The position numbers were made by a program, and so were the translations under genes. From Promicromonospora umidemergens (GTDB lineage Bacteria; Actinomycetota; Actinomycetes; Actinomycetales; Cellulomonadaceae), in assembly GCF_024171995.1 (NCBI RefSeq), contig NZ_JAMTCT010000006.1, positions 124,001 to 188,000 of the forward strand: a stretch of 64,000 nucleotides of DNA, given 5' to 3'. Positions 1 through 64,000 of the stretch are shown here, one piece after another (within the stretch, counting starts at the first letter, position 1; every line of letters starts with the position of its first letter). Below the pieces are notes generated by a model. It was not told the origin of the DNA. It worked only from the letters and a program-made list of their open reading frames with translations, and did no database searches.

Positions 1-212
1 GGCAGGAGGAGCCGTGCGTGCAGTGGAACGGCCTGCTCACCGAGCGCGAGCTCGACGTGGCGAGGCTCGTGGTGCAGGGCCGGACCAACCGGCAGGTCGC
101 CGCGAACCTCTACGTGTCGGTCCGCACCGTGGAGGTGCACCTGGGACGGGTCTTCCGCAAGCTCGGGGTGCGCTCCCGCACTGAGCTGGCGGTCCTGGCG
201 CTGCGCGGCTGA
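1..212 (+). CDS. LuxR-type regulator, C-terminal HTH domain (5' truncated by window edge)
   Basis: The reading frame is open from the first bases of the window and stops with TGA at 210-212, so only the C-terminal end of a longer regulator is present. It encodes a complete LuxR/NarL helix-turn-helix: the LTERELDVARLV segment, then NRQVAANLYVSVRTVEVHLGR (recognition region) and a short tail. This domain binds DNA as a dimer. The N-terminal sensing part (receiver, or a large ATPase as in LuxR/MalT types) is outside the window, so the signal cannot be named. A GTG at position 18 is in frame but is probably internal. Confidence 0.8.
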   Translation, partial: QEEPCVQWNGLLTERELDVARLVVQGRTNRQVAANLYVSVRTVEVHLGRVFRKLGVRSRTELAVLALRG

Positions 213-266
213 GCCGCTCGGCAGCAGCGTTGCCCAGCAGCGTTGCCCGGAGGCGTTGCCGAGGGC

Positions 267-692
267 TCAGGCCTCGAGAAGGATCGTCACCGGGCCGTCG
301 TTCACGAGCTCCACCTGCATGTCCGCACCGAACCGTCCGGTCTCGACAGTCAGCCCACGCTCCCGGAGCGCGGTGACGACGGCGTCCACGAGGGGCTCGG
401 CGACCGGTCCTGGTGCGGCCTGGTTCCACGTCGGGCGGCGCCCCTTGCGGGCGTCGCCGTAGAGCGTGAACTGGCTGACGACGAGCACCGGCGCGCCGAC
501 GTCGGCGACCGACTTCTCGTCGTGCAGGATCCGCAGGTCGGCGATCTCGCGGGCGATCGTCTCGACCTGGGCGGGGCCGTCGTCGTGCGTCACACCGACC
601 AGAGCCAGGATCCCGGGCTTGTCGATGGCGCCCACCACCTCGCCGTCGACTATCACCGACGCGCGGGTGACGCGCTGGAGCACCGCCCTCAT
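267..692 (-). CDS. dtd: D-aminoacyl-tRNA deacylase
   Basis: This 141-residue protein begins MRAVLQRV and carries both family signatures: SQFTL at residues 73-77 and NDGPVT at 131-136, which form the active site across the dimer interface. The family hydrolyses D-amino acids (and glycine) from mischarged tRNAs in the cytoplasm, a translation proofreading step. Length is normal for the family. The ATG at 690-692 overlaps the stop of the upstream asparaginase gene (ATGA), so it is probably translated by coupling as the last gene of a three-gene operon. Confidence 0.95.
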
Positions 693-1780
693 CGGCGGCC
701 CTCGGTGTAGGCGTCGGCGAAGACCGCCCGGACCTCCCCGACCGGCCGTCCGCCGCCGAGCACCGGCACGCGACCCAGACCGTCGAGCCCACCCGGGTAC
801 ACCCCCGGCAGACCGGCAGCACCCGCCGCGCGCAGGGCGGCGGCGAGGATGGCCGGACGCGACCGGGCGGAGCCGTCGAGCACCTTGAACGCGATGGCCG
901 AGCCGTCGGGCAGGCCGGCGGCGTAGACGCCCTCGGCGCCGTCCTTCGCGACGAGGCCCGGCACCGCCTGCATGGCGAGCGTGGCGTCGCGGCCTGTGCC
1001 GCCCACCATGTCGGGGTGCGCGGAGACCGCGCGACCGACGCGTGCCTCGTGCGAACGGAGGTCGACGGTGGGCGCGGCGCTCAGGACCGAGAACGCGCGT
1101 GCCAGGCCGAGCAGCGTGGTGGAGAACAGGGGCGCGCCGCAACCGTCCACGGTGGCGTGCATGACCACCTCGGCGTCGCCGGTCAGGTCGAGGATGGTCG
1201 CCCGGACCGCACGCTGCAGCGGATGCTCGGACGACAGGTAGGTCTCGATGTCCCAGCCCTGCGTGAGGCAGGTGGCGAGCATCGCGGCGTGCTTGCCCGA
1301 GCAGTTCTGCGCCAGCGGCGCCGGACCCGGCCCGCCGGCCAGCGGCGCCATGTGCCACTCGAGCGCGGCCGGCGGGTAGAGCGGCAGGTCGGGCGTGTTC
1401 CGCAGGGCGTCGGGCCCCAGGCCTCGGGACGCGAGGATCTGCAGCACGCCCTCCAGGTGGAACCGCTCGCCGTTGTGGCTCGCGGCGGCCAGCGCCAGCA
1501 GGCGGTCCGGCAGCTCCAGGCCGGCACGCAGCATCGCGACGAGCTGCAGCGGCTTGAGCGACGACCGGGCCCAGATCGGCGTGGTCGGGTTGCCCACCTG
1601 GATCACCGGCCGGCCGGCCGGGTCGAGCACCACGAGGTGCCCCAGGTGCACCGACTCCACGAGGTCGCCGCGGATCACCTCGGCGAGCGGTGCGGCGTCG
1701 TCGAGCACGCCGCCCGACGCTGTGCTGCCCGGCCGGGACATCGACGACGCCGCCGGCCCGGCCGGCATGGGCGCCGTCAC
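689..1780 (-). CDS. L-asparaginase II family protein
   Basis: The protein is about 363 residues long and belongs to the asparaginase II family (Pfam Asparaginase_II), which is distinct from the bacterial AnsA/AnsB fold. Conserved stretches seen are [30 protein letters not shown] and HPDMVGG. Members hydrolyse asparagine to aspartate and ammonia, in the cytoplasm as far as can be judged because no signal peptide is present. The GTG start at 1778-1780 overlaps the upstream stop (GTGA), which favours it; ATG codons at 1766 and 1741 are alternatives. It sits between the DUF2516 gene and dtd, overlapping both. Confidence 0.88.
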
Positions 1781-2112
1781 CAGCCGCTCTGCGGGCCGCG
1801 CGGCTTGTTGCCCGTGCCGTACGGCTGGAGGCGGGGCCGCACGCTCACCCAGTAGATGATCGCCGGCGCCACCGCGATGATGTTGAGGAAGGAGCCGAAC
1901 ATGAACCCGCCCGCCATCCAGCCCTGGGGCAGGCCGAGGAAGCCGAGAGCCGCTGCGAAGCCCAGGATCGCCAGCCAGCCGGCCTTGGGCACGCGCCCTC
2001 CGGCCCGGAAGCCCTTGTCGGGCCGACGCACGGCGTCGATGAACGCGACGACCTGCACGACGAAGACCACGAGCGCGAGCGCTGCCATGACGAACCACTG
2101 CAAGAATCCCAC
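1777..2112 (-). CDS. DUF2516 family small membrane protein
   Basis: This 111-residue protein has a hydrophobic N-terminal helix (about residues 5-25), a charged loop with [11 protein letters not shown], and two further hydrophobic stretches (about 45-62 and 68-88), with a polar C-terminus. The layout and the [10 protein letters not shown] motif match the actinobacterial DUF2516 family, whose function is unknown. The start is GTG at 2110-2112. It is the first gene of the DUF2516-asparaginase-dtd operon, and its stop overlaps the asparaginase start. Confidence 0.8.
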
Positions 2113-2134
2113 GGCGCGAGCCTACGGCACGGAC

Positions 2135-3106
2135 TCAGTCCTGACGGGTGTGCTTGGCGCCGAACAGCATCGTGGCGAGCATCAGCATGAACGCGGCCAC
2201 GCCGAGCAGGGCGGGAAGCAGCGCCCACAGCCAGCTCACCGTGAATCCGACCGCGAGGAACGCCGCGGCGGTCAGAGTCCACACGATGGTCGCGTAGATG
2301 CCGAACCGGGCGGCCGCCGCGGGGTCCTTCTCGAAACGGTCACCGGCCTGCGCATGCTCCCGCGCCTGCTCCAGGACCCACGGCTTGTGCCGGTTCGTCT
2401 GGGTGGCGACGAGGTAGGCGAGCCAGCCGCCGCCGACGACGAACAGGGGTACCGCGGTCTGGAAGGCCGAGGCAGGGCGCGCGAACACTCCGTAGTACTC
2501 GAACCCCGCAACCAGACCGGTCAGCAGGATTGCCGCCGCCGCTCCGTACGCGACAGCCCGTCGGCGTGGCATCGGGTAGTTCGTGGCCGTCTCTCGCATG
2601 AGTGACGCCGCGACGATCCAGCCGACGGCGGGTCCGGACAGGAACGGCGCGACGAGCAGCAGCACCAGGTGTTCCGGGGCGTCACCGTCTATTCGGTCTG
2701 CGTTGCCTACCAGGAATGCGGTGGCCGCGACGAGCGGGACGAGAGCGAGCACGGCCACTACCGAGGCGACCACGATGCCGGCGGCGTCCCTGCGCGCTAC
2801 GGGCTCCCGGCGCCGCTCGGCAGCTGCCGCAGCCGCGTTGGCGACGGCAGGGCTGGGCATCGCGGGCGCACCCGCTCCCCCGTCCGCCGTCTGACCGGAC
2901 GCCTCCTCGACGAGCGCACGCACGTCGCCGAGCTCGTCGACCGCCCGCCGGGCAGCCTCGTCGGGGGCGACGCCACCCGTGGTCAGCTCCGCGACGCGGT
3001 CCAGGAGGTTCGCGCGGATCTCCTCCTTGAGGTCCTGCACGTCGGCGGTGGCCGGGAGACCCACGAAGGCTTCGTCCAGCAGTCGATGCACCGATGTGTT
3101 CGTCAT
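2135..3106 (-). CDS. Permease-prefix-domain membrane protein (HAAS-like N-terminus)
   Basis: This is a 323-residue protein. Residues about 5-65 form a helical cytoplasmic domain (LLDEAFVGLP, LKEEIRANLLDRVAEL, GVAPDEAARRAVDELGD) typical of permease prefix domain 1 / HAAS-like modules. About seven hydrophobic segments follow, from residue about 100 to near the C-terminus. Such proteins are commonly encoded beside PadR-like repressors, as here, where the start overlaps the PadR stop (ATGA). The PadR protein probably controls expression of this membrane protein. Substrate or role is unknown. Confidence 0.8.
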   Translation of the reverse strand: MTNTSVHRLLDEAFVGLPATADVQDLKEEIRANLLDRVAELTTGGVAPDEAARRAVDELGDVRALVEEASGQTADGGAGAPAMPSPAVANAAAAAAERRREPVARRDAAGIVVASVVAVLALVPLVAATAFLVGNADRIDGDAPEHLVLLLVAPFLSGPAVGWIVAASLMRETATNYPMPRRRAVAYGAAAAILLTGLVAGFEYYGVFARPASAFQTAVPLFVVGGGWLAYLVATQTNRHKPWVLEQAREHAQAGDRFEKDPAAAARFGIYATIVWTLTAAAFLAVGFTVSWLWALLPALLGVAAFMLMLATMLFGAKHTRQD

Positions 3107-3480
3107 CGAGAACCTTTCAGGTCAAGGAGGGAGTCGATGGTGCGCCGCGTGACCACCCATGCGTCCACGTTGCGCCGGTACACGGCCCGGCCCGCGTCGG
3201 TGATGCGGTAGTACTTGCGCCGCCCGCCCTGGGACTCGTCGCCCCAGTAGCCCTCGACCAGACCGTCCTTCACGAGCCGCCGGTAGGCCGCGTAGAGGGT
3301 GGCCTCCTTGATCTCGTAATCGCCGCCGGTCGCGTCGCGGATCACCTTGTAGATCTCGAACCCGTAGCGGTCCCGGCCGCGCAGCACGCCGAGCACGATC
3401 GTGTCCGTGTGGCCGCGCAGGAGATCGGCGGCGAAGGCATCCGCTCCGCCGTCCGACGTCGACCCGCTCGCCTGTTGCAT
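3103..3480 (-). CDS. PadR family transcriptional regulator
   Basis: A 125-residue winged-helix regulator. After a low-complexity Ser/Gly start come DTIVLGVLRGRDRYGFEIYK, KEATLYAAYRRLVKDGLVEG and GRRKYYRITDAG, the standard PadR helix-turn-helix, wing and dimerisation elements. A GTG one codon upstream (3481-3483) is also possible. The gene is the first of a two-gene operon with the permease-prefix protein. A predicted promoter ends only a few bases before the ATG, so the mRNA may be leaderless, and an ATCAG/CTGAT inverted repeat overlaps that promoter, consistent with autorepression. Confidence 0.9.
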   Translation of the reverse strand: MQQASGSTSDGGADAFAADLLRGHTDTIVLGVLRGRDRYGFEIYKVIRDATGGDYEIKEATLYAAYRRLVKDGLVEGYWGDESQGGRRKYYRITDAGRAVYRRNVDAWVVTRRTIDSLLDLKGSR

Positions 3481-3483
3481 CAC

Positions 3484-3519
3484 ATCAGGAACTGTATCTG
3501 ATCAACTACTACATCACAA
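3484..3519 (-). promoter_or_regulatory. Promoter and candidate operator of the PadR operon
   Basis: Read on the minus strand there is a -35-like TTGTGA (3514-3519), a 17-base spacer and a -10-like TACAGT (3491-3496), ending about 11 bases before the ATG at 3480. The inverted repeat ATCAG (3484-3488) / CTGAT (3498-3502) with nine bases between arms overlaps the -10, as expected for an autorepressor site. This is pattern matching only. Confidence 0.45.
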
Positions 3520-3539
3520 CGAAACTGCCACGGCCGGGG

Positions 3540-3662
3540 CCGACTGCAGAGTTAGTTGCGGACCCACCAGCCGACTGCAGAGTTGGTAGCGGATAGGTGG
3601 CCTGTACCCGCAACCAAGTCTGCAGTGAGCTCTCGGGGGCACTACCAAGTCTGCAGTCGGGG
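3540..3662. repeat. Nested inverted-repeat module A (two forward, two reverse copies of a 20-bp motif)
   Basis: Four copies of a motif of consensus GASTGCAGASTTSGTNGCGG (copies differ at a few positions) lie at about 3540-3561 and 3571-3592 (forward), and 3608-3629 and 3640-3660 (reverse). Spacing is about 31, 37 and 32 bases. The forward-forward-reverse-reverse order would let the region fold into a long nested hairpin. The same architecture recurs at 3748-3868 and 63252-63375. The module lies between the PadR promoter and the 3' end of the FUSC gene; no protein-coding gene is evident in 3520-3949. Confidence 0.8.
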
Positions 3663-3747
3663 CGCTGCCGCTGGCCGAAGACGCGGTAGCCCCCGCCTGT
3701 CCGCCCCCCACCCCGCGCGCCGCGCGCCGCGCGCCGAGTGCCGCGCG

Positions 3748-3868
3748 CCGAGTGCAGAGTTGGTCGCGGGCACAGCCGGCGAACGCAGACTTCGTTGCGG
3801 ATACAGGGCCGCTAGCCGCTACTAACTCTGCAGTCGGCAGTTGTGCCCGCGACCAACTCTGCACTCGG
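3748..3868. repeat. Nested inverted-repeat module B
   Basis: This is a second forward-forward-reverse-reverse module. The outermost copies, 3748-3771 and 3845-3868, are exact 24-base reverse complements of each other; the inner copies are at 3781-3800 (forward) and 3816-3837 (reverse). Between modules A and B (3663-3747) is a GC-rich spacer with short GCGCGC-type runs. After module B, 3869-3949 holds a CAGCTCCAG-type short tandem run (about 3910-3957) that extends into the end of the FUSC gene. Confidence 0.8.
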
Positions 3869-3949
3869 CGTCCGGGCCGGCCTGGGTGGGTGGCCTGGCG
3901 GCGCCCACAACTCCAGCAACCACAGCTCCAGCAGTCACAGCTCCAGCAG

Positions 3950-5065
3950 TCACAGCTCCGGCAGCGCGTCTCGTGCCTCACCCGGGGAGGCACCGGCGGC
4001 CTCCAGCGTGTCGACGATGGGCGACCGCAGCAGCATGACCAGCGACTGCACCTGCCAGTCCCCCTCGCCGACGGTTCGCGGGTCCGCCTGCGCAGCCACG
4101 ATGGTCAGGGCCTCGCGCCCGCGCGAACCGTCGCCCCCTGATCCGACGTCGGAGGCGAGCTGCCGCACGGCCGACGCGAAGCCCTCGACCAGCCCTGCCA
4201 CCGGATCGACGTCGTGGTCGCCCTCGAGCACCGGGACGACCCGGCGGGCGAGGACCCGCACCGACCGCATCGTCCGGTCGACGAGCACCGCTTGTCCCTC
4301 CAGCCGCGCCAGCTCGCCGCGGTGCATCCGCCCCACGGAGATCCGGGCCAGCTCGCGTGCGGCGCGGGCGCCCTCCTGCCACTCCGCGAGCACGGGCTCG
4401 GAGGCTCGGCCACGCACCAGGGCGGCGCCGACGTCGTCCACGTCGCGCGAGCGCATGCCGCGGGCGAGCGTCTCGAGGGTCTCTGCGAGCTCCGTCACCG
4501 CCTGCTCGGCGAGCGCGCGCGGGCGTCGTCGGGTGTCGCCGGGCGTGAGCAGCGCGACGAGCAGGGCGATAGCGCCACCGATCAGCGCGTCCGTCCACCG
4601 CCCGATCGGCCCGCCCGACACGGACGGCAGGCCCACCACGATGATCGCCTGCGCGCCGGCCTGGATCACCAGGAGAGCACCTCGGTCGATGAACCGCGCC
4701 GCGATGGCGGCGATGAACAGCACCACGGTGAGCTGCCACCAGCCCGAGCCGATGAGGTGCACCAGCAGGTCGCCCATGCCGACGCCGACGGCGACCCCCA
4801 CGGCCATCTCGGCCACCCGGCGCACGTCGCGCAGCGCGGTGAACCCGAGGCAGACCCAGGCGGCGACCGGCGCGAAGAACGGCATCTCGTGGCCGAGCAC
4901 GTAGTGCGCGACGGCGTACGCGATGCCGGCGGCGAGCGACGCCTGCGCGATCGGGAGCAGACCGGCCCGTGCGCGCGTCCAGCCCTGGCGCAGCCGGGTG
5001 CGCAGCACCAGCGTGCGCATGGCCTTGCGCCACATGTCGTCCGCCGAGCCGGGCAATGAGGTCAC
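3950..5065 (-). CDS. FUSC family membrane protein (aromatic acid exporter-like)
   Basis: The protein has hydrophobic segments grouped in the N-terminal half (SLAAGIAYAVAHYVLGH, FFAPVAAWVCLGF, a Gly/Val-rich helix, WQLTVVLFIAAIAARF and GGAIALLVALLTPGD) followed by a long helical cytoplasmic half. This is the FUSC/ArAE-like layout seen in many actinobacterial transporters of unknown substrate. I prefer the GTG at 5063-5065, or the ATG at 5033-5035, over the open frame reaching 5167, because the longer version would run through the hairpin at 5131-5160. The C-terminal end falls in a Gln/Leu-rich short-repeat stretch. Confidence 0.75.
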   Translation of the reverse strand: MTSLPGSADDMWRKAMRTLVLRTRLRQGWTRARAGLLPIAQASLAAGIAYAVAHYVLGHEMPFFAPVAAWVCLGFTALRDVRRVAEMAVGVAVGVGMGDLLVHLIGSGWWQLTVVLFIAAIAARFIDRGALLVIQAGAQAIIVVGLPSVSGGPIGRWTDALIGGAIALLVALLTPGDTRRRPRALAEQAVTELAETLETLARGMRSRDVDDVGAALVRGRASEPVLAEWQEGARAARELARISVGRMHRGELARLEGQAVLVDRTMRSVRVLARRVVPVLEGDHDVDPVAGLVEGFASAVRQLASDVGSGGDGSRGREALTIVAAQADPRTVGEGDWQVQSLVMLLRSPIVDTLEAAGASPGEARDALPEL

Positions 5066-5130
5066 GGAGGCATCTTCGCATCCGCCCGACCGTCGAACAC
5101 GAGGCGCTGTCAGAACCTCCAGCACGTCAG

Positions 5131-5160
5131 ACGTACGGGTCAGCCGAGTGACCCGTACGT
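5131..5160. terminator. 12-bp perfect hairpin between two minus-strand genes
   Basis: ACGTACGGGTCA (5131-5142) and TGACCCGTACGT (5149-5160) are perfect reverse complements around the loop GCCGAG. It lies downstream of the YgfZ-like gene (stop at 5196) and upstream of the FUSC gene. The run of T expected of a classical terminator is absent, so an operator is an alternative. Confidence 0.5.
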
Positions 5161-5195
5161 CCGACACGTACGTGTGCGTCTGACAGGTATGCCGG

Positions 5196-6347
5196 TCAGA
5201 TCAGGCTGCCCGGCCCACGCAGGCCGCGGGTGAGCGGGCCGTGCGCCTCGGGGCGGTCTACCGACATACCGTCGCCTGGGACCACCGTCTCCTGCGCCGC
5301 GGACACCTCGATGACCTGGCCAGAGATCTCGCCGAACACCATGAGCTCGACGTCCTCCGGCACGTTGCGCTTGAGCACCGCGAGGCCGATCGGCCCCAGC
5401 TCGTGGTGGCGGGCCATCGAGGTGAGGGTGCCGACGACCTTCCCCGCTCCGCCGTCCGACGCCGGGAGACGCACCTCGGCGCCCGGCTCGGGAAGCAGGT
5501 GCTGCGAGCCGTCGAGGTGCAGCATCACCAGCCGGCGGGGCGGCCGACCGAGGTTGTGCACGCGGGCGACCGTCTCCTGGCCCCGGTAGCAGCCCTTGCT
5601 GATGTGGACAGAGGTGCGCAGCCAGTCCAGCTCGTGCGGGATCGTACGGCCGTCGACCTCGCGCGCGTATCGCGGGCGCCAGGCCTCGACGCGGAGCGCC
5701 TCCGTGGCCCAGGTACCGGCGAGCGGCCAGCCGGCCGCCTCACGAGCCGCGACCTCGGACTCCAGGTCTGCGCGAGGCACCAGCACGAGCCGCCACGGGC
5801 GCTCCGCGCCGGGGTGCTCGGACTCGGGCGGACCGTAGCGCGTTCCGCCACCGACGACGTGGGGCCAGGCGTCGTGCCAGGTCACCGGTTCGCCCTCGAT
5901 GCCGTCGGCCGCGACGGGCTCGCCGATCGCCGCCCACTCATCGGTGGCGTCCGTGACCTCGACGCGACGCGTGAACCTCATGCGGTCGAGCCAGCCGGCC
6001 AGACCGGGCGCCGACTCGCGCTCCGTGATCAGCCACGTGGCATCGCCGTCGTCCACGACGCCCGCGGCATGCTCGATGTGGCCCTGCGGTGACAGGACGA
6101 GCAGCTCGGTGCTCGTCCGCGGGGCCAGGTCCTCCAGCTGCTGCGAGGTGATCGAGTGCAGCCAGGTCAGCCGGTCCGGTCCCGCGACCCGCACGACCCC
6201 CAGGTGCGACTGGTCGACCACGGCGCCACCGCGCGACAGCGCACGCTGCTCGGCGGTCGGGTCGCCGTAGTGCCAGGCAATCCCGGCGTCGGGCCCGGCA
6301 GCGGCGACCGCTCCATGGCGGCTCAACAGGGGGCTCACGTAATCCAT
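5196..6347 (-). CDS. YgfZ/GcvT-like folate-binding protein
   Basis: This 383-residue protein has the GcvT-like aminomethyltransferase fold and carries the KGCYRGQE motif (about residues 265-272 of this start) that defines the YgfZ/IBA57 group. Known members use tetrahydrofolate to support repair or assembly of some Fe-S enzymes in the cytoplasm. The ATG at 6345-6347 has a GAGG five bases upstream; an in-frame GTG at 6398 is less likely. It is followed by the hairpin at 5131-5160. Confidence 0.88.
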   Translation of the reverse strand: MDYVSPLLSRHGAVAAAGPDAGIAWHYGDPTAEQRALSRGGAVVDQSHLGVVRVAGPDRLTWLHSITSQQLEDLAPRTSTELLVLSPQGHIEHAAGVVDDGDATWLITERESAPGLAGWLDRMRFTRRVEVTDATDEWAAIGEPVAADGIEGEPVTWHDAWPHVVGGGTRYGPPESEHPGAERPWRLVLVPRADLESEVAAREAAGWPLAGTWATEALRVEAWRPRYAREVDGRTIPHELDWLRTSVHISKGCYRGQETVARVHNLGRPPRRLVMLHLDGSQHLLPEPGAEVRLPASDGGAGKVVGTLTSMARHHELGPIGLAVLKRNVPEDVELMVFGEISGQVIEVSAAQETVVPGDGMSVDRPEAHGPLTRGLRGPGSLI

Positions 6348-6448
6348 GCTCACCTCAGGTGCAGCGTTGGGGGCGGGCGAGGCATTCCCCGCCCGCACGA
6401 CGTGTCAGGCGCTCAGGCCACCGGAGTGACCCATGGGTCCGACACGGC

Positions 6449-7051
6449 TCATTGCCGATCCAGCTCCGCCGACGCGTACGAGCGCAGCGGCTCGCCGAAC
6501 GCCGCGAGCTCCTCCACCCACAGCAGCCGGCCCTCGACCAGTCCGTACAGCCGCTTCGACGCCCGCACCTCGGACGCCGTCGACGTACGCGCTATCGCGT
6601 CCGACGCCAGGTCGATCCGCCCGTTGCCGGCCGCGCCGATGTAGACGGTGATGCGCCCCGAGGCGTCGGCAACGAGGACCTCGAGTGCCTGCTTGTCGTC
6701 CTCCAGGCCGTCGGGGCGGTCGGTGGACACGCGCCAGTAGCCCGTCTCGGTGGACCAGACGGTCCCGGCGGCTGCGACGTCGGCTGGGGCGGCGGCCTCC
6801 GTCGGGTCCGGCACCGGGGCCGGCCATTCGCCGTCGCCGGGCAGCGCGTCCGGGACCACGTCCTCCAGCACCCGCAGCGTGGACTCGAACCGCAGGTACG
6901 GGCCGCCGTCGTGGTCGAGGACCAGGTCCTGCACGAACGCCTTCTTGCCGATGCCCGGGTACTCGATCACGCCCTCGCCGCGCCACCGGCCCACCAGCCA
7001 GGCCAGCGGGTACACCTCGGGCGAGAGGCCGTCAGGGAACGCGAACGTCAT
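6449..7051 (-). CDS. Nitrobindin-like (FABP family) heme-binding beta-barrel protein
   Basis: This is a 200-residue protein with the N-terminal signature LAWLVGRWRGEGVIEYP and the beta-strand-rich pattern (PYLRFESTLRV, ETGYWRV, ITVYIGAAG) of the FABP/nitrobindin family, DUF1794. Characterised members bind ferric heme in a ten-stranded barrel and react with NO or peroxynitrite. Here an insertion rich in Ala, Pro and Asp (about residues 70-95) interrupts the barrel, compared with shorter homologues. The ATG shares one base with the stop of the upstream small membrane protein gene (TGATG), so the two are probably co-translated. Confidence 0.85.
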   Translation of the reverse strand: MTFAFPDGLSPEVYPLAWLVGRWRGEGVIEYPGIGKKAFVQDLVLDHDGGPYLRFESTLRVLEDVVPDALPGDGEWPAPVPDPTEAAAPADVAAAGTVWSTETGYWRVSTDRPDGLEDDKQALEVLVADASGRITVYIGAAGNGRIDLASDAIARTSTASEVRASKRLYGLVEGRLLWVEELAAFGEPLRSYASAELDRQ

Positions 7052-7164
7052 CAGCGCTGGCCGGTGTACAGCTTGTAGACGACGTAGCCGGCGAACCAGG
7101 TGACGGCGACGGCGACGGCCACGATGAGGCCGGTGAAGATGAGCTCAAGGGCATGGATCGACAT
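7051..7164 (-). CDS. Small single-pass membrane protein (37 aa)
   Basis: The predicted product, MSIHALELIF... ending YKLYTGQR, is mostly one transmembrane helix (about residues 8-29) with a short positively charged tail. Its stop overlaps the start of the nitrobindin-like gene, and its ATG lies 39 bases from the divergent DsrE gene. I infer a real gene from the tight coupling and the clean helix. Function is unknown. Confidence 0.6.
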   Translation of the reverse strand: MSIHALELIFTGLIVAVAVAVTWFAGYVVYKLYTGQR

Positions 7165-7203
7165 GGTGTCGATCCTAACGGTCCAGCGCCTACAGTCAGC
7201 GGC

Positions 7204-7563
7204 ATGCGCGAGCTCGTGATCAAGACCACTGCAGGCCTGGACCGGCCCGAGGCCACCAACCAGGCATTCACCGTCGCCGCCGCGGCCGTGGCGGCGGGAG
7301 CCGAGGTGAGCCTCTGGCTCACCGGCGAGTCGGCGTGGTTCGCGCTGCCGGGCCGCGGCGCCGACCTCACGCTCGAGCACGCGACGCCGCTGCCCGACCT
7401 CCTGGAGGTCGTCCTGGCCGCCGGGACCGTCACGCTCTGCACCCAGTGCGCCGCGCGCCGCGGCATCACCGAGGCGGACGTGCTGCCCGGGGTCCGGATC
7501 GCAGGATCTGCCCTGTTCACCGAGGAGATCCTGCGCGAAGGGGCCCAGGCCCTGGTCTATTGA
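7204..7563 (+). CDS. DsrE family protein
   Basis: This 119-residue protein starts MRELVIKTTAG and has the alternating beta/alpha pattern of the DsrE/TusD fold, with an N-terminal strand, an Ala-rich helix, and a Cys pair in TLCTQCAARRG (about residues 79-89) near the usual position of the active Cys. DsrE proteins carry persulfide sulfur in relays or bind small ligands; the exact partner is unknown. It is divergent from the small membrane protein gene and ends at a long hairpin shared with the convergent DUF4395 gene. Confidence 0.85.
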   Translation: MRELVIKTTAGLDRPEATNQAFTVAAAAVAAGAEVSLWLTGESAWFALPGRGADLTLEHATPLPDLLEVVLAAGTVTLCTQCAARRGITEADVLPGVRIAGSALFTEEILREGAQALVY

Positions 7564-7587
7564 GCCCGGCTGGGCCCGGTTCGAGAG

Positions 7588-7647
7588 GTCGGTAAGACGT
7601 CAGGTGATCGGCAGCCCGAGCTGCCGATCGCCTGACGTCTTACCGAC
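7588..7647. terminator. Bidirectional terminator-like hairpin, 27-bp stem
   Basis: Positions 7588-7614 pair with 7621-7647 around the loop CCCGAG, with a single G-U wobble. The hairpin lies between the convergent DsrE and DUF4395 genes. It is related in sequence to the hairpin at 17992-18055 (shared GTCAGGTG.TCGGCA core), suggesting a repeated terminator element. Confidence 0.8.
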
Positions 7648-7693
7648 TACGCGACCCGACTACGCGATCCGAGATCGCGATCCGAGATCGCGC

Positions 7694-8134
7694 TCAGGCG
7701 CGGACCAGGCCCGCCCGGCGCATCAGCAGGTACATCTCGCACCCGAGGCAGAGCCCGACGACGGCGTTGAGCGCCGCGGCGACGAATGCCACCGCTGCCG
7801 CGATCGGCACCGCAGGAAGCACACCGAAGAACCCGAGGAGCACGCCCACCGCGGTGACGAAGAGACCGACCCCCTGCGCGAAGCGCGGCGGGCGACGGTC
7901 CTCCAGCTCACCGGGCGGGCTCAGGCGCGGGCGCACGAACTTCTTGAACAGCATGCCCTGCCACGAACCCTCGGCACCGCGCAGCGTGCCGAGCACGAAG
8001 CTCAGCATGATGAACGTCAGCAGCCACAGTCCGGCGGTGCTCGCGCCGAGCAGCACCACGGCTGCCAGCAGCACCGCCGTGATGCTTGCCCCTACGCGCG
8101 GTCCGCGCGGGTCGATCCCCTTGCTCACACTCAT
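7694..8134 (-). CDS. DUF4395 membrane protein
   Basis: This 146-residue protein has four hydrophobic segments (about 15-33, 36-50, 88-106 and 109-130) and the conserved C-terminal GLCLGCEMYLL with its paired Cys. It matches DUF4395, a family found with or fused to thioredoxin-like proteins. The start overlaps the stop of the thioredoxin-like gene (ATGA), so the two probably form one membrane thiol-redox unit, which is inference from context. Confidence 0.85.
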   Translation of the reverse strand: MSVSKGIDPRGPRVGASITAVLLAAVVLLGASTAGLWLLTFIMLSFVLGTLRGAEGSWQGMLFKKFVRPRLSPPGELEDRRPPRFAQGVGLFVTAVGVLLGFFGVLPAVPIAAAVAFVAAALNAVVGLCLGCEMYLLMRRAGLVRA

Positions 8135-8580
8135 GACTGCCCTTCCCCGTCCGCTTCGGCCACCGCGGCCGGGATCCGGCTCAGCGCCTGGCGTGCCTGG
8201 GTGTCGGACACCACACCGCTCATGCGGGCGACCTCCTGCCCACCGCCGTCGACCACGAGCACGGTGGGCGTACGGAGCACGCCAAGGCTGCGCACGAGGT
8301 CGAGGTGGTCGTCCACGAGGAGCTCACGGTGCCCGACGTCGGCCGCCGACCTGGTGAGCCCGCCGAGCACCCGGGAAGTGGACCGGCAGGCGGCACACAC
8401 CTCTGCCGAGAACTGCACGAAGGTCACCCGGTCCGCGAGCGCGATCCCGGACGACGCCCAGTCGACTCCGACGGGCGTTTCCCTGGGCGCGCGCACGGCC
8501 CCTTGACGTGCCGACCACCACACTCCGAGTGCGGCAGTACCCAGCACGAGCACGACGAGCGCTATCACCTGTCCCAGCAT
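8131..8580 (-). CDS. Membrane-anchored thioredoxin-like protein
   Basis: Residues about 3-24 form an N-terminal membrane anchor. The rest is a thioredoxin fold with FVQFSAEVCAACRST, giving an active-site C-A-A-C pair, and a cis-Pro region in LRTPTVLVV. The catalytic domain is expected outside the membrane. The gene is first in a two-gene operon with the DUF4395 gene. A role in supplying or removing extracytoplasmic thiol electrons is inferred from the fold. Confidence 0.85.
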   Translation of the reverse strand: MLGQVIALVVLVLGTAALGVWWSARQGAVRAPRETPVGVDWASSGIALADRVTFVQFSAEVCAACRSTSRVLGGLTRSAADVGHRELLVDDHLDLVRSLGVLRTPTVLVVDGGGQEVARMSGVVSDTQARQALSRIPAAVAEADGEGQS

Positions 8581-8796
8581 TTAGCCCACGATGCCGTGAG
8601 TTGCTCATCTGGACAAGCCCTCACCTGCAATGACGCCTGTCACAGTGCGCGTTCTGACTCTCTCGCACGGTCGGACGCGTGCTTTCCTTGGCACGACACC
8701 CGGCCCAGCAGTATTTCTCGTGCCGAAATGCCGACCTGCCGGTGCCGCTCCGATGGTAGCGTGCATGCATCCGCATATATGGGAGAATTTGCTAAG

Positions 8797-9456
8797 ATGG
8801 AAGTTTTGCCAACTCGCACCTGGAATGGAATCACCATCCCAGCGGCCGGTGTATACCAGATCGACCAGAACCACAAGCGGCTCGGCTTTCTTGCGATGCA
8901 CATGATGGTCAGCCCCGTACGGGGGGAGTTCGCCGAGGGCGAGGCGTCCGTCGTCGTCGCAGAGGATCCGCTCGCTTCCCAGGTCACCTGCACCATCCAG
9001 GCCGCGTCGATCGACACGCACGTCGCCGACCGCGACGCCCACCTGTCCGGCCCGGACTTCCTGGACGCCGAGAACCACCCGGCCATCGAGTTCCGCAGCA
9101 CCGGCTTCCGGATGCGGACCCAGGTGGACCCGATCTTCTCGTGGGCGCGGCTCAAGGCGGGCACCGCGGGCCGGGCCCCGCACGACCCGCTGCAGCCTGA
9201 CGGCTCGTTCACGAAGTTCGTCATGGACGGCCTGCTCACGGTCCGCGGCGTCACGCGCCCGGTCTCGCTCGAGTGCGAGTTCGGCGGCGTGGGCCACGAC
9301 CCCTACGGCCAGGACATCTTCGGCTTCCACGGCAGCTGTGACATCGATCGCGAGGAGTGGGGTCTGCTCTGGAACGTCGCGCTCGAGGCCGGCGGCGTCC
9401 TGGTCGCCAAGAAGGTCCGCATAGAGATCGCCGGCGAGATGATCCGTCAGTCCTGA
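8797..9456 (+). CDS. YceI family protein
   Basis: The 219-residue product has YceI landmarks: a start strand GVYQIDQNHKRLGF, then VADRDAHLSGPDFLDAENHPAIEFRST, and a C-terminal VTRPVSLECEF...VAKKVRIEIAGE segment. The family folds as an extended lipocalin-like barrel binding polyisoprenoid-type lipids in known members. No signal peptide is present. ATG 8797 is preferred since GGGAGA sits ten bases upstream; ATG 8779 in the same frame lacks a Shine-Dalgarno. The 216-base upstream gap is relatively AT-rich and probably holds the promoter. Confidence 0.88.
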   Translation: MEVLPTRTWNGITIPAAGVYQIDQNHKRLGFLAMHMMVSPVRGEFAEGEASVVVAEDPLASQVTCTIQAASIDTHVADRDAHLSGPDFLDAENHPAIEFRSTGFRMRTQVDPIFSWARLKAGTAGRAPHDPLQPDGSFTKFVMDGLLTVRGVTRPVSLECEFGGVGHDPYGQDIFGFHGSCDIDREEWGLLWNVALEAGGVLVAKKVRIEIAGEMIRQS

Positions 9457-9496
9457 GCGGCCCGACGGCGTCGTGGTCACCGCGGTCGTCGACGCG

Positions 9497-10237
9497 TCAG
9501 AGGATGACCATCCGGCCCACGACGAACACGAAGATGCCGCACACCGCCACGGGTAGCGCGCTCGCAGAGAGCCCCGCCAGCCGGGCACCACGAGCCGGCA
9601 GCCGTTCCAGCAGCAGGTGCAGCGCACCCACGACGACGCCCGAGACCAGCCCGCACCAGAGGCCGCTCACGGTGTCGATGTTCGGCAGCAGCGTCCCGAC
9701 CCCGCCGCCCACCACCACGGCGGCGACGGCGGAGATCCCCAGCGCCACCCAGCCACGCACCGGCAGCGCCGACACGGCGGCGGCGACCGCCAGCGCGACC
9801 GCGCTGGTCACGACCAGGTCCGCACCGGCGTCGGACCGCGCGGCGGCGATCCAGCCGGAGGTCGCGATGGCGGCGACCACGCCAGCCACCGTGCCCGACA
9901 CCGACTCGGTGAGCTGTGGCCGCCCGTCGCGGCGCAGCATCTGCGCGATGAAGGCGAGCACCACCGCGCCGGCCAGGACCGTCGGCAGGTGCCGTAGCAC
10001 CGGCTCGCCCTGGGTGAAGTAGGTGGCGACCGCTCCGCCGATGCCGCAAAGAGCCACGACCACGCGGGTGCTTCCGGACGCGGGCAGCCGGAGCAGCGAC
10101 GGCCAGCCCAGCGCGACGAGAACCACCAGGACCACTACCGCCGCCACGAGGGGCAACGGCCGGGGCTGGACGTAGGACGCTGCGGCGACGAGGGCTGCGA
10201 GCGCAGCGGTCGTCACGGCGCGGGTGGAGACGGACAC
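9497..10237 (-). CDS. Multi-pass membrane protein, unknown function
   Basis: A protein of about 246 residues with around eight hydrophobic segments rich in Ala, Val and Gly and few charged residues. No transporter signature was recognised. The start is uncertain: GTG at 10235-10237 or TTG at 10262-10264 in the same frame. It is divergent from glnR, with about 290 bases between. Confidence 0.6.
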   Translation of the reverse strand: MSVSTRAVTTAALAALVAAASYVQPRPLPLVAAVVVLVVLVALGWPSLLRLPASGSTRVVVALCGIGGAVATYFTQGEPVLRHLPTVLAGAVVLAFIAQMLRRDGRPQLTESVSGTVAGVVAAIATSGWIAAARSDAGADLVVTSAVALAVAAAVSALPVRGWVALGISAVAAVVVGGGVGTLLPNIDTVSGLWCGLVSGVVVGALHLLLERLPARGARLAGLSASALPVAVCGIFVFVVGRMVIL

Positions 10238-10383
10238 ACCCAGAGTTTTCCAGAGTCTGCCCAAGTTCCTTCAATCGCAGCACGTCCGGTATCCGAACAG
10301 CGGACCGAGGGAGACGAGAGACACTCGCGTCATGCGTGCGTCACGGGTCCTGACCGGCATGGTGGTACCCAGGAAAAGGGCGT

Positions 10384-10399
10384 GTAACATGCACGCAAC
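10384..10399 (+). promoter_or_regulatory. Candidate GlnR box
   Basis: GTAAC (10384-10388), six bases, then GCAAC (10395-10399) resembles the actinobacterial GlnR site gTnAC-n6-GaAAC with one deviation. It is about 125 bases upstream of the glnR start and within the divergent region. A single half-matching site of this length can occur by chance. Confidence 0.3.
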
Positions 10400-10523
10400 A
10401 AGCAACAGGGCAGACTTCCGCAGAGCCAGTTGAGTGCCAGTTGGACGCGACGGGACGTCTCGCTACAGCGAGACCCGAGCCAGGGACGGTTGCAGGACGC
10501 CGGTTCCGAGAGGAGGTGCGTCA

Positions 10524-11378
10524 GTGGCAGAGCTGTTGATCCTCACACCCGCTACCGGCGGGTCTGCCGATATCTTGCCCGCACTAGGACTGCTGTCCCA
10601 TCGGGTGCGAGTGCTGCCGATGGAGCCGTCGGCGCTGGTGGACGCGCCGGACGCGGACGTCGTCCTGCTCGACGCCCGGCGCGACCTGGTCGCCGCCCGG
10701 ACAACCTGCCGGCTGCTGCACGCCACCGGACTCACGGTGCCGCTCGTGCTGATCCTCACCGAGGGCGGCCTCACGGTCGTTACCCACGAGTGGGGTGCCG
10801 ATGACCTGCTCCTGGAGTCCGCCTCGCCCGCCGAGGTCGAGGCTCGCCTGCGCCTGGTGATCGAGCGCTCGGCGCGCGGCCCGGCCGAGGAGTCGCAGCA
10901 GGAGATCTCCGCGGGTGAGCTCGCCATCGACGCCGGCGGGTACACCGCCCGGCTGCGCGGTCGCCCCATCGACCTCACCTACAAGGAGTTCGAGCTCCTC
11001 AAGTACCTGGTGCAGCACCCGGGCCGCGTGTTCACGCGCGCGCAGCTGCTGCAGGAGGTCTGGGGCTACGACTACTACGGGGGTACGCGGACCGTCGACG
11101 TCCACGTGCGCAGGCTGCGGGCCAAGCTCGGTCCCGAGCACGAGCAGCTCATCGGCACGGTGCGGAACGTCGGTTACCGGTTCGACCCGCCCAAGGAGCA
11201 GCGTCCGGCCGAGGAGCCGCCACCTCCCCCGGCGCCGGCCAGCCTGCCGGACCACGCTTCAGCCGCCGGCGCCCCGGCCACCACCGACGCCGTCGGCTCC
11301 CCCGGGCAGAACGCGGGCTCCACGGACGACCCGAACGCTGGGCCCGCCGGCAAGCGGGTCGCGCAGAGGGGCCACTGA
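10524..11378 (+). CDS. glnR: GlnR-type winged-helix regulator of nitrogen metabolism
   Basis: This 284-residue OmpR-family protein begins with a GlnR-like N-terminus ([15 protein letters not shown]50 in [21 protein letters not shown]) that, as known for GlnR, resembles a receiver domain but lacks the full phosphorylation pocket. The winged helix spans about residues 129-222 ([43 protein letters not shown]). A Pro/Ala-rich tail of about 60 residues follows, longer than in Streptomyces GlnR. AGGAGG lies seven bases before GTG 10524, fixing the start. No kinase gene adjoins it, fitting an orphan regulator. Confidence 0.85.
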
Positions 11379-11462
11379 GGCTGCGCACGGGCGGAGCACC
11401 CGGCCGCAGCGAAAGGAGGGCATCCGAGCATCGCGCAGACCCGCTGCCGAGCGCGTAAGTTC

Positions 11463-12428
11463 GTGATCGTGACCGCTCTCTCGGCTCGACCGGCCGTCCG
11501 CACGGCAGCCACCAGCGACTACACGTGTGCCTTGGTCGAGGGCGCGTGGCAGCACGAGTTCGTCTCGTCGGGCGGTTCCCGCTTCCACGTGGCGGTCGCC
11601 GGCAGCGAGAGCCGCTCCGCGCCGCTGATCATGCTGCTGCACGGCTACCCACAGTTCTGGTGGGCGTGGCGGGCGCAGATCCCCGCCCTGGCCGACGCCG
11701 GCTACCGCGTCGCGGCGATGGACGTGCGCGGTGTGGGCGGGTCGGACAAGCCGCCGTCGGGCTACGGGGTGCCGGCACGGGCGGCGGACGTCGCGGGTGT
11801 CGTCCGCTCCCTCGGCCGAGAGCGCGCGGTGATGGTGGGGCACGGCACGGGCGGCACGCTCGCCTGGGCCCTGGGGGCCCTGCACCGCAGCACGACGGCG
11901 GCCGTCGCCGTGCTCGCCAGCCCGCACCCTGCCCGGGTCCGCCTGCGCAGCCACGCCGCGTTCACGTCGGCGGCCTTGCGCGAGCTGGCGTACCTGCAGC
12001 TGCCGACCCTGCCTGAGCGCGCGCTGACCCACGGTGACCTGGTGAGACGCACACTGACGCTGGGCGCCGCCGCCCCGCTGCCCGACGACGTAGTGGAGCT
12101 GTACCGGTCCGTGATGCGTATCCCGTTCGCCGCGCACTCCGCCGCGGAGGCGTTGCGCTGGGCCGTGCGGTCCGCACCGCGGATGGACGGGCGCCGGTTC
12201 GGCGCCGCGCTGCGCCGTCCACTCGATGTTCCCGCCCTGCAGCTGCAGGGCGGCCTGGACGGCATCGTACGACCCGAGCGGTCCGACCTCGATGCCGTCG
12301 CCCTGGCGCCCGACCTGCGCTACGAGCTGATCCCGGGCGCCGGCCATCTGCTCCCGGAGGAGGCCCCGGACCGGGTGAACGAGATCCTGCTGGACTGGCT
12401 GGCCCGCGTGAGCCCGGTGCCGCGGTAG
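11463..12428 (+). CDS. Alpha/beta hydrolase fold protein with altered nucleophile elbow
   Basis: A protein of about 321 residues with an epoxide-hydrolase-like layout: oxyanion motif LLHGYPQFWWAW, DVRGVGGSDKP, elbow VMVGHGTGG, later a candidate acid in GGLDGIVRP and His in GAGHLLPEE. The residue at the nucleophile position of the G-x-Nu-x-G elbow is Gly instead of Ser, Asp or Cys, while Asp and His remain, so normal hydrolase chemistry is doubtful. Start GTG 11463 is followed by another in-frame GTG at 11469. The stop codon lies in a 13-bp tandem repeat. It is convergent with nth. Confidence 0.8.
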   Translation: MIVTALSARPAVRTAATSDYTCALVEGAWQHEFVSSGGSRFHVAVAGSESRSAPLIMLLHGYPQFWWAWRAQIPALADAGYRVAAMDVRGVGGSDKPPSGYGVPARAADVAGVVRSLGRERAVMVGHGTGGTLAWALGALHRSTTAAVAVLASPHPARVRLRSHAAFTSAALRELAYLQLPTLPERALTHGDLVRRTLTLGAAAPLPDDVVELYRSVMRIPFAAHSAAEALRWAVRSAPRMDGRRFGAALRRPLDVPALQLQGGLDGIVRPERSDLDAVALAPDLRYELIPGAGHLLPEEAPDRVNEILLDWLARVSPVPR

Positions 12429-12477
12429 GACCGGCCGCTAGGACCGGCCGCTAGGACCGGCCGCTAGGACCGGCCGC
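12426..12477. repeat. Four perfect tandem copies of a 13-bp unit
   Basis: The unit TAGGACCGGCCGC repeats exactly at 12426, 12439, 12452 and 12465. The first copy contains the stop codon of the alpha/beta hydrolase. Because 13 is not a multiple of three, the TAG codons fall in successive frames and close all three forward frames before the convergent nth gene end. Confidence 0.95.
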
Positions 12478-12486
12478 GGGCGAGGG

Positions 12487-13296
12487 CTACTTGGGCGCGA
12501 CGATGGGCAGGCCCGCCGAGGCCGAGCGGTCCGGCGCCGGGCGCACCAGCTTCGCCGCCTTGTCGGGGTCGGTCTCGCCCGCCCCGTAGGACGGGCACAG
12601 GTCCGCGATGCTGCAGGCCCCGCAGGCGGGGTTGCGCGAGATGCACACCCGCCGCCCGTGCCAGACGAGGTGATGGCTGAGCTTGGTCCAGTCCTTCTTG
12701 GGGAACAGCTCGCCCACCTCCGCCTCGACCTTCACCGGGTCTTCCTCCGTGGTGAGGCCCAGCCGCCGTGCCACGCGCCCGAAGTGCGTGTCCACCGTGA
12801 TTCCCGGTACGCCGAACGCGTTGCCGAGCACCACGTTCGCCGTCTTTCGCCCGACGCCCGGCAGCGTGATCAGGTCCTTCAGCCGGCCGGGGACCTTGCC
12901 GTCGAACCGCTCGACGAGCGCCTGGCCGAGGCCGGTCACGGCCCGCGCCTTGGCCCGGAAGAAACCGAGCGGCCGCAGGATCTCCTCGAGCTCGTCCGGG
13001 TCCGCCTCCGCGTACGCCTGCGCGTCCGGGTACATGACGAACAGCTCCGGCGTGGTCTGGTTGACGCGGACGTCGGTGGTCTGCGCACTGAGCACCGTCG
13101 CGATCAGCAGCTCCAGCGGCGTCGTGAAGTCCAGCTCGGCCCTGGCGTCCGGATAGGTCTCCGCGAGCCGGCGGTTGACCCGCCGGGCCCTGCGCACGAG
13201 TGCCAGCTGGTTCTCCTGCGGATTGCCGGCGGCCTTTTCGGGTTCGCGTTCCCTGACAGTTGTCACATCGGTCACACTAGCGAGCCTTGCTGACAT
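12487..13296 (-). CDS. nth: Endonuclease III
   Basis: A 269-residue DNA glycosylase/AP lyase of base excision repair acting on oxidised pyrimidines. The helix-hairpin-helix [12 protein letters not shown] (145-156) carries the catalytic Lys150; Asp169 lies in ITVDTHF; the [4Fe-4S] cysteines are C218, C225, C228 and C234 with the standard 6-2-5 spacing. ATG 13296 is chosen; a GTG at 13275 is a shorter alternative. It is divergent from the prp operon. Confidence 0.95.
13261..13276. promoter_or_regulatory. Candidate Crp/GlxR site
   Basis: TGTCA-n6-TCACA matches the TGTGA-n6-TCACA consensus at nine of ten defined positions. It lies in the nth 5' coding end, about 200 bases upstream of prpD. A crp homologue is encoded four genes away. 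The position so far from prpD makes a direct role uncertain. Confidence 0.3.
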
Positions 13297-13472
13297 TCGG
13301 CTGTCGAGCTCCGCCGCCCGGTTTGGCGCCGTGTACCCGGGACGCGGAGTATGAGAAGGTCGAGGGCGCACACGCCGTCCACGAGCCGTGCTGTCGCACC
13401 CGATGCCCCACCCCACGGTCCGGGCAGCACCCGGACCTCACGACGGTCCACGTGAATCGAGGAAGAATCACC

Positions 13473-15005
13473 ATGCCGTACACGCACCACCTGCGCGTCT
13501 ACCCGTCCGCCGAGCCGCTGAAGCGCACCGACCAGCTCGCCTGGAAGCTCGCGGAGCTCGCCACGGACAACGTCGAGCCCACGGCAGAGGTCACCGACAT
13601 GGTGATCAACCGCGTGATCGACAACGCCGCCGTGGCGGCCGCCAGCCTCACGCGTGGCCCGGCGGTCGCCGCCCGGTCGCAGGCCCAGGCGCACCCGTAC
13701 TCGCCCGGCTCGACGGTGTTCGGCCTCGCCCCCGAGGCGACGAGCAGCCCGGAGTGGGCCGCGTGGGCCAACGGCGTGGCCGTGCGCGAGCTCGACTTCC
13801 ACGACACGTTCCTCGCGGCCGAGTACTCGCACCCGGGCGACAACATCCCGCCGATCCTCGCGGTGGCCCAGCACGCGGGCTGTACCGGCAAGGACCTGAT
13901 CCGCGGCATCGTGACGGGCTACGAGATCCAGGTCGACCTGGTCCGCACGATCAGCCTGCACAAGCACAAGATCGACCACGTGGCCCACCTCGGCCCGTCG
14001 GCCGCCGCAGGCATCGGCACGCTGCTCGGGCTGGACACCGAGACGGTGTTCCAGGCCATCGGCCAGGCGCTGCACACCACCACCGCGACGCGGCAGAGCC
14101 GCAAGGGCCAGATCTCGACGTGGAAGGCGCACGCCCCGGCCTTCGCGGGCAAGCTCGCGATCGAGGCAGTGGACCGCACCATGCGCGGCCAGACCTCTCC
14201 AGAGCCCATCTACGAGGGTGAGGACGGCGTCGTCGCCTGGCTCCTGGACGGGCCCGACGCCGCCTACGACGTCGTGCTGCCCGCGATCGGCGAGCCGCGC
14301 ACCGGCATCCTCGACACGTACACCAAGGAGCACTCCGCGGAGTACCAGGCACAGGCCATCATCGACATGGCCCGCGCGCTCGGCAACGAGCGGCCGGAGC
14401 TGCGCGACCCCGCGAACGTCCAGGGCATCGTGCTGCACACCAGCCACCACACGCACCACGTGATCGGCTCGGGCGCGAACGACCCGCAGAAGTACGACCC
14501 GACGGCGTCGCGCGAGACCCTGGACCACTCGGTCCCGTACATCTTCACGGTCGCGCTGCAGGACGGCGGCTGGCACCACGTCGACTCGTACGCCCCGGAG
14601 CGCGCCCAGCGCCCCGACACGGTCGGGCTGTGGCGCAAGGTCACCACCGCCGAGGACCCGGAGTGGACACGCCGCTACCACTCGACCGACCCTGCCGAGA
14701 AGGCCTTCGGCGGCCGCGTCGAGATCACGCTCTCCTCGGGCGAGGTCGCGAGCAGGGAGATCGCCGTCGCCGACGCCCACCCCCTTGGTGCCCGCCCGTT
14801 CGCCCGCGCGAACTACGTCGCCAAGTTCCGCACCCTGGCGGCAGGCATCCTGGAGGACGCCGAGATCGAGCGCTTCCTCGGCCTGGCCGAGCGGCTGCCC
14901 GAGCTCACGCCAGCCGAGGTCCGCGAGCTCACGATCGTCGCGGCGCCCGGTGTGCTGGACACGGTCCAGGCCCCGACGGGCCTCTTCGAGCTCGGGCGGG
15001 CCTGA
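13473..15005 (+). CDS. prpD: 2-methylcitrate dehydratase (MmgE/PrpD family)
   Basis: This 510-residue protein contains MmgE/PrpD landmarks such as [40 protein letters not shown] and [18 protein letters not shown]. PrpD dehydrates 2-methylcitrate to 2-methyl-cis-aconitate in the methylcitrate cycle. The frame is open back to 13287, but ATG 13473, with GAGGAAG upstream, gives the family's normal length and start [10 protein letters not shown]. It is the first gene of prpDBC; the stop shares its last base with the prpB ATG. Confidence 0.93.
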
Positions 15006-15910
15006 TGCTCTACTCCCACCTCACGCCTGCGGCCAAGCGCCGCGCCTTCCGCGAGGCCCTCGCAGGCCCGGACATCCTGCGGCTCCCGGGTGCGTTCAAC
15101 CCGCTGAGCGCCAAGCTGATCCAGGACAAGGGGTTCGACGGCGTCTACGTCTCCGGCGCCGTGCTCTCCGCGGACCTCGGACTGCCCGACATCGGCCTGA
15201 CCACGCTGACCGAGGTGGCCGGCCGGGCCGGGCAGATCGCCCGCGTCACCGACCTGCCCGTGCTGGCAGACGCCGACACCGGGTTCGGCGAGCCCATGAA
15301 CGTGGCCCGCACGGTCCAGACCATGGAGGACGCCGGTGTGGCCGGCATCCACATCGAGGACCAGGTCAACCCCAAGCGGTGCGGACACCTGGACGGCAAG
15401 GAGGTCGTCGGGCTCGACGACGCCGTCCGGCGCATCCGGGCCGCCGTCGACGGCCGCCGCGACCCCGACTTCCTGATCATGGCGCGCACCGACGTCCGCG
15501 GCACCGAGCCGGGCGAGCGTGGGCTCAAGCTCGCGATCGACCGCGCCAAGGCCCTGGTCGACGCCGGGGCCGACGCGATCTTCCCCGAGGCGATGAAGGA
15601 CCTGTCCGAGTTCGAGGCCGTCGCCTCGGCCCTCGACGTTCCCGTGCTGGCCAACATGACCGAGTTCGGCAAGTCCGAGCTCTTCACCGCCAAGCAGCTG
15701 CACGACGCCGGGGCGCGGCTCGTGATCTACCCCGTCACCCTGCTGCGCATCGCGATGGGTGCCGCGGAGCGGGCGCTGGACCACATCTCGGCGTCGGGCA
15801 CCCAGGATGCCCTGGTACCCGAGATGCAGACCCGCGCACGGCTCTACGAGCTCACCGACTACGCGGCCTACAACCACTTCGACAGAGACGTCTTCACCTA
15901 CAAGCCCTGA
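15005..15910 (+). CDS. prpB: Methylisocitrate lyase
   Basis: This 301-residue TIM-barrel enzyme of the ICL/PEPM superfamily cleaves 2-methylisocitrate into pyruvate and succinate. Metal-binding DADTGFG is at 89-95, IEDQ at 117-120, and the lyase signature KRCGH at 124-128, with Cys126 the catalytic residue. The start is coupled to prpD by TGATG overlap. Confidence 0.94.
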   Translation: MLYSHLTPAAKRRAFREALAGPDILRLPGAFNPLSAKLIQDKGFDGVYVSGAVLSADLGLPDIGLTTLTEVAGRAGQIARVTDLPVLADADTGFGEPMNVARTVQTMEDAGVAGIHIEDQVNPKRCGHLDGKEVVGLDDAVRRIRAAVDGRRDPDFLIMARTDVRGTEPGERGLKLAIDRAKALVDAGADAIFPEAMKDLSEFEAVASALDVPVLANMTEFGKSELFTAKQLHDAGARLVIYPVTLLRIAMGAAERALDHISASGTQDALVPEMQTRARLYELTDYAAYNHFDRDVFTYKP

Positions 15911-15941
15911 CCTCGAAACGCCAGGACACGAAGGAGTGCGC

Positions 15942-17057
15942 ATGACCGAGACCACGGAGATCCGCAAGGGTCTGGCCGGCGTCGTCGCTGACACGTCGGC
16001 GATCTCGAAGGTCAACCCCGAGACCAACTCGCTCCTGTACCGGGGTTACCCGGTCCAGGAGCTGGCAGCGAAGAAGACCTTCGAGGAGGTCGCCTACCTG
16101 CTGTGGCACGGCGAGCTGCCGACGCCCGCACAGCTCACCGAGCAGACGGCGGCCGAGCGCGTGCACCGCGAGCTGCCGGACAACGTGCGCGACGCGATCC
16201 TCGAGCTGCCCACCGACTGCCACCCCATGGACGTGTGCCGCACCGCGGTCTCGATCCTGGGTGCCCACGACCCGCAGGCCGAGGACTCCTCGGTCGAGGC
16301 GGAGCTCGCCAAGTCGCTGCGCCTGTGGGCGGTCCTGCCCGCCGTCGTCGCGCTGGACCAGCGCCGGCGCCGCGGCCAGGAGATCGTGCACCCGCGCGAG
16401 GACCTCGGCTACTCCGCGAACTTCCTGTGGATGACGTTCGGCGAGGAGGCGGAGCCCGCCGTCGTGCAGGCCTTCGAGGCCTCGATGGTGCTGTACGCGG
16501 AGCACTCGTTCAACGCGTCCACGTTCACCGCGCGCGTCATCACCTCGACGCTCGCCGACCTGCACTCTGCCGTGACGGGCGCCGTCGGCGCGCTCAAGGG
16601 GGCGCTGCACGGCGGCGCCAACGAGGCGGTGCAGGCGACGTTCGAGGAGATCGGCACGGCCGACAAGGCAGAGGCCTGGCTCGAGGACGCCCTGACGAAC
16701 AAGAAGAAGATCATGGGGTTCGGCCACCGGGTCTACAAGAACGGCGACTCGCGTGTGCCGACCATGCGGGCGGTCCTCGGCGACCTCGCGGAGCACTACG
16801 GCCAGACCGAGGTGCTCGACCTCTACGACACCCTCGAGAACGCCATGGGCGCGGCCAAGAACATCAAGCCGAACCTCGACTACCCGGCGGGCCCGGCCTA
16901 CCACCTGATCGGGTTCGACACGAACATCTTCACGCCGCTGTTCGTGGCCTCCCGCATCACGGGCTGGACCGCGCACATCATGGAGCAGCGCGCCGCGAAC
17001 GCGCTGATCCGGCCGGTCTGCGAGTACGTGGGGCCGGAGCAGCGCGAGGTTCCCTGA
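15942..17057 (+). CDS. prpC: 2-methylcitrate synthase
   Basis: This 371-residue enzyme is of citrate synthase fold with catalytic residues His223 (ALHGGANEA), His262 (GFGHRVYKNGDSR) and Asp326 (LIGFDTN). The short length and the operon with prpD and prpB support condensation of propionyl-CoA with oxaloacetate over citrate synthesis. AAGGAG lies five bases before ATG 15942. prpDBC together convert propionyl-CoA plus oxaloacetate to pyruvate plus succinate; the 2-methyl-cis-aconitate hydration step needs an aconitase from elsewhere. Confidence 0.93.
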   Translation: MTETTEIRKGLAGVVADTSAISKVNPETNSLLYRGYPVQELAAKKTFEEVAYLLWHGELPTPAQLTEQTAAERVHRELPDNVRDAILELPTDCHPMDVCRTAVSILGAHDPQAEDSSVEAELAKSLRLWAVLPAVVALDQRRRRGQEIVHPREDLGYSANFLWMTFGEEAEPAVVQAFEASMVLYAEHSFNASTFTARVITSTLADLHSAVTGAVGALKGALHGGANEAVQATFEEIGTADKAEAWLEDALTNKKKIMGFGHRVYKNGDSRVPTMRAVLGDLAEHYGQTEVLDLYDTLENAMGAAKNIKPNLDYPAGPAYHLIGFDTNIFTPLFVASRITGWTAHIMEQRAANALIRPVCEYVGPEQREVP

Positions 17058-17066
17058 GGGTACGTC

Positions 17067-17122
17067 GGACGCCCGTTCCAAACCCCCAGGTGACACCCCC
17101 TAGGATTTATGGACGGGCGTCC
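17067..17122. other. Inverted repeat between prpC and crp
   Basis: GGACGCCCGT (17067-17076) and ACGGGCGTCC (17113-17122) are perfect 10-base reverse complements separated by 36 bases. It may be the prpC terminator or an operator upstream of crp; the long loop weakens the terminator reading. Confidence 0.35.
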
Positions 17123-17261
17123 TACTTCGCACCGAGCAAAGCCGACATCCCGCCTGAGGCGGACGATCGCGTTGGGCTGCACGCCACGCGGACGCCACGA
17201 GAGACACCGATAACCCGGCAATCTCGTGACATTGAGGCAGACTGAGAGGTGGAAAAGACTG

Positions 17262-17975
17262 ATGGACGAAAGTCCCCGACACGTGAGGACACCACTGGTG
17301 GACGACGAAGTCGTACTCTCTGCCCCCCTCTTCGCGGACATGGAAGGCGAAGAGACCCGCGCGCTCTTCGAGTCCATGGTGCCCGTGGAGCTGGTCCGGG
17401 GTGACGTGCTCTTTCGCGAGGGCGAGCCGGGCGACCGGCTCTATGTCATCGCGCAGGGCAAGATCAAGCTGGGTCGCCGGTCGAGTGATGGCCGCGAGAA
17501 CCTGCTGTCGATCCTCGGCCCGGGCGAGATGTTCGGTGAGCTCTCCCTGTTCGACCCGGGACCCCGCACCGCTTCGGCCTCGTCCGTGTCGGACTCCGTG
17601 GTCTACGAGCTGCGGCACGACTCGCTCGTGCGCTGGATCGCCGACCACCCGGGCGTCGCCACCCAGCTCCTCGGCGCGCTCGCACGCCGCCTCCGCCGCA
17701 CCAACGAGACCCTCGCGGATCTCGTGTTCTCGGACGTCCCTGGCCGCGTGGCCAAGGCTCTGCTGGACCTGTCGACCCGGTTCGGCGAGCCCAACGACGA
17801 CGGCATCCGCGTGGCGCACGACCTCACGCAGGAAGAGCTGGCGCAGCTCGTCGGCGCCTCGCGCGAGACCGTGAACAAGGCCCTGGCCGACTTCGCGACC
17901 CGCGGCTGGGTGCGCCGCGAGGGCCGGGCCGTGGTCCTGCTGGACCTGGACAGGCTGGAACGCAGGGCGCGCTGA
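17262..17975 (+). CDS. crp: Crp/Fnr family regulator (GlxR-like)
   Basis: This is a 237-residue protein. Residues about 30-145 form a cyclic-nucleotide-binding barrel with the phosphate-binding cassette FGELSLFDPGPRTASA, whose Glu and Arg contact cAMP in known members. The C-terminal helix-turn-helix DLTQEELAQLVGASRETVNK recognises TGTGA-type sites in the GlxR/Crp group. ATG 17262 is used; GTG 17226 and GTG 17298 are in frame, and homologues often start near the last. The gene is followed by a 30-bp-stem terminator. Confidence 0.92.
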   Translation: MDESPRHVRTPLVDDEVVLSAPLFADMEGEETRALFESMVPVELVRGDVLFREGEPGDRLYVIAQGKIKLGRRSSDGRENLLSILGPGEMFGELSLFDPGPRTASASSVSDSVVYELRHDSLVRWIADHPGVATQLLGALARRLRRTNETLADLVFSDVPGRVAKALLDLSTRFGEPNDDGIRVAHDLTQEELAQLVGASRETVNKALADFATRGWVRREGRAVVLLDLDRLERRAR

Positions 17976-17991
17976 GCTGTCGGTGCACGCA

Positions 17992-18055
17992 TGATCGGTA
18001 GATAGTCAGGTGGTCGGCACCTCGGGGTGCCGACCACCTGACTATTTACCGATCA
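17992..18055. terminator. Bidirectional terminator-like hairpin, 30-bp stem
   Basis: Positions 17992-18021 pair with 18026-18055 around the tetraloop TCGG, with one G-U wobble. It separates the convergent crp and phosphoesterase genes. It shares its core with the hairpin at 7588-7647. Confidence 0.82.
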
Positions 18056-18069
18056 TCCGCAGCGTGCGT

Positions 18070-19008
18070 TCAGGCGACCCGCGCCGTCAGCGTCATCAGC
18101 GTCGCCTCTGGGCGGCATGCGAAGCGGACCTGCGCGTACGGCGACGTCCCGGCGCCCGCCGAGACGTGCAGCCACGTCGACTTCTCGCCGCCCTCACGGT
18201 CCGGCCGCTCGCCGGGCCAGCCGTGCAGCCCGGAGGCCCGGACCCTGTCCAGGTCGCAGTTCGTCACGAGCGCCCCGTAGAACGGCAGGCGGAGCTGCCC
18301 GCCGTGCGTGTGGCCCGCGATGATGGCGTTGACGCCGTCGTCCTTCAGCTGGTTCAGGACCCGCTGGTACGGCGCGTGGACGACGCCGAGGCGCAGTACC
18401 GCGTCCTCCTCACCGGGCACACGACCCGGCTCCGGCATCAGGTCGAGCTCGAGGTGCGGGTCGTCCATGCCGACCAGGCCCACGGTGCGCCCGTCGCGCA
18501 GCTCCACGAGGCCCCGGTGGTTGTCCAGGTCCACCCAGCCGGCGTCGGTGAATGCCTTGGCGAGCGATGTCGTGGGCAGCGGCACCTTGTCCTCGCGCTC
18601 CACGCGAGCGTCCGGCAGCAGGTACCGGGCCGGGTTCTTGAACGTCGGGGCGTAATAGTCGTTCGACCCCATGACGAACGCCCCGGGGACGTCCATCAGC
18701 TGCCCGAGGACGTCGAGCAGCGGGGCCAGTGACTGCGCGTGCCCGAAGTTGTCGCCCGTGTTGATCACCAGGTCAGGCTCGAGCGCGGCCAGTGACCGCA
18801 CCCAGGCCTGCTTGGCGCGCTGACCCGGCGTGAGATGCAGGTCCGAGACGTGGAGCACCCGGATCGGCCGCTGCCCCGGGGGCAGCACCGGCACGGTCAC
18901 CCGCCGCACGCGGAAGAGCTTGGTCTCCACGTGCGCGTATGCCAACCCGGCGGCGGCAACGCCCCCAGCGATCCCGAGAACCTTGCCGACGTTACCCAGG
19001 GTACCCAT
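18070..19008 (-). CDS. Calcineurin-like metallophosphoesterase
   Basis: This 312-residue protein has a membrane anchor at about residues 10-25, then the metallophosphoesterase motifs VLHVSDLHLTPGQ, INTGDNFGH, MGSNDYY and AGHTHGGQ, which bind a dinuclear metal centre. The arrangement resembles YkuE/YaeI-type membrane-tethered phosphoesterases of unknown substrate. The start lies five bases downstream of the penicillin-binding protein stop, so the two form an operon. Confidence 0.88.
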   Translation of the reverse strand: MGTLGNVGKVLGIAGGVAAAGLAYAHVETKLFRVRRVTVPVLPPGQRPIRVLHVSDLHLTPGQRAKQAWVRSLAALEPDLVINTGDNFGHAQSLAPLLDVLGQLMDVPGAFVMGSNDYYAPTFKNPARYLLPDARVEREDKVPLPTTSLAKAFTDAGWVDLDNHRGLVELRDGRTVGLVGMDDPHLELDLMPEPGRVPGEEDAVLRLGVVHAPYQRVLNQLKDDGVNAIIAGHTHGGQLRLPFYGALVTNCDLDRVRASGLHGWPGERPDREGGEKSTWLHVSAGAGTSPYAQVRFACRPEATLMTLTARVA

Positions 19009-19013
19009 GCAGA

Positions 19014-21401
19014 TCAGTTGTTCCCGTTGCCGTTGCCGCCGCCGTTGCCGTTCCCGTTGCCGTTCCCGTTCCCGTTCCCGTTCTCACCGAAGTCCGAGCT
19101 TCCGCCGTCGGAGTCACCGAAATCAAGCTCATCCAAGTCCGACTCACCAGAGCCCGAGTCTCCGGAGCCACCGTCGCCCGACTCCGACTCCGACCCCGAG
19201 TCCGACCTCGGCGGAGTGGCCCTCTGACCGACCAGCTTGGGATCGGGTTCAGGGAAGCTCTTGACCGGCAGGCCCTCGATGGCCTGGTCCATGTAGGTCT
19301 TCCACGTGGGTGCCGCGACCTCGCCGCCATAGAGGTACTCGTGGAACTCGCCGTTCACGGTGATGTCGAAGTGCTCGAAGTCACCCTCTGACTCACCGAC
19401 CCACACGGAGGTCGACAGGTTCGGCGTGTACCCGGTGAACCAGCTCTGGTACGCACCGTTGGTGGTACCCGTCTTACCGGCCACAGCACGTCCATCCTTG
19501 AGACCGCCCAGCTCCCACGCGGTGCCCCAGGGGTCCCGGTTGAAGACCTTGGTCATTGCGTAGGCCACCGTGTTCGCCACGTTGGGCTCGACAGTCTGCT
19601 TGCAGTCCCCCTGAGGCACGTCCATGTCCTCGCCGGCCCGGTCCTTGACGGCGAGGATCGCGATCGGCTTGCAGTACGTCCCGCCACTGGCGTAGGTCGC
19701 GTACGCAGAGGCCATACCCAGCGGGGACGTCGACTGAGTACCGAGCACCATCGAGGGGAGAACCTCGATGTCCCGCGCGGTGGCCTCGCCCTCGATCGGT
19801 CCACCACCGTCAATCGACGCATGCTGGGTGGGCCGGAAACCGACGTCGTACGCGGACTGCCGGATGTCGCACAGGTCGAGCTGCTGCGACATGCGGGCGT
19901 ACACGGAGTTCACGGACTGGAACGTACCCTGGAGCACGCTCATGCTGGTGCTCTCCGCGGTCTCGGCGTTCCGCACCGTCCAGTCCTCACCGGCCAGGGA
20001 CGCACCCTCACAATTGCCCCTGAACGACGATTGCGGAAGCGTCACCGTCGTAGCGCTGATCCTTTCGTTCAGCGTGTGTCCGCTGCGCAGCCATTCGGTG
20101 AGCACGAACGGCTTGTAGTTCGAGCCGGCCTGAAAGCCTCGCGAGTTGCCGTGGGAGTAGTCCGCCGAGTAGTTCTGTGCGGTGTGCCGCGGCGCCGGGT
20201 TGCTGCTCGCGTCGTACGGGATGTTCTGCGCCATCGCCAGGATCTTGCCGGTCCCTGGCTCGACCGAGGTGATCGCCGCCTCGAGACCGCTGGGGTCATC
20301 AGCGGGAATCTCACCGGTGATGGTCTGCTCGGCGGCCCGCTGCTTCTTGATGTCGAGCGTCGTGATGATCTTGAGGCCACCGCGGTAGAGCAGGTCCTGA
20401 CGGTCGCTCCGCGTCTTCCCGAACTCGCGGCTGGCCATGACCTCCTTGATCACGTAGTCGCAGAAGAACGCGGCGCCCTCGGCGGAGTCACACCCGACGT
20501 CGAGCGGCTGGACATCGAGGCTGTCCTCCAGCTCCGTGTCGAACGCCTTGTCCCGCTCCTCGGTCGTGATGTAGCCGAGCTGCCACATCTTGCCGATCAC
20601 GAGATCCCGACGCTTTGCGGCATCCTCGGGGTTCTGCACCGGGTCGAACGCGTTCGGGGACTTGGTGATACCGGCGATCGTCGCCGCCTCGACCACCGAC
20701 AGGTCGCTCGACGACTTGTTGAAGTAGTGCCGCGATGCGGTCTCGACCCCGTACACGCTCCGGCCGAACTGCGCGATGTTGAGGTAGCCCTGGAGGATCT
20801 CGTCCTTGGACATCTGCTTCTCGATCGCGATGGCGAGCTTCGCCTCGCGGAGCTTTCGCGTGAGCGAGCCCTCGCTGGCCTCCAGCACGCCGAACGTGTC
20901 GCCCGACCGGTCAGCCTCTTCGATGAGCACGTTCTTCACGTACTGCTGTGTGAGGGTGGAGGCACCCTCGGTGGCGCCGCCGCCGAAGTTCTTGACCGCG
21001 GCGCGCGAGATGCCCTCAGGGTCCACGCCACCATGGGTGTAGAAGCGCTCGTCCTCGATGGAGATCACGGCGTTCTTCATGTGGTCCGCCACCTTGTCGA
21101 GCGGCACGATGATGCGGTTCTGCGCATAGAACGTGGCCAGCTTCGTCTTGCCGTCGCTCGCGTAGATCTGCGACTGCTCCGACAGCGGCCCAGGCACCAG
21201 CTCGGCGGGCACCTCCTCGAACACCTCGACGCCCGTGTCGACGGCAGTATCAACGCCCGATGCCAGTGGGATCACCAGTCCGGCCGCGATCACGCCGCCG
21301 GCGCCGGCGGTGAGCACGAATGCGAGAAGGAGTCCGATGAGCTGCGCTGCGGGAATGGTTCGAGTGACCCGACGCGGCTCGCGGGAATTCGGCAAGGCCA
21401 T
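19014..21401 (-). CDS. Bifunctional class A penicillin-binding protein (transglycosylase/transpeptidase)
   Basis: This 795-residue enzyme polymerises and crosslinks peptidoglycan outside the membrane. A helix at about 21-46 anchors it. The GT51 domain holds EDERFYTHGGVDPEG with catalytic Glu116 and TLTQQYVKN; the transpeptidase domain holds Ser427 in GSNYK, S496-V-N and K643-T-G. The GSNYK box replaces the more common GSTFK. The C-terminal about 90 residues are an acidic Ser/Asp/Gly stretch ending in alternating Asn-Gly, encoded by a hexanucleotide repeat at about 19016-19085. Confidence 0.93.
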   Translation of the reverse strand: MALPNSREPRRVTRTIPAAQLIGLLLAFVLTAGAGGVIAAGLVIPLASGVDTAVDTGVEVFEEVPAELVPGPLSEQSQIYASDGKTKLATFYAQNRIIVPLDKVADHMKNAVISIEDERFYTHGGVDPEGISRAAVKNFGGGATEGASTLTQQYVKNVLIEEADRSGDTFGVLEASEGSLTRKLREAKLAIAIEKQMSKDEILQGYLNIAQFGRSVYGVETASRHYFNKSSSDLSVVEAATIAGITKSPNAFDPVQNPEDAAKRRDLVIGKMWQLGYITTEERDKAFDTELEDSLDVQPLDVGCDSAEGAAFFCDYVIKEVMASREFGKTRSDRQDLLYRGGLKIITTLDIKKQRAAEQTITGEIPADDPSGLEAAITSVEPGTGKILAMAQNIPYDASSNPAPRHTAQNYSADYSHGNSRGFQAGSNYKPFVLTEWLRSGHTLNERISATTVTLPQSSFRGNCEGASLAGEDWTVRNAETAESTSMSVLQGTFQSVNSVYARMSQQLDLCDIRQSAYDVGFRPTQHASIDGGGPIEGEATARDIEVLPSMVLGTQSTSPLGMASAYATYASGGTYCKPIAILAVKDRAGEDMDVPQGDCKQTVEPNVANTVAYAMTKVFNRDPWGTAWELGGLKDGRAVAGKTGTTNGAYQSWFTGYTPNLSTSVWVGESEGDFEHFDITVNGEFHEYLYGGEVAAPTWKTYMDQAIEGLPVKSFPEPDPKLVGQRATPPRSDSGSESESGDGGSGDSGSGESDLDELDFGDSDGGSSDFGENGNGNGNGNGNGNGGGNGNGNN

Positions 21402-21509
21402 GACTCCAGGTTACGGGGTGCCCCCGACACGGCGCGCCGAAACTCGACCGGCCGTTGTGCAGGTCTCGTGCGGAATCGCCGTCGTCGATCGCGGGCTAGC
21501 ATCGGAGCC

Positions 21510-21677
21510 ATGGCAACGAAGTGGGAGTACGCGACGATCCCCCTCCTCATTCACAACACCAAGGCGATCCTCGATCAGTGGGGCTCGGACGGCTGGGAGC
21601 TCGTGCAGGTGGTCCCCGGACCCGACGGCACCGGTCTGGTCGCCTACCTGAAGCGACCAGCGGGCGGTGACGCATGA
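21510..21677 (+). CDS. DUF4177-like small protein
   Basis: This 55-residue protein, MATKWEYATIPLL..., has the WEY start and the DQWGSDGWELVQVV centre of DUF4177-type proteins (beta-alpha-beta). The GAGCC just upstream is a weak ribosome binding site. The stop overlaps the RidA start (ATGA). Function is unknown; conserved pairing with RidA is common in actinobacteria. Confidence 0.8.
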   Translation: MATKWEYATIPLLIHNTKAILDQWGSDGWELVQVVPGPDGTGLVAYLKRPAGGDA

Positions 21678-22141
21678 GTCACGAGCAGCGCCTCGCCGAG
21701 CTGGGCATCACGCTCCCCGAGGTAGCGGCCCCGGTCGCTGCGTACGTCCCGGCGGTGCAGACCGGACGCTACGTCTACACCTCCGGCCAGCTGCCCTTCA
21801 CCGAGGGCGCTCTGCCGGCCACCGGCAAGGTCGGCGAGGGCGAGAACCTGATCTCCCCCGAAGACGCAGCGATCTACGCACGTACCTGCGCTCTCAACGC
21901 GCTCGCCGCCGTCCGGTCGGTCACGGGCTCGCTCGACGCGATCACGCGCATCGTGAAGGTCGTCGGATTCGTCGCGAGCGACCCGGCGTTCACCGGCCAG
22001 CCCGCGGTCATCAACGGCGCCAGCTCGGTGCTCGGCGAGATCTTCGGCGACGCGGGCGTGCACGCCCGCTCCGCCGTCGGCGTGGCGGTTCTTCCGCTGG
22101 ACTCACCGGTCGAGGTAGAGCTCGTCGTCGAGCTCGCGTAG
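21674..22141 (+). CDS. RidA family deaminase-like protein
   Basis: This 155-residue protein has the RidA/YjgF fold: GRYVYTSGQLPF, ARTCALNALAAVRS and a C-terminal VHARSAVGVAVLPLDSPVEVE, where Arg in the HARSAVGV segment is the conserved active-site Arg. RidA hydrolyses reactive enamine/imine intermediates from PLP enzymes; this slightly longer subgroup has unknown substrates. It is coupled with the DUF4177-like gene. Confidence 0.9.
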   Translation: MSHEQRLAELGITLPEVAAPVAAYVPAVQTGRYVYTSGQLPFTEGALPATGKVGEGENLISPEDAAIYARTCALNALAAVRSVTGSLDAITRIVKVVGFVASDPAFTGQPAVINGASSVLGEIFGDAGVHARSAVGVAVLPLDSPVEVELVVELA

Positions 22142-22273
22142 TGCCTACGCAGCGGCCTGGAACGGGCGTGATCGGACCCACTGAAGGATCCGGTTTCGTT
22201 CCGGGCCCTGCGTCGGCTATTCTGAGCAGGCTTCCGCGGAAAGGCTTCTTGCCTGTCCTGCGGTGGACTCCAT

Positions 22274-22350
<77 letters not shown>

Positions 22351-22356
22351 TGGAAG

Positions 22357-22399
22357 AGGCCCTCTGGTCAGCAGAAATGCTGAGCTGGAGGGCCTTTTG
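22357..22399 (+). terminator. Terminator after tRNA-Pro
   Basis: AGGCCCTC (22357-22364) pairs with GAGGGCCT (22388-22395), and inside it TCAGCA/TGCTGA closes a GAAA loop. TTTT follows. It is a classical intrinsic terminator for the tRNA transcript. Confidence 0.8.
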
Positions 22400-22479
22400 C
22401 GTTGCTGTCGCCGGGCGCCCGTGCCCGCCTTCCCCTCCGGTGCGAGACTTAGGGCCATACCCAGCATGGGAGGCACCCG

Positions 22480-23715
22480 ATGGATCCGTACGTCCTCGTA
22501 GGTGGCGGGCTGACGACCGCCCGTGCCGCTGAAGCGCTGCGCACCGGCGGTTATGACGGCGATCTGGTGGTGGTGACCACCGAACCGCACCACCCGTACG
22601 AGCGCCCGCCGCTGAGCAAGGACTATCTGCGCGGCGAGTCGGAGCGCGACGTCGTCTTCCCGCTCGACGAGAGCTGGTACCGCGAGCACGACGTCGTGGT
22701 TCGCACCGGCGAGACGGTGGTCGGGCTGGATCCGGCAGGCCACGTCCTCACGCTGTCCGACGGCGCCACGCTCGCCTACGCGAAGGCGCTGCTCGCCCCC
22801 GGCTCCGCGCCGCGAACCCTCGACCTGCCCGGCGGCGACCTCGCCGGCGTGCACTACCTGCGCACCATCGACGACTCCGACCGCATCTCCAGCAGGCTGC
22901 TCGAAGCGTCGCTGGAGGGCGTGGGCAGGATCGTGGTGATCGGTGACGGGTGGATCGGGCTGGAGGTGGCGGCGTCAGCCCGGTCGCTCGGGCTGGACGT
23001 CACGGTCGTGGGCGACGGCCCGCATCCGCTCGGCCGCGTGCTCGGGCCCGAGATGAGTGACTTCTACGCGGGCGTCCACACCGAGCACGAGGCCCGCCTG
23101 GTCCGCGACGCGTCGGTCCTGGCGATCCGTGGTACCGACGGTCGCGTCACAGGCGTCGACCTGGCGGACGGCACGCATCTCGGGGCCGACGTCGTGGTGA
23201 TCGGCGTCGGTGCCACACCGAACGTAGGCCTCGCAGAGGCCGCGGGTCTGGATCTCCGGCCCGCCGCGCAGGGTGGCGGGATCGTCGTCGACGGAACCCT
23301 GGCGACGTCGGCCCCCGACGTCTTTGCCGGGGGCGACGTGGCCAGCGTCCCTTCCCCGCACTACGGACGTCCGCTCCGGGTGGAGCACTGGGCGGTCGCG
23401 CAGGAGACCGGCGCGCACGCCGGCCGCGCCATGCTCGGTGCCGCCGATCCGTACGACAAGCTGCCGTACTTCTACAGCGACCAGTACGACGTCGGCATGG
23501 AGTACACCGGCTGGGTGGACGTCCAGGCGGGATATGACGACGTGGTGGTCTCCGGCGACGCCGGCAAGCGAGAGTTCGTGGCGTTCTGGCGTGTCGACGG
23601 GCTGGTCGTGGCCGGCATGGCCGTGAACGTGTGGGAACAGATGGAGCGCGTGGAGGAACTGATCAGGTCTCGGAGGAAGGTGTCGACGGCGGAGCTGGAG
23701 GGCTTCGTAGGCTGA
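22480..23715 (+). CDS. FAD-dependent NAD(P)H oxidoreductase, ferredoxin reductase type
   Basis: This is a 411-residue flavoprotein. The FAD motif is near the start (YVLVGGGLTTARAAE), with ERPPLSKDYL typical of ferredoxin reductases; the NAD(P) motif IVVIGDGWIGLEVAASA is at about 150; the second FAD motif VFAGGDVASV is at about 285; and a C-terminal reductase domain follows. Such enzymes pass electrons from NAD(P)H to a ferredoxin or rubredoxin. No ferredoxin gene is adjacent, so the partner is unknown. Confidence 0.9.
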   Translation: MDPYVLVGGGLTTARAAEALRTGGYDGDLVVVTTEPHHPYERPPLSKDYLRGESERDVVFPLDESWYREHDVVVRTGETVVGLDPAGHVLTLSDGATLAYAKALLAPGSAPRTLDLPGGDLAGVHYLRTIDDSDRISSRLLEASLEGVGRIVVIGDGWIGLEVAASARSLGLDVTVVGDGPHPLGRVLGPEMSDFYAGVHTEHEARLVRDASVLAIRGTDGRVTGVDLADGTHLGADVVVIGVGATPNVGLAEAAGLDLRPAAQGGGIVVDGTLATSAPDVFAGGDVASVPSPHYGRPLRVEHWAVAQETGAHAGRAMLGAADPYDKLPYFYSDQYDVGMEYTGWVDVQAGYDDVVVSGDAGKREFVAFWRVDGLVVAGMAVNVWEQMERVEELIRSRRKVSTAELEGFVG

Positions 23716-23743
23716 CTGAGCCGGCACCCTCAGACCGTGCGTC

Positions 23744-24106
23744 TCAGACGGCGAACAGCAGACCTGCGCTGACCAGCATGACAACCGCGGTGGCGAAGTG
23801 GATCCCGAAGGCGACCGCCTTAGTACCACCGTGACGCAGCACGATCACGGTGTCGCCAAGCGGCGCCAACGTCACTGCGAGCATGAACCACGCCCCGGCG
23901 TGGGCGCCCGCGAAGAACAGGACCGCCAAGCCCGCGACACCGAAGGTGGCGTCCCGAATCCCCTTGATCTCGAGGTAGGCGCGGTCCTGGGTGGCGGGCA
24001 CACCATAGCCAGCGGCGGCGCGGTATGGCCTGCGCAGGAAGCCCACCCCGATGTACACGATGAACAGGTTGAGGACCACGGCCAGGGCGTACGCAACGAC
24101 GGTCAT
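23744..24106 (-). CDS. DUF4267 membrane protein
   Basis: This 120-residue protein has four hydrophobic segments (about 4-24, 52-68, 70-86 and 98-118) and the GYGVPA, LEIKGIRD and GDTVIVLRHGG motifs of DUF4267. It is divergent from a TetR regulator, with an operator-like sequence just upstream of its start; it is probably the repressor's main target. Function is unknown. Confidence 0.85.
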   Translation of the reverse strand: MTVVAYALAVVLNLFIVYIGVGFLRRPYRAAAGYGVPATQDRAYLEIKGIRDATFGVAGLAVLFFAGAHAGAWFMLAVTLAPLGDTVIVLRHGGTKAVAFGIHFATAVVMLVSAGLLFAV

Positions 24107-24118
24107 GCCATCTCCTTT

Positions 24119-24181
24119 CTAGCGCTGATAGGTTGCGTAGTCACGCTAGCAGGTCAGGGGCAGATCGGCTAGCAGCGCTAG
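24119..24181. promoter_or_regulatory. Paired operator-like palindromes between DUF4267 and tetR-type genes
   Basis: CTAGCGCTGATAG (24119-24131) is, on the other strand, CTATCAGCGCTAG, which differs by one base from CTAGCAGCGCTAG at 24169-24181. The second is a palindrome of CTAGC/GCTAG half-sites. Each copy lies close to one of the two divergent start codons, a typical TetR autoregulation design. Confidence 0.6.
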
Positions 24182-24190
24182 GATCGGAGC

Positions 24191-24772
24191 ATGACGATTC
24201 AGACGCGCCGGGAGCGCGAGCGGGCGCAGCGTGAGCAGCAGATCGTCGCGGCAGCCCGCGAGCTGGCAGAGACGGAGGGCTGGGAGGCGGTAACGACCCG
24301 CCGGCTCGCCGCCGAGATCGAGTACAGCCAGCCCGTCCTGTACAGCCACTTCAAGGGCAAGACCGCCATCATGACGGCGGTCGCCGTTCAGGGCTTCGAG
24401 GAGCTGGCCGACGAGGTGCGCGTCGCACGAATCGCTGCCCACGGAACCCGCGAAGCTGTCGCCGCGGTCGCAACCGCCTACACGGGTTTCGCCCGAAAGC
24501 GCCCCGCGCTCTACGACGCGATGTTCACCCATGCGGTCGACTTGCCGTTTGCGAGACCCGACACCCCCGTCCATCTGCGCAACGGGTTCGACGAGATTCT
24601 GCAGGCTGTCCAGCCCTTGGCCGCGGACGACGACCCCGGCATCCTCGCCGAAACCTTCTGGGCGAGCCTGCACGGCCTGGCCATGCTCGAGCGCAGCGGC
24701 CGCCTCCCTGCCGACCTGCACGGTGCCCGGTTGGATCTACTGATCAGCCGCTTCGCACCGGCAGCCACCTGA
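24191..24772 (+). CDS. TetR family transcriptional regulator
   Basis: A 193-residue regulator with the N-terminal helix-turn-helix REQQIVAAARELAETEGWEAVTTR...SQPVLYSHFKGK (about 15-60), then a helical ligand-binding domain of WHG type (ending AETFWASLHGLAMLE). It is divergent from the DUF4267 gene and probably represses it and itself through the paired CTA-CAGCGCTAG sites. Confidence 0.88.
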   Translation: MTIQTRRERERAQREQQIVAAARELAETEGWEAVTTRRLAAEIEYSQPVLYSHFKGKTAIMTAVAVQGFEELADEVRVARIAAHGTREAVAAVATAYTGFARKRPALYDAMFTHAVDLPFARPDTPVHLRNGFDEILQAVQPLAADDDPGILAETFWASLHGLAMLERSGRLPADLHGARLDLLISRFAPAAT

Positions 24773-24878
24773 CTGAACCTGCGGCGTCAGCCGCGAGACT
24801 GCGACGAACTGGCCGACGGCCGTATGTCGCTCAACGACGAACGCGCTCCCTCGTGCCGTGGGCCGTGCTGACCAGCGT

Positions 24879-25375
24879 TCAGGCCTCGCACGCCTCCTGG
24901 AGAGCCGTACCGAGGCGGTCGCTGCTATACCGCCCACGTAGAGCACCCCCCGGTGGGATGACGACGGCGCTCTGGGTGCCGTCGGGAACGCCACCGTCTG
25001 CCGGGCGGGCGGCAAACATGATGTCGTCACGCTGCTCATCGGGCACGGGCTGGAGCCGGTGGACGTCCAGGTCCGTGCTGATCACCGTGACCGGCCAGGA
25101 CGAAGGGTTTCTCACGGTTTGCCCCACAACCACGTCGTCGTCGGTGCCGAATATCGTCCCGTAGTCCGCAGGGGAAGACAGTCCAGGAGCTGCATGCCGA
25201 GGGAGCAGGCGGACGAGCCCGTCTCGATCCCGCCCGAGGCGGGCGATGCCTTGCCGCGCGCCGAGGTCCACGAACAGCGCCACGATGAGTGTGACGGGAT
25301 CCAGCTGCTACCACGCCGGCGCGGTGCCCCTGTCTCCGCTGCTTCGGCCGGGTCCACCGCTTCGACGCTGGTCAT
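24879..25375 (-). pseudogene. Frameshifted hypothetical membrane-anchored protein
   Basis: One frame starts at ATG 25373-25375 with MTSVEAVDPAEAAETGAPRR. The downstream sequence makes better sense in another frame, open from just after a TAG near 25310: QLDPVTLIVALFVDLGARQG, then a stretch containing DDVVVGQTVRNPSSWPV and PPGGALRGRYSSD, stopping at 24879. Joined, they would give a cytoplasmic N-terminus, one hydrophobic segment and an extracytoplasmic domain. Only the part from GTG 25283 is open in a single frame. I infer a frameshift near 25300; a sequencing error is possible. The 24773-24878 stretch downstream holds no gene. Confidence 0.4.
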
Positions 25376-25455
25376 GCGCTGAGAGTAGAACCTAGGTGCT
25401 GCCGCCGCCCGCAAAGGGCTGATGAGTGAGACTCCATAGGAGCCGTGCGAACGCA

Positions 25456-25538
25456 AGCGTAGAACGTCTGCTATCGCGAGCATAGAAGCCCTGCTAACAC
25501 CAGCGTAGAGTGCCTGCTAACGGCAGCGTAGAGGCGTG
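25456..25538. repeat. 23-bp direct repeats, about 3.6 copies
   Basis: Units start at 25456, 25479, 25502 and 25525 (the last partial). Each begins AGCGTAGA or AGCATAGA, has four variable bases and then CTGCTA. The two-turn period (23 bp) places the motifs on the same DNA face, as in cooperative operators. The array lies 80-165 bases upstream of the minus-strand frameshifted gene. Confidence 0.85.
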
Positions 25539-25636
25539 ATCGAATATCAGCGGCGGCTCCTGGACAACCCGTTGAGGCTCGAGGAGTGGTACCGCTGTCC
25601 TTGCTCGGTCACTGATCCAGCCACACACCGAGCGCT

Positions 25637-25685
25637 CCGCTGGCCGAGCTTGTCGAGACCAGGTCTTGACAAGCTCGACCAGCGG
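25637..25685 (-). terminator. Hairpin downstream of the DAHP synthase gene
   Basis: GAGCTTGTCGAGA (25646-25658) pairs with TCTTGACAAGCTC (25664-25676) with one wobble, extended by CCGCTGG/CCAGCGG outer arms (25637-25643 and 25679-25685). It is positioned as the terminator of the minus-strand aroF-type gene ending at 25727. Confidence 0.65.
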
Positions 25686-25726
25686 AGGCACAAGCCCGAC
25701 CAGCGAGAGGTCCGATCAGCGGAGCG

Positions 25727-26836
25727 TCAGCCCCGACGCTCCCGGACGGCCTTGGCCAGGTCACGAAGAAGGTCCTCCGTGGTGTCCCAGTCCATGCACT
25801 TGTCGGTGACCGACTGGCCGTAGACCAGCTCGGACAGCGGAGCAGGCTTCTGTGCGCCGGCCTCGATGAAGCTCTCCATCATGAGGCCCGTGATGCCGCG
25901 CTCGCCGTCCGCGATGCGGTTCGCGATCTCGTGAACGACCCCGGCCTGGCGCACGTGGTCCTTGCCCGAGTTGCCGTGGCTCGCGTCCACGATCACGCCG
26001 TTCTCGACGGAGCCGCCCAGACCGGAGGACCGCGCCACGCGCAGCGCGGCCGCGACGTCCTCGGAAGAGTAGTTGGGGCCCGAACGCCCGCCGCGCAGGA
26101 TCACGTGGCAGTCCGGGTTGCCGGTCGTCTCGACCGCTGCGGCACGCCCTTCGCCGTCGGCCCCGAAGAAGGTGTGCTCGCTCGCGGCGGTGACGCAGCC
26201 GTCCACGGCGATCTGCACGTCGCCGTCAGTCGCGTTCTTGAACCCGACGGGCATCGAGAGGCCCGAGGCGAGCTGCCGGTGCACCTGCGACTCCACGTTG
26301 CGGGCGCCGATCGCGCCCCAGGTCACGGCGTCGGCGATGTACTGAGGGCTGGTCGGCTCGAGGAACTCGGCCCCGGCGGGCACACCGGCGTCCAGCACAC
26401 CGAGGAGCACCTCGCGGGCGAGGTTCAGGCCGTGCCGCACGTCGTGCGATCCGTCCAGGTGCGGGTCGTTGATGAGGCCCTTCCATCCGACCGTGGTCCG
26501 CGGCTTCTCGAAGTACACCCGCATGACGACGACCAGGTCGTCCGACAGCTCACGCCGGAGCGTGGCGAGCCGGGCGGCGTAGTCGAGCGCGGCGGCCGGG
26601 TCGTGCACCGAGCACGGCCCGACGATCGTCAGCAGCCGGTCGTCGTCGCCGGCCAGGACGTCGCGCACCTCGCGGCGGGACGTCGTGACGAGGTCGCTGC
26701 GGGCGGTGCCGAGCGGCATCGACTCCAGCAGGCTGTTCGGCGCTGGGAGCGGGTCGAGAGCGCGAATGCGCAGGTCGGAGGTGCGGGTACCGAGGTCGGA
26801 TGTCTCGGTGCTGGGTTCCGCAGGCGTGATGCTCAT
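25727..26836 (-). CDS. 3-deoxy-7-phosphoheptulonate (DAHP) synthase, type I
   Basis: This 369-residue enzyme condenses phosphoenolpyruvate and erythrose 4-phosphate in the first shikimate pathway step. Signatures include IVGPCSVHDP, MRVYFEKPRTTVGWKGLINDP, GARNVESQVHRQ, VGFKNATDG and DASHGNSGKDH, as in AroF/AroG/AroH. ATG 26836 is chosen from homologue length. The 5' region carries a 21-codon leader peptide containing RWYWRF and a hairpin, so expression is probably attenuated when aromatic aminoacyl-tRNAs are abundant. Confidence 0.94.
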   Translation of the reverse strand: MSITPAEPSTETSDLGTRTSDLRIRALDPLPAPNSLLESMPLGTARSDLVTTSRREVRDVLAGDDDRLLTIVGPCSVHDPAAALDYAARLATLRRELSDDLVVVMRVYFEKPRTTVGWKGLINDPHLDGSHDVRHGLNLAREVLLGVLDAGVPAGAEFLEPTSPQYIADAVTWGAIGARNVESQVHRQLASGLSMPVGFKNATDGDVQIAVDGCVTAASEHTFFGADGEGRAAAVETTGNPDCHVILRGGRSGPNYSSEDVAAALRVARSSGLGGSVENGVIVDASHGNSGKDHVRQAGVVHEIANRIADGERGITGLMMESFIEAGAQKPAPLSELVYGQSVTDKCMDWDTTEDLLRDLAKAVRERRG

Positions 26837-26931
26837 CGGGATCGGGGCTCCTGGTAGGCGGGTCTGGTTCGAGGAACCGGACGGCCCGCCACCGACTCCT
26901 GGTCCGGAGCGGCCCGTCTGGCAAAGACGAA

Positions 26932-26961
26932 GGGCCTGGACGCGATCGGCGTCCGAGGCCC
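26932..26961 (-). terminator. Candidate attenuator hairpin upstream of DAHP synthase
   Basis: Read on the minus strand, GGGCCT-c-GGACGC pairs with GCGTCC-AGGCCC around a five-base loop, with one bulged base, followed by the pyrimidine-rich TTCGTCTTT. It lies between the leader peptide stop (26983) and the DAHP synthase start (26836), where a transcription attenuator is expected. Confidence 0.55.
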
Positions 26962-26982
26962 TGGCTCCGGGTGGAAAGTTGG

Positions 26983-27048
26983 TCAGGCGTGCGCCCGCCG
27001 AGCTCCACCAGGAGCCGACGTAAAGCGCCAATACCAACGGATGTCCAC
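26983..27048 (-). CDS. Leader peptide (21 aa) containing RWYWRF
   Basis: A GTG-started frame (27046-27048) encodes 21 residues including RWYWRF at positions 4-9, then TSAPGGARRAHA and TGA at 26983-26985. Trp, Tyr, Trp and Phe codons are clustered just before the candidate terminator hairpin at 26932-26961 and the DAHP synthase gene, matching the design of ribosome-sensed aromatic amino acid attenuators. The weak Shine-Dalgarno is the main doubt. Confidence 0.55.
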   Translation of the reverse strand: MDIRWYWRFTSAPGGARRAHA

Positions 27049-27180
27049 GGCCAAAACGGTAGCCCGACCCCAGCGGGCTGTCCACCGAGTTCCAGGATGC
27101 GGTCCATCACAGTCGGGTGTGGCCGCCCTGCCCTGTGCCTGCCGACCCCGCCCGACCCAACCACCGCCCGCGCGGCCCGC

Positions 27181-27912
27181 CTACCGGGCGTAGCGCTCCA
27201 CGAATGCCCGCAGGATTCGCATCGGCTCGGCGACGGTCACCGCGATGACCCGCTCGCGCACCAGCTCGGCCTCCTCGCGGGGAAAGTAGCCGTAGTCGCG
27301 GTAGACGACGATCCGCTGCTGCATCCCCGCGACGTCCAGCTCCGGGTGGAACTGCGTGGCGTACAGGTTCTGCTTGATCCGGAACATCTGGACCGGGCAG
27401 TCGGCCGACGACGCGAGCAGCACCGCATGGTCCGGCAGCTTGCGCACTGCCTCCTTGTGGCCCACGTACGCAGGGAACGTCGGCAGCACCCCCGCGAGCA
27501 GCGGGTCCGACGCCGCGTCCGGTGTCAGCTCCACGACGACCGGGCCCACCGGCTCCCCGTACGTCCCGTCGATCACCGCACCCTGGTGGGCACCCAGCGT
27601 GCCGACGCCGTAGCAGGCGCCGAGGAACGGGAAGTCGCGGGCGACCAGCTCGTCGAGCAGCGCGGCGAGCTCCGCCTCGACGCGGAGCTGCACCGGGCCC
27701 TTCTTCTCCGCGGGGTCCGAGGAGTTGAACGGCCCGCCGCCGACGAGCACACCCGAGTAGTCGTCGAGGTTCACCGGCGGCAAGGGGTCCCGCTCGAGGC
27801 GCACCCGGTGCAGCTGGTCCGGTTCGAGCCCGCCGTACTGGCAGAACGCCGCGTACTCGCCGTCCGCGGCGATGTCTTCTCCGCGCGTCGCCAGCAGCAG
27901 GAACGGCTTCAT
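27181..27912 (-). CDS. Class I glutamine amidotransferase-like protein
   Basis: A 243-residue stand-alone GATase domain. The nucleophile Cys is in FLGACYGVGTLG (about residue 99), the His-Glu pair in TQFHPELD (about 190), and the oxyanion-type strand in GVLVGGGPFNSSD. It resembles GuaA-type domains without a synthetase partner; the amination target is not indicated by neighbours. It is upstream of the DAHP synthase leader on the same strand, with 132 bases between. Confidence 0.87.
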   Translation of the reverse strand: MKPFLLLATRGEDIAADGEYAAFCQYGGLEPDQLHRVRLERDPLPPVNLDDYSGVLVGGGPFNSSDPAEKKGPVQLRVEAELAALLDELVARDFPFLGACYGVGTLGAHQGAVIDGTYGEPVGPVVVELTPDAASDPLLAGVLPTFPAYVGHKEAVRKLPDHAVLLASSADCPVQMFRIKQNLYATQFHPELDVAGMQQRIVVYRDYGYFPREEAELVRERVIAVTVAEPMRILRAFVERYAR

Positions 27913-27931
27913 GACAAGAGAGTAGGGGAGA

Positions 27932-28864
27932 TCAGCGCGTCTCGGAACGTCGAGCCCACCACGTCGCCAGACCGGCCCCGGACAGGTTGTGCCACACGGA
28001 GAACAGCGCGGCCGGCAGCGCGGCGGCAGGCGTGAAGTGGCTGGCCGCGAGGCTCGCGGCGAGACCGGAGTTCTGCATGCCCACCTCGACGCTCACCGCG
28101 CGGCGAGCCGCCCGGTCCAGCCCTGCCACCCTCGCGGCGCCGTACCCGAGCAGGAGCCCGAGCAGGTTGTGCGTGATGACGGCGAGCGCCAGCAGCAGCC
28201 CGGTCGAGAGCACGGTCTCGGCGTTGGCGGCCACCACCCCGAGCACCACCACGACGATGCCGCCCACGGAGACCAGTGGCAGGTACGGCAGCAGCTTCTC
28301 GACGAACTTCCCGGCGACGGCACGCACCACCAGGCCTGCGAGCACCGGGACGAGCACCACCTGGACGATCGAGCCGAACAGGTCCATGAACCCGACGTCG
28401 AGGGTCTCGTCGGCGAGCCACAGGATGAGCACAGGGGTGAGGAACGGCGCGAGCACGGTGGAGATGGCGGTCATCGTCACGGACAGTGCGGTGTCACCCT
28501 TGCCGAGGTACACGATGACGTTGGAGGCCGTGCCACCCGGTGCCGACCCGACGAGGATCATGCCGAGCAGCGCCATGCCGGTGAGGCCGTAGACGCCGCT
28601 GACGCCCCACGCGAGCAGCGGCATGATCAGGAACTGCGCGGCGACCCCGATCAGCACCGCCAACGGCCGCTTGGCGACGAGGGCGAAGTCGCTGCCCCGC
28701 AGGGTCAGGCCCATGCCGAACATGATGATCCCGAGGAACAGCGGGATGTGTGCGGCGAGCGGTGCGAGCTGGGCCGGCGCGAGCAGGCCCGCCACTCCGC
28801 CCAGCAGCACAAGTACGGCGAACCAGCGTCCGGCCAGCTCTGCGATCTTCCGCAACGTTCCCAT
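27932..28864 (-). CDS. Bile acid:sodium symporter (BASS) family transporter
   Basis: A 310-residue protein with about nine to ten transmembrane helices. Motifs fitting the BASS/NTCP fold include FGMGLTLRGSDF, LVGSAPGGTASNVIVYLGKGD (sodium-site region) and SVEVGMQNSGLAASLA. Bacterial members import or export organic anions including pantoate and keto acids; the substrate here is unknown. It ends 19 bases before the amidotransferase start, suggesting an operon. Confidence 0.9.
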   Translation of the reverse strand: MGTLRKIAELAGRWFAVLVLLGGVAGLLAPAQLAPLAAHIPLFLGIIMFGMGLTLRGSDFALVAKRPLAVLIGVAAQFLIMPLLAWGVSGVYGLTGMALLGMILVGSAPGGTASNVIVYLGKGDTALSVTMTAISTVLAPFLTPVLILWLADETLDVGFMDLFGSIVQVVLVPVLAGLVVRAVAGKFVEKLLPYLPLVSVGGIVVVVLGVVAANAETVLSTGLLLALAVITHNLLGLLLGYGAARVAGLDRAARRAVSVEVGMQNSGLAASLAASHFTPAAALPAALFSVWHNLSGAGLATWWARRSETR

Positions 28865-29048
28865 GTGTTCCTCTCCCGGGTGTCGGCCTCGACATCGGCC
28901 GGGTCACGATAGACCCGGCCCGGCCGAGGCCTGGGCCGGGTCCCGTCAGGTGGTCACTCCCAGCGGAAGAGCTTCATGTCCTGGGAGCTCCTTCGTCGGT
29001 GAGGCCGGTCGGACCCGGTGGGTCGGCACGGCTCAGGCTCGGCACGGC

Positions 29049-29861
29049 TCAGGCAGAGCGCACGGGAACGGCCCGCAGGAGGGCGTAGAGCGCGACCGCG
29101 GCCAGGGCGACCGCGAGAGCTCCTCCGCCGACGCCGAGCAGAGTGGTCATGAGGCCCTCGGACATGGGCACTACCGCGTGCTCGATGTCGGGCCTGAGCT
29201 CGACGTTGGCGAGCGTCCCCACCACACCGGTCCGGGTCGCGAGGTCGACGAGCACGGCAGGAATCCCGAGCGGGACGATCAGGAGCGTGCCCCAGGCCCC
29301 TGCACGCAGGAAGCCGGCCCCGATGCACGCGCCGTACAGGATGTACGTGGTGATCACGAAGGCCTCGGCGACCGCGGTGCCGAGCACCTCGACGGGCGAT
29401 TCGAACGGGAGCCCTCCGAGGCGGTTCCAGGTCATCCCGAGCGACTCGCTCAGCAGACGCTCGCCCAGCAGGGCGAGGGTGGTCACGACGCCGAAGCCTG
29501 CACCGACGACGAGGGCACCGCGAACCACACCCCCGAACAGGGACCGCCGGCTGCCCCCGGCGGCCAGGTGGAGCACCAGGAGCGCGATCGGAACGACGGT
29601 GCCGAGCCAGATCATCGTCCAGCGGGCGGCGCCGAGCGTGGTGTCGAGCGCACTGATCGCCAGGTCCCCGCCCGTCACGGCGTGACCGACGCTGATCCCG
29701 ACGGCGTACAGCGCATAGACGGCCCAGAACCAGATCCCGACGACGGCACCGGTCCTGCTGAGCTTCCTACCGACGGCGGCGACGCCGCGCCGGTAGGCGG
29801 CCCGGTCGAGCTCGATGCGGCTCATCGTGGTCTCCTCGATGGTCGGTGTTGTCATCGTCAT
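29049..29861 (-). CDS. Membrane protein, permease-like partner of the YtrB-type ATPase (second copy)
   Basis: A protein of about 270 residues with six or so hydrophobic segments, similar in plan to the upstream 262-residue protein: an N-terminal amphipathic region, then WFWAVYALYAVG, a long middle helix pair, and GGGALAVALAAVALYALL near the end. Both contain an A-V/S-L-V-D-L-A-T-x-T-G-V segment. They are probably paralogous permease subunits. ATG 29861 follows GAGGGGG; ATG 29825 has a better placed GAGGAG and may be the true start. A tandem 16-base repeat TCGGCACGGCTCAGGC lies just after the gene. Confidence 0.75.
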   Translation of the reverse strand: MTMTTPTIEETTMSRIELDRAAYRRGVAAVGRKLSRTGAVVGIWFWAVYALYAVGISVGHAVTGGDLAISALDTTLGAARWTMIWLGTVVPIALLVLHLAAGGSRRSLFGGVVRGALVVGAGFGVVTTLALLGERLLSESLGMTWNRLGGLPFESPVEVLGTAVAEAFVITTYILYGACIGAGFLRAGAWGTLLIVPLGIPAVLVDLATRTGVVGTLANVELRPDIEHAVVPMSEGLMTTLLGVGGGALAVALAAVALYALLRAVPVRSA

Positions 29862-29866
29862 CCCCC

Positions 29867-30655
29867 TCAGACCTGTGGCCGCAGCTGGACCGAGCGCAGC
29901 GGCAGGCTGAACAGCCAGGCCGCCAGCGCGATCGCGACCAGGCCGCCGGCCACGCTCAGCAGGACGCCCGGGCCGCCGCCGAGCAGGACCTCCGGGCCGG
30001 CGACAAGGGTCGTGACCCCGGTGTGCGTCGCCAGGTCGACCAGCGCCGCCGGGACGAGCGCGGCGACGATGTACGCAGTACCCCGCACCATGCCGAGGCG
30101 GTGGTAGCCCGCCGAGATCGCGGCGCCCACCAGGTAGTACGTGGCGACGACGAACGATTCGGTCAGCATCGTCAGCGCGATGCCCGCCCAGCCGTCCACC
30201 GGCAGCCCGTAGGTACGCGACCAGCTCTGGTCCAGCGCCCCGAACAACGCGCGTTCACCGACCAGGTAGATCGCGGTCACCGGGCCGAACATCGCGCCGC
30301 TGACGAGTGCGCCCCGGACGGTCCCCGTCGCGAGCGCCCCGCGTGTGCCGCCGGCTGCGACGTGGAGTCGCAGATACGCGGAGGGGACGATCATCCCCAG
30401 CACCATCATGAACCAGCGGGACGGCCCGCCCAGCTGGGCGTCGAGGATGCCTACGTCGAGGCCCGAGCCGAACCACGTCATGCCGACGATGATCGCGGCG
30501 GCCACTGCCACGAAGATCGCCCAGTACAGCCCGCCGACCGTGCGCACGATGCGGATCGTGACACCGGCCGCCCGCCGTGCGGCGCGCCGCTCGGCCTCAC
30601 GGACCAGCACGTCCCTGCCTGCACCGACGGCGACCCGGGCCGTCGCGACGCTCAT
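29867..30655 (-). CDS. Membrane protein, permease-like partner of the YtrB-type ATPase (first copy)
   Basis: A 262-residue polytopic protein with about six hydrophobic segments (for example YWAIFVAVAAAIIVGMTWF, WFMMVLGMIVPSAYLRLHV and ALTMLTESFVVATYYLVG). It is coupled to the ATPase by ATGA overlap and is followed by a related protein five bases later. The pair likely forms the membrane part of a heterodimeric ABC exporter. Confidence 0.78.
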   Translation of the reverse strand: MSVATARVAVGAGRDVLVREAERRAARRAAGVTIRIVRTVGGLYWAIFVAVAAAIIVGMTWFGSGLDVGILDAQLGGPSRWFMMVLGMIVPSAYLRLHVAAGGTRGALATGTVRGALVSGAMFGPVTAIYLVGERALFGALDQSWSRTYGLPVDGWAGIALTMLTESFVVATYYLVGAAISAGYHRLGMVRGTAYIVAALVPAALVDLATHTGVTTLVAGPEVLLGGGPGVLLSVAGGLVAIALAAWLFSLPLRSVQLRPQV

Positions 30656-31602
30656 GAGGGCACGCCCCGTGGATCGGTGAGGCGGACGAACAGGTCCTGG
30701 ACCGGCACGGCCCCTACCTCGACCCCCGCCGCACTGGCGGCCGCCAGCTCGTCGTCGTCGAGCGCCCCCTCCAGCGTGACCTGCACGGTCGCGCCGAGCT
30801 GCTGGCGGTGCAGCACGCGGCGACCCTCCGCGAGCCGCCCGACGGCGTCCTTGGCGCCCGTGAGACTGAACCCGCGCGCCCGCATCTGGTCCGCGGACTC
30901 CGCCAGGAGCACGCGCCCGCCGTCGATGACCATGACGTCCTCGAACAGCCGCTCGACCTCCTCGACCAGGTGGCTCGAGAGCAGGATGGTGCGCGGGTGC
31001 GCCGCGTAGTCGGCGAGAAGCTCGTCGTAGAACGCGTACCGGGTCGGGGCGTCCATGCCGAGGTAGACCTCGTCGAAGATCGTGAGCGGTGCGCGCGTGG
31101 CCAGGCCGATGGTGGCCCCGACCGCCGACCGCTTCCCGCGCGACAGGGCGGACGGCTTCTTGCGGAGATCGACCTCGAACACGTCGAGCAGGCGTTCCGC
31201 CGTCTCGGCGCTCCAGTCCGGCCGCATGTCGGCGTAGTACTTCAGCGAGGTCGAGACCTTGTCGTCGTTGATCAGGTCGCCGCTCTCCCGCACGAGCTGC
31301 GTACCCGAGGTGATCCACGAGTTCTCCCACGGGTCTTCTTCCGCGCCCTCCGGCCCGACGACGACGGTGCCGCCCGTCGGACGGGTGAACGCCGCCAGCA
31401 GCGAGAGCATCGTGGTCTTGCCCGCACCGTTGCGGCCGAGCACCCCCGTGATGGTCCCCGGCCGGATCGTGACCGTCGCGCCGTCGAGCGCGGTGCTGGC
31501 CTCGTCCTTGACCACGGTGCCGTTCGCCAGCATCCTGCGGTTCTTGCCGAACTGGACGACGACGTCGTCCAGCCGGGCGCCGAAAGGTGCGGTCGACGTC
31601 AT
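30652..31602 (-). CDS. ABC transporter ATP-binding protein (YtrB-like)
   Basis: This 316-residue protein has Walker A GRNGAGKTT, an altered signature LSRGKRSAVG in place of LSGGQ, Walker B LTIFDEVYLG and a switch His in LLSSHLVEE. The C-terminal about 90 residues form an extra domain. The GntR-ATPase-permease gene order, all linked by overlapping start/stop codons, matches YtrA-type operons that respond to cell-envelope antibiotics in Bacillus; that role here is inference. Confidence 0.9.
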   Translation of the reverse strand: MTSTAPFGARLDDVVVQFGKNRRMLANGTVVKDEASTALDGATVTIRPGTITGVLGRNGAGKTTMLSLLAAFTRPTGGTVVVGPEGAEEDPWENSWITSGTQLVRESGDLINDDKVSTSLKYYADMRPDWSAETAERLLDVFEVDLRKKPSALSRGKRSAVGATIGLATRAPLTIFDEVYLGMDAPTRYAFYDELLADYAAHPRTILLSSHLVEEVERLFEDVMVIDGGRVLLAESADQMRARGFSLTGAKDAVGRLAEGRRVLHRQQLGATVQVTLEGALDDDELAAASAAGVEVGAVPVQDLFVRLTDPRGVPS

Positions 31603-31991
31603 GACTCCTCCTTGGTGTGCGGGTCGCTGGTTCGCTCGCCCTCGGCGCCGAGGACGTAGGCGACTATCTCGTCGGTGGTGATCCCGAGGATGTCCGCCTG
31701 CTGCAGGACCGGAGCCAGGACGTCCTCGAAGTAGTGCTTCCGGTGGTCGGCGAGCAGCGCCTGACGGGCACCGGGCGCTACGAACATGCCGACGCCGCGG
31801 CGCTTGTAGAGGACGCCCTCGTCGACCAGCCCGGAGAACGCCTTGGCCGCCGTCGCGGGGTTGATCCGGAAAGTGGTCGCGAACTGGGTGGTGGACATCA
31901 CCTGCTCCTCCTCGCCGAGCTCGCCGGCGAGCACCTGGGCGCGGATCCAGGTTGCGATCTGCACATAGATGGGCTCGGGTCCGTCGAACAT
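31599..31991 (-). CDS. GntR family regulator, YtrA subgroup
   Basis: A 130-residue regulator starting PIYVQIATWIRAQVLAGEL, with the winged helix MSTTQFATTFRINPATAAKAFSGLVDEGVLYKRRGVGMFV and a short C-terminal helical tail. This short tail defines the YtrA group. It is the first gene of the ABC operon and probably represses it via the TGGTTC/GAACCA site upstream. Confidence 0.88.
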   Translation of the reverse strand: MFDGPEPIYVQIATWIRAQVLAGELGEEEQVMSTTQFATTFRINPATAAKAFSGLVDEGVLYKRRGVGMFVAPGARQALLADHRKHYFEDVLAPVLQQADILGITTDEIVAYVLGAEGERTSDPHTKEES

Positions 31992-32010
31992 GTCTCGTCC
32001 TGACGTTCAG

Positions 32011-32036
32011 TGGTTCGTTGCTTGACTAATGAACCA
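32011..32036. promoter_or_regulatory. Candidate YtrA-type operator
   Basis: TGGTTC (32011-32016) and GAACCA (32031-32036) form an inverted repeat with 14 bases between arms, 20 to 45 bases upstream of the GntR start, in an AT-richer stretch. Suits a dimeric GntR protein. Confidence 0.45.
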
Positions 32037-32139
32037 TAGAACTTGCTCCGGACGCAAGTCCTTTCGGGTACGACAGAGGGGCGGGGCCGCGTGCGTGCGC
32101 ACGCTGCCCCGCCCCTCCTGGCGGTGATCGCCGACCGGG

Positions 32140-34534
<2,395 letters not shown>

Positions 34535-34651
34535 GCGCCTGCCTTCCGTTGCCGGCCTCCGTCTGTCTCAACGGCCCGCCGGGTGGTTGGGTTTGCGGGT
34601 CGATGGTACGTGCATGGCGATCCCAGGGGTAGTGCGTCCCACGTCGTGGGC

Positions 34652-35422
34652 TCAGAGGAAGACGTCCCAGCCCAGGCGGGCGATCAGGGCACCGACCACG
34701 ACGACGAACACCACGCGGACGAACCTCGAGCCCTTGGCCACCGCCATCCGGGCGCCGATGTAGGCACCGATGAGGTTGGCAACACCCAGCCCGAGGCCGA
34801 GGCTCCAGATGACGGCGCCGCTCGGCACGAAGAAGATCAGGGCGCCCGCGTTGGTCGCGAAGTTCACGATCTTCGCGATGGCCGACGCCGGGAGGAACGA
34901 GTACCCGAGGGCACTGACGAGGCTGATGACCAGGAACGTGCCAGTACCCGGGCCGAGGAGCCCGTCGTACGCGCCGATGAGCAGGCCGATCAGGGCGGCG
35001 ATCCGCTTGTGCCCGTTGCCGACCCAGCGCAGGTCGTCGTGCTGGCCGACGTTCGGCTTGAGCAGCGTCCAGGCCAGCACGCCGACGAGCACCACGAGGA
35101 TGATCGGCTTGAAGAGCTGCTCCGGGATGTGGGAGGCGCCGATCGCGCCGCCGAACGCACCGGCCAGTGCGGCGAGGGCCATCGGGCCGGCGGTGTGCAG
35201 GTCGGGCTGAACCCGCCGGTAGAAGGTGATGGCACTGGTGGAGGTGCCCATGATGCTGCCGAGCTTGTTGGTCGCAAGGGCCTGCACCGGGCTGATCCCC
35301 GGCACGAGCAGCAGGGCGGGCAGCTGGATCAGGCCGCCACCGCCCACGACGGCGTCGACCCACCCGGCGGCGAGGCCGGCGAGCAGGAGGAGGACGATGG
35401 TGAGCAGATCGAGTTCGGGCAC
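34652..35422 (-). CDS. TSUP (TauE/SafE) family membrane protein
   Basis: A 256-residue protein with about seven to eight transmembrane helices and the duplicated TSUP motifs GGGGLIQLPALLLVPGISPVQA-type in the first half and LLGPGTGTFLVI in the second. The family exports or imports small sulfur-containing anions such as sulfite or taurine-derived compounds. GTG 35422 is the start. Upstream is the DUF2071 gene on the same strand, 63 bases away. Confidence 0.88.
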   Translation of the reverse strand: MPELDLLTIVLLLLAGLAAGWVDAVVGGGGLIQLPALLLVPGISPVQALATNKLGSIMGTSTSAITFYRRVQPDLHTAGPMALAALAGAFGGAIGASHIPEQLFKPIILVVLVGVLAWTLLKPNVGQHDDLRWVGNGHKRIAALIGLLIGAYDGLLGPGTGTFLVISLVSALGYSFLPASAIAKIVNFATNAGALIFFVPSGAVIWSLGLGLGVANLIGAYIGARMAVAKGSRFVRVVFVVVVGALIARLGWDVFL

Positions 35423-35485
35423 GGACGTATTGTGCGCGATCCGCGCCGTTCGGCGGGTCCGGTCTCGGTCAGGCGGAGCCGGCGC

Positions 35486-36229
35486 TCACAGGCGCGTGCC
35501 GCGGCGGACGGTGACCGGGGAGCCGTCGGCGATGAACGCCGAGACCGGTTCGGCGGCGAGGCTCTCGACGAACTGCCGGCCGTACACCTGCTCGACGTCG
35601 CACTCGAGGGCGGGGTCGCGGGCCTGCCAGACGCGCCAGCTCGGGTGCTCGACGCGGTACTCGACCGAGCCACCGCCGCGCTGCGCGGCATATCCCCAGT
35701 AGTGCTCGGTGATGAACTCCTCCTGGGAGCCTTCGACGAGCGGCTGTGCGCTGCCCTCGGTGGTGGCCCGGACGTGGTGCCAGTCGCCGGCGTCGCGCCA
35801 CGAGTACTCCACCACGCCGTCCGGGGTCTCGCGGTCGTCCCGCAGCCCGATCCGGTGCCGCATCGGTCGCGCCACGTACTTTTCGCCGTAGACGGCTCTG
35901 GCGACGGTGGCCAGTGCCCAGCGGGGCACGATCTCCTTGACGAAGACGACACCGCGCCGCCAGCCGTCGTCCGCGCGGCGGCGCACGTAGAACCGCAGGT
36001 TGATCTCGTCGAAGTCGCGGTGGAACGGGACAGGGACGCCGAGCACGCGAGTGTCGAGGAACTGGAACCCGACGACGCTCACGACGTGCCGGCCGGACCA
36101 GGTGTCGAGCTCGACACCGCGCGGGACGAGCGGCCGCAGGATCGCGGGATCGATCTCGTAGCTGAGCATCACCAACCGGCGCCACTGTGCCGAGAGGAAC
36201 TTCCCGGTCCGCGCCTCGGAACCTGTCAC
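35486..36229 (-). CDS. DUF2071 (YqjF-like) family protein
   Basis: This 247-residue protein contains AQWRRLVMLSYEIDPAILRPL, then RHVVSVVGFQFLDTRVLGVPVP, FDEINLRFYVRR and EEFITEHYWGYA, the conserved landmarks of DUF2071, an acetoacetate-decarboxylase-like fold of unknown activity. GTG 36229 is used because it leaves a normal N-terminus and an intergenic gap to divergent recR. Confidence 0.85.
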   Translation of the reverse strand: MTGSEARTGKFLSAQWRRLVMLSYEIDPAILRPLVPRGVELDTWSGRHVVSVVGFQFLDTRVLGVPVPFHRDFDEINLRFYVRRRADDGWRRGVVFVKEIVPRWALATVARAVYGEKYVARPMRHRIGLRDDRETPDGVVEYSWRDAGDWHHVRATTEGSAQPLVEGSQEEFITEHYWGYAAQRGGGSVEYRVEHPSWRVWQARDPALECDVEQVYGRQFVESLAAEPVSAFIADGSPVTVRRGTRL

Positions 36230-36289
36230 GCCGGGGAACGTACCAGCCCTCGACACGCGTGTCGGTGCCGACCCGTAGGCTGACCTCTT

Positions 36290-36895
36290 GTGTACGAAGG
36301 CGCGGTCCAAGACCTGATCGACGAGCTCGGCCGGCTTCCCGGCGTCGGGCCCAAGAGCGCGCAACGCATCGCGTTCCACCTGCTCGCGAGCGACAACGAC
36401 GAGGTAAAGCGGCTGGTCCATGCGCTCACCGAGGTGAAGCTGCGCGTCCAGTTCTGTGCGCTCTGCGGCAACGTCGCCGAGGCGGAGCGCTGCCGCGTGT
36501 GCCTCGACCCGCGGCGCAGCGACGATGTGATCTGCGTCGTGGAGGAGCCGAAGGACGTGGTCGCCATCGAGCGCACCCGTGAGTTCCGCGGCCGCTACCA
36601 CGTGCTCGGCGGAGCCATCAATCCCATCGAGAACGTCGGCCCGGACGACCTGCGCATCAGCGAGCTCCTGGCCCGGCTGGCCGACGGGACGGTGCAGGAG
36701 GTCATCCTCGCCACCGACCCCAACGTCGAGGGAGAGGCCACGGCGACCTATCTTTCCCGACTGATGGCTCACATGGGTATCACTGTCTCGCGGCTGGCCT
36801 CGGGTCTCCCCGTGGGTGGAGACTTGGAGTACGCGGACGAGGTGACGCTCGGCCGCGCGTTCGAAGGCCGCCGTGTCATCGGCAACGACAAGTAG
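36290..36895 (+). CDS. recR: Recombination mediator RecR
   Basis: A 201-residue protein of the RecFOR pathway that helps load RecA. The helix-hairpin-helix [20 protein letters not shown] starts the protein, the zinc finger cysteines are C56, C59, C68 and C71, and the Toprim domain begins at [14 protein letters not shown] 36290 is the start. DUF5063 follows after 11 bases. Confidence 0.96.
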
Positions 36896-36906
36896 GTGGG
36901 ATCACG

Positions 36907-37476
36907 ATGAGTGAGATAACCCCCGGGTCGGACCTCAGCGAGGTCGCAGACCAGGTGTCCACACAGGCACGGACGTTCCTGTCGACGGTGACCCAGGTGG
37001 CGTCCGGGGGTATGCCGGGAGCTGAGCTCTCGCTGCTCGTCCTCGCGTCGTCCGACCTGCTGGCCGCGGGAGCGCGCCTCGCCGCGATCGTGGATGTCGT
37101 GCCAAAGGAACGCTACGAGCCCGACGCCGGCCCGGACACCGACCTCGACCCGCTGCGCGAGGCCCTGTCCAAGATGTTCGACGGGTTCGACGACTACACC
37201 GAGGTGGTGGACCCGGTGCTGAGCGACGACGTCGGTCAGGCGTCCCTGTCCGGTGACCTCGCGTGCGTCGCCGAGGCGCTGGCCAAGGGCCTGCAGCACT
37301 TCGACACCGGCCACGAGCTCGAGGCCCTGTGGTGGTGGCAGTTCTCCTACTTCTCGCTGTGGGGCGAGCGCGCGGCGTCCGCACTACGGGTGCTGCAGGG
37401 GCTGCTGGCGCACGTGCGCCTCGACGTGGAGGACGACGTAGCCGCCGAGGCGGAGTACGACGCTCTGCACTCCTGA
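36907..37476 (+). CDS. DUF5063 family protein
   Basis: A 189-residue, mainly helical acidic protein (LSLLVLASSDLLAAGARL; EALWWWQFSYFSLWGERAASALR) that follows recR, as DUF5063 genes do in many actinobacteria. No catalytic motif seen. Function is unknown; a link to RecR is suggested only by context. Confidence 0.82.
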   Translation: MSEITPGSDLSEVADQVSTQARTFLSTVTQVASGGMPGAELSLLVLASSDLLAAGARLAAIVDVVPKERYEPDAGPDTDLDPLREALSKMFDGFDDYTEVVDPVLSDDVGQASLSGDLACVAEALAKGLQHFDTGHELEALWWWQFSYFSLWGERAASALRVLQGLLAHVRLDVEDDVAAEAEYDALHS

Positions 37477-37520
37477 GGACTGACGTCGCACGTTGGCCCG
37501 AGCACACCTACGTTAGGCAC

Positions 37521-37994
37521 ATGGCTACCACCATGCCCCCGTGGCTGAAGACGGTTTTCGGCGCACCGAATGCCCTGTACCGGCACGGGATGGGAGGGAT
37601 GCTCGGCAAGCGGTTCCTCCAGCTCACGCACGTAGGCCGCCGGACAGGGGTCGAGCACACCGTCGTGCTGGAGGTGCTCCGCTACGACCGGAGCAACGGC
37701 GAGGCCGTGGTGGTCTGTGGGTTCGGGGAGAGCGCCCAGTGGCTCCTGAACATCGGCGCGAACGGGGATGCCAGGGTCAGCTTCGGGCGTACCCCACACC
37801 GTGCGGAGGTCCGTCTGCTCGATACCGACGAGGCGGTCGACGTGCTGCGCCACTACGAGCGACGCTACGGCATCCTCCAACCGGTGCTGCGCAAGCTGCT
37901 CAGCAAGCTCGCCGGGTTCGACTACCGCGGCACGGAAGAGGACCGCCGTCTGCTGGTCGAGAAGCTGCCGCTGATGGCCTTCCGCCCGGCCTGA
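37521..37994 (+). CDS. Ddn-like F420-dependent nitroreductase/quinone reductase family protein
   Basis: This 157-residue protein has the split-barrel DUF385 pattern: LYRHGMGGMLGKRFLQLTHVGRRTG, then EAVVVCGFGESAQWLLNIGANG (cofactor-binding region) and RVSFGRTPHRAEV. Ddn-type members reduce quinones or nitro compounds with F420H2. ATG 37521 is used. It is convergent with the serine hydrolase gene. Confidence 0.82.
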   Translation: MATTMPPWLKTVFGAPNALYRHGMGGMLGKRFLQLTHVGRRTGVEHTVVLEVLRYDRSNGEAVVVCGFGESAQWLLNIGANGDARVSFGRTPHRAEVRLLDTDEAVDVLRHYERRYGILQPVLRKLLSKLAGFDYRGTEEDRRLLVEKLPLMAFRPA

Positions 37995-38010
37995 CTGCCC
38001 GCTGCCGAGG

Positions 38011-39459
38011 TCAGGTCCGGCGCACCCTGCCCCGGACGTCCAGCAGGCCGCGCTCGCCGAAGGCGACGTTCCGGTCGATCGTCACGGCCACCTCCTCGCG
38101 GGAGAACCGCAGCTCCAGGCGCCACTCGAACGGGGTGCCGAGAAACATTATCCGGCCGCGCAGCGTCGACTCGTCGGTCCAGGCGGCGGCGGTCGCGACG
38201 TCGGCCGGTGCGCCACGGAGCGAACAGGTTCCTGGGCTCCACTCGCCGTGTCCGAACCGCGCGAAGTGGTCAAGCCCACCGATCGTGAAGGCCACCTCGG
38301 TCCGGCCGTACGCGTCGCGGCCCAGCCTGAGCGCACTGACGTCACGCGGGTTCGGCTCGAGCTCGTAGGTCACGCCCCGCAGCGACTGCTCGATCGGCGA
38401 CGACGGGGCCCCGTCCGGGGTGGCCAGTGCGAGCCCGGACGGGACCACGGTGTCCGGCCCGGCGAGGGGCACCTCCTCGGCGGCCGACCGACCGGCCCAG
38501 GCGTCGTCGGGCAGGAGCGTGTCCCACACCGCGTCGAGGACCGACTGCAGGTCCGACAGGCCCGACGTCATGGTGATGACCAGGTCCTTATCCGGCCAGA
38601 CGAGGATGTACTGCCCGAACGCACCGTCGGCCCGGTAGGCACCGTGCCGGCACTGCCAGAACTGGTAGCCGTAGCCCTGGTTCCACTCGGGCCATTCGTG
38701 GGGGCCGCTCGGGACCTGCTTCGACGTCGCCGCCGCTACCCACTCGGCCGGGACGAGCTGCTGCCCCTCCCACACCCCACCCTGCAGGCAGAGCTGTCCG
38801 AACGCCGCCATCTCCTCCGTGGTGATCGACAGCCCGAACCCGCCGGTGTCGATGCCGTCCGGGTCCTGCTCCCACGCGGCGTGCGTGATGCCGAGCGGCA
38901 CCAGCAGACGCGGCGTCAGGTAGTCGAGCAGCCGCTCCCCCGTGAGCCGGTGCAGGATCGCCGACAGCAGGTAGGTCGCACCCGTGTTGTACAGGAAGTG
39001 CGTGCCCGGCTCGTGCTCCACGGGCTGCGCCAGGATCGCACGGGCCCAGCGGGAGCCCGGCAGGGAGATCGTGCGGCCGATGCCCTCCATGGTCGAGGCG
39101 CTGTGGCCCGTCGTCATGGTCAGCAGGTCCCGCACCCGCATCGCTCGCAGGAACTCGCCCGGGTCGGCAGGGGCGTCGTCCGGCAGGAGGTCGAGCACGT
39201 GATCGTCCACGGTGAGGAGCCCTTCGTGGACCGCCATCCCGACTGCCGTCGCCGTGAAACTCTTGCTCACCGAGAACATCGTGTGCGGGCGGTCGGCGGT
39301 GTGCGGATGCCACCAGCTCTCGGCGATCACGCGGCCGTGCCGCAGCACCAGCAGGCTGTGCACGTCCTCGAGGCGATCCAGGTGGTCGACGAGTCCCCGC
39401 ACCGCTGCGGGGTCGACCCCCTCGGCCTGTGGGGTGGAGCGGGGCAGGATCCGCGACAT
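38011..39459 (-). CDS. Serine hydrolase (beta-lactamase/class C PBP fold)
   Basis: A protein of about 482 residues. The active-site S-x-x-K is in FSVSKSF (near residue 60), the Tyr motif in FLYNTGATYLL, and DGAFGQYILVWPDKDLVI carries the third box region. The last about 130 residues form a separate beta-rich domain. No signal peptide is evident, so it may be a cytoplasmic esterase rather than a lactamase. ATG 39459 (MSRILPRS) is preferred to the GTG further upstream. Confidence 0.85.
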   Translation of the reverse strand: MSRILPRSTPQAEGVDPAAVRGLVDHLDRLEDVHSLLVLRHGRVIAESWWHPHTADRPHTMFSVSKSFTATAVGMAVHEGLLTVDDHVLDLLPDDAPADPGEFLRAMRVRDLLTMTTGHSASTMEGIGRTISLPGSRWARAILAQPVEHEPGTHFLYNTGATYLLSAILHRLTGERLLDYLTPRLLVPLGITHAAWEQDPDGIDTGGFGLSITTEEMAAFGQLCLQGGVWEGQQLVPAEWVAAATSKQVPSGPHEWPEWNQGYGYQFWQCRHGAYRADGAFGQYILVWPDKDLVITMTSGLSDLQSVLDAVWDTLLPDDAWAGRSAAEEVPLAGPDTVVPSGLALATPDGAPSSPIEQSLRGVTYELEPNPRDVSALRLGRDAYGRTEVAFTIGGLDHFARFGHGEWSPGTCSLRGAPADVATAAAWTDESTLRGRIMFLGTPFEWRLELRFSREEVAVTIDRNVAFGERGLLDVRGRVRRT

Positions 39460-39540
39460 GCTCCAGACACGTCCTCTCGCTCGGCGACGGGACATTGTTC
39501 CGCACCCCGCCCGACGGCGAGAGCTTGGCCCGCCATGCGG

Positions 39541-40356
39541 TCAGGACGGCACGCCGACCAGACGTCGGAACGCGTCCTCGGCAAGCGCCCAGGCTCGGGC
39601 ACGGGACTCGTCCGCTTCCGGCGTCCTCGGCTCCGGCAGGTCCGCCTCGGCGCGGCACAGCTCCGCCTCGACGAACGCCAGGAGGATGTCGGGCACCACC
39701 AGCGCGCCCATCTCACGCGTACGCGACTTGTGACCGATCAGCTCGTCGACGGCCATCCTGACGTCCTCGGGCACCGCGGCCTCGGCCACGAGCGTCGGCA
39801 GGTCCATCGGGGGAAGCGTCGAGTCGTCCCGCACGCGCATCCAGCGCAGCGTGACCGCCGGACGCAGCGCGTAGAAGAACTTCTTCGCCACACCGCTCGT
39901 GGCGAGCAGGGCCAGGTTGTTCCTGGCCACGTGCACGTAGTGCCTCGTCAGCGCGTGCCGGTCCACCACGTCGTCGGCGAGCGCCACCAGCTCGTCGCGA
40001 AGGACGGCGTCACCGCGGTACACGATCGGCGAGCGCAGCCACTCTCCCACCGTGGCGTTTCCCTTGACCATCAGCCCGAACGCCTTGCGCACGTCCCAGC
40101 CGTTGAGGTCGAAGACTCTGTCCAGCGGCGTCTCGATCACGTCACGCCGCGGGCGCAGGCCCAGGTAGTCCGCCACGGGGCGCGCGTACAGGAAGCGGCA
40201 GTCGTAGTCCGAGTCCGGCGACGGGAATCCCCACGCTCGGCTTCCGCTCTCGATGGCCCACACGATGCTGACGCCCTGCTCCTCCTCGACACGGTCCAGG
40301 CGCGCGTCGATGGCACGGACGACGTCCGGGTCCATCGAGTCGGGGATGTTGCGCAT
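39541..40356 (-). CDS. YcgL/RlaP-like nucleotidyltransferase-fold protein
   Basis: A protein of about 271 residues with the minimal nucleotidyltransferase signature ESGSRAWGFPSPDSDYDCRFLY (GS and DxD) near residues 35-57, followed by LNGWDVRKAFGLMVKGNATVGEWL and LRHYVH-type helices. It matches the predicted nucleotidyltransferase family PF10127. Substrate is unknown. Start is uncertain (ATG 40356 or GTG 40422). Upstream GNAT gene is on the same strand. Confidence 0.82.
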   Translation of the reverse strand: MRNIPDSMDPDVVRAIDARLDRVEEEQGVSIVWAIESGSRAWGFPSPDSDYDCRFLYARPVADYLGLRPRRDVIETPLDRVFDLNGWDVRKAFGLMVKGNATVGEWLRSPIVYRGDAVLRDELVALADDVVDRHALTRHYVHVARNNLALLATSGVAKKFFYALRPAVTLRWMRVRDDSTLPPMDLPTLVAEAAVPEDVRMAVDELIGHKSRTREMGALVVPDILLAFVEAELCRAEADLPEPRTPEADESRARAWALAEDAFRRLVGVPS

Positions 40357-40471
40357 CCACGGAAGGTAGCGGCTGGACGACGGCAGTGTCGCGGTCTTTC
40401 CGTGGCCGGCGCTGGGCTCCACCCAGGCGGCGAAGGGGTTCCCCTCCTGGTGTCCGCTCCTGGTGTCCGCG

Positions 40472-40921
40472 TCAGAGCAGCAGCTCTCCCGCCACCTGGT
40501 CGAACACGATGTTCCCTGTCTTGCGGAAACCGCAGCGCAGATAGAACTCCTCGGGCCCGTCCGGCCCCGGGACCCAGAGAACGGTGATGCGGTCGAGCCC
40601 GCGCCGCCTGGCCTCAGCGGCTACCTGCTCGACGGCGAACCGGCCGACCCCGCGCATGCGCGCTGCACGGGCCACGTTGAGGCGCCAGATCCCGGCTCGG
40701 AACTCCGCGATCTGCTCGTCCGGGCTCCAGTTCGCCATGACGAAACCGACCACCTCGTCGCCGTCGAGGACCACTCTGGGCCATGCGGTGGGATTGACGT
40801 AGGCCTCGGCGACCGACCATGCGACCGGTGACACCGGTTCCACGTCGTCTGCCTGAGGGGGCAGCCGGAGCGCCGCCGGAAGATTGTCTACGGTGAGCTC
40901 CGCGAGCTGCAGGTCTGCCAT
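40472..40921 (-). CDS. GNAT family N-acetyltransferase
   Basis: A 149-residue acyltransferase. The acetyl-CoA motif A appears as WRLNVARAARMRGVGRFAVEQVAAEARRRG, and the C-terminal EEFYLRCGFRKTG is the usual motif B. Substrate is unknown. Confidence 0.87.
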   Translation of the reverse strand: MADLQLAELTVDNLPAALRLPPQADDVEPVSPVAWSVAEAYVNPTAWPRVVLDGDEVVGFVMANWSPDEQIAEFRAGIWRLNVARAARMRGVGRFAVEQVAAEARRRGLDRITVLWVPGPDGPEEFYLRCGFRKTGNIVFDQVAGELLL

Positions 40922-40980
40922 ACCCCAACACTTCCACGAGCCACTGACACTGCGGGACCGACCGGCGCCCCTGCCGGGAC

Positions 40981-41484
40981 CTATGGCCGCGCCCGCTCCG
41001 GACCCTGACTCGTACGGACTTGCGCCGCCTGCTCCCGCATGGTCGCGGTGGTCAGACTCACCCAGCGCGCAACGACCGTCAGCTCGTCGACGGAGAACTG
41101 CTCAGTCACCCCGGCCATGGCCACCTGCATCTCCACCAGAGCCTTCTGCACCTGCGGTGACGCGGGGGCCGTCGCCTCGATCACGAGCTGCCGCCGGTCC
41201 GTCTCGTGCCGCGCCCGTCGGGCGTAGCCCGCGCGCTCCAGCCTGTCCACGAGTCCGGTCACGGCGCCGGCGGTGAGCCCCGTCCGGTCGGCAAGCTCCC
41301 GCGCGGACATCGGCCCGTCGCGGCGGATCACACCGAGAGCCTTGTGGTCCGCCGCCGAAAGTCCCATCAAGGCGCCGAGCGCCTCGTGGAACATCACGAC
41401 GGCGTCGCTCAGCTCTGTGCCGAGCCGGGCTCCGGCAGCAGCAGCGTCGGTGTCCGGCGCCGCAGCGGGAGGAGGTGTTGACAT
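40981..41484 (-). CDS. MarR family transcriptional regulator
   Basis: A 167-residue winged helix protein: LMGLSAADHKALGVI, MSARELADRTGLTAGAVTGLVDRLERAGYARRARHETDRRQLVIEAT. Start ATG 41484 has a GGAGGA directly against it, too close for normal use, so GTG 41499 five codons upstream is a real alternative and the mRNA may be leaderless. Divergent from a small membrane protein gene, with palindromic operators between. Confidence 0.87.
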   Translation of the reverse strand: MSTPPPAAAPDTDAAAAGARLGTELSDAVVMFHEALGALMGLSAADHKALGVIRRDGPMSARELADRTGLTAGAVTGLVDRLERAGYARRARHETDRRQLVIEATAPASPQVQKALVEMQVAMAGVTEQFSVDELTVVARWVSLTTATMREQAAQVRTSQGPERARP

Positions 41485-41507
41485 TCCTCCATTGTGCACC
41501 GCACCAT

Positions 41508-41543
41508 ACTGTTTAGTTCACCGAACTGTTTAGTCGACTAAAC
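41508..41543. promoter_or_regulatory. MarR-type operator: direct repeat ending in a perfect 16-bp palindrome
   Basis: ACTGTTTAGT occurs at 41508-41517 and 41525-41534, 17 bases apart. The second lies in the perfect palindrome GTTTAGTCGACTAAAC (41528-41543), directly before the Shine-Dalgarno of the 41554 gene. Probably bound by the divergent MarR protein. Confidence 0.6.
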
Positions 41544-41553
41544 GGAGGATCGG

Positions 41554-42108
41554 ATGCCGACCCGCACCGCGACCGCACGGCCAGGCGCCTGGGCCGAGGC
41601 TGTCGAGATACTCGCCGCCGCCTGGCACTTCTTCGCCCGGAACTATCCGGTCGCCCTCGCGTTCGGTGCCCTCGCCTCGGTCCAGCGCTTCCTCTCCGTG
41701 AGCGGCACCGCGGACTGGGCCGGCGGCGTGGGCGGCGAACTGTTCACCGCGGCTGCCCGCTTCCTGTTCGTCGCGTGGCTCGCGCGGGCCCTGCTGCGCG
41801 ATCGGTCGGTCGAGTGGGCCGAAGCCGGAGCACGATGGTCCGCATGGATGTCACGGCGCTGGGCCACGATCCTGGCCAGCACCGGACTCCTGATCGTCTT
41901 TTTGATCGTCTTCAAGGCGATCCCGGACGCCCTGGCCGGCCGGGTGGGCGGTATCGACGAGTCCACCTGGATGTCATGGGAGCTCGCGATCAAGAACGTC
42001 ACGGTCATCCCGTTCACGATGGTGTGGATGACGGTGCTGCTCGCCGCCCGGCCGCTCAGCCCCGAAGCCGCTCTCGAGCCTCCATCAGAGCGAAGCCCAG
42101 CAGGTTGA
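41554..42108 (+). CDS. Membrane protein under the divergent MarR regulator
   Basis: A 184-residue protein with hydrophobic segments at about 30-48, 65-85, 108-128 and 148-166. No family recognised. GGAGG is six bases before ATG. The last 53 bases overlap, tail to tail, with the NADAR gene. Being divergent from a MarR gene with strong palindromes suggests it is the regulated partner. Confidence 0.7.
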   Translation: MPTRTATARPGAWAEAVEILAAAWHFFARNYPVALAFGALASVQRFLSVSGTADWAGGVGGELFTAAARFLFVAWLARALLRDRSVEWAEAGARWSAWMSRRWATILASTGLLIVFLIVFKAIPDALAGRVGGIDESTWMSWELAIKNVTVIPFTMVWMTVLLAARPLSPEAALEPPSERSPAG

Positions 42109-42634
42109 GGCCACGCCAGGCCGCCGGGTCCTCCGAGTTCTCGTTCTTGGCGCCCATCCCGATCCCCCAGATCCGGTCACGTGGACTGGCCTCTACGAGT
42201 ACCCGCGAGCCGGTGCGCAGCAGGAACGTACGCATGTCCGGGTGCGCCGCAAACTTGTGCGTGCTGCCGCGGACCACGATCTCGAACCGCTCGCGCACCC
42301 AGCCGTCGTCGTCGAAGTCGCGGACGGTACGCCCGGCAGCCTTGGCGAGCGCCGGGTTCGCGGCGTCGATCGCCGCGCGCTCAGCGTCCGGGTCACCGAA
42401 CAGCCGCGCCTTCTCCGCCATCATCCAGTGCTCCGCAGTGGCATAGCGCTCGCCCGCCACCTCGAAGGGCGCGGGAAACCACTGGCTCAGACAGCCCCTG
42501 CCGGCGGTCCCGTCCGGCTCGGGCCGGTGCCCCCAGAAGTGCAGGTACTTGACCGCAGCCCCACCCTCGATCAACGCCCGGAGCCCTTCCACGGAGCGGA
42601 CGCGTGCGGGCTGAGACGTGACGTCGTCGGACAT
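42056..42634 (-). CDS. NADAR family protein (YbiA-like)
   Basis: A 192-residue protein with YLHFWGHRP, LSQWFPAPFEVAGERYATAEHWMMAEKARLFGD and WGIGMGAKN, the hallmarks of NADAR/YbiA. Known members hydrolyse N-glycosidic bonds of riboflavin-pathway intermediates or remove ADP-ribose from nucleic acid bases. ATG 42634 is used (MSDDVTSQ). The 3' end overlaps the convergent membrane protein gene by 53 bases. Confidence 0.9.
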   Translation of the reverse strand: MSDDVTSQPARVRSVEGLRALIEGGAAVKYLHFWGHRPEPDGTAGRGCLSQWFPAPFEVAGERYATAEHWMMAEKARLFGDPDAERAAIDAANPALAKAAGRTVRDFDDDGWVRERFEIVVRGSTHKFAAHPDMRTFLLRTGSRVLVEASPRDRIWGIGMGAKNENSEDPAAWRGLNLLGFALMEARERLRG

Positions 42635-42673
42635 GTGACGGAGTGTGGCAGCAGCTACTGACACACCGGAATG

Positions 42674-43066
42674 TCAGTCCGCGACGACCTCGACCTCGTA
42701 GCCGTCCTCGTTCTCCAGGTAGGCGGCGTAGTGGTCGGGACCACCGGCGTGCGGATGCCGGTCGGGGAACAGGAGCGCCCAGCCGTGGTCGGGCGCCGCC
42801 GCGACGAGCTGGTCAACCTCGTCACGCGTACCGCCGTGGATGGCCAGGTGGTTGAGCCCGGGCGCACGGCGGTCGTGGACGTCTGCGGCGAGCGCCGGGC
42901 TCTGCTCGACGACGACGTAAGTGCCGTCGAGGATCCAGCTCACCCCGGCGTCCCAGCGCTGGTGCTCGGTGTAGCCGAGCGTGGTGAGGAGCCAGCCCCA
43001 CGACCGCTCCGCTCGCTCGAGGGACGGGACCCACAGCTCGACGTGGTGCAGCCGGCCGCGACTCAC
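42674..43066 (-). CDS. VOC family (glyoxalase-like) protein
   Basis: A 130-residue paired beta-alpha-beta-beta-beta protein: LHHVELWVPSLERAERSWGWLL, NHLAIHGGTRDEVDQLV and YAAYLENEDGYEVEVV, with His and Glu in metal-ligand positions. Enzymatic role unknown. GTG 43066 overlaps the stop of the MarR gene (GTGA). Confidence 0.87.
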   Translation of the reverse strand: MSRGRLHHVELWVPSLERAERSWGWLLTTLGYTEHQRWDAGVSWILDGTYVVVEQSPALAADVHDRRAPGLNHLAIHGGTRDEVDQLVAAAPDHGWALLFPDRHPHAGGPDHYAAYLENEDGYEVEVVAD

Positions 43067-43578
43067 GGAGCGGCCGCTGCGATGACCCGGGTGAGGCTGC
43101 GATGCAGCGCCTTGAGCTCCTCGGCGGACATGCCCAGCCGAGCCATGATCGCCGGCGGCACGAGCAGCGCCTGCTCGCGCAGCGCGCGACCTGGTTCCGT
43201 GAGCTCGACGGCGAGCGCCCGCTCGTCGCGCGGATCCCGACGTCGTGTCACGTAGCCAATCGCCTCGAGCCGCTTGAGCAGGGGCGACAGCGTGCCGGGA
43301 TCGAGCTGCAGCAGCCCGCTGAGCTGCTTGACCGAGAGCGGCGACCCCTCCCAGAGCGCAAGCAGGACCAGGTATTGCGGATGGGTGATGCCCATCGGAT
43401 CGAGCAGCGGCCGGTACAGCGCGATGACGCTGCGTGAGGCGACGGCGAGGGCGAAGCAGACCTGACGGTCGAGGGCCAGGAGGTCTTCGCTCGCCGCCGC
43501 GCCGCCGTCGGCCGGGGCCTCCCTCTGGGCACTCTCGCCGGACTGCGCCGGGGCGTCGGGCCGTGATGTGACGGTCAT
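43063..43578 (-). CDS. MarR family regulator, OhrR-like
   Basis: A 171-residue regulator with LDRQVCFALAVASRSVIALYRPLLDPMGITHPQYLVLLALWE, which is the typical OhrR region including a reactive-type Cys in QVCFAL; then LSVKQLSGLLQLDPGTLSPLLKRLEAIGYVTRRRDPRDER. OhrR senses organic peroxides via that Cys. It is divergent from a 58-residue protein gene and coupled to the VOC gene. Candidate operators are at 43609-43643. Confidence 0.88.
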   Translation of the reverse strand: MTVTSRPDAPAQSGESAQREAPADGGAAASEDLLALDRQVCFALAVASRSVIALYRPLLDPMGITHPQYLVLLALWEGSPLSVKQLSGLLQLDPGTLSPLLKRLEAIGYVTRRRDPRDERALAVELTEPGRALREQALLVPPAIMARLGMSAEELKALHRSLTRVIAAAAP

Positions 43579-43608
43579 GTGGCTCCTCTCGATGTTGACC
43601 AGACTAAC

Positions 43609-43643
43609 AGTTTGCAGGCAAACTATTTGTACACCAAGCAAAT
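43609..43643. promoter_or_regulatory. OhrR-type operator region
   Basis: AGTTTGC-AG-GCAAACT (43609-43624) is palindromic apart from the two central bases, and ATTTG (43625-43629) with CAAAT (43639-43643) forms a second inverted repeat. Both lie between the divergent MarR and small-protein genes. Confidence 0.55.
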
Positions 43644-43654
43644 GGAGGAACGGC

Positions 43655-43831
43655 ATGCCGAACAATGACGGCCTGACCCTGGGGTACCGCGTCAGATGGC
43701 GGCTCACCTGGCTGCTTCTGCACGTGGCAGGGCCCGCCGAGCAGGCCGACGACACCGATCCCCGGCGCCGGATGGAACGCGAGCGCGCCGCCCGCGTTGC
43801 GCGGTATCAGGCAGGGCAGGCCGACCGATGA
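43655..43831 (+). CDS. Small hypothetical protein (58 aa)
   Basis: MPNNDGLTLG... with one short hydrophobic stretch (LTWLLLHVAG) and a charged Arg/Glu-rich C-terminus. GGAGG is seven bases before ATG. It is divergent from the OhrR-like gene with palindromes in between, so is probably under its control. No family recognised. Confidence 0.6.
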   Translation: MPNNDGLTLGYRVRWRLTWLLLHVAGPAEQADDTDPRRRMERERAARVARYQAGQADR

Positions 43832-43835
43832 GCGC

Positions 43836-44261
43836 TCAGTGCCCGGCTGCGGTGAGCAGGTCCCGCGACAGCGGCGCGATGGGGTAGCTCGCGACCGGGT
43901 CGGCAGGATCGATCCAGACGAGCTCCTCGAGCTCTGCCTGGACGGCGATCTCGGTGCCGGGCCGCAGGCGCACGCGGTAGGCGTACGCGTCGACGACGTG
44001 GTCCGGCTCGTTCGCGGCAGGCGCCCCGAACCGGCCGAGGCTCTCGATGTCGGCTGTCTCGATCCGCACCCCGACCTCCTCCTCGAACTCCCGCACCAGC
44101 GCCGCCAAGGGCTCTTCACCAGGCTCGATCTTGCCGCCCACCTGCATGAAGGCGTGGGTGCCCCGCTTGCGGACGAGCAGATGCCGCCCGTCCGAACGTT
44201 CCACGACGGCCGCGACGATGCGGAGCGTCGTGATCGGGCCGATGGCGCCGTCCGCACTCAT
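43836..44261 (-). CDS. NUDIX hydrolase
   Basis: A 141-residue protein with a full Nudix box, GGKIEPGEEPLAALVREFEEEVGV, in which the REFEEE Glu residues bind Mg. It cleaves nucleoside diphosphates linked to another moiety; specificity unknown. ATG overlaps the dnaX stop (ATGA). Confidence 0.92.
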   Translation of the reverse strand: MSADGAIGPITTLRIVAAVVERSDGRHLLVRKRGTHAFMQVGGKIEPGEEPLAALVREFEEEVGVRIETADIESLGRFGAPAANEPDHVVDAYAYRVRLRPGTEIAVQAELEELVWIDPADPVASYPIAPLSRDLLTAAGH

Positions 44262-46855
44262 GCCTGGTCCACGATCTCTTCGATCACCGTTCCACCGAGC
44301 ACCTGCACCACGAGCGGCACGCCGACCATCCCGGCCGACGTGATGTCCGGGTCGTCGGCGGACGGCTCGTCGTAGAAGTCAGGTCCGTCCGCCGGCGACG
44401 CAGTCCCTGGGGTGCTCGCACTCGCGGTTGCCGAGGCACCGCCACGCGGTCCGGCGGGGGCACCGTTCGCCGCTCGCGCCCGACGCTCGCTCGCCTGTCG
44501 CAGCGCCTCCCGGGCACTCCCTGCCCCCGACATCGGGGCTCCCGCAGGCGTAGGGGCCCGATCCTCGTAGACCGGCTCGGGCTCGGGCATGTCGTAGTCG
44601 GCGGGAGGCTCGGCCGTGGCCGCACCCGAGAGCCAGGCCTCGTCGGCAGCGCTCGCCGCGGAGGGTGGACGGGCGGCGGGCCGAGAGGGTTCCGGACGTC
44701 CAGGCCCGGGACCAGACGGTTCAGGCCTGGACGGCTCGGGGCGTTCAGCGACGGCGACGCTCCCCTGAGCAGCTGCCATGGCCGAGGCAGACGGCACGGA
44801 GGTCGTGGCAGCCCCGCCCGGCGGGGACACATCGGGCCAGTCGGGCGCCGGAGCGACAGCGGGCGCAGGCGTCTCACGCCGAGGCGCGTCCGACGACGGG
44901 ACCGCACCGCCACCCGGCGATGACGCACCACGCGACGGACCTCCGCCCGACGTGCCACCGCCCGAGGTTCCACCTGCGGACGGTCCACCACCCCCGGACG
45001 GCCCCTCGTCGAGCGTCGCCTCGACCCGGACGCGGATGCCGAGCGTCTGATACACCGCTTCTTCCACAGCGCTGGTGTGCCGCGCGTTCGAGAAGGTGCG
45101 CGCCAGGCCGGGAGCCGCGAAGCCCAGCTTCAGCGTGTTGCCCTCAAGGGCCGCGACCTGCGCGTTCGGGCCGACGAGCGACCACGTCACGCGGGCGGCG
45201 GCGAGCGCGCCGAGCACCTCGGGCCAGCGTCGCCGGACGGTCTCCGTCGTGACACCCGGCTCGGTGCCCTGAGAGACGGCCGGAACAGCCACCGACGCGG
45301 GCGGCTCCGGCGCGGGCTCCGCTGGAGCAGGCTGCGCCGGTGCGGCTTGCTCGCCGGCCGGCTCCGGCTCCGGCTCCGGCTCTGGGGCGACGGGTGCCGG
45401 TTCGGCAGCCGTCGACGGCGCCGGTGCGACCTCACCCGTCGGCTCCGGCTCCGCTGCGGCAGCAGGACGCGCGGGAGCCGGCTCCCGCGCCGGAGCAGGA
45501 GCTGCCGGAGCCGGTTCCTGGGCGGCCGGCGGCTGGCCCGGCTCGCCCCGCTTCTTGCGCGCGTCGAGCACCGCACGTGCGGCGGCGGCGCCGGCGAGCC
45601 CGCCCGTCGTCGGCTCCCCTGCCTGTGCCCGGTCCGGAGCTGCGTCCCGGCCCTGAGCGGCCGGGGCGGGCGCGCCGGAAGCGATAGCACCGCCCCGTTC
45701 GAGCCGGTCGATGCGCGCGGCCAGCCCTGCGGCGCCGTCGTCGGCCCCGGGCAGGAGCAGGCGAGCGCACAGCAGCTCCAGGTGCAGGCGCGGCGACGTG
45801 GCGCCGGTCATCTCCGTGAGCGCCGCGTTCACCAGGTCGGCTGCCCTCGACAGCTCCGCCACCCCGAGCCGCCCGGCCTGGGTCCGCATGCGGTCGAGCT
45901 GATCGGTGGGGATGCCCCGCAGCACCGCGCTGGCCGCGTCGCCCGAGACGCCGATGACGATGAGGTCACGCAGGCGCTCCAGCACGTCCTCGACGAACCG
46001 GCGCGGCTCGTGCCCGGTCGCGATGATCTGGTCAACGACCCGGAAGATCGAGCCACCGTCACGGGCGGCGAGCGCGTCCACGACGTCGTCCAGCAGGGTC
46101 GCGTGCGTGAAGCCGAGCAGGCCGACGGCGAGGTCGTAGTCGACGACGCCGCCGGTGGCGCCCGCGATGAGCTGGTCCATCACGGACAGGGAGTCGCGGA
46201 CCGAACCGCCGCCCGCCCGGGTGACCAGCGGGAGCACGCCTGCGCCCACCTCGACACCCTCGGTGCCGCACAGCAGCTCGAGGTACGGCGACAGCACGTC
46301 CGGCGGCACGAGCCGGAACGGGTAGTGATGCGTACGCGACCGGATGGTGCCGATCACCTTGTCCGGCTCCGTGGTCGCGAAGATGAACTTGATGTGCGGC
46401 GGCGGCTCCTCGACGATCTTCAGCAGCGCGTTGAAACCCTGCGGCGTCACCATGTGCGCCTCGTCGAGGATGAAGATCTTGTACCGGTCACGAGCCGGGG
46501 CGAACGTGGCCCGCTCGCGCAGGTCACGCGCGTCGTCCACACCGTTGTGCGACGCCGCGTCGATCTCCACCACGTCGAGCGACCCGGAACCGCCACGCGC
46601 CAGCTCGACGCACGAGTGGCACTCACCGCACGGGGTGTCGATCGGCGACTCGGGCGTGTTCTTCGCGCAGTTGAGCGTGCGGGCGAGGATGCGTGCCGAC
46701 GTCGTCTTACCGCAACCTCGTGGACCGCTGAAGAGATAGGCGTGGTTGACCCTCCCGCTGCGCAGGGCCTGCATGAGGGGGCCCGTGACATGGTCCTGGC
46801 CGATCACCTCGGCGAACGTCTCGGGCCTGTAGCGGCGGTATAGGGCGGTGCTCAC
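44258..46855 (-). CDS. dnaX: DNA polymerase III subunits gamma and tau
   Basis: An 865-residue clamp-loader protein. Walker A GPRGCGKTT is at 44-52, zinc cysteines are C63, C76, C79 and C82, and the Walker B/SRC region is in IFILDEAHM and GTIRSRTHH. After residue about 390 a very long Pro/Ala/Glu-rich linker precedes a domain (WPEVLGALAAARVTWSLV...) and another low-complexity section before the C-terminus. GTG 46855 gives the usual MSTALYRRYRPETF start. Confidence 0.95.
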   Translation of the reverse strand: MSTALYRRYRPETFAEVIGQDHVTGPLMQALRSGRVNHAYLFSGPRGCGKTTSARILARTLNCAKNTPESPIDTPCGECHSCVELARGGSGSLDVVEIDAASHNGVDDARDLRERATFAPARDRYKIFILDEAHMVTPQGFNALLKIVEEPPPHIKFIFATTEPDKVIGTIRSRTHHYPFRLVPPDVLSPYLELLCGTEGVEVGAGVLPLVTRAGGGSVRDSLSVMDQLIAGATGGVVDYDLAVGLLGFTHATLLDDVVDALAARDGGSIFRVVDQIIATGHEPRRFVEDVLERLRDLIVIGVSGDAASAVLRGIPTDQLDRMRTQAGRLGVAELSRAADLVNAALTEMTGATSPRLHLELLCARLLLPGADDGAAGLAARIDRLERGGAIASGAPAPAAQGRDAAPDRAQAGEPTTGGLAGAAAARAVLDARKKRGEPGQPPAAQEPAPAAPAPAREPAPARPAAAAEPEPTGEVAPAPSTAAEPAPVAPEPEPEPEPAGEQAAPAQPAPAEPAPEPPASVAVPAVSQGTEPGVTTETVRRRWPEVLGALAAARVTWSLVGPNAQVAALEGNTLKLGFAAPGLARTFSNARHTSAVEEAVYQTLGIRVRVEATLDEGPSGGGGPSAGGTSGGGTSGGGPSRGASSPGGGAVPSSDAPRRETPAPAVAPAPDWPDVSPPGGAATTSVPSASAMAAAQGSVAVAERPEPSRPEPSGPGPGRPEPSRPAARPPSAASAADEAWLSGAATAEPPADYDMPEPEPVYEDRAPTPAGAPMSGAGSAREALRQASERRARAANGAPAGPRGGASATASASTPGTASPADGPDFYDEPSADDPDITSAGMVGVPLVVQVLGGTVIEEIVDQA

Positions 46856-46926
46856 CCCCGCAACGATAGACGGCCTCGCCCACACTCGGAGGACGGCCGT
46901 CCACAGGCTGCAATTCAACGCGCGCA

Positions 46927-46942
46927 TCGAACGTTTGTTCCG
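46927..46942. promoter_or_regulatory. Candidate LexA (SOS) box
   Basis: TCGAACGTTTGTTCCG matches the actinobacterial LexA consensus TCGAAC-n4-GTTCGA at ten of twelve positions. It lies 44 bases before the DUF222-HNH start and 72 bases before the divergent dnaX start. DUF222/13E12-type genes are known LexA targets in Mycobacterium tuberculosis. Confidence 0.6.
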
Positions 46943-46985
46943 TATGATGGTCCCATATTCAGACCGCGAAGAAAGGTGGCCAGGC

Positions 46986-48500
46986 ATGCGGAACATCAGC
47001 CCTGTCCGGCGCTCCGTGCCGAGCGTGCCACTCGCCACCGACACCACCCAGGCCGACCTGACACCCGTTCCCGGAGACGTCGGTGCGGGGCCGATCGCAG
47101 CACTGCACGCCTGGCTCCTCACGGCGGCCACACCGGGTGACGACCCTGCCCGGATCGACACCCTGCGCGCCCTGGAGCAGATCAAGGCAGCCTGCGTGGC
47201 GGTGCAGGCGCACGTGCTCGTCGAACTGCACGACGACACCCTGCGGGCCGCCCGCGAGCACGCCGCGGCCCCGGCCAGGCATCACGACTCGGCCGGCAGG
47301 CAGATCCCGGTCACCGTGAAGTCCGCCGAACGTGACGCGACCGCGAGCACGATCCAGCAGGCCGCCCACGCACTGCGCCTCTCACCGCACCGGACCCGAA
47401 CCCTGGTCGGAGCCGCCCGCATCTGGCACGAAGAGATGCCGCACACGCTGGCCGCACTGAAGGAGGGCCGACTGTCCGAGGAGCGGGCGCTGCTACTGGT
47501 GAAGGAGACCGCCTGCCTCACGCTGGAGGACCGGGGCCGCATCGACGCCGACCTGTGCGCCGACCCGACCGTCCTGGACGGGGTCGGCACGCGCCGGCTC
47601 GTCGGGCTGATCAAAGCACGCGCCAACCAGATCGACCCTGCCGCGCTGGTCAAGCGCGCCGCGAAGGCGGTGAGCGAGCGGTGCGTGTCCATTCGGCCCG
47701 CGCCGGATGCCATGGCCTACGTGACCGCGCTGCTGCCCATGGCACAAGGGGTCCAGGTCTACGCGGCGCTGAAGATCGCAGCGGAGTCGGCGAGGTACAC
47801 CGGCGGCGACGAGCGGTCGACCGGCCAGATCATGGCCGATACCCTCGTCGAACGGGCTACCGGCCAGGAGCACGCGGCTGATGTTCCGGTCACGGTGAAC
47901 CTGATCGTGTCGGACGCCGCCCTGCTGGGCGAGGGCCACGAGCCCGCGGTCGTCCTGGACGGCACCGGCGTCGGCCACGGCACCGTCCCTGCGTCCGTGG
48001 CGCGTACCCTCGTGGCCGGCGCCCTTGACCTCGACGCCGCCTGGCTGCGGGCCATCTACGCCACTACGAACGGCGATCTGATCGGCACGACCAGCAAGCG
48101 CCGGTTCTTCGCCGACGGGCTGGCCGACCTGCTGCGGATCAGGGACCAGGGCACCTGTCGTACCTCATGGTGTGACGCCCCGATCCGCCACCTCGACCAC
48201 GTCCGACCCGCGGCCGACGGCGGCGAGACGGGCCTGGCCAACGGGCAAGGACTCTGCGCTGCCTGCAACCAGGCCAAGGAGGCCTGCGGCTGGCGCTCGA
48301 CCGCCGGGACGGACCCGGCCAGCGGCCGCCACGTCGTCGTTACCACCACACCGACCGGGCACAGCTACCGGTCGGTCGCACCGCCCCCGCCGCGGCCGGC
48401 CCGCCAGTCCACGACCCGCAGCGTGAGCCGGAGTGCACCCCGCAGCACGGCGATCCTCCGACCCGTGCGGTACGCCGGCGCCGTCCGGCACGCCGCCTGA
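46986..48500 (+). CDS. DUF222/13E12-type HNH endonuclease domain protein
   Basis: A protein of about 504 residues. The large N-terminal part (helical, with ALEQIKAACVAVQAHVLVEL and LSPHRTRTLVGAARIW) is DUF222. The C-terminal HNH nuclease motif IRHLDHVRPAADGGETGLANGQGLCAACNQAKE carries the metal-binding Asp-His, Asn and Cys-x2-Cys residues. Substrate DNA unknown. ATG 46986 is chosen over the open frame reaching 46848. Confidence 0.88.
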   Translation: MRNISPVRRSVPSVPLATDTTQADLTPVPGDVGAGPIAALHAWLLTAATPGDDPARIDTLRALEQIKAACVAVQAHVLVELHDDTLRAAREHAAAPARHHDSAGRQIPVTVKSAERDATASTIQQAAHALRLSPHRTRTLVGAARIWHEEMPHTLAALKEGRLSEERALLLVKETACLTLEDRGRIDADLCADPTVLDGVGTRRLVGLIKARANQIDPAALVKRAAKAVSERCVSIRPAPDAMAYVTALLPMAQGVQVYAALKIAAESARYTGGDERSTGQIMADTLVERATGQEHAADVPVTVNLIVSDAALLGEGHEPAVVLDGTGVGHGTVPASVARTLVAGALDLDAAWLRAIYATTNGDLIGTTSKRRFFADGLADLLRIRDQGTCRTSWCDAPIRHLDHVRPAADGGETGLANGQGLCAACNQAKEACGWRSTAGTDPASGRHVVVTTTPTGHSYRSVAPPPPRPARQSTTRSVSRSAPRSTAILRPVRYAGAVRHAA

Positions 48501-48510
48501 CCGGCAAGGC

Positions 48511-49312
48511 TCATCCACCCGGTGACGCCTCGGTATACAGGCGGGTCGCGCAGCCGACGGATCGGTAGGCCGGCCCAGCGCGCAGGTAGCCCTTGAACTC
48601 GCGCGGGGGCTCGCCCTCTGCACGCACACCGACTACGCATTCGCTGATCATGTCGACGGCCACCACCAGCGTGTCACCGTCACGGACGGCATCGACCTGG
48701 CGCGCGCCGACGTCCTCCTGAACGTTGCGCTTGGCGTCAGCTACGTCGATATCGCGTTCCAGGCGGCCATCGCATCGAGGACCTCGGTGACACTCGGCAG
48801 GGGCTCTCGGACCGGCCGGCCCCGTCCGCGACCCGCTCCTGTTCAAGGCGCTCGAGGCGCTCGGCCACCTGGGGCTGCACGAAGAGGACCAAGGCGATGG
48901 CAGCCATCGTCGCGAGGATCAGCCCGCCGATCCAGTTCAGGATGGTCCCGTCGAGCGACTTCTGACCGAGCGCACGCCGCTTGCGATGCAGAGCCAGCGT
49001 CACGATCCAGGTCGCGACCGGGCCAAGGAGCAGCCCGGCGGCCGCGACCTCGCCGAGGACTCGATCACCGGCGGTGGTCAACCCTCCGAGCGCGCCTTCT
49101 AGGCCGATCCCCACCACGGTGAAGAAGCAGACAACTGGAGCCACGAGGTATCCGGCCACGGCAATCGCCCAGGACCAGGCTGCGAGCACCTCCCCGCCTT
49201 TCCCGTGGCGGGGCCGCCCAGGGGTGAGGCCGCTCAGCCCTCGGGCCAGGCGCTCGGACCGCTCGCGGTCTTCATCCCCACTCCTGTCGGCCGAACCGAG
49301 ACTTCCGTCCAC
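48511..49312 (-). pseudogene. Frameshifted membrane protein gene
   Basis: Frame 1 (49312-48737) encodes a charged N-terminus and four hydrophobic segments (YLVAPVVCFFTVVGIGLEG, VAAAGLLLGPVATWIVTLAL, LNWIGGLILATMAAIALVLF) then degenerates after LERLEQERVADGAGRS. A second frame (48846-48511) continues with sense-like sequence (KRNVQEDVGARQVDAVRDG, DTLVVAVDMISECVVGVRAEGEPPREFKGYL). The pieces overlap at 48737-48846 in a shifted frame, suggesting one extracellular-tailed membrane protein broken by a frameshift. An assembly error is possible. Confidence 0.45.
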
Positions 49313-49405
49313 GCCCTCGCCTCCGTCGCCCAGGCGGCTTGTCTAGCATCTGAGCCGCACCGCGCCCAGCAAAGTCATCCCACGTGACACTTGCCGACCC
49401 GTAAC

Positions 49406-49418
49406 GTTAGTCGCTAAC
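49406..49418. promoter_or_regulatory. TetR-type operator
   Basis: GTTAG-TCG-CTAAC (49406-49418) is a perfect palindrome seven bases before the tetR-type start codon at 49426. It is suited to autoregulation of the TetR-ABC operon. Confidence 0.55.
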
Positions 49419-49425
49419 ATTTGGT

Positions 49426-49986
49426 GTGCCCACACCCCGCACCCTCCGCACCCGGGCCCGCATCCTCGATGCCGCGCTCGACCTCTTCGAGCGTCAGGGC
49501 TACGACGCCACCACCGTGAACCAGATCGCCGACGCAGCGGGCATCACTCCCATGACGTTCTTCCGGCACTTCCCCACCAAGGACGCGGTGCTGGTCACCG
49601 ACCCGTACGACCCCCTCATCGCGGAGGCGGTCGGCGCCCAGCCGGCCGGCCTTCCGCCCCTGGAACGCGTGCGGCTAGGCCTCCTCGCCGCACTCGGCGA
49701 CATCACGCCGACCGAGGACTCCACCGCCAAGCGTCGCGTCGCCCTCGTCGCGCAGTCCCCCTCGCTCCGCGCCGCGGCGGCGGTCGGCACCGACGCCACC
49801 CAGCAGGCGATCGTCGCGCGCCTCGTGGCGGACGGCGTCGACCGCCTCGACGCCGCCATCGCCGCCGCCGCCTGTCTTGCCGCCACCACCGCGGCCCTCC
49901 TCGCCTGGGGTACTGCGCCCGATGACCTCGCGGTCCTCGTCCGCCGCGCCCTTGCGCAGCTCGCGCCGGCGGGGGCGACCCCATGA
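49426..49986 (+). CDS. TetR/AcrR family regulator
   Basis: A 186-residue protein with TRARILDAALDLFERQGYDATTVNQIADAAGITPMTFFRHFPTKDAVL as the DNA-binding domain and an Ala-rich ligand domain. GTG 49426 is used. The stop overlaps the ABC ATPase start (ATGA), so the repressor and exporter are one operon, with a palindrome just upstream. Confidence 0.9.
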   Translation: MPTPRTLRTRARILDAALDLFERQGYDATTVNQIADAAGITPMTFFRHFPTKDAVLVTDPYDPLIAEAVGAQPAGLPPLERVRLGLLAALGDITPTEDSTAKRRVALVAQSPSLRAAAAVGTDATQQAIVARLVADGVDRLDAAIAAAACLAATTAALLAWGTAPDDLAVLVRRALAQLAPAGATP

Positions 49987-50723
49987 CCGCCCTCCTGCTC
50001 GACGACGTCTCGCACACCTTCGGCACCCGGGTCGCCCTCGCGCACCTCACCCTCGGCGTCCGGCCGGGCCGGGTCACGGCTCTGATCGGCCTCAACGGCG
50101 CGGGCAAGACGACGGCGCTGCGCGCGCTCGCCGGGCGCCTGCGCCCTGCGCACGGCGTGGCCCGAGTCCTCGGCCACGACCCGGCCGGCCTGCCCGCTGA
50201 CGTCGCCGCACGGTTCGGCCAGGTGGTCGACACGCCACTGGTTCACCAGGAGCTGACCGTCACGGAGAACCTCGTCTGCGCCGCCCGGCTGCACGGCGAG
50301 CCCGGACGCGCTGCCGCACCGAGGGCGAGCGCCGCCGTCGGACGCATGGGCCTGGAACCGTGGCGGCACGCGCGGGCCCGGTCCCTCTCGATGGGCAACC
50401 GCCAGCGCCTCGGGATCGCGTGCGCGACCCTCCACCGGCCGACCGCGCTGATCCTCGACGAACCGACCAGTGCGCTCGACCCGCAGGGTGTCGTCATTGT
50501 CCGCGAGCTCGTCCGCGAGCTGGCCGACGACGGCGCTGCCGTCCTCGTCTCGAGCCACCACCTCGACGAGGTCGCACGCATCGCGGACGAGATCGTCGTG
50601 CTGCACGCCGGCCGCGACGTCGGACGGCTGGAGCCCGGCGGCACCGACCTGGAACAGCGGTTCTTCGCCATGGTGCTCGACGCCGACACCCGGGCCGTCA
50701 CGGACGCGGGGAGCCGGTCATGA
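49983..50723 (+). CDS. ABC transporter ATP-binding protein
   Basis: A 246-residue ATPase with Walker A GLNGAGKTT, signature LSMGNRQRLG (a degenerate LSGGQ), Walker B ALILDEPTSALD and switch His in SSHHLDE. Coupled by overlap to a TetR gene upstream and a permease downstream. Probably a drug or lipid exporter. Confidence 0.92.
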   Translation: MTALLLDDVSHTFGTRVALAHLTLGVRPGRVTALIGLNGAGKTTALRALAGRLRPAHGVARVLGHDPAGLPADVAARFGQVVDTPLVHQELTVTENLVCAARLHGEPGRAAAPRASAAVGRMGLEPWRHARARSLSMGNRQRLGIACATLHRPTALILDEPTSALDPQGVVIVRELVRELADDGAAVLVSSHHLDEVARIADEIVVLHAGRDVGRLEPGGTDLEQRFFAMVLDADTRAVTDAGSRS

Positions 50724-51514
50724 CCCCCGTCGCCGCGCTCGGCGCCGCTCTGGCCGTCGAGACCCTCAAGCTGCGCCGCTCCGTCGTCGCGCGCCTCGCC
50801 ACCCTGCTGCTCGTGGTGCTCGTGCCGCTCGCGAGCGTGGGGGCCGTTGCGCTGGCCCGCTCACCTCGGGCCGTGGGCGCGACGGCGGCCAAGCTCACGG
50901 CCTACGCGACGGGAGACCTCGCCACCACCCACCTGATGGTGTGCGCCCAGGTCCTTTCCGTCGCCACCCTGTTCGCCGCCGGGTTCTTCCTCGCGTGGTC
51001 CTTCGGGCGCGAGCTGGAGAGCGGCACCGCGGGCGCCCTGTTCGGGCTCGCCGTACCCCGCGGCACGATCGCGCTGGCCAAGTGCCTGGTCGCGCTGGCC
51101 TGGATCGCCGGGTGCACCATCCTTGCCGTCGCCGTCTCGATGGCCGTGTCGGCCGTGGTCACCGCGAGCTCGGGCGCACCCTTCGCCGGGGCGTGGGCCG
51201 GTGCGCGCACTGCGCTCGTCGCGGGCCTCCTCGGCGGCGGCCTGGCCCTGCCGTTCGCCTGGGTCGCGACGGTGACCCGCAGCCAGCTCGGCACCGTCGG
51301 CGGACTCATCGGTGTGGTCGCCCTCACGCAGATGGTGGTGCTGCTCGGCGGCGGGTCGTGGTTCCCCTATGCCGCGCCCTCCCTGTGGACGGGGATGGGC
51401 GGGGCCGACGCCGCGGCCGCCGTCGGCCCGCCCCACCTGCTGGTCGCCGCTGCGGTCGCCCCGCTCGCCGTCGCCGCCGTCGTGCACGCCTGGCGGCGCC
51501 TTACCGATGTCTAG
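50720..51514 (+). CDS. ABC transporter permease
   Basis: A 264-residue protein with six hydrophobic segments of ABC-2 type, for example LATLLLVVLVPLASVGAVAL, TLFAAGFFLAWSFGRELESG and TVGGLIGVVALTQMVVLLGG. The ATG lies in the ATPase stop overlap. Substrate unknown. Confidence 0.88.
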   Translation: MTPVAALGAALAVETLKLRRSVVARLATLLLVVLVPLASVGAVALARSPRAVGATAAKLTAYATGDLATTHLMVCAQVLSVATLFAAGFFLAWSFGRELESGTAGALFGLAVPRGTIALAKCLVALAWIAGCTILAVAVSMAVSAVVTASSGAPFAGAWAGARTALVAGLLGGGLALPFAWVATVTRSQLGTVGGLIGVVALTQMVVLLGGGSWFPYAAPSLWTGMGGADAAAAVGPPHLLVAAAVAPLAVAAVVHAWRRLTDV

Positions 51515-51542
51515 GATTCGTACGTACCACTATGCTGTTCGT

Positions 51543-51749
51543 ATGCGCAAGAAGATCGTCACCATCGGCAACTCGGCCGGCGTCACGATCAGCCCTGCCG
51601 ATCTGCAGGAGCTGGGCCTCGGCGTCGGCGACCCCGTCGAGGTCACGGTGCGCGGCGGTGTTCTCGAGCTGCGCGCGGTGAACAAGTACGAAGGCATGAA
51701 CCTCGACGAGCTCTCCGCGATCCTGGAGAAGCGGCGGAACCGACGATGA
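51543..51749 (+). CDS. AbrB/MazE-type antitoxin-like DNA-binding protein
   Basis: A 68-residue protein with the swapped-hairpin AbrB pattern: KKIVTIGNSAGVTISPADLQELGLGVGDPVEVTVRGGVLEL. The C-terminal part (NKYEGMNLDELSAILEKR) is an acidic tail that in MazE-like antitoxins wraps the toxin. The stop overlaps the start of a Fic gene, so this is a two-gene module in which this protein is expected to repress and neutralise. Confidence 0.85.
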   Translation: MRKKIVTIGNSAGVTISPADLQELGLGVGDPVEVTVRGGVLELRAVNKYEGMNLDELSAILEKRRNRR

Positions 51750-52468
51750 CGCTGGACCACGCGAAGTTCCACGAGGAGATCCAGGCCACCGGCATCTTCG
51801 ACCCGGACTACGCCGACGACGTCCTCGCTCGCCTCGCCTACAACTCGTCGGCGATCGAGGGCAACACGCTCACCCTGGCCGACACGGTCACCCTCCTCGT
51901 CGACGAACGGACACCGAGGGCCGGGACTCCGATACGTGAGCTCTACGAGGTGTCCAACCATCGCGGGGCGATCACCCGCATCCTGCGCGCCGTGGCAGAC
52001 GGCGAGCCGCTGACCGCTCTGCTCGTCACCGAGCTGCACGGCCTGCTCATGGACCACCTGGCACATGACCACGGGCAGTACAAGACGTCGAGCGACCGCA
52101 TCACCGGCGCGTCGTGGCGTCCGGCCGAGCCGTCCCAGGTGCCGCAGCTCATGCGGGAATGGGTGGACCAGACCGAGTGGCAGACCGCGCACCTCGACGG
52201 CACTGCCCTCCTGGAGGCGATCGCCCGGAGCCACATCGCGTTCGAAAGGGTCCACCCCTTCAGCGACGGCAACGGCCGGACCGGCCGAGCCCTCATCGCC
52301 TATCAGACGGTCCGCACGTACGGCTTTCCAGCCATCGTCCGAGTGGACCAGCGCTCCAGCTACATCGCGATGCTCGACAGCGAGGACGTTCCCGGGCTCG
52401 CCACACTCCTGGCCACCAACCTGGCGGCCGAGGCCGACCGGTACGGACCGCCCGGGTCAGGTGCCTGA
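51746..52468 (+). CDS. Fic domain protein (AMPylator-type), with N-terminal inhibitory motif
   Basis: A 240-residue protein. The catalytic motif HPFSDGNGRTGR is complete at residues 170-181 (His170 catalytic, Asn and Arg for ATP). The inhibitory motif (S/T)xxxE(G/N) is present as SSAIEGN at 34-40 with Glu38, so it is of the self-restrained class II type. Known Fic proteins transfer AMP to target proteins. Pairing with AbrB differs from the usual Phd/Doc or Fic/antitoxin helix partners. Confidence 0.92.
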   Translation: MTLDHAKFHEEIQATGIFDPDYADDVLARLAYNSSAIEGNTLTLADTVTLLVDERTPRAGTPIRELYEVSNHRGAITRILRAVADGEPLTALLVTELHGLLMDHLAHDHGQYKTSSDRITGASWRPAEPSQVPQLMREWVDQTEWQTAHLDGTALLEAIARSHIAFERVHPFSDGNGRTGRALIAYQTVRTYGFPAIVRVDQRSSYIAMLDSEDVPGLATLLATNLAAEADRYGPPGSGA

Positions 52469-52486
52469 CCCTGCCTGATGCCGGGG

Positions 52487-53149
52487 CTACCGCCGCAGCG
52501 CACGCCTCGCCAGCAGGTTCCCCAGCCACTGCACCGCCTGGACGATCAGCACGATGATCACCACGACGACGGCGGTCACCGCCCAGTCGTACTGCCGGTA
52601 ACCCTGCACGATCGCGAAGTCGCCCAGGCCACCAGCGCCCAGGTACCCACCGATCGCCGACATGTCGAGCACACCGACGAACAGGAACGTGTAGCCGAGG
52701 ATCAGGGGCGCGAGCGCCTCGGGGACCAGCACGGTCCGCACGATCCGGAACGGTGAGGCGCCCATGGCCCGGGCGGCCTCGACCACACCGGGGTCGATGG
52801 AGACGAGGTTCTGCTCCACGAGCCGCGCGAAGACGAACGTCGCCATGAAGCACATCGCGAAGGTGAACGCCTCGATGCCGATCGTCGAGCCGATGACCGC
52901 GCGGGTCAGCGGGCCGAGCGCCACCAGGAAGATGATGAACGGCACCGGCCGCACCACGTTCACGGCGAGATTCAGCACGGCGAACACGAACCGGTTGCCG
53001 AGCAGGTTCCCTGGCCGGGTCAGGTACAGCCCGAGCCCGAGCGCCAGCCCGAGGAATCCGCCCACCAGCAGAGTGATCAGCACCATGAACGCGGTCTCGC
53101 CCGCGGCCGCCCACAACAGCGGTGTCAGCAGCTCCCAGTCCCCGCTCAT
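52487..53149 (-). CDS. metI: Methionine ABC transporter permease
   Basis: A 220-residue five-helix permease with the EAA loop EAARAMGASPFRIVRTVLVPEA, which contacts the ATPase. It pairs with metN and metQ. The ATG overlaps the metN stop (ATGA). Confidence 0.92.
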   Translation of the reverse strand: MSGDWELLTPLLWAAAGETAFMVLITLLVGGFLGLALGLGLYLTRPGNLLGNRFVFAVLNLAVNVVRPVPFIIFLVALGPLTRAVIGSTIGIEAFTFAMCFMATFVFARLVEQNLVSIDPGVVEAARAMGASPFRIVRTVLVPEALAPLILGYTFLFVGVLDMSAIGGYLGAGGLGDFAIVQGYRQYDWAVTAVVVVIIVLIVQAVQWLGNLLARRALRR

Positions 53150-54201
53150 GCGGCTGCCCTCCCGTGGTCGTCCACCCAGGTGACGACGCGCAGCGCCGCC
53201 ACGGAGGCCTCCACCGCGGCCACTTCACCGACCAGCTCGACGGTCAGCGACCCGTACGGGCGCTCCGCGACCTCGGTGATGCCGCCGAAGACGACGGTCC
53301 CGTCGACGCCGTGCTCGCGCAGCGTGCGCGTGAGTACCGCCGACGACCCGGCCACCTCGTCCACGCCCACCGTCACGATGTGCCCGGTGTGCCGGGCGCG
53401 GAGGCGCTCCAGCACCTCGGGCGAGGGCCGATCCCGCAGCGCCGTGGCGACGAACCGCCGGGTGACGTCGTGCGCGGGCGCGCTGAACACCTGGTACGCC
53501 TCGCCCACCTCGACGACGCGCCCCCGGTCCATCACCGCGACGCGATGACAGATCGAGCGCACCACGTCCATCTCGTGCGTGATGACGACGACCGTGACAC
53601 CGAGCTCGCGGTTGACGCGCTGGAGCAGGTCCAGCACGTCACGCGTGGTCTCGGGGTCGAGGGCGGACGTCGCCTCGTCGGCCAGCAGGATGCGCGGGTT
53701 GGTGGCGAGTGCGCGGGCGATACCGACGCGCTGCTTCTGGCCGCCGGACAGCGCGGCGGGGTGCACTCCTGCCTTGTCCGCCAGGCCGACGAACTCCAGC
53801 AGCTCCGCGACACGCGCGTCACGCTTGGCACGTGGCCAGCCGGCCACCTCGAGCGGGTAGGCGACGTTCCCCGAGACGGTCCGGGAGGCGAGCAGGTTGA
53901 ACTGCTGGAAGACCATCCCGATCCCGGCACGGACCGGCCTCAGGCGGGCCTCGTTCAGAGAGCCGAGCGAGACGCCATCGACCACCACGTCGCCCGCTGT
54001 GGTCCGTTCGAGCGCGTTGATCAGGCGGACCAGGGTGGACTTGCCGGCACCTGACTGCCCGATGACGCCGAAGATCTCGCCATCGCGGATGTCGAGGGTG
54101 ACCCCGTCGACCGCACGCACCTCGGCGCTCCTGCCCCGGCCGGGGAACACCTTGGCGGCGCCCTCGAACCGGATGATGCTGCTGCTGGTCCTGGTCGACA
54201 T
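53146..54201 (-). CDS. metN: Methionine ABC transporter ATP-binding protein
   Basis: A 351-residue ATPase with Walker A GQSGAGKST, signature LSGGQKQRVGIARAL, Walker B LLADEATSALD and a C-terminal NIL domain (about 265-345) that binds methionine and gives trans-inhibition in known transporters. Start shares a base with the metQ stop (TGATG). Confidence 0.94.
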   Translation of the reverse strand: MSTRTSSSIIRFEGAAKVFPGRGRSAEVRAVDGVTLDIRDGEIFGVIGQSGAGKSTLVRLINALERTTAGDVVVDGVSLGSLNEARLRPVRAGIGMVFQQFNLLASRTVSGNVAYPLEVAGWPRAKRDARVAELLEFVGLADKAGVHPAALSGGQKQRVGIARALATNPRILLADEATSALDPETTRDVLDLLQRVNRELGVTVVVITHEMDVVRSICHRVAVMDRGRVVEVGEAYQVFSAPAHDVTRRFVATALRDRPSPEVLERLRARHTGHIVTVGVDEVAGSSAVLTRTLREHGVDGTVVFGGITEVAERPYGSLTVELVGEVAAVEASVAALRVVTWVDDHGRAAA

Positions 54202-55085
54202 CAGGAAGCGTCCGCCTCGATGCCGGCCAGGATCTCCTGCAGCTCCGCGGCCGAGTTGTCCTTGATGACGCCGGTGTCGCCCGATGCCTCCAGCACGCCC
54301 TTCTCGACCTCCGGGGAGTGGTAGATCTCGACGAGCTGCTGGAACACCTCGTTGTCAGCGTCGTCCGCGCGGGCGACCCACACGTTGATGTACGGCGCGG
54401 CCGCTGCGGAGTCCGGGTCGTCAGAGAAGATCGCGTCGTCGGAGGTCAGGCCGGCGTCGCCCACGAAGTCGTTGTTGATGATCGAGGCGTCGACGTCCTG
54501 CAGGGCGAGCGCCGTCTGGGCGGCGTCGACGGGGGTCACGGTCACGCGCGACTCGTCCTCGAGCACGTCGGCGGGCGTGGAGAACGCGCTCCCGCCGTCG
54601 CGCAGGGCGATCAGGCCGGCCTCCTGCAGCACGAGCAGCGCGCGGGCCTGGTTCGTGTCGTCGTTGGGGATGGCCACCTCCCCGCCCTCCGGGATGTCCT
54701 CGACGCTGTCGCGCGACTGCGAGTAGAGGCCCAGCGGGTAGACGGCGGTCGCGGCGATCGGCGTGAGGTCCTGTCCGGACGCGGTGTTGTAGCCGGCGAG
54801 GAACTGGAGGTGCTGGAACTGGTTCAGGTCGAGGTCGCCGTCGGTCAGACCCTGGTTGGGCAGCTGGTAGTCGCTGAAGTTCACGAGCTCGACGGTGATG
54901 CCTTCCTGCTCGGCCAGGTCGGTGAACGTGTCCCAGTAGTCCTCGCCGGTGTTGACGACGCCGATGCGTACCGGGTCCTCGCTGGTGCCGGCGGCGGCCG
55001 AGACGTCGCCGGCGCCGCAGGCGCTCAGCGAGAGGGTGGCGACGACTGCGAGGCCGGTGGACAGGGCAGCGGTGAAGCGAGACAT
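54201..55085 (-). CDS. metQ: Methionine-binding lipoprotein
   Basis: A 294-residue NlpA/MetQ family protein with lipobox LSLSACG (Cys23 is the lipid site), EDYWDTFTDLAEQEG at the start of the binding domain and LNQFQHLQFLAGYN, IINNDFV in the binding cleft. It delivers methionine to MetNI at the cell surface. The upstream region shows no recognised SAM riboswitch but has a CTACGCC-T-GGCGTAG palindrome at 55142. Confidence 0.93.
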   Translation of the reverse strand: MSRFTAALSTGLAVVATLSLSACGAGDVSAAAGTSEDPVRIGVVNTGEDYWDTFTDLAEQEGITVELVNFSDYQLPNQGLTDGDLDLNQFQHLQFLAGYNTASGQDLTPIAATAVYPLGLYSQSRDSVEDIPEGGEVAIPNDDTNQARALLVLQEAGLIALRDGGSAFSTPADVLEDESRVTVTPVDAAQTALALQDVDASIINNDFVGDAGLTSDDAIFSDDPDSAAAAPYINVWVARADDADNEVFQQLVEIYHSPEVEKGVLEASGDTGVIKDNSAAELQEILAGIEADAS

Positions 55086-55141
55086 GGGTGGTCCTCTCGG
55101 GACGCACGGGCACGGGCATGCCGGTGCTCAGGATGTGGGGG

Positions 55142-55156
55142 CTACGCCTGGCGTAG
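55142..55156. promoter_or_regulatory. Palindrome upstream of metQ
   Basis: CTACGCC-T-GGCGTAG is a perfect palindrome about 57 bases upstream of the metQ ATG. It is the best operator candidate for the met operon; the regulator is unknown. Confidence 0.4.
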
Positions 55157-55465
55157 ACCGAGGTATGACGGCGGCGGGCCACGGCCATCAGCAACGTGGC
55201 GAGCTCGCGGGACGGTGCGGGGCGGTCCTCAGTGGATCGCGGGAACGTGCGGCGCTGTCAGCGCTCGCACATTCGCCCGCCGCGCACGCGGCCGCCACAC
55301 ATGGCGTCGCGGCGGGTGCGCGACGTCGTGGCTGCGGTCCAGGTGCGGGTCATACGGACATCGTGCGGCACTGCACGACGTCGAAGCGAATCCGCCCGGG
55401 GAAAATCCCACGATCCGGACGAAAACCTGTCCACATGGTGGAGATGTGCTGCAATCCGGGAAATA
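55157..55465. other. Gene-free stretch between metQ and the SRP RNA gene
   Basis: I see no convincing protein-coding gene here. The sequence is GC-rich in the first part and then contains a less GC-rich stretch (about 55380-55470) just past the 3' end of the SRP RNA gene. It probably holds the metQ promoter and the terminating part of the SRP RNA transcript. Confidence 0.5.
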
Positions 55466-55560
55466 AAGGACCCCTCGCACACCCACCAGAGCTCACTTAC
55501 CCTTGCTGCCTTCCGGCCCTGGGGGAGTTCGGCGAGGTGATGCCGCACGAGGGGTCTGCC
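55466..55560 (-). ncRNA. ffs: Signal recognition particle RNA (4.5S, small type)
   Basis: On the minus strand the conserved domain IV sequence GGGCCGGAAGGCAGCAAGGG is present, with the GGAA tetraloop and symmetric/asymmetric loop bases that bind Ffh. The terminal helix pairs CCCCTCG with CGAGGGG. The TTTATTT after the closing helix suggests intrinsic termination. The exact ends are estimates. Confidence 0.93.
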
Positions 55561-55564
55561 CCAA

Positions 55565-55593
55565 GCCTAACCGATCCGGACACCTCGGCCCAA
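55565..55593 (-). promoter_or_regulatory. Promoter of the SRP RNA gene
   Basis: Minus-strand TTGGGC (55588-55593) and TTAGGC (55565-55570) are separated by 17 bases, at the right distance for transcription to start near 55559. Confidence 0.5.
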
Positions 55594-55733
55594 CCACGCC
55601 GAACCCGCCGTACGCCACCTCACAGCGCCGGTCCGGGCTCCGATTCGCTGTCCGAGCACGGCGTCCGGTATCCTCGTCAGGCCGCGCCAGGCTCCGGTCC
55701 GGTGGCCGCGTGCCCGCCTTGGTGTGGTCGCGA

Positions 55734-55818
55734 GGAGGATTCGCCTAGTGGCCTATGGCGCACGCTTGGAAAGCGTGTTGGGTTAACGCCCTCGGGGGTT
55801 CGAATCCCCCATCCTCCG
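55734..55818 (+). tRNA. tRNA-Ser (anticodon GGA)
   Basis: Acceptor stem GGAGGAT (55734-55740) pairs with ATCCTCC (55811-55817), the anticodon arm CACGC-TTGGAAA-GCGTG gives anticodon GGA, and a long variable arm precedes the T arm GGGGG-TTCGAAT-CCCCC. CCA is not encoded. The 3' end is the integration site of the following island. Confidence 0.96.
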
Positions 55819-55824
55819 CAGTGT
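55794..55824. repeat. Left attachment core (attL) inside the tRNA-Ser 3' end
   Basis: The T-arm to flank sequence at 55794-55824 recurs at 60059-60088 with only one C missing (CCCC for CCCCC), a 31/30-base near-exact direct repeat 4.26 kb apart. tRNA 3' ends are common integrase targets. Confidence 0.8.
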
Positions 55825-55827
55825 TTA

Positions 55828-55867
55828 GAGGCCCGGAACCGTTGATATTCCAACGGTTCCGGGCCTC
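55828..55867 (+). terminator. Terminator after tRNA-Ser
   Basis: Positions 55828-55844 pair perfectly with 55851-55867 (17 bp) around the loop ATATTC, followed by TTCTCGTT. A strong intrinsic terminator for the tRNA, lying inside the island's left end. Confidence 0.85.
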
Positions 55868-55890
55868 TTCTCGTTCCCCCAACCGTGCCC

Positions 55891-55911
55891 GTGGGCACAC
55901 CGTGGGCACAC
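55891..55911. other. Left pair of GTGGGCACAC motifs
   Basis: GTGGGCACAC at 55891-55900 and again at 55902-55911, an 11-base pitch. A matching pair occurs at the right end (59949-59969). Probably integrase arm sites. Confidence 0.5.
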
Positions 55912-55970
55912 GTTCGGAGGCGGCGCAGCCCGTCACGTTGCACGAGGTGGGCCCGCCGTCCGTCCGGACA

Positions 55971-56789
55971 TCAGCCCAGCAGTGACAGGAGAGCCGCCGC
56001 GGCGCCGTCGTCATCGATGGTGCCGGTCTCCTGGTCTGCCGCGTCCCGGACCTGCTCGGGCGCGTGACCCATGGCGATCGACCGCGTTGCCCACCGCAGC
56101 ATCTCCAGGTCGTTCTCACCGTCACCGATCGCGACTGTGGCCTGATACTCGACGCCGAGCTGGCGACGCACCTTGTCGAGCGCCGTCGCCTTCGACAGGG
56201 CAGGTGGTGTGACGTCGAGCCAGTCGAGCCGCGTGGCGATCGTCGTCAGGCTCATGGCGCGTAGCACAGGCACGAGAGCGAACGCGGCCGGGCCGTAGAT
56301 CGCGAGCCGCGGCGTCGGGTCCGCCCACAGTTTCTTGAGCGCGTCGACGCTGTGCTGCTCGCCGTTCAGCTCACCGTCGGGGAACGGGATGTTCACGAGG
56401 TACCCGACGCCGACGACCTCGGCCGCAACTCGGATGCCGGGCATGGCGTCGACGGCCACGCGCACGATGGGCTCGGGATCGACGACGTGCAAGTCGGTAA
56501 TCTCGTAGTCGCCACCCGTGACGTGTGCGGTCACGGCACCGTTGCTGGCCACGATCCACGTGTCATCGAGGCCGAACTCGGCTGCGACCGGCAGCGCGCC
56601 GACGAGCGACCGGCCCGTCGCCAGGACGATGTGGTGCCCGGCCACGCGGACCTGCTCGACGGCGTCGCGCACGGCGGTGGTGGCCGGCTGGCCGGTGTCT
56701 AGCAAGGTGCCGTCGATGTCACACGCGACGAGCGCCGGAGCGGCGAGGTCCATGTGCCGCGCTGTCCGCTGCGGCGTCGCTGAGGTCAT
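55971..56789 (-). CDS. HAD superfamily phosphatase (Cof-like)
   Basis: A protein of about 272 residues with the HAD motifs ACDIDGTLLD (nucleophile Asp), VLATGRS, and GDGENDLEML (metal Asp pair), and a C2-type cap between. Cof/YidA-like proteins dephosphorylate sugar phosphates or other small phosphates. A shorter start at ATG 56753 is possible. It is divergent from the small protein/DUF6879/XRE operon, with GTGCAATC repeats between, so may share its control. Confidence 0.88.
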   Translation of the reverse strand: MTSATPQRTARHMDLAAPALVACDIDGTLLDTGQPATTAVRDAVEQVRVAGHHIVLATGRSLVGALPVAAEFGLDDTWIVASNGAVTAHVTGGDYEITDLHVVDPEPIVRVAVDAMPGIRVAAEVVGVGYLVNIPFPDGELNGEQHSVDALKKLWADPTPRLAIYGPAAFALVPVLRAMSLTTIATRLDWLDVTPPALSKATALDKVRRQLGVEYQATVAIGDGENDLEMLRWATRSIAMGHAPEQVRDAADQETGTIDDDGAAAALLSLLG

Positions 56790-56813
56790 GTGCCCAGCGA
56801 ACCAGGAATAGGC

Positions 56814-56894
56814 GTGCAATCACATGGGATTGCACATGCGGGTGCAATCGAGCGGTATCGGCTGCACTCTCGTAGTGATTGCCTGGGATTGCCA
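56814..56894. promoter_or_regulatory. Repeated GTGCAATC/GATTGCAC operator motifs
   Basis: GTGCAATC (56814-56821) and GATTGCAC (56828-56835) form an inverted repeat with a six-base gap; a further GTGCAATC is at 56842-56849, and GATTGCC at 56877-56883 and 56888-56894. They lie between the divergent HAD gene and the 56960 operon, suggesting cooperative binding by the XRE protein encoded here. Confidence 0.55.
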
Positions 56895-56959
56895 CCCGGT
56901 GCGAGACTCCGGGTGTTGGTTTCCCGTGCTCAGCTCCACCCCGACCAACCGGAGGAACG

Positions 56960-57160
56960 ATGGAACTCGAATTCATGTGGAAGGACGCCAACTCCAACGT
57001 CACGGAGTGCCCCGCCCTGTATAAGGCCGAGGGCGGGTACGTCGTGCAGGGCGTCAAGCTCGACGACGCCACGCGCGCACAGCTGCGCCAGCTCGGCGAC
57101 GGCGAGGACGGCATCTTCGTGCCAACGAATGTCCTCGAGCGACTGAAGGGTGAGCTGTAG
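56960..57160 (+). CDS. Small protein of the DUF6879/XRE triad (66 aa)
   Basis: MELEFMWKDANSNVTECPALYK... is a 66-residue beta-rich protein (YVVQGVKLDD, GIFVPTNVLERL). GGAGGA sits three bases before ATG. Similar small proteins precede DUF6879 genes in Streptomyces; I recognise the arrangement, not a named family. Only two bases separate it from the next gene. Confidence 0.7.
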   Translation: MELEFMWKDANSNVTECPALYKAEGGYVVQGVKLDDATRAQLRQLGDGEDGIFVPTNVLERLKGEL

Positions 57161-57162
57161 GG

Positions 57163-57681
57163 GTGCAGGCAATCACAGGCGGCGAGTTCGGGCACTACAT
57201 GCGGACCTTCGAGTCCTCGGCGTTCCGGCTGGAGCAGCAAACCGGGTACGCCGTCGACTACGAGGCCGAGCAGTTCGCCGCGTTCCGCGCCGGTGACGTG
57301 CGCGACCCGCGAGAGATGCCCGAGTTCGCCGCCTGGCTCCCCACGGTGGCCGATCACGTCGAGCAGGGTCGCCGGATCTCGCGGGTGCGGATCCACCAGG
57401 AGCCACCGACCGACTACCAGCGTTGGACCCGGTACGTCGGGCATTGGAACGTCGAGGCGGGCGAGGACATCCGCTACGCCACGACCGCGCAGGCGCACCG
57501 AGTGGGGCTCCTGCCCGACGCAGGGCCATATGACTGGTGGCTGCTCGACACCGTCCGCGTCCTGCGCATGACCTTCAACGACGAGAACGTCTGTATCGAG
57601 CGCCACCTACTCACGGATGAGGCGTCCCTGGAGCACGCCCGGACGTGGCGAGAGCTGGCGATTCGCGCAGCAGGGGGCTGA
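57163..57681 (+). CDS. DUF6879 family protein
   Basis: A 172-residue protein: EFGHYMRTFESSAFRLEQQTGYAV, then ISRVRIHQEPPTDYQRW and YDWWLLDTVRVLRMTFND. The family occurs beside XRE-DUF5753 regulators in actinobacteria. Biochemical role unknown. GTG start, no strong Shine-Dalgarno; the previous stop is two bases away so coupling is likely. Confidence 0.78.
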   Translation: MQAITGGEFGHYMRTFESSAFRLEQQTGYAVDYEAEQFAAFRAGDVRDPREMPEFAAWLPTVADHVEQGRRISRVRIHQEPPTDYQRWTRYVGHWNVEAGEDIRYATTAQAHRVGLLPDAGPYDWWLLDTVRVLRMTFNDENVCIERHLLTDEASLEHARTWRELAIRAAGG

Positions 57682-57682
57682 C

Positions 57683-58552
57683 ATGTCACCGCGCCAAGCC
57701 GGCGCCGATCACCTCGAGGCAATCGGACGTCGGCTACGTGCGTTGCGGGAGCATGCTGAGCTGGACGGCAAAGACCTGGCCTCCCAGCTCGGCTGGTCCG
57801 CCTCCAAGGTGAGCCGTCTCGAACTGGCTCGGCAGGGCATCGCTCCGGCGGACATTGCAGCATGGATCACGGCCACGGACGGCACGCCTGATGAACGCGC
57901 GCTGCTGCTTGGCCTCCTCGACCAGGCCCGCGAGGAGGAACACACCCTGCGTCGCCGCGCGCGACACGGTCAGGCAGCGATCCAGGCCGGGTACAACACC
58001 CTCGTCGAGCGCTCCTCGCTCGTCCGGCTGTTCCAGACCGCCGTCGTGCCCGGCCTCCTGCAGACCCCTGACTACGCGCGAGCGATCCTCACCGCCGCGC
58101 AGCACCAGCTGCAGCTGTCCGTCGAGGACATCGACGCCGCAGTGTCGACCCGGATGGAGCGACAGCGGTACCTGTACAGCGGCCGCAGGTTCGAGTTGCT
58201 GATCGCGGAACCGGTGCTGCGCTGGGGCATCGTGCCGCCCGAGGTGATGTGCGAGCAGATCGACCGACTGCATGGCGCCATCGGCCTGGGCAACGTACGG
58301 CTCGGGATCCTGCCCCTCGGCGCACCGTTGGACCTCGTACCGCTGCACACCTTCGCGATGTACGACGATCTCGTCTGCGTCGAGACGTTCGGCCGAGAGC
58401 ACCGCTACACCGGATCCGAGGCCGAGACCTACGCCAACGCGTTCGACACCCTCTGGAGGTCTGCGGTGACCGGACACGACGCGCGCCGTCTGCTCGTCCA
58501 GGTCGCCGACGAACTCGTACCGTCAAGGACAAGAGCATCCCTCCGGTCGTAA
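57683..58552 (+). CDS. XRE-family regulator with DUF5753 domain
   Basis: A 289-residue protein. The HTH is at about residues 9-65 (IGRRLRALREHAELDGKDLASQLGWSASKVSRLE). From about 105 the DUF5753 domain includes VVPGLLQTPDYARAIL, RQRYLYSGRRFELLIAEPVL and LPLGAPLDLVPLHTF. Such regulators (WhiJ/Scr-like) are paired with small DUF397 or DUF6879 proteins; a toxin-antitoxin or developmental-control role has been proposed for relatives. Encoded one base after the DUF6879 stop. Confidence 0.88.
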   Translation: MSPRQAGADHLEAIGRRLRALREHAELDGKDLASQLGWSASKVSRLELARQGIAPADIAAWITATDGTPDERALLLGLLDQAREEEHTLRRRARHGQAAIQAGYNTLVERSSLVRLFQTAVVPGLLQTPDYARAILTAAQHQLQLSVEDIDAAVSTRMERQRYLYSGRRFELLIAEPVLRWGIVPPEVMCEQIDRLHGAIGLGNVRLGILPLGAPLDLVPLHTFAMYDDLVCVETFGREHRYTGSEAETYANAFDTLWRSAVTGHDARRLLVQVADELVPSRTRASLRS

Positions 58553-58644
58553 GGTCCCGGGCGCGCAGTGCCGCAGTCACACGCGCGAAACCTCACCCAC
58601 TCGGGTGCTGGCCGGACAAGTCAGCCCCAGCGAGGCTGAGGCAT

Positions 58645-59016
58645 ATGACACTGATTCTGGACAAAGCCACCGTCGAGCTCCGCGCATCCGACGTCGTGCT
58701 GACCTACACACCGAGCGACTCGCTTCCGGACGACGGAGTCGTGACACTCTCGACGACGTTCACCAGCCACGACGGCGAAAAGATACGGCAGCTCGGCTTC
58801 AAGCTCATCGACGGGCAGCTCACCGCGGTCTACTGGTTCGACCACCAGACAGCTCTGAACTACAACGCCGCGAGCCACATCACGCCGGGCAGGATCGCCG
58901 GCACATGGTCAATCGCGTTCCCGAACGAGGCGCTCGACGGCATCACCGCGGGCACCTGGCGCGCCGACCTCACTGTGGAGAACTACAACGCGCCGAGCAT
59001 CGACGGGGCTATCTGA
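58645..59016 (+). CDS. Hypothetical protein (123 aa)
   Basis: MTLILDKATVELRAS..., with alternating beta strands and an FKLIDGQLTAVYWFDHQTALNYN centre. No family recognised. It follows the XRE gene by 92 bases, on the same strand, in the island. Confidence 0.65.
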   Translation: MTLILDKATVELRASDVVLTYTPSDSLPDDGVVTLSTTFTSHDGEKIRQLGFKLIDGQLTAVYWFDHQTALNYNAASHITPGRIAGTWSIAFPNEALDGITAGTWRADLTVENYNAPSIDGAI

Positions 59017-59123
59017 CCGAGGGGGCCCGACGCCTTGCCATCTCCAGATGGCGGGGCGTCGTCGTGCGTAGATCGCCCGACCGAACCCGGACGGCGCCGA
59101 GATCCCGACGTAGCGTCACGAAC

Positions 59124-59401
59124 ATGACCACAGACAACGCCGCCACATGGGCAGCCCTGCAGTCCTACCCGACGACCCGCGACAAGATCGGCACAGGCAA
59201 GGAGCTGGACCTCGCCGACATCTCCGCATGCAGTCCGCGGGCACGCACGTGTGGCAGGCGTGGTGGGGAGACAACGGGCCCCAGCCTGGCGACCACTGGC
59301 AGATGCCCCACGACTTCGCAGAGTACGCAGCCGACCAGCTCGACGCCGAGGCGGCCCGGCTACGTGATCGGGCCGAGCACCTGCGCTCGAGCGGCTACTG
59401 A
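59124..59401 (+). pseudogene. Frameshifted small hypothetical gene
   Basis: ATG 59124 starts MTTDNAATWAALQSYPTTRD...ELDLADIS; near 59228 the sense continues in another frame with AMQSAGTHVWQAWWGDNG...DAEAARLRDRAEHL ending at TGA 59399-59401. Restoring one base (GCATG to GCGATG) would join them into a protein of about 92 residues. Either decayed cargo or a sequencing error. Confidence 0.5.
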
Positions 59402-59491
59402 GAGGGCGGGCAACCCTCGCGCTGGCCGAGGGGTAGGGTTCACCCGCTGCGATCCTCGCGTCACACCGACGGTCGGCGCGAGGATCACCTC

Positions 59492-59944
59492 ATGAGACCC
59501 GTCCGTGCCCTTGCAGTAGCCGCAGCTCTCGCCTGCACCCTTGCCGCATGCACCACCACGTCGGCGACCCCCGAGACCGCGGCGTCGGACGAGGTCGAGG
59601 TCGAGGTCGAGGCGTCCTACGACGCGCAGGCTGCCCTCGACGAGGGGGCGGACCGCCTCGAGGGCCACGAGGAGGGCTACGAGGACGGTCTGGCCGACGA
59701 CGACCCGCCCGAGTCCGGCGACAGCGAGGCGTGGGTCGAGGGTTACGCCGACGGGCAGGCCGCCCAGGAGAGCGTCTGCGGCCCGATCCTTGCCGACGCC
59801 ATGGAGGCCACCGACGCCGGCCGGAACGCGACCGTGGCCGATCTGGCGGACGACCTCTACCAGTGCCCGCCGTCCTACTACGACGACCTCACCGTCTACA
59901 CGCAGGAGCAGCTCGACAAGCTCGTGGACGAGATCACCGGCTGA
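59492..59944 (+). CDS. Lipoprotein, acidic, unknown function
   Basis: A 150-residue protein with a signal peptide and lipobox (ACTLAACTTT, Cys at about 20), then an acidic Glu/Asp/Val stretch and YEDGLADDDPPESGD. Two C-terminal Cys (VCGPIL, YQCPPSYY) may form a disulfide. The last cargo gene, 4 bases before the right arm motifs. Function unknown. Confidence 0.72.
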   Translation: MRPVRALAVAAALACTLAACTTTSATPETAASDEVEVEVEASYDAQAALDEGADRLEGHEEGYEDGLADDDPPESGDSEAWVEGYADGQAAQESVCGPILADAMEATDAGRNATVADLADDLYQCPPSYYDDLTVYTQEQLDKLVDEITG

Positions 59945-59948
59945 TTCC

Positions 59949-59969
59949 GTGGGCACCAGGTGGGCACAC
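59949..59969. other. Right pair of GTGGGCAC motifs
   Basis: GTGGGCACCA (59949-59958) and GTGGGCACAC (59960-59969) with the same 11-base pitch as the pair at the left end. Probably integrase arm sites. Confidence 0.5.
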
Positions 59970-60058
59970 CTGGACCCAAACACACGTGATTCACGGTGAT
60001 CTAAGGTGACGGGGAATGGCAGGATTCTGCGGCCCACGCCTTTGACCTGCACCTTCAA

Positions 60059-60088
60059 GGGGGTTCGAATCCCCATCCTCCGCAGTGT
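60059..60088. repeat. Right attachment core (attR)
   Basis: Copy of the tRNA-Ser 3' end and flank (GGGGGTTCGAATCCCC-ATCCTCCGCAGTGT pattern, one C short). The sequence 5' of it does not fold as a tRNA. Confidence 0.8.
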
Positions 60089-60163
60089 CGAAGGGCCCGA
60101 ACGTGTCCGTGGGCCCACACCACAGCAAGCACGTCCGACGGCGCCACCGATTGACCGATCACC

Positions 60164-60535
60164 TCACGACTGCCACTCCGCGCGGTAGTCCGGGTGATCG
60201 GCGAACGTCATGGCGTGGGCCAGGACCGCGACCTGGAGTCCAGCGAACAGGTTCCGGGTGACGATGGCTTCGTCCTCATGCCCGCTGTCCGACGCCTTGG
60301 TCAGGACCCGCCCAAGCTCCTCGTACGTCTCGACGATCGTCCGCTTGGCCGCTATGTCGACGAGGGCCCGAGCGGGGCTCCAGCGGTCGATATGCCGTTG
60401 CTGTTGCGGAAGGAACGGGGCGGCCGCCGAGGGCTCGCCATCAACCTCTCCGGGACGGGACGAGGCGCTGTCGGCCATACGCGCGGTCGACTCGTCCTCG
60501 TCCAGCCGTGCGGTCAGAAACTCGGTGATAGTCAT
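60164..60535 (-). CDS. DUF6221 family protein
   Basis: A 123-residue protein starting MTITEFLTARLDEDE and ending FADHPDYRAEWQS, with RALVDIAAKRTIVETYEELGR in the middle, all typical of DUF6221, which is common in actinobacterial phages and mobile elements. Function unknown. It lies outside the right attachment repeat, so it may mark an older insertion at the same site. Confidence 0.85.
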   Translation of the reverse strand: MTITEFLTARLDEDESTARMADSASSRPGEVDGEPSAAAPFLPQQQRHIDRWSPARALVDIAAKRTIVETYEELGRVLTKASDSGHEDEAIVTRNLFAGLQVAVLAHAMTFADHPDYRAEWQS

Positions 60536-60600
60536 GCCCCTGATCCTTCCACTCGGACCTTGGTCGCGTGCTCTCGCGCCTCGCAACGTCCGCTTCGACC

Positions 60601-60646
60601 ATGCGATGAGGCATGCTCCAGGGCTCTGGAGCATGCCTCATCGCAT
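60601..60646. terminator. Perfect 21-bp hairpin
   Basis: Positions 60601-60621 and 60626-60646 are exact reverse complements around GGCT. It lies downstream of the minus-strand 60723 gene and upstream of the DUF6221 gene; probably a terminator. Confidence 0.65.
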
Positions 60647-60722
60647 TCTGGGAGAGGACTTTCGCGGAAGCGGACCTGCACGCGGTCCCCTGCAGGGGAC
60701 CTGTCCTCCTTCGTCCGTCAGG

Positions 60723-60992
60723 TCAGACCGCGAAGGACCCTGTGCGCGAGTACGGCACGCTGTCCACGTACACCCACGATCCGTACGAGCGCAGCCACTG
60801 GCCGCCGTTCGCCAGCTCCAGGACGCCGTCCTTCTGTCCGGAGACCTCGATCTCGATCTCCCGGCGCTCGACCAGGTGCACGTCACCGTTAGCCAGGACG
60901 ATGCGGTGAACGGGTACCCCCTCGTTCACGAACTTGTCGGCGTCGACGACCTTCAGGTGCTTCTCGTCGAGAACGTAGTACGTCGTGCTCAT
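60723..60992 (-). CDS. Hypothetical protein (89 aa)
   Basis: MSTTYYVLDEKHLKVVDADK..., mostly predicted beta strands with no recognised family. ATG 60992 is the start; AGGAA occurs upstream. Followed by the hairpin at 60601-60646. Confidence 0.65.
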   Translation of the reverse strand: MSTTYYVLDEKHLKVVDADKFVNEGVPVHRIVLANGDVHLVERREIEIEVSGQKDGVLELANGGQWLRSYGSWVYVDSVPYSRTGSFAV

Positions 60993-61101
60993 CGCGTTCC
61001 TTTCGTCGCCCCCCGCACGCCCGGTGCGCAGCGGGAGCGCCATTGAAGCCACGGCGCCCCTCTGGCGCCCGGACTGCCCAGTATGCCCTCGATGTCCCGC
61101 T

Positions 61102-61608
61102 TCATCCGCCGGGCGGCACGTCATAGCGTCGGTAGCCCGCGGCCATCGGCCCGGACGGGTCGATGCTCTGCAGGATGGCTTCGCTGATCGCCGCGAGCTG
61201 CTCCGTCTGCTCCGGGGTGAGCACGTCGACGACGTGCCGGCGCACCGATGCGACGTGCCCGGGCGCCGCAGCGCGCATCTTCGCCCGCCCGTCGGCGGTG
61301 AGCCGCGCGTTGGTGACCCTGCCGTTCTCGGGGCAGGGCACCCGCTCGACGAACCCGCGGCCCTCCAGGCGCTGCACGACGTGCGAGAGCCGCGACAGCG
61401 TCGAGTTCGTCGCCGCGGCCAGCTCGGCCATCCGCAGAGTCCCGCCGGGGGTCTCGGACAGCACCGCCATGACGAAGTACTCGAAGTGCGTCATGCCGGA
61501 GTCGCGCCGCAGCTGGCTGTCGAGAACCCCGGGGAGCAGCTCGAGCACGGCGACGAAGCGCACCCACGCCGCCATCTGGTGACGGTCGAGCCACGGAGTG
61601 TCGTTCAT
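61102..61608 (-). CDS. MarR family transcriptional regulator
   Basis: A 168-residue winged-helix protein with MTHFEYFVMAVLSETPGGTLRMAELAAATNSTLSRLSHVVQRLEGRGFVERVPCPENGR. Divergent from a DoxX gene, with a TTGAAGCTTCAA palindrome and a near copy between, so it probably represses that gene and itself. Confidence 0.9.
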   Translation of the reverse strand: MNDTPWLDRHQMAAWVRFVAVLELLPGVLDSQLRRDSGMTHFEYFVMAVLSETPGGTLRMAELAAATNSTLSRLSHVVQRLEGRGFVERVPCPENGRVTNARLTADGRAKMRAAAPGHVASVRRHVVDVLTPEQTEQLAAISEAILQSIDPSGPMAAGYRRYDVPPGG

Positions 61609-61631
61609 CTCGCCAGGCTCCCACGTGACGG

Positions 61632-61684
61632 TTGAAGCTTCAATTCACCCCGTGCTAGCGTGCCCGCGAAAGTTGAAGCAACAA
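61632..61684. promoter_or_regulatory. MarR operators at the marR/doxX divergence
   Basis: TTGAAGCTTCAA (61632-61643) is a perfect palindrome and TTGAAGCAACAA (61673-61684) matches it at 10 of 12 positions. Gene-specific regulation of the DoxX-like gene is inferred. Confidence 0.6.
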
Positions 61685-61738
61685 CTTGATTCACCCATTG
61701 TCGCCCTCACCAGCCAGATCAACACCCGGGAGATATCC

Positions 61739-62182
61739 ATGAAGTTTCCGTGGACCAAGGACCTCGCAGTGCTCGTCGCCCGTGTCGCGATCGGGGCGGT
61801 GCTCATCGCGCACGGCGCCCAGAAGTTCTTCACCTTCGGGATCGCCGGGACCGTCGACTCCTTCGCCGGCATGGGCATCCCCGTCCCGGAGGTCGCAGCG
61901 CTCTTCGCCGCGGTGGTCGAGCTGGTCGGCGGTGCCGCGCTGATCCTCGGCGCCGCCACCCCCGTCGTCGGTCTCCTGGTCACGTTGAACATGCTCGGGG
62001 CGCTCGTGCTGGTACACCTCGGCAACGGCGTGTTCGTCGACCAGGGTGGCTTCGAGCTCGTCGCAGCGCTCGGCGCCGGCGCGCTCGTCCTCGCGGCCAC
62101 CGGGCCCGGCGTGTGGAGCGTCGACCACCTGGTCGGGCGCACGCTGACGGCACGCCGCGCGCAGGCGACGTCGGCGGCCTGA
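61739..62182 (+). CDS. DoxX family membrane protein
   Basis: A 147-residue four-helix protein with LVARVAIGAVLIAHGAQKFF (DoxX signature), FAGMGIPVPEVAALFAAVVELVGGAALILG and LNMLGALVLVHLGNGVFV. Members are linked to thiol and membrane redox systems. Gene downstream of a divergent MarR. Confidence 0.9.
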   Translation: MKFPWTKDLAVLVARVAIGAVLIAHGAQKFFTFGIAGTVDSFAGMGIPVPEVAALFAAVVELVGGAALILGAATPVVGLLVTLNMLGALVLVHLGNGVFVDQGGFELVAALGAGALVLAATGPGVWSVDHLVGRTLTARRAQATSAA

Positions 62183-62281
62183 GCCTGAGAGTTCGCCCCT
62201 ACGCCACACGCAGTTATGGACACGCACGCCTCTGTCTGGTCAGGTGAACGGGCATCAGTTCCCTGACTCGGAGGAGAACCC

Positions 62282-63238
62282 ATGTCCACCACCCCCGGCA
62301 GCACCCCTGGCATCTCTCGCCGCACCATGCTCGCGGCGGCGGGTGCCATGGGTGCGCTCGGTGCCTCGGCCGCGCTGGCGAGCCCCGCTGCCGCCCAGAG
62401 CGCCCAGAGCGCCCGGGCCGGCAAGCCCGTGATCGGCCGCGCGCGAGGCGAGCTGCTGCACGCCATGAGCTTCAACATCCGCTACGACCGGGTGGGCCAG
62501 ACGCACCCCGGCGAGCCCGACTACTGGCCGGAGCGCGCCCCGCTCACCACCGAGTTCCTGCGGTTGGAGCAGCCGACAGTCCTGGGCGTCCAGGAGGTCC
62601 TGTTCCACCAGCTCTCCGCCGTCGAGGAAGGCCTGGGACGGCACTACAAGATGGTGGGCTTCGGGCGCGACGGCGGCGCGGGCGGCGAGTACTCCGGCAT
62701 CTTCTACGACGCGCGGCGCCTGACCGTGAAGTGGTGGGACCAGCTCTGGCTCTCGGACACCCCCAAGGTCATGGGCTCTGCGACCTGGGGCAACACGGTG
62801 ACCCGCATCGTCACCTGGGCCGAGCTGCACGACACCGTGACGGGCCGCGACTTCGTGCACATCAACTCGCACTTCGACCACCAGTCGGAGAACGCGCGCA
62901 GGCGCAGCGCCCAGGTCGTCCGGGACCAGGTGGCGGAGGCCGGCCTCCCCGTCGTCTTCACCGCTGACGTCAACGCGGCGGCCGAGAGCTCGGCGCCGTA
63001 CGACACCCTGGTCACCGACGGCGGCCTCCAGGACACCTGGCTCGCCGCCGACAAGCAGCTCACCCCGTACGCCGGCACGTTCCCCGGCTACGAGACGCCG
63101 GACCCGAACGGGACACGGATCGACTGGATCCTCGCCACGCCCGGTGTCGAGGTCCGCTCGGCAGCGATCAACACCTGGACCAAGGACGGCCGCTTCCCGA
63201 GCGACCACGCCCCGGTCCAGGCGTTGCTGAAGATCTGA
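62282..63238 (+). CDS. Tat-exported endonuclease/exonuclease/phosphatase family protein
   Basis: A 318-residue protein. The twin-arginine signal ISRRTMLAAAGAMGALGAS precedes the EEP domain: SFNIRYDRVG, VLGVQEVLFHQ (catalytic Glu), NSHFDHQSENARRR, VFTADVNAAAE and SDHAPVQALL (catalytic His). Such secreted enzymes cleave phosphodiesters of nucleic acids or other substrates. GGAGGA lies eight bases before ATG. Convergent with the YcnI-like gene; an inverted-repeat module lies between. Confidence 0.9.
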   Translation: MSTTPGSTPGISRRTMLAAAGAMGALGASAALASPAAAQSAQSARAGKPVIGRARGELLHAMSFNIRYDRVGQTHPGEPDYWPERAPLTTEFLRLEQPTVLGVQEVLFHQLSAVEEGLGRHYKMVGFGRDGGAGGEYSGIFYDARRLTVKWWDQLWLSDTPKVMGSATWGNTVTRIVTWAELHDTVTGRDFVHINSHFDHQSENARRRSAQVVRDQVAEAGLPVVFTADVNAAAESSAPYDTLVTDGGLQDTWLAADKQLTPYAGTFPGYETPDPNGTRIDWILATPGVEVRSAAINTWTKDGRFPSDHAPVQALLKI

Positions 63239-63251
63239 CGCCGCCCCGATT

Positions 63252-63375
63252 CGCCGAGTGCAGACTTCGTCGCCGGCCGGTTCAGCGAGTGCAGACTTCG
63301 TTGCGGTGCGGTCGTCGCTAGCCGCAACGAAGTCTGCACTCGCTGGATCGGGCCGCACCGAAGTCTGCACTCACG
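63252..63375. repeat. Nested inverted-repeat module C
   Basis: The third forward-forward-reverse-reverse module of the family seen at 3540-3868: forward copies at about 63254 and 63285, reverse at about 63322 and 63353. The inner copies, 63284-63306 and 63322-63344, are exact 23-base reverse complements. It fills the gap between the convergent nuclease and YcnI-like genes. Confidence 0.85.
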
Positions 63376-63384
63376 GGTGACCGC

Positions 63385-64000
63385 TCAGCGGAACTCAGGC
63401 ACGACGGCGGGCGGCGACCCCAGGCCGACGCCCACCGCACCGAGCACCAGCCCGGCACCGCCGAGCCAGCGGCCGACGGGGTCGACCGGGCCGACGGCGG
63501 GAGCGGCAGCGGCCGCTTCGGTCTCGTCCGGGCCGGTGGCGCTGTCGTCCGAGGCTGCCGCGGCACCGTGGTGCCCCTCCTCCGGCTCACCGGCGGTCGT
63601 CGTGAACACGGGTGCGGGAGCCTCGGCCTCCTTGCCGTCGTCGGTGGCGAGGTCGTCCCAGTCGACGACAGTGCCGTCGGTGTACGTCTGGTGGGCGGGG
63701 AGCACGACGGACGTGCCCTCCTCGGGCAGCGCCCCGACCCGGACGGCGAACTCCTGGTACTCGTGCGGCGGCACCTCGTTGCCCTTCTCGGCGGTCCAGG
63801 TCACGCGCGCGGGCGCCTCGGAGACGGTCGCGCCCTCGACCTCGAAGGGCTCGTCGAGCTGCTCGACCTCCACCTCCACGTCCCAGCCGGGCAGGGAGCG
63901 CGGGGTGACGCTGAGGAACGGGGTGTCGGCGGGCAGGTCCACCACGAGCTTCTCCGTCGACGCCGACTCCGACTCGGTCGGCACGCGGAACGTGAGGCTC
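63385..64000 (-). CDS. YcnI/DUF1775-like protein, C-terminal part (truncated at window edge)
   Basis: The frame is open to the window end, so the N-terminus is missing. The visible part has LTFRVPTE and an Ig-like beta pattern (ITWTAEKGNEVPPHEYQEFAVRVG and VVLPAHQTYTDGTVVDWDD) of YcnI, a copper-linked envelope domain in known cases. After a Glu/Ala-rich linker a C-terminal transmembrane helix (WLGGAGLVLGAVGVGLG) anchors it. The conserved N-terminal copper residue, if present, is outside the window. Confidence 0.85.
   Translation of the reverse strand, partial: SLTFRVPTESESASTEKLVVDLPADTPFLSVTPRSLPGWDVEVEVEQLDEPFEVEGATVSEAPARVTWTAEKGNEVPPHEYQEFAVRVGALPEEGTSVVLPAHQTYTDGTVVDWDDLATDDGKEAEAPAPVFTTTAGEPEEGHHGAAAASDDSATGPDETEAAAAAPAVGPVDPVGRWLGGAGLVLGAVGVGLGSPPAVVPEFR

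Follow-up and report, generated by a model that had tools for sequence, protein, structure and literature searches.

An integrase-free 4.2-kb element at tRNA-Ser(GGA) of Promicromonospora umidemergens, probably a stranded CIME-like remnant

The DNA analysed here (the window, 64,000 nucleotides of the Promicromonospora umidemergens genome) contains an intact tRNA-Ser(GGA) gene followed by an island in which seven of the ORFs between two att copies were taken as genes and searched against Pfam, NCBIfam and PHROGs. The features of the locus are as follows.

55734..55819, + strand: tRNA-Ser(GGA), the integration target (ARAGORN)
55794..55824, + strand: left att core GGGGGTTCGAATCCCCCATCCTCCGCAGTGT, 31 bases, within and just beyond the intact tRNA 3' end (from the sequence)
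55827..55868, + strand: hairpin directly 3' of the tRNA with 18-bp perfect arms (inverted repeat I16), putative tRNA terminator
55891..55909, + strand: left arm-type pair GTGGGCACACCGTGGGCAC, pitch 11 (motif positions)
55971..56789, - strand: HAD-IIB / Cof-like hydrolase, start codon uncertain (Pfam PF08282, E 6.9e-39; NCBIfam TIGR01484, above cut-off)
56960..57160, + strand: 66-aa protein of no family; related ORFs adjoin DUF6879 at some other loci
57163..57681, + strand: DUF6879 protein (PF21806, E 1.8e-40)
57683..58552, + strand: regulator with XRE-type HTH and DUF5753 (PF13560, PF19054)
58645..59016, + strand: 123-aa protein, no family (Pfam, NCBIfam, PHROGs)
59147..59401, + strand: 84-aa ORF, no family (Pfam, NCBIfam, PHROGs)
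59492..59944, + strand: 150-aa protein, lipoprotein-like N-terminus by eye, no family (sequence, Pfam)
59949..59967, + strand: right arm-type pair GTGGGCACCAGGTGGGCAC, pitch 11 (motif positions)
59985..60009, + strand: triple repeat of 10-base pitch, CGTGATTCACGGTGATCTAAGGTGA, a possible RDF (Xis) site (shuffle test)
60059..60088, + strand: right att core, 30 bases, the left core minus one C (from the sequence)
60096..60118, + strand: decayed copy of the left-end sequence at 55878-55900 (19/23 identical), outside the island, read as an older end scar

Four of the seven ORFs had no Pfam family at E 0.001, and the PHROGs matches were to a hydrolase, a DNA-binding protein and a repressor, with weak hits to a phosphoheptose isomerase and to an Rz-like spanin (E 0.009). 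For the 66-aa protein, no match to DUF397 was obtained at E values up to 1. The first-pass annotation had stated that no recombinase lies between the att copies; likewise, we found no integrase or other recombination gene among the seven ORFs in the three databases, and tblastn with integrase queries gave nothing at E <= 0.01 in the window (best E in 55701-61200, 0.15). Relaxases, FtsK-like proteins and coupling proteins were also without a match among these ORFs.

The core repeat agrees with the earlier description of a 31-base tRNA-Ser 3' segment recurring downstream with one base missing, and it places the integrated element at 55825-60058 (4.2 kb; GC content 67.9% vs 70.4% for the window). 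The missing base in the right core fits decay of a copy freed from tRNA function. The island was absent at tRNA-Ser in all 12 same-genus relatives (one genome per species), in which the fetched stretch carries a single tRNA-Ser. In two of them, G012 and G003, the right flank (from 60164 or 60155 on) directly follows the tRNA, forming empty sites; Promicromonospora iranensis is one of this pair. In G002 and G005, the deeper flank (from 61114 or 61107 on) begins less than 50 bases from the tRNA-side match. No second att core was detected above shuffles in G003, G012 or G025. Empty-site alleles, which the first-pass annotation had proposed to seek in close relatives, therefore exist, and the segment is not common to all relatives. 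The duplicated core, the intact tRNA, the arm pairs described below and the empty sites support the architecture proposed earlier, and the segment is an integrated element. The match between 60096..60118 and 55878-55900 was equalled in none of 2,000 shuffles.

Matched pairs at 11-base pitch had been reported inside both ends, and all four positions of GTGGGCAC were reproduced (55891, 55902, 59949 and 59960, every copy on the + strand). The left TGGGCAC copies start 72 and 83 bases past the tRNA end, as they do in G003 and G025. Taken singly, the 8-mer GTGGGCAC is no rarity (the window has 7 vs 4.97 expected by shuffling; 21 of 100 shuffles reached 7). The exact pair at pitch 11, however, occurs twice in the 6,600,894-base genome, both times at the island ends, where base composition predicts 0.023 occurrences, and the reversed-pattern control pair gave none at zero mismatches. 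When two mismatches were allowed, 15 sites were found in this genome vs 16 for the reversed control, the exact ones being the island ends only. Across the family, 4 of 221 genomes carry the exact pair, this genome included (3/220 others). The triple repeat at 59985..60009 was significant in shuffles at lag 10 (P 0.001); lags of 9-12 were tried, and the others were not significant. None of the four arms has decayed; an old remnant would rather be expected to show some decay, and this counts against reading the island as stranded.

A prophage at tRNA-Lys in the same genome (G000, contig C13; about 35 kb) is a positive control for this end anatomy. Like the island, it has a repeated core at the 3' end of its tRNA, pitch-11 arm pairs in equal orientation at both ends, and a triple of 10-base pitch at the tRNA-distal end, which in the prophage is the integrase end. 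Unlike the island, its arms read TGGCGCA rather than TGGGCAC, and it has an integrase and phage genes.

The first-pass annotation had suggested a search of the genome for a tyrosine integrase with such repeats in its own attP; integrases with these repeats in their flanks were found in other genomes but not in this one. Twenty loci from the 21 PF00589 matches of the genome were examined (match plus 1.5-kb flanks), and none had a TGGGCAC pair at <=1 mismatch per arm, so that a helper encoded by this genome was rejected. Since no cognate integrase was found in its own genome, the island is probably stranded. Elsewhere, viral contigs, one family genome and Actinomadura have TGGGCAC pairs next to integrases, examples being the integrases L082 (gap of 313 bases) and L088. 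Integrases at the viral loci were detected with phmmer (12/43 loci), as a custom HMM was insensitive (2/43). By a conditional proximity test that was picked, with its cut-offs, after the data had been seen, 9 of these 12 loci had the pair within 450 bases of the integrase (2.45 expected, P 3.9e-5) and 8 had it within 300 bases (P 1.5e-4). Against the reversed-pattern control at 400 bases, the difference was not significant (8/43 vs 1/14, Fisher P 0.29), and the one control locus near an integrase weakens the argument from viral contigs. None of the viral contigs combined the tRNA-Ser core with the arms.

Two or more copies of the tRNA-Ser core occur in at least 24 of the 220 family genomes, P. 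umidemergens among them, in some cases on different contigs, and 15 of the 23 others were examined at tRNA-Ser(GGA). Integrase matches were present in at least 11 of the 15; G072, G096, G122 and G161 had no integrase with the phmmer queries or among the Pfam matches listed. The exact TGGGCAC pair at pitch 11 was absent from all 15 at tRNA-Ser(GGA), which indicates that other integrases use this gene and counts against the reading of the island as a stranded remnant; an integrase-bearing parent with TGGGCAC arms was thus sought there without success. A left-end scan of contigs from 84,980 species returned three loci, namely a scar in G003, Actinomadura and a Clostridia MAG (records of this or very near genomes were possibly excluded).

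The genes for DUF6879, XRE/DUF5753 and the HAD hydrolase recur as a module in Promicromonospora, sometimes beside tRNAs, and at some of the tRNA-adjacent loci no integrase was found with the queries used. In G002, the order is tRNA-Gly, a truncated integrase, then HAD-XRE-DUF6879. The DNA there aligns over 441 bases with an intact locus in the P. umidemergens genome at 91.8% identity, and about 39 codons of the integrase gene remain within this match; integrase loss beside the module is therefore seen in G002. At two other module loci (L182 and L180), no att repeat exceeded matches of 11 and 12 bases. DUF6879 relatives were not found in viral contigs, and a literature search returned no publication on DUF6879. 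The position of the HAD gene in G003, on the opposite side of DUF6221, indicates that cargo has been reshuffled at the tRNA-Ser locus.

Taken together, these data make it probable that the 4.2-kb tRNA-Ser(GGA) element entered through a TGGGCAC-binding tyrosine integrase and was stranded by integrase loss, leaving a CIME-like remnant with both att sites. An integrase recognising the TGGGCAC arm-type sites would have inserted the element into the tRNA 3' end, the arm pairs being its putative binding sites and the 10-base triple a candidate binding site for an excisionase. The integrase may once have been encoded in cis and later deleted; no fragment of it is left in the island, so past possession in cis is unproven for the island itself. 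Renewed movement might follow the arrival of a cognate integrase and excisionase, or an element integrating in tandem at one of the att sites could carry the island along.

The island belongs to a kind of stranded genomic island that is already known. It has direct-repeat att sites and neither a recombination gene nor a conjugation or mobilisation gene, as expected of a CIME. It lacks the integrase and transfer genes of its own that define an ICE or AICE, the integrase of its own that defines an IME or mobile genomic island, and the structural, packaging or integrase genes of a prophage or phage satellite. As outlined in PMC7563491, CIMEs keep attL and attR without recombination and conjugation genes and have a classical size of 1.2-13 kb. 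The island resembles the CIMEs outlined there in its two att sites, its position at a gene 3' end, its cargo and its size; it differs in that its ICE or IME origin is putative, no integrase-bearing neighbour lies in tandem, and the integrase type is deduced from the arms only. No complete ICE or IME parent was found, the one integrase truncation beside the module being that of G002. In PMC3146451, Dehalococcoides ssrA islands without integration modules are suggested to be possible cis-mobilizable elements; these are likewise att-flanked, integrase-less and located at one RNA gene, although the integrase-bearing islands described there use a serine recombinase, whereas the anatomy at tRNA-Ser points to a tyrosine integrase. 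For the cargo, the Streptomyces XRE-DUF397 pairs as presented in PMC10364602 are similar in that a DUF5753 XRE regulator adjoins a small-protein gene; in the island, however, the 66-aa protein has no DUF397 match, and DUF6879 and HAD are extra partners.

The first-pass annotation had left open whether the island is a decayed element or a satellite mobilised in trans, and the evidence leans toward decay. A true satellite would never have needed its own integrase, because a helper integrase acting in trans would use the same arm and excisionase sites. The cis sites all look intact bar one core base, integrases with matching arms exist in other genomes, and the module recurs beside tRNAs where our queries found no integrase; however, the genome lacks a detectable TGGGCAC-arm helper, the truncation in G002 favours loss, and the 84,980-species scan revealed no further island, and just 3 of the 220 other family genomes carry the exact pair. 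We therefore consider a satellite unlikely, and trans-mobilisation of the island is possible but unsupported. It is similarly doubtful that the DUF6879-XRE/DUF5753-HAD module defines a group of integrase-free tRNA mini-islands in Promicromonospora, with working ends and mobilised in trans by any related arm-class integrase.

Slightly less probable still is a composite origin, in which two elements in tandem at the tRNA would have recombined or undergone a deletion between them, so that ends from different parents were joined and the integrase was lost with the deleted part. The older end scar just outside the right core and the HAD position beyond DUF6221 in G003 are consistent with such an event, but the left and right arm pairs share their motif and pitch, and G012 has a simple empty site. 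This reading overlaps that of a stranded remnant and does not exclude it. A tandem copy of the tRNA that later decayed, or a repeat arising by chance, is very improbable despite the one-base degeneracy of the right core, because the repeat covers the tRNA 3' end only, ARAGORN found no second tRNA, the matched arm pairs (0.023 expected in the genome) would be unexplained, and all 12 relatives have a single tRNA-Ser and no island.

The stranded element is unusually legible, since its cores, arm pairs and candidate excisionase site can be read and a prophage in the same genome serves as a control. The island at tRNA-Ser thereby makes trans-mobilisation directly testable, and DUF6879, XRE/DUF5753 and HAD constitute a recurrent, little-described cargo module of tRNA-targeted elements in the genus.

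The window lies on contig C6 (124001-188000) of the source genome, which comprises 6.6 Mb in 65 contigs. The first-pass annotation reported that a 31-base segment of the tRNA-Ser 3' end is repeated downstream, one base short, and that pairs of GTGGGCAC at the same pitch lie at both ends of the enclosed island. Both observations were reproduced, and its positions for the pairs (55891/55902 and 59949/59960) were correct.

Features of the tRNA-Ser site and the island
55734-55819, + strand: tRNA-Ser(GGA) (ARAGORN)
55794-55824: left core, the tRNA end and five further bases, 31 bases (sequence repeat)
60059-60088: right core, the left core minus one C (sequence repeat)
55891, 55902, 59949 and 59960, all + strand: four copies of GTGGGCAC (motif search)
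Between the cores, in order:
first, - strand: HAD-type hydrolase gene (family search)
second: 66-aa protein (ORF)
third: DUF6879 protein (family search)
fourth: XRE regulator with DUF5753 (family search)
fifth to seventh: three ORFs without families (ORF and family searches)

As a lone 8-mer, GTGGGCAC was unremarkable (7 seen, 4.97 expected). The exact pair at 11-base pitch occurred twice genome-wide, at the two island ends, against 0.023 expected from base composition, and was found in 4 of 221 family genomes, the source genome included. Searches of the seven island ORFs for an integrase, a relaxase and phage structural genes found none; tblastn with integrase queries revealed no remnant: the best E value within the island was 0.15, and no hit in the whole window reached E <= 0.01. 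This agrees with the earlier statement that no recombinase is encoded between the cores. PADLOC returned a single weak HTH match and nothing else. The GC content was 67.9% in the island and 70.4% in the window.

A query of the tRNA and its upstream flank had matches in all 59 genomes searched, the source genome among them, and the locus was compared in 12 other same-genus genomes (one per species). The island was absent from the tRNA-Ser site in all 12; the proposed comparison with relatives thus yielded empty alleles, for example in G012 and G003, and bore out the reading of an integrated element. In G012, the tRNA and terminator are joined directly to the counterpart of 60164-60559 and then to that of 61114 onward. 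In G003, the tRNA, terminator and an arm pair are followed directly by the counterpart of 60155-60588, and in G002 and G005 the flank from 61114 or 61107 begins <=50 bases from the tRNA-side match. From these junctions, we conclude that the island was inserted more recently and that 60089 to ~61110 looks like an older insertion. Within this older layer, a long inverted repeat (60585-60662) separates DUF6221 from the next small ORF; its 37-base arms are 84% complementary around a loop of 4 bases. Beyond DUF6221, G003 carries a HAD gene 84% identical to that of the island, with NUDIX-like and XRE-like ORFs close by (identified by eye).

The tRNA-Ser site retains GTGGGCACAGCATGGGCAC in G003 and GTGGGCACCGATTGGGCAC in G025, a member of another genus, and TGGGCAC starts 72 and 83 bases past the tRNA end in both genomes and in the window alike. 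Just outside the right core, 60096-60118 matches the left end (55878-55900) at 19 of 23 positions, a degenerate copy equalled by 0 of 2000 shuffles; compared with other genomes, this stretch gave P 0.0015 for G025 and weak values for G003 (0.0225) and G012 (0.03). The retained motifs and the degenerate copy therefore make repeated insertion of elements with such ends at tRNA-Ser(GGA) probable. This tRNA is an apparent integration hotspot: by hand count, at least two core copies were present in 24 of 220 family genomes, and the 15 multi-core family genomes examined lacked an exact TGGGCAC pair at 11-base pitch.

Pairs of this type were also found beside integrases, in keeping with an arm-type role. 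In another family genome (G062, locus L082), a tyrosine integrase adjoins a tRNA-like core, identified by eye, and an inverted GTGCCCAC, and a GTGGGCAC pair lies 313 bases from the tyrosine integrase. In Actinomadura rupiterrae (L088:5750-7540), a tRNA-like 3' fragment and a terminator-like inverted repeat, both identified by eye, precede a ATGGGCAC pair and then an integrase; ARAGORN found no whole tRNA in this locus. Viral contigs contained the G-type pair in 20 loci and the A-type pair in 23, with an integrase <=450 bases from the pair in 9 of these 43. Counting against this association, the reversed pattern gave 14 loci, 1 near an integrase, and the proportions at 400 bases did not differ significantly (8/43 vs 1/14, P 0.29). 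Among the 12 viral loci with any integrase (phmmer), 9 had it <=450 bases from the pair (2.45 expected, P 3.9e-5) and 8 <=300 bases (2.12 expected, P 1.5e-4), both cut-offs having been picked after the data were seen. Three GTGGGCAC copies at 11-base pitch lie ~50 bases from tRNA-Val(GAC) in G105 (L083:8295-8324), where phmmer found no integrase across the 17-kb locus; they are possibly another end scar.

TGRCGCA pairs at 11-base pitch were sought in 13 genus genomes and turned up at 19 places in 10 of them. Three are in the source genome, and two of these lie on contig C13, separated by 34.8 kb: the first adjoins tRNA-Lys, and the second a tRNA-Lys 3'-end repeat and an integrase. Since the C13 stretch carries portal, tape-measure and tail genes, it is a prophage. 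It spans ~53.2-88.3 kb (L232, L233) at tRNA-Lys(TTT), each end has a TGGCGCA pair, and a HAD gene lies close to the tRNA end; it serves as a positive control for the anatomy of the island. As in the island, the pairs share one orientation and lie at both ends inside the cores. Triple repeats at 10-base pitch occur at the prophage integrase end (P 0.0005) and at the island right end (59985-60009, P 0.001), and neither end showed significance at lags 9, 11 or 12. In stretches chosen by eye, the triple was weaker in L082 (P 0.0445; lag 12, P 0.036) and not significant in L088 (P 0.072). Judged from its sequence pattern, the triple is a candidate excisionase site.

PF21806 (DUF6879) had 15 matches across 7 of 13 genus genomes. 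Excluding the island and one weak G012 match, all 13 remaining loci (L218-L230) share the order and orientation of DUF6879, XRE/DUF5753 and HAD hydrolase genes; 4 have a 66-aa-like ORF, and the HAD reading frame is split in one (L221). The island module (55971-58552) differs in that its HAD gene is flipped and placed in front. A tRNA lies <=1 kb away in 4 of the 13 (P about 1e-4 to 2e-4, assuming 60-70 tRNAs per genome); two of these four adjoin tRNA-Met and may go back to a single ancestral site. The G005 module lies after tRNA-Lys and an intact arm pair, and integrase queries found no integrase there. In G002 (L218:1400-4677), tRNA-Gly is followed by a truncated integrase and then HAD, XRE and DUF6879. 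Across 441 aligned bases, the G002 locus shares 91.8% identity with the tRNA-Gly locus of the source genome (L011), where the integrase frame is intact, and the match stops ~39 codons past the likely integrase start. Because of this truncation, integrase loss with the module left beside a tRNA is seen in G002, not in the island itself. A literature search on DUF6879 found no paper.

The suggested search of the source genome for an integrase with TGGGCAC repeats was carried out, and no cognate integrase emerged: a TGGGCAC pair (<=1 mismatch per arm) was present in none of the 20 integrase loci examined, of 21 matches. The best supported account is integrase-mediated insertion with later loss of the integrase and retention of the cis sites. 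A TGGGCAC-type tyrosine integrase would have inserted the element at the tRNA 3' end, leaving the tRNA whole; the integrase would have been lost later and the cis sites would have persisted intact. For the element to move again, either a cognate integrase supplied in trans or tandem accretion would be needed. PMC7563491 and PMC3146451 describe movement by accretion and the term CIME (cis-mobilizable element, keeping attL and attR without recombination or conjugation genes), and PMC8369830 gives a Streptomyces example. The first-pass annotation had thus read a real arrangement correctly; of its two readings, a satellite mobilised in trans has a low probability, and the island is most likely a CIME-like remnant. 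CIME-like elements are already a known kind, of which the island is a newly found example.
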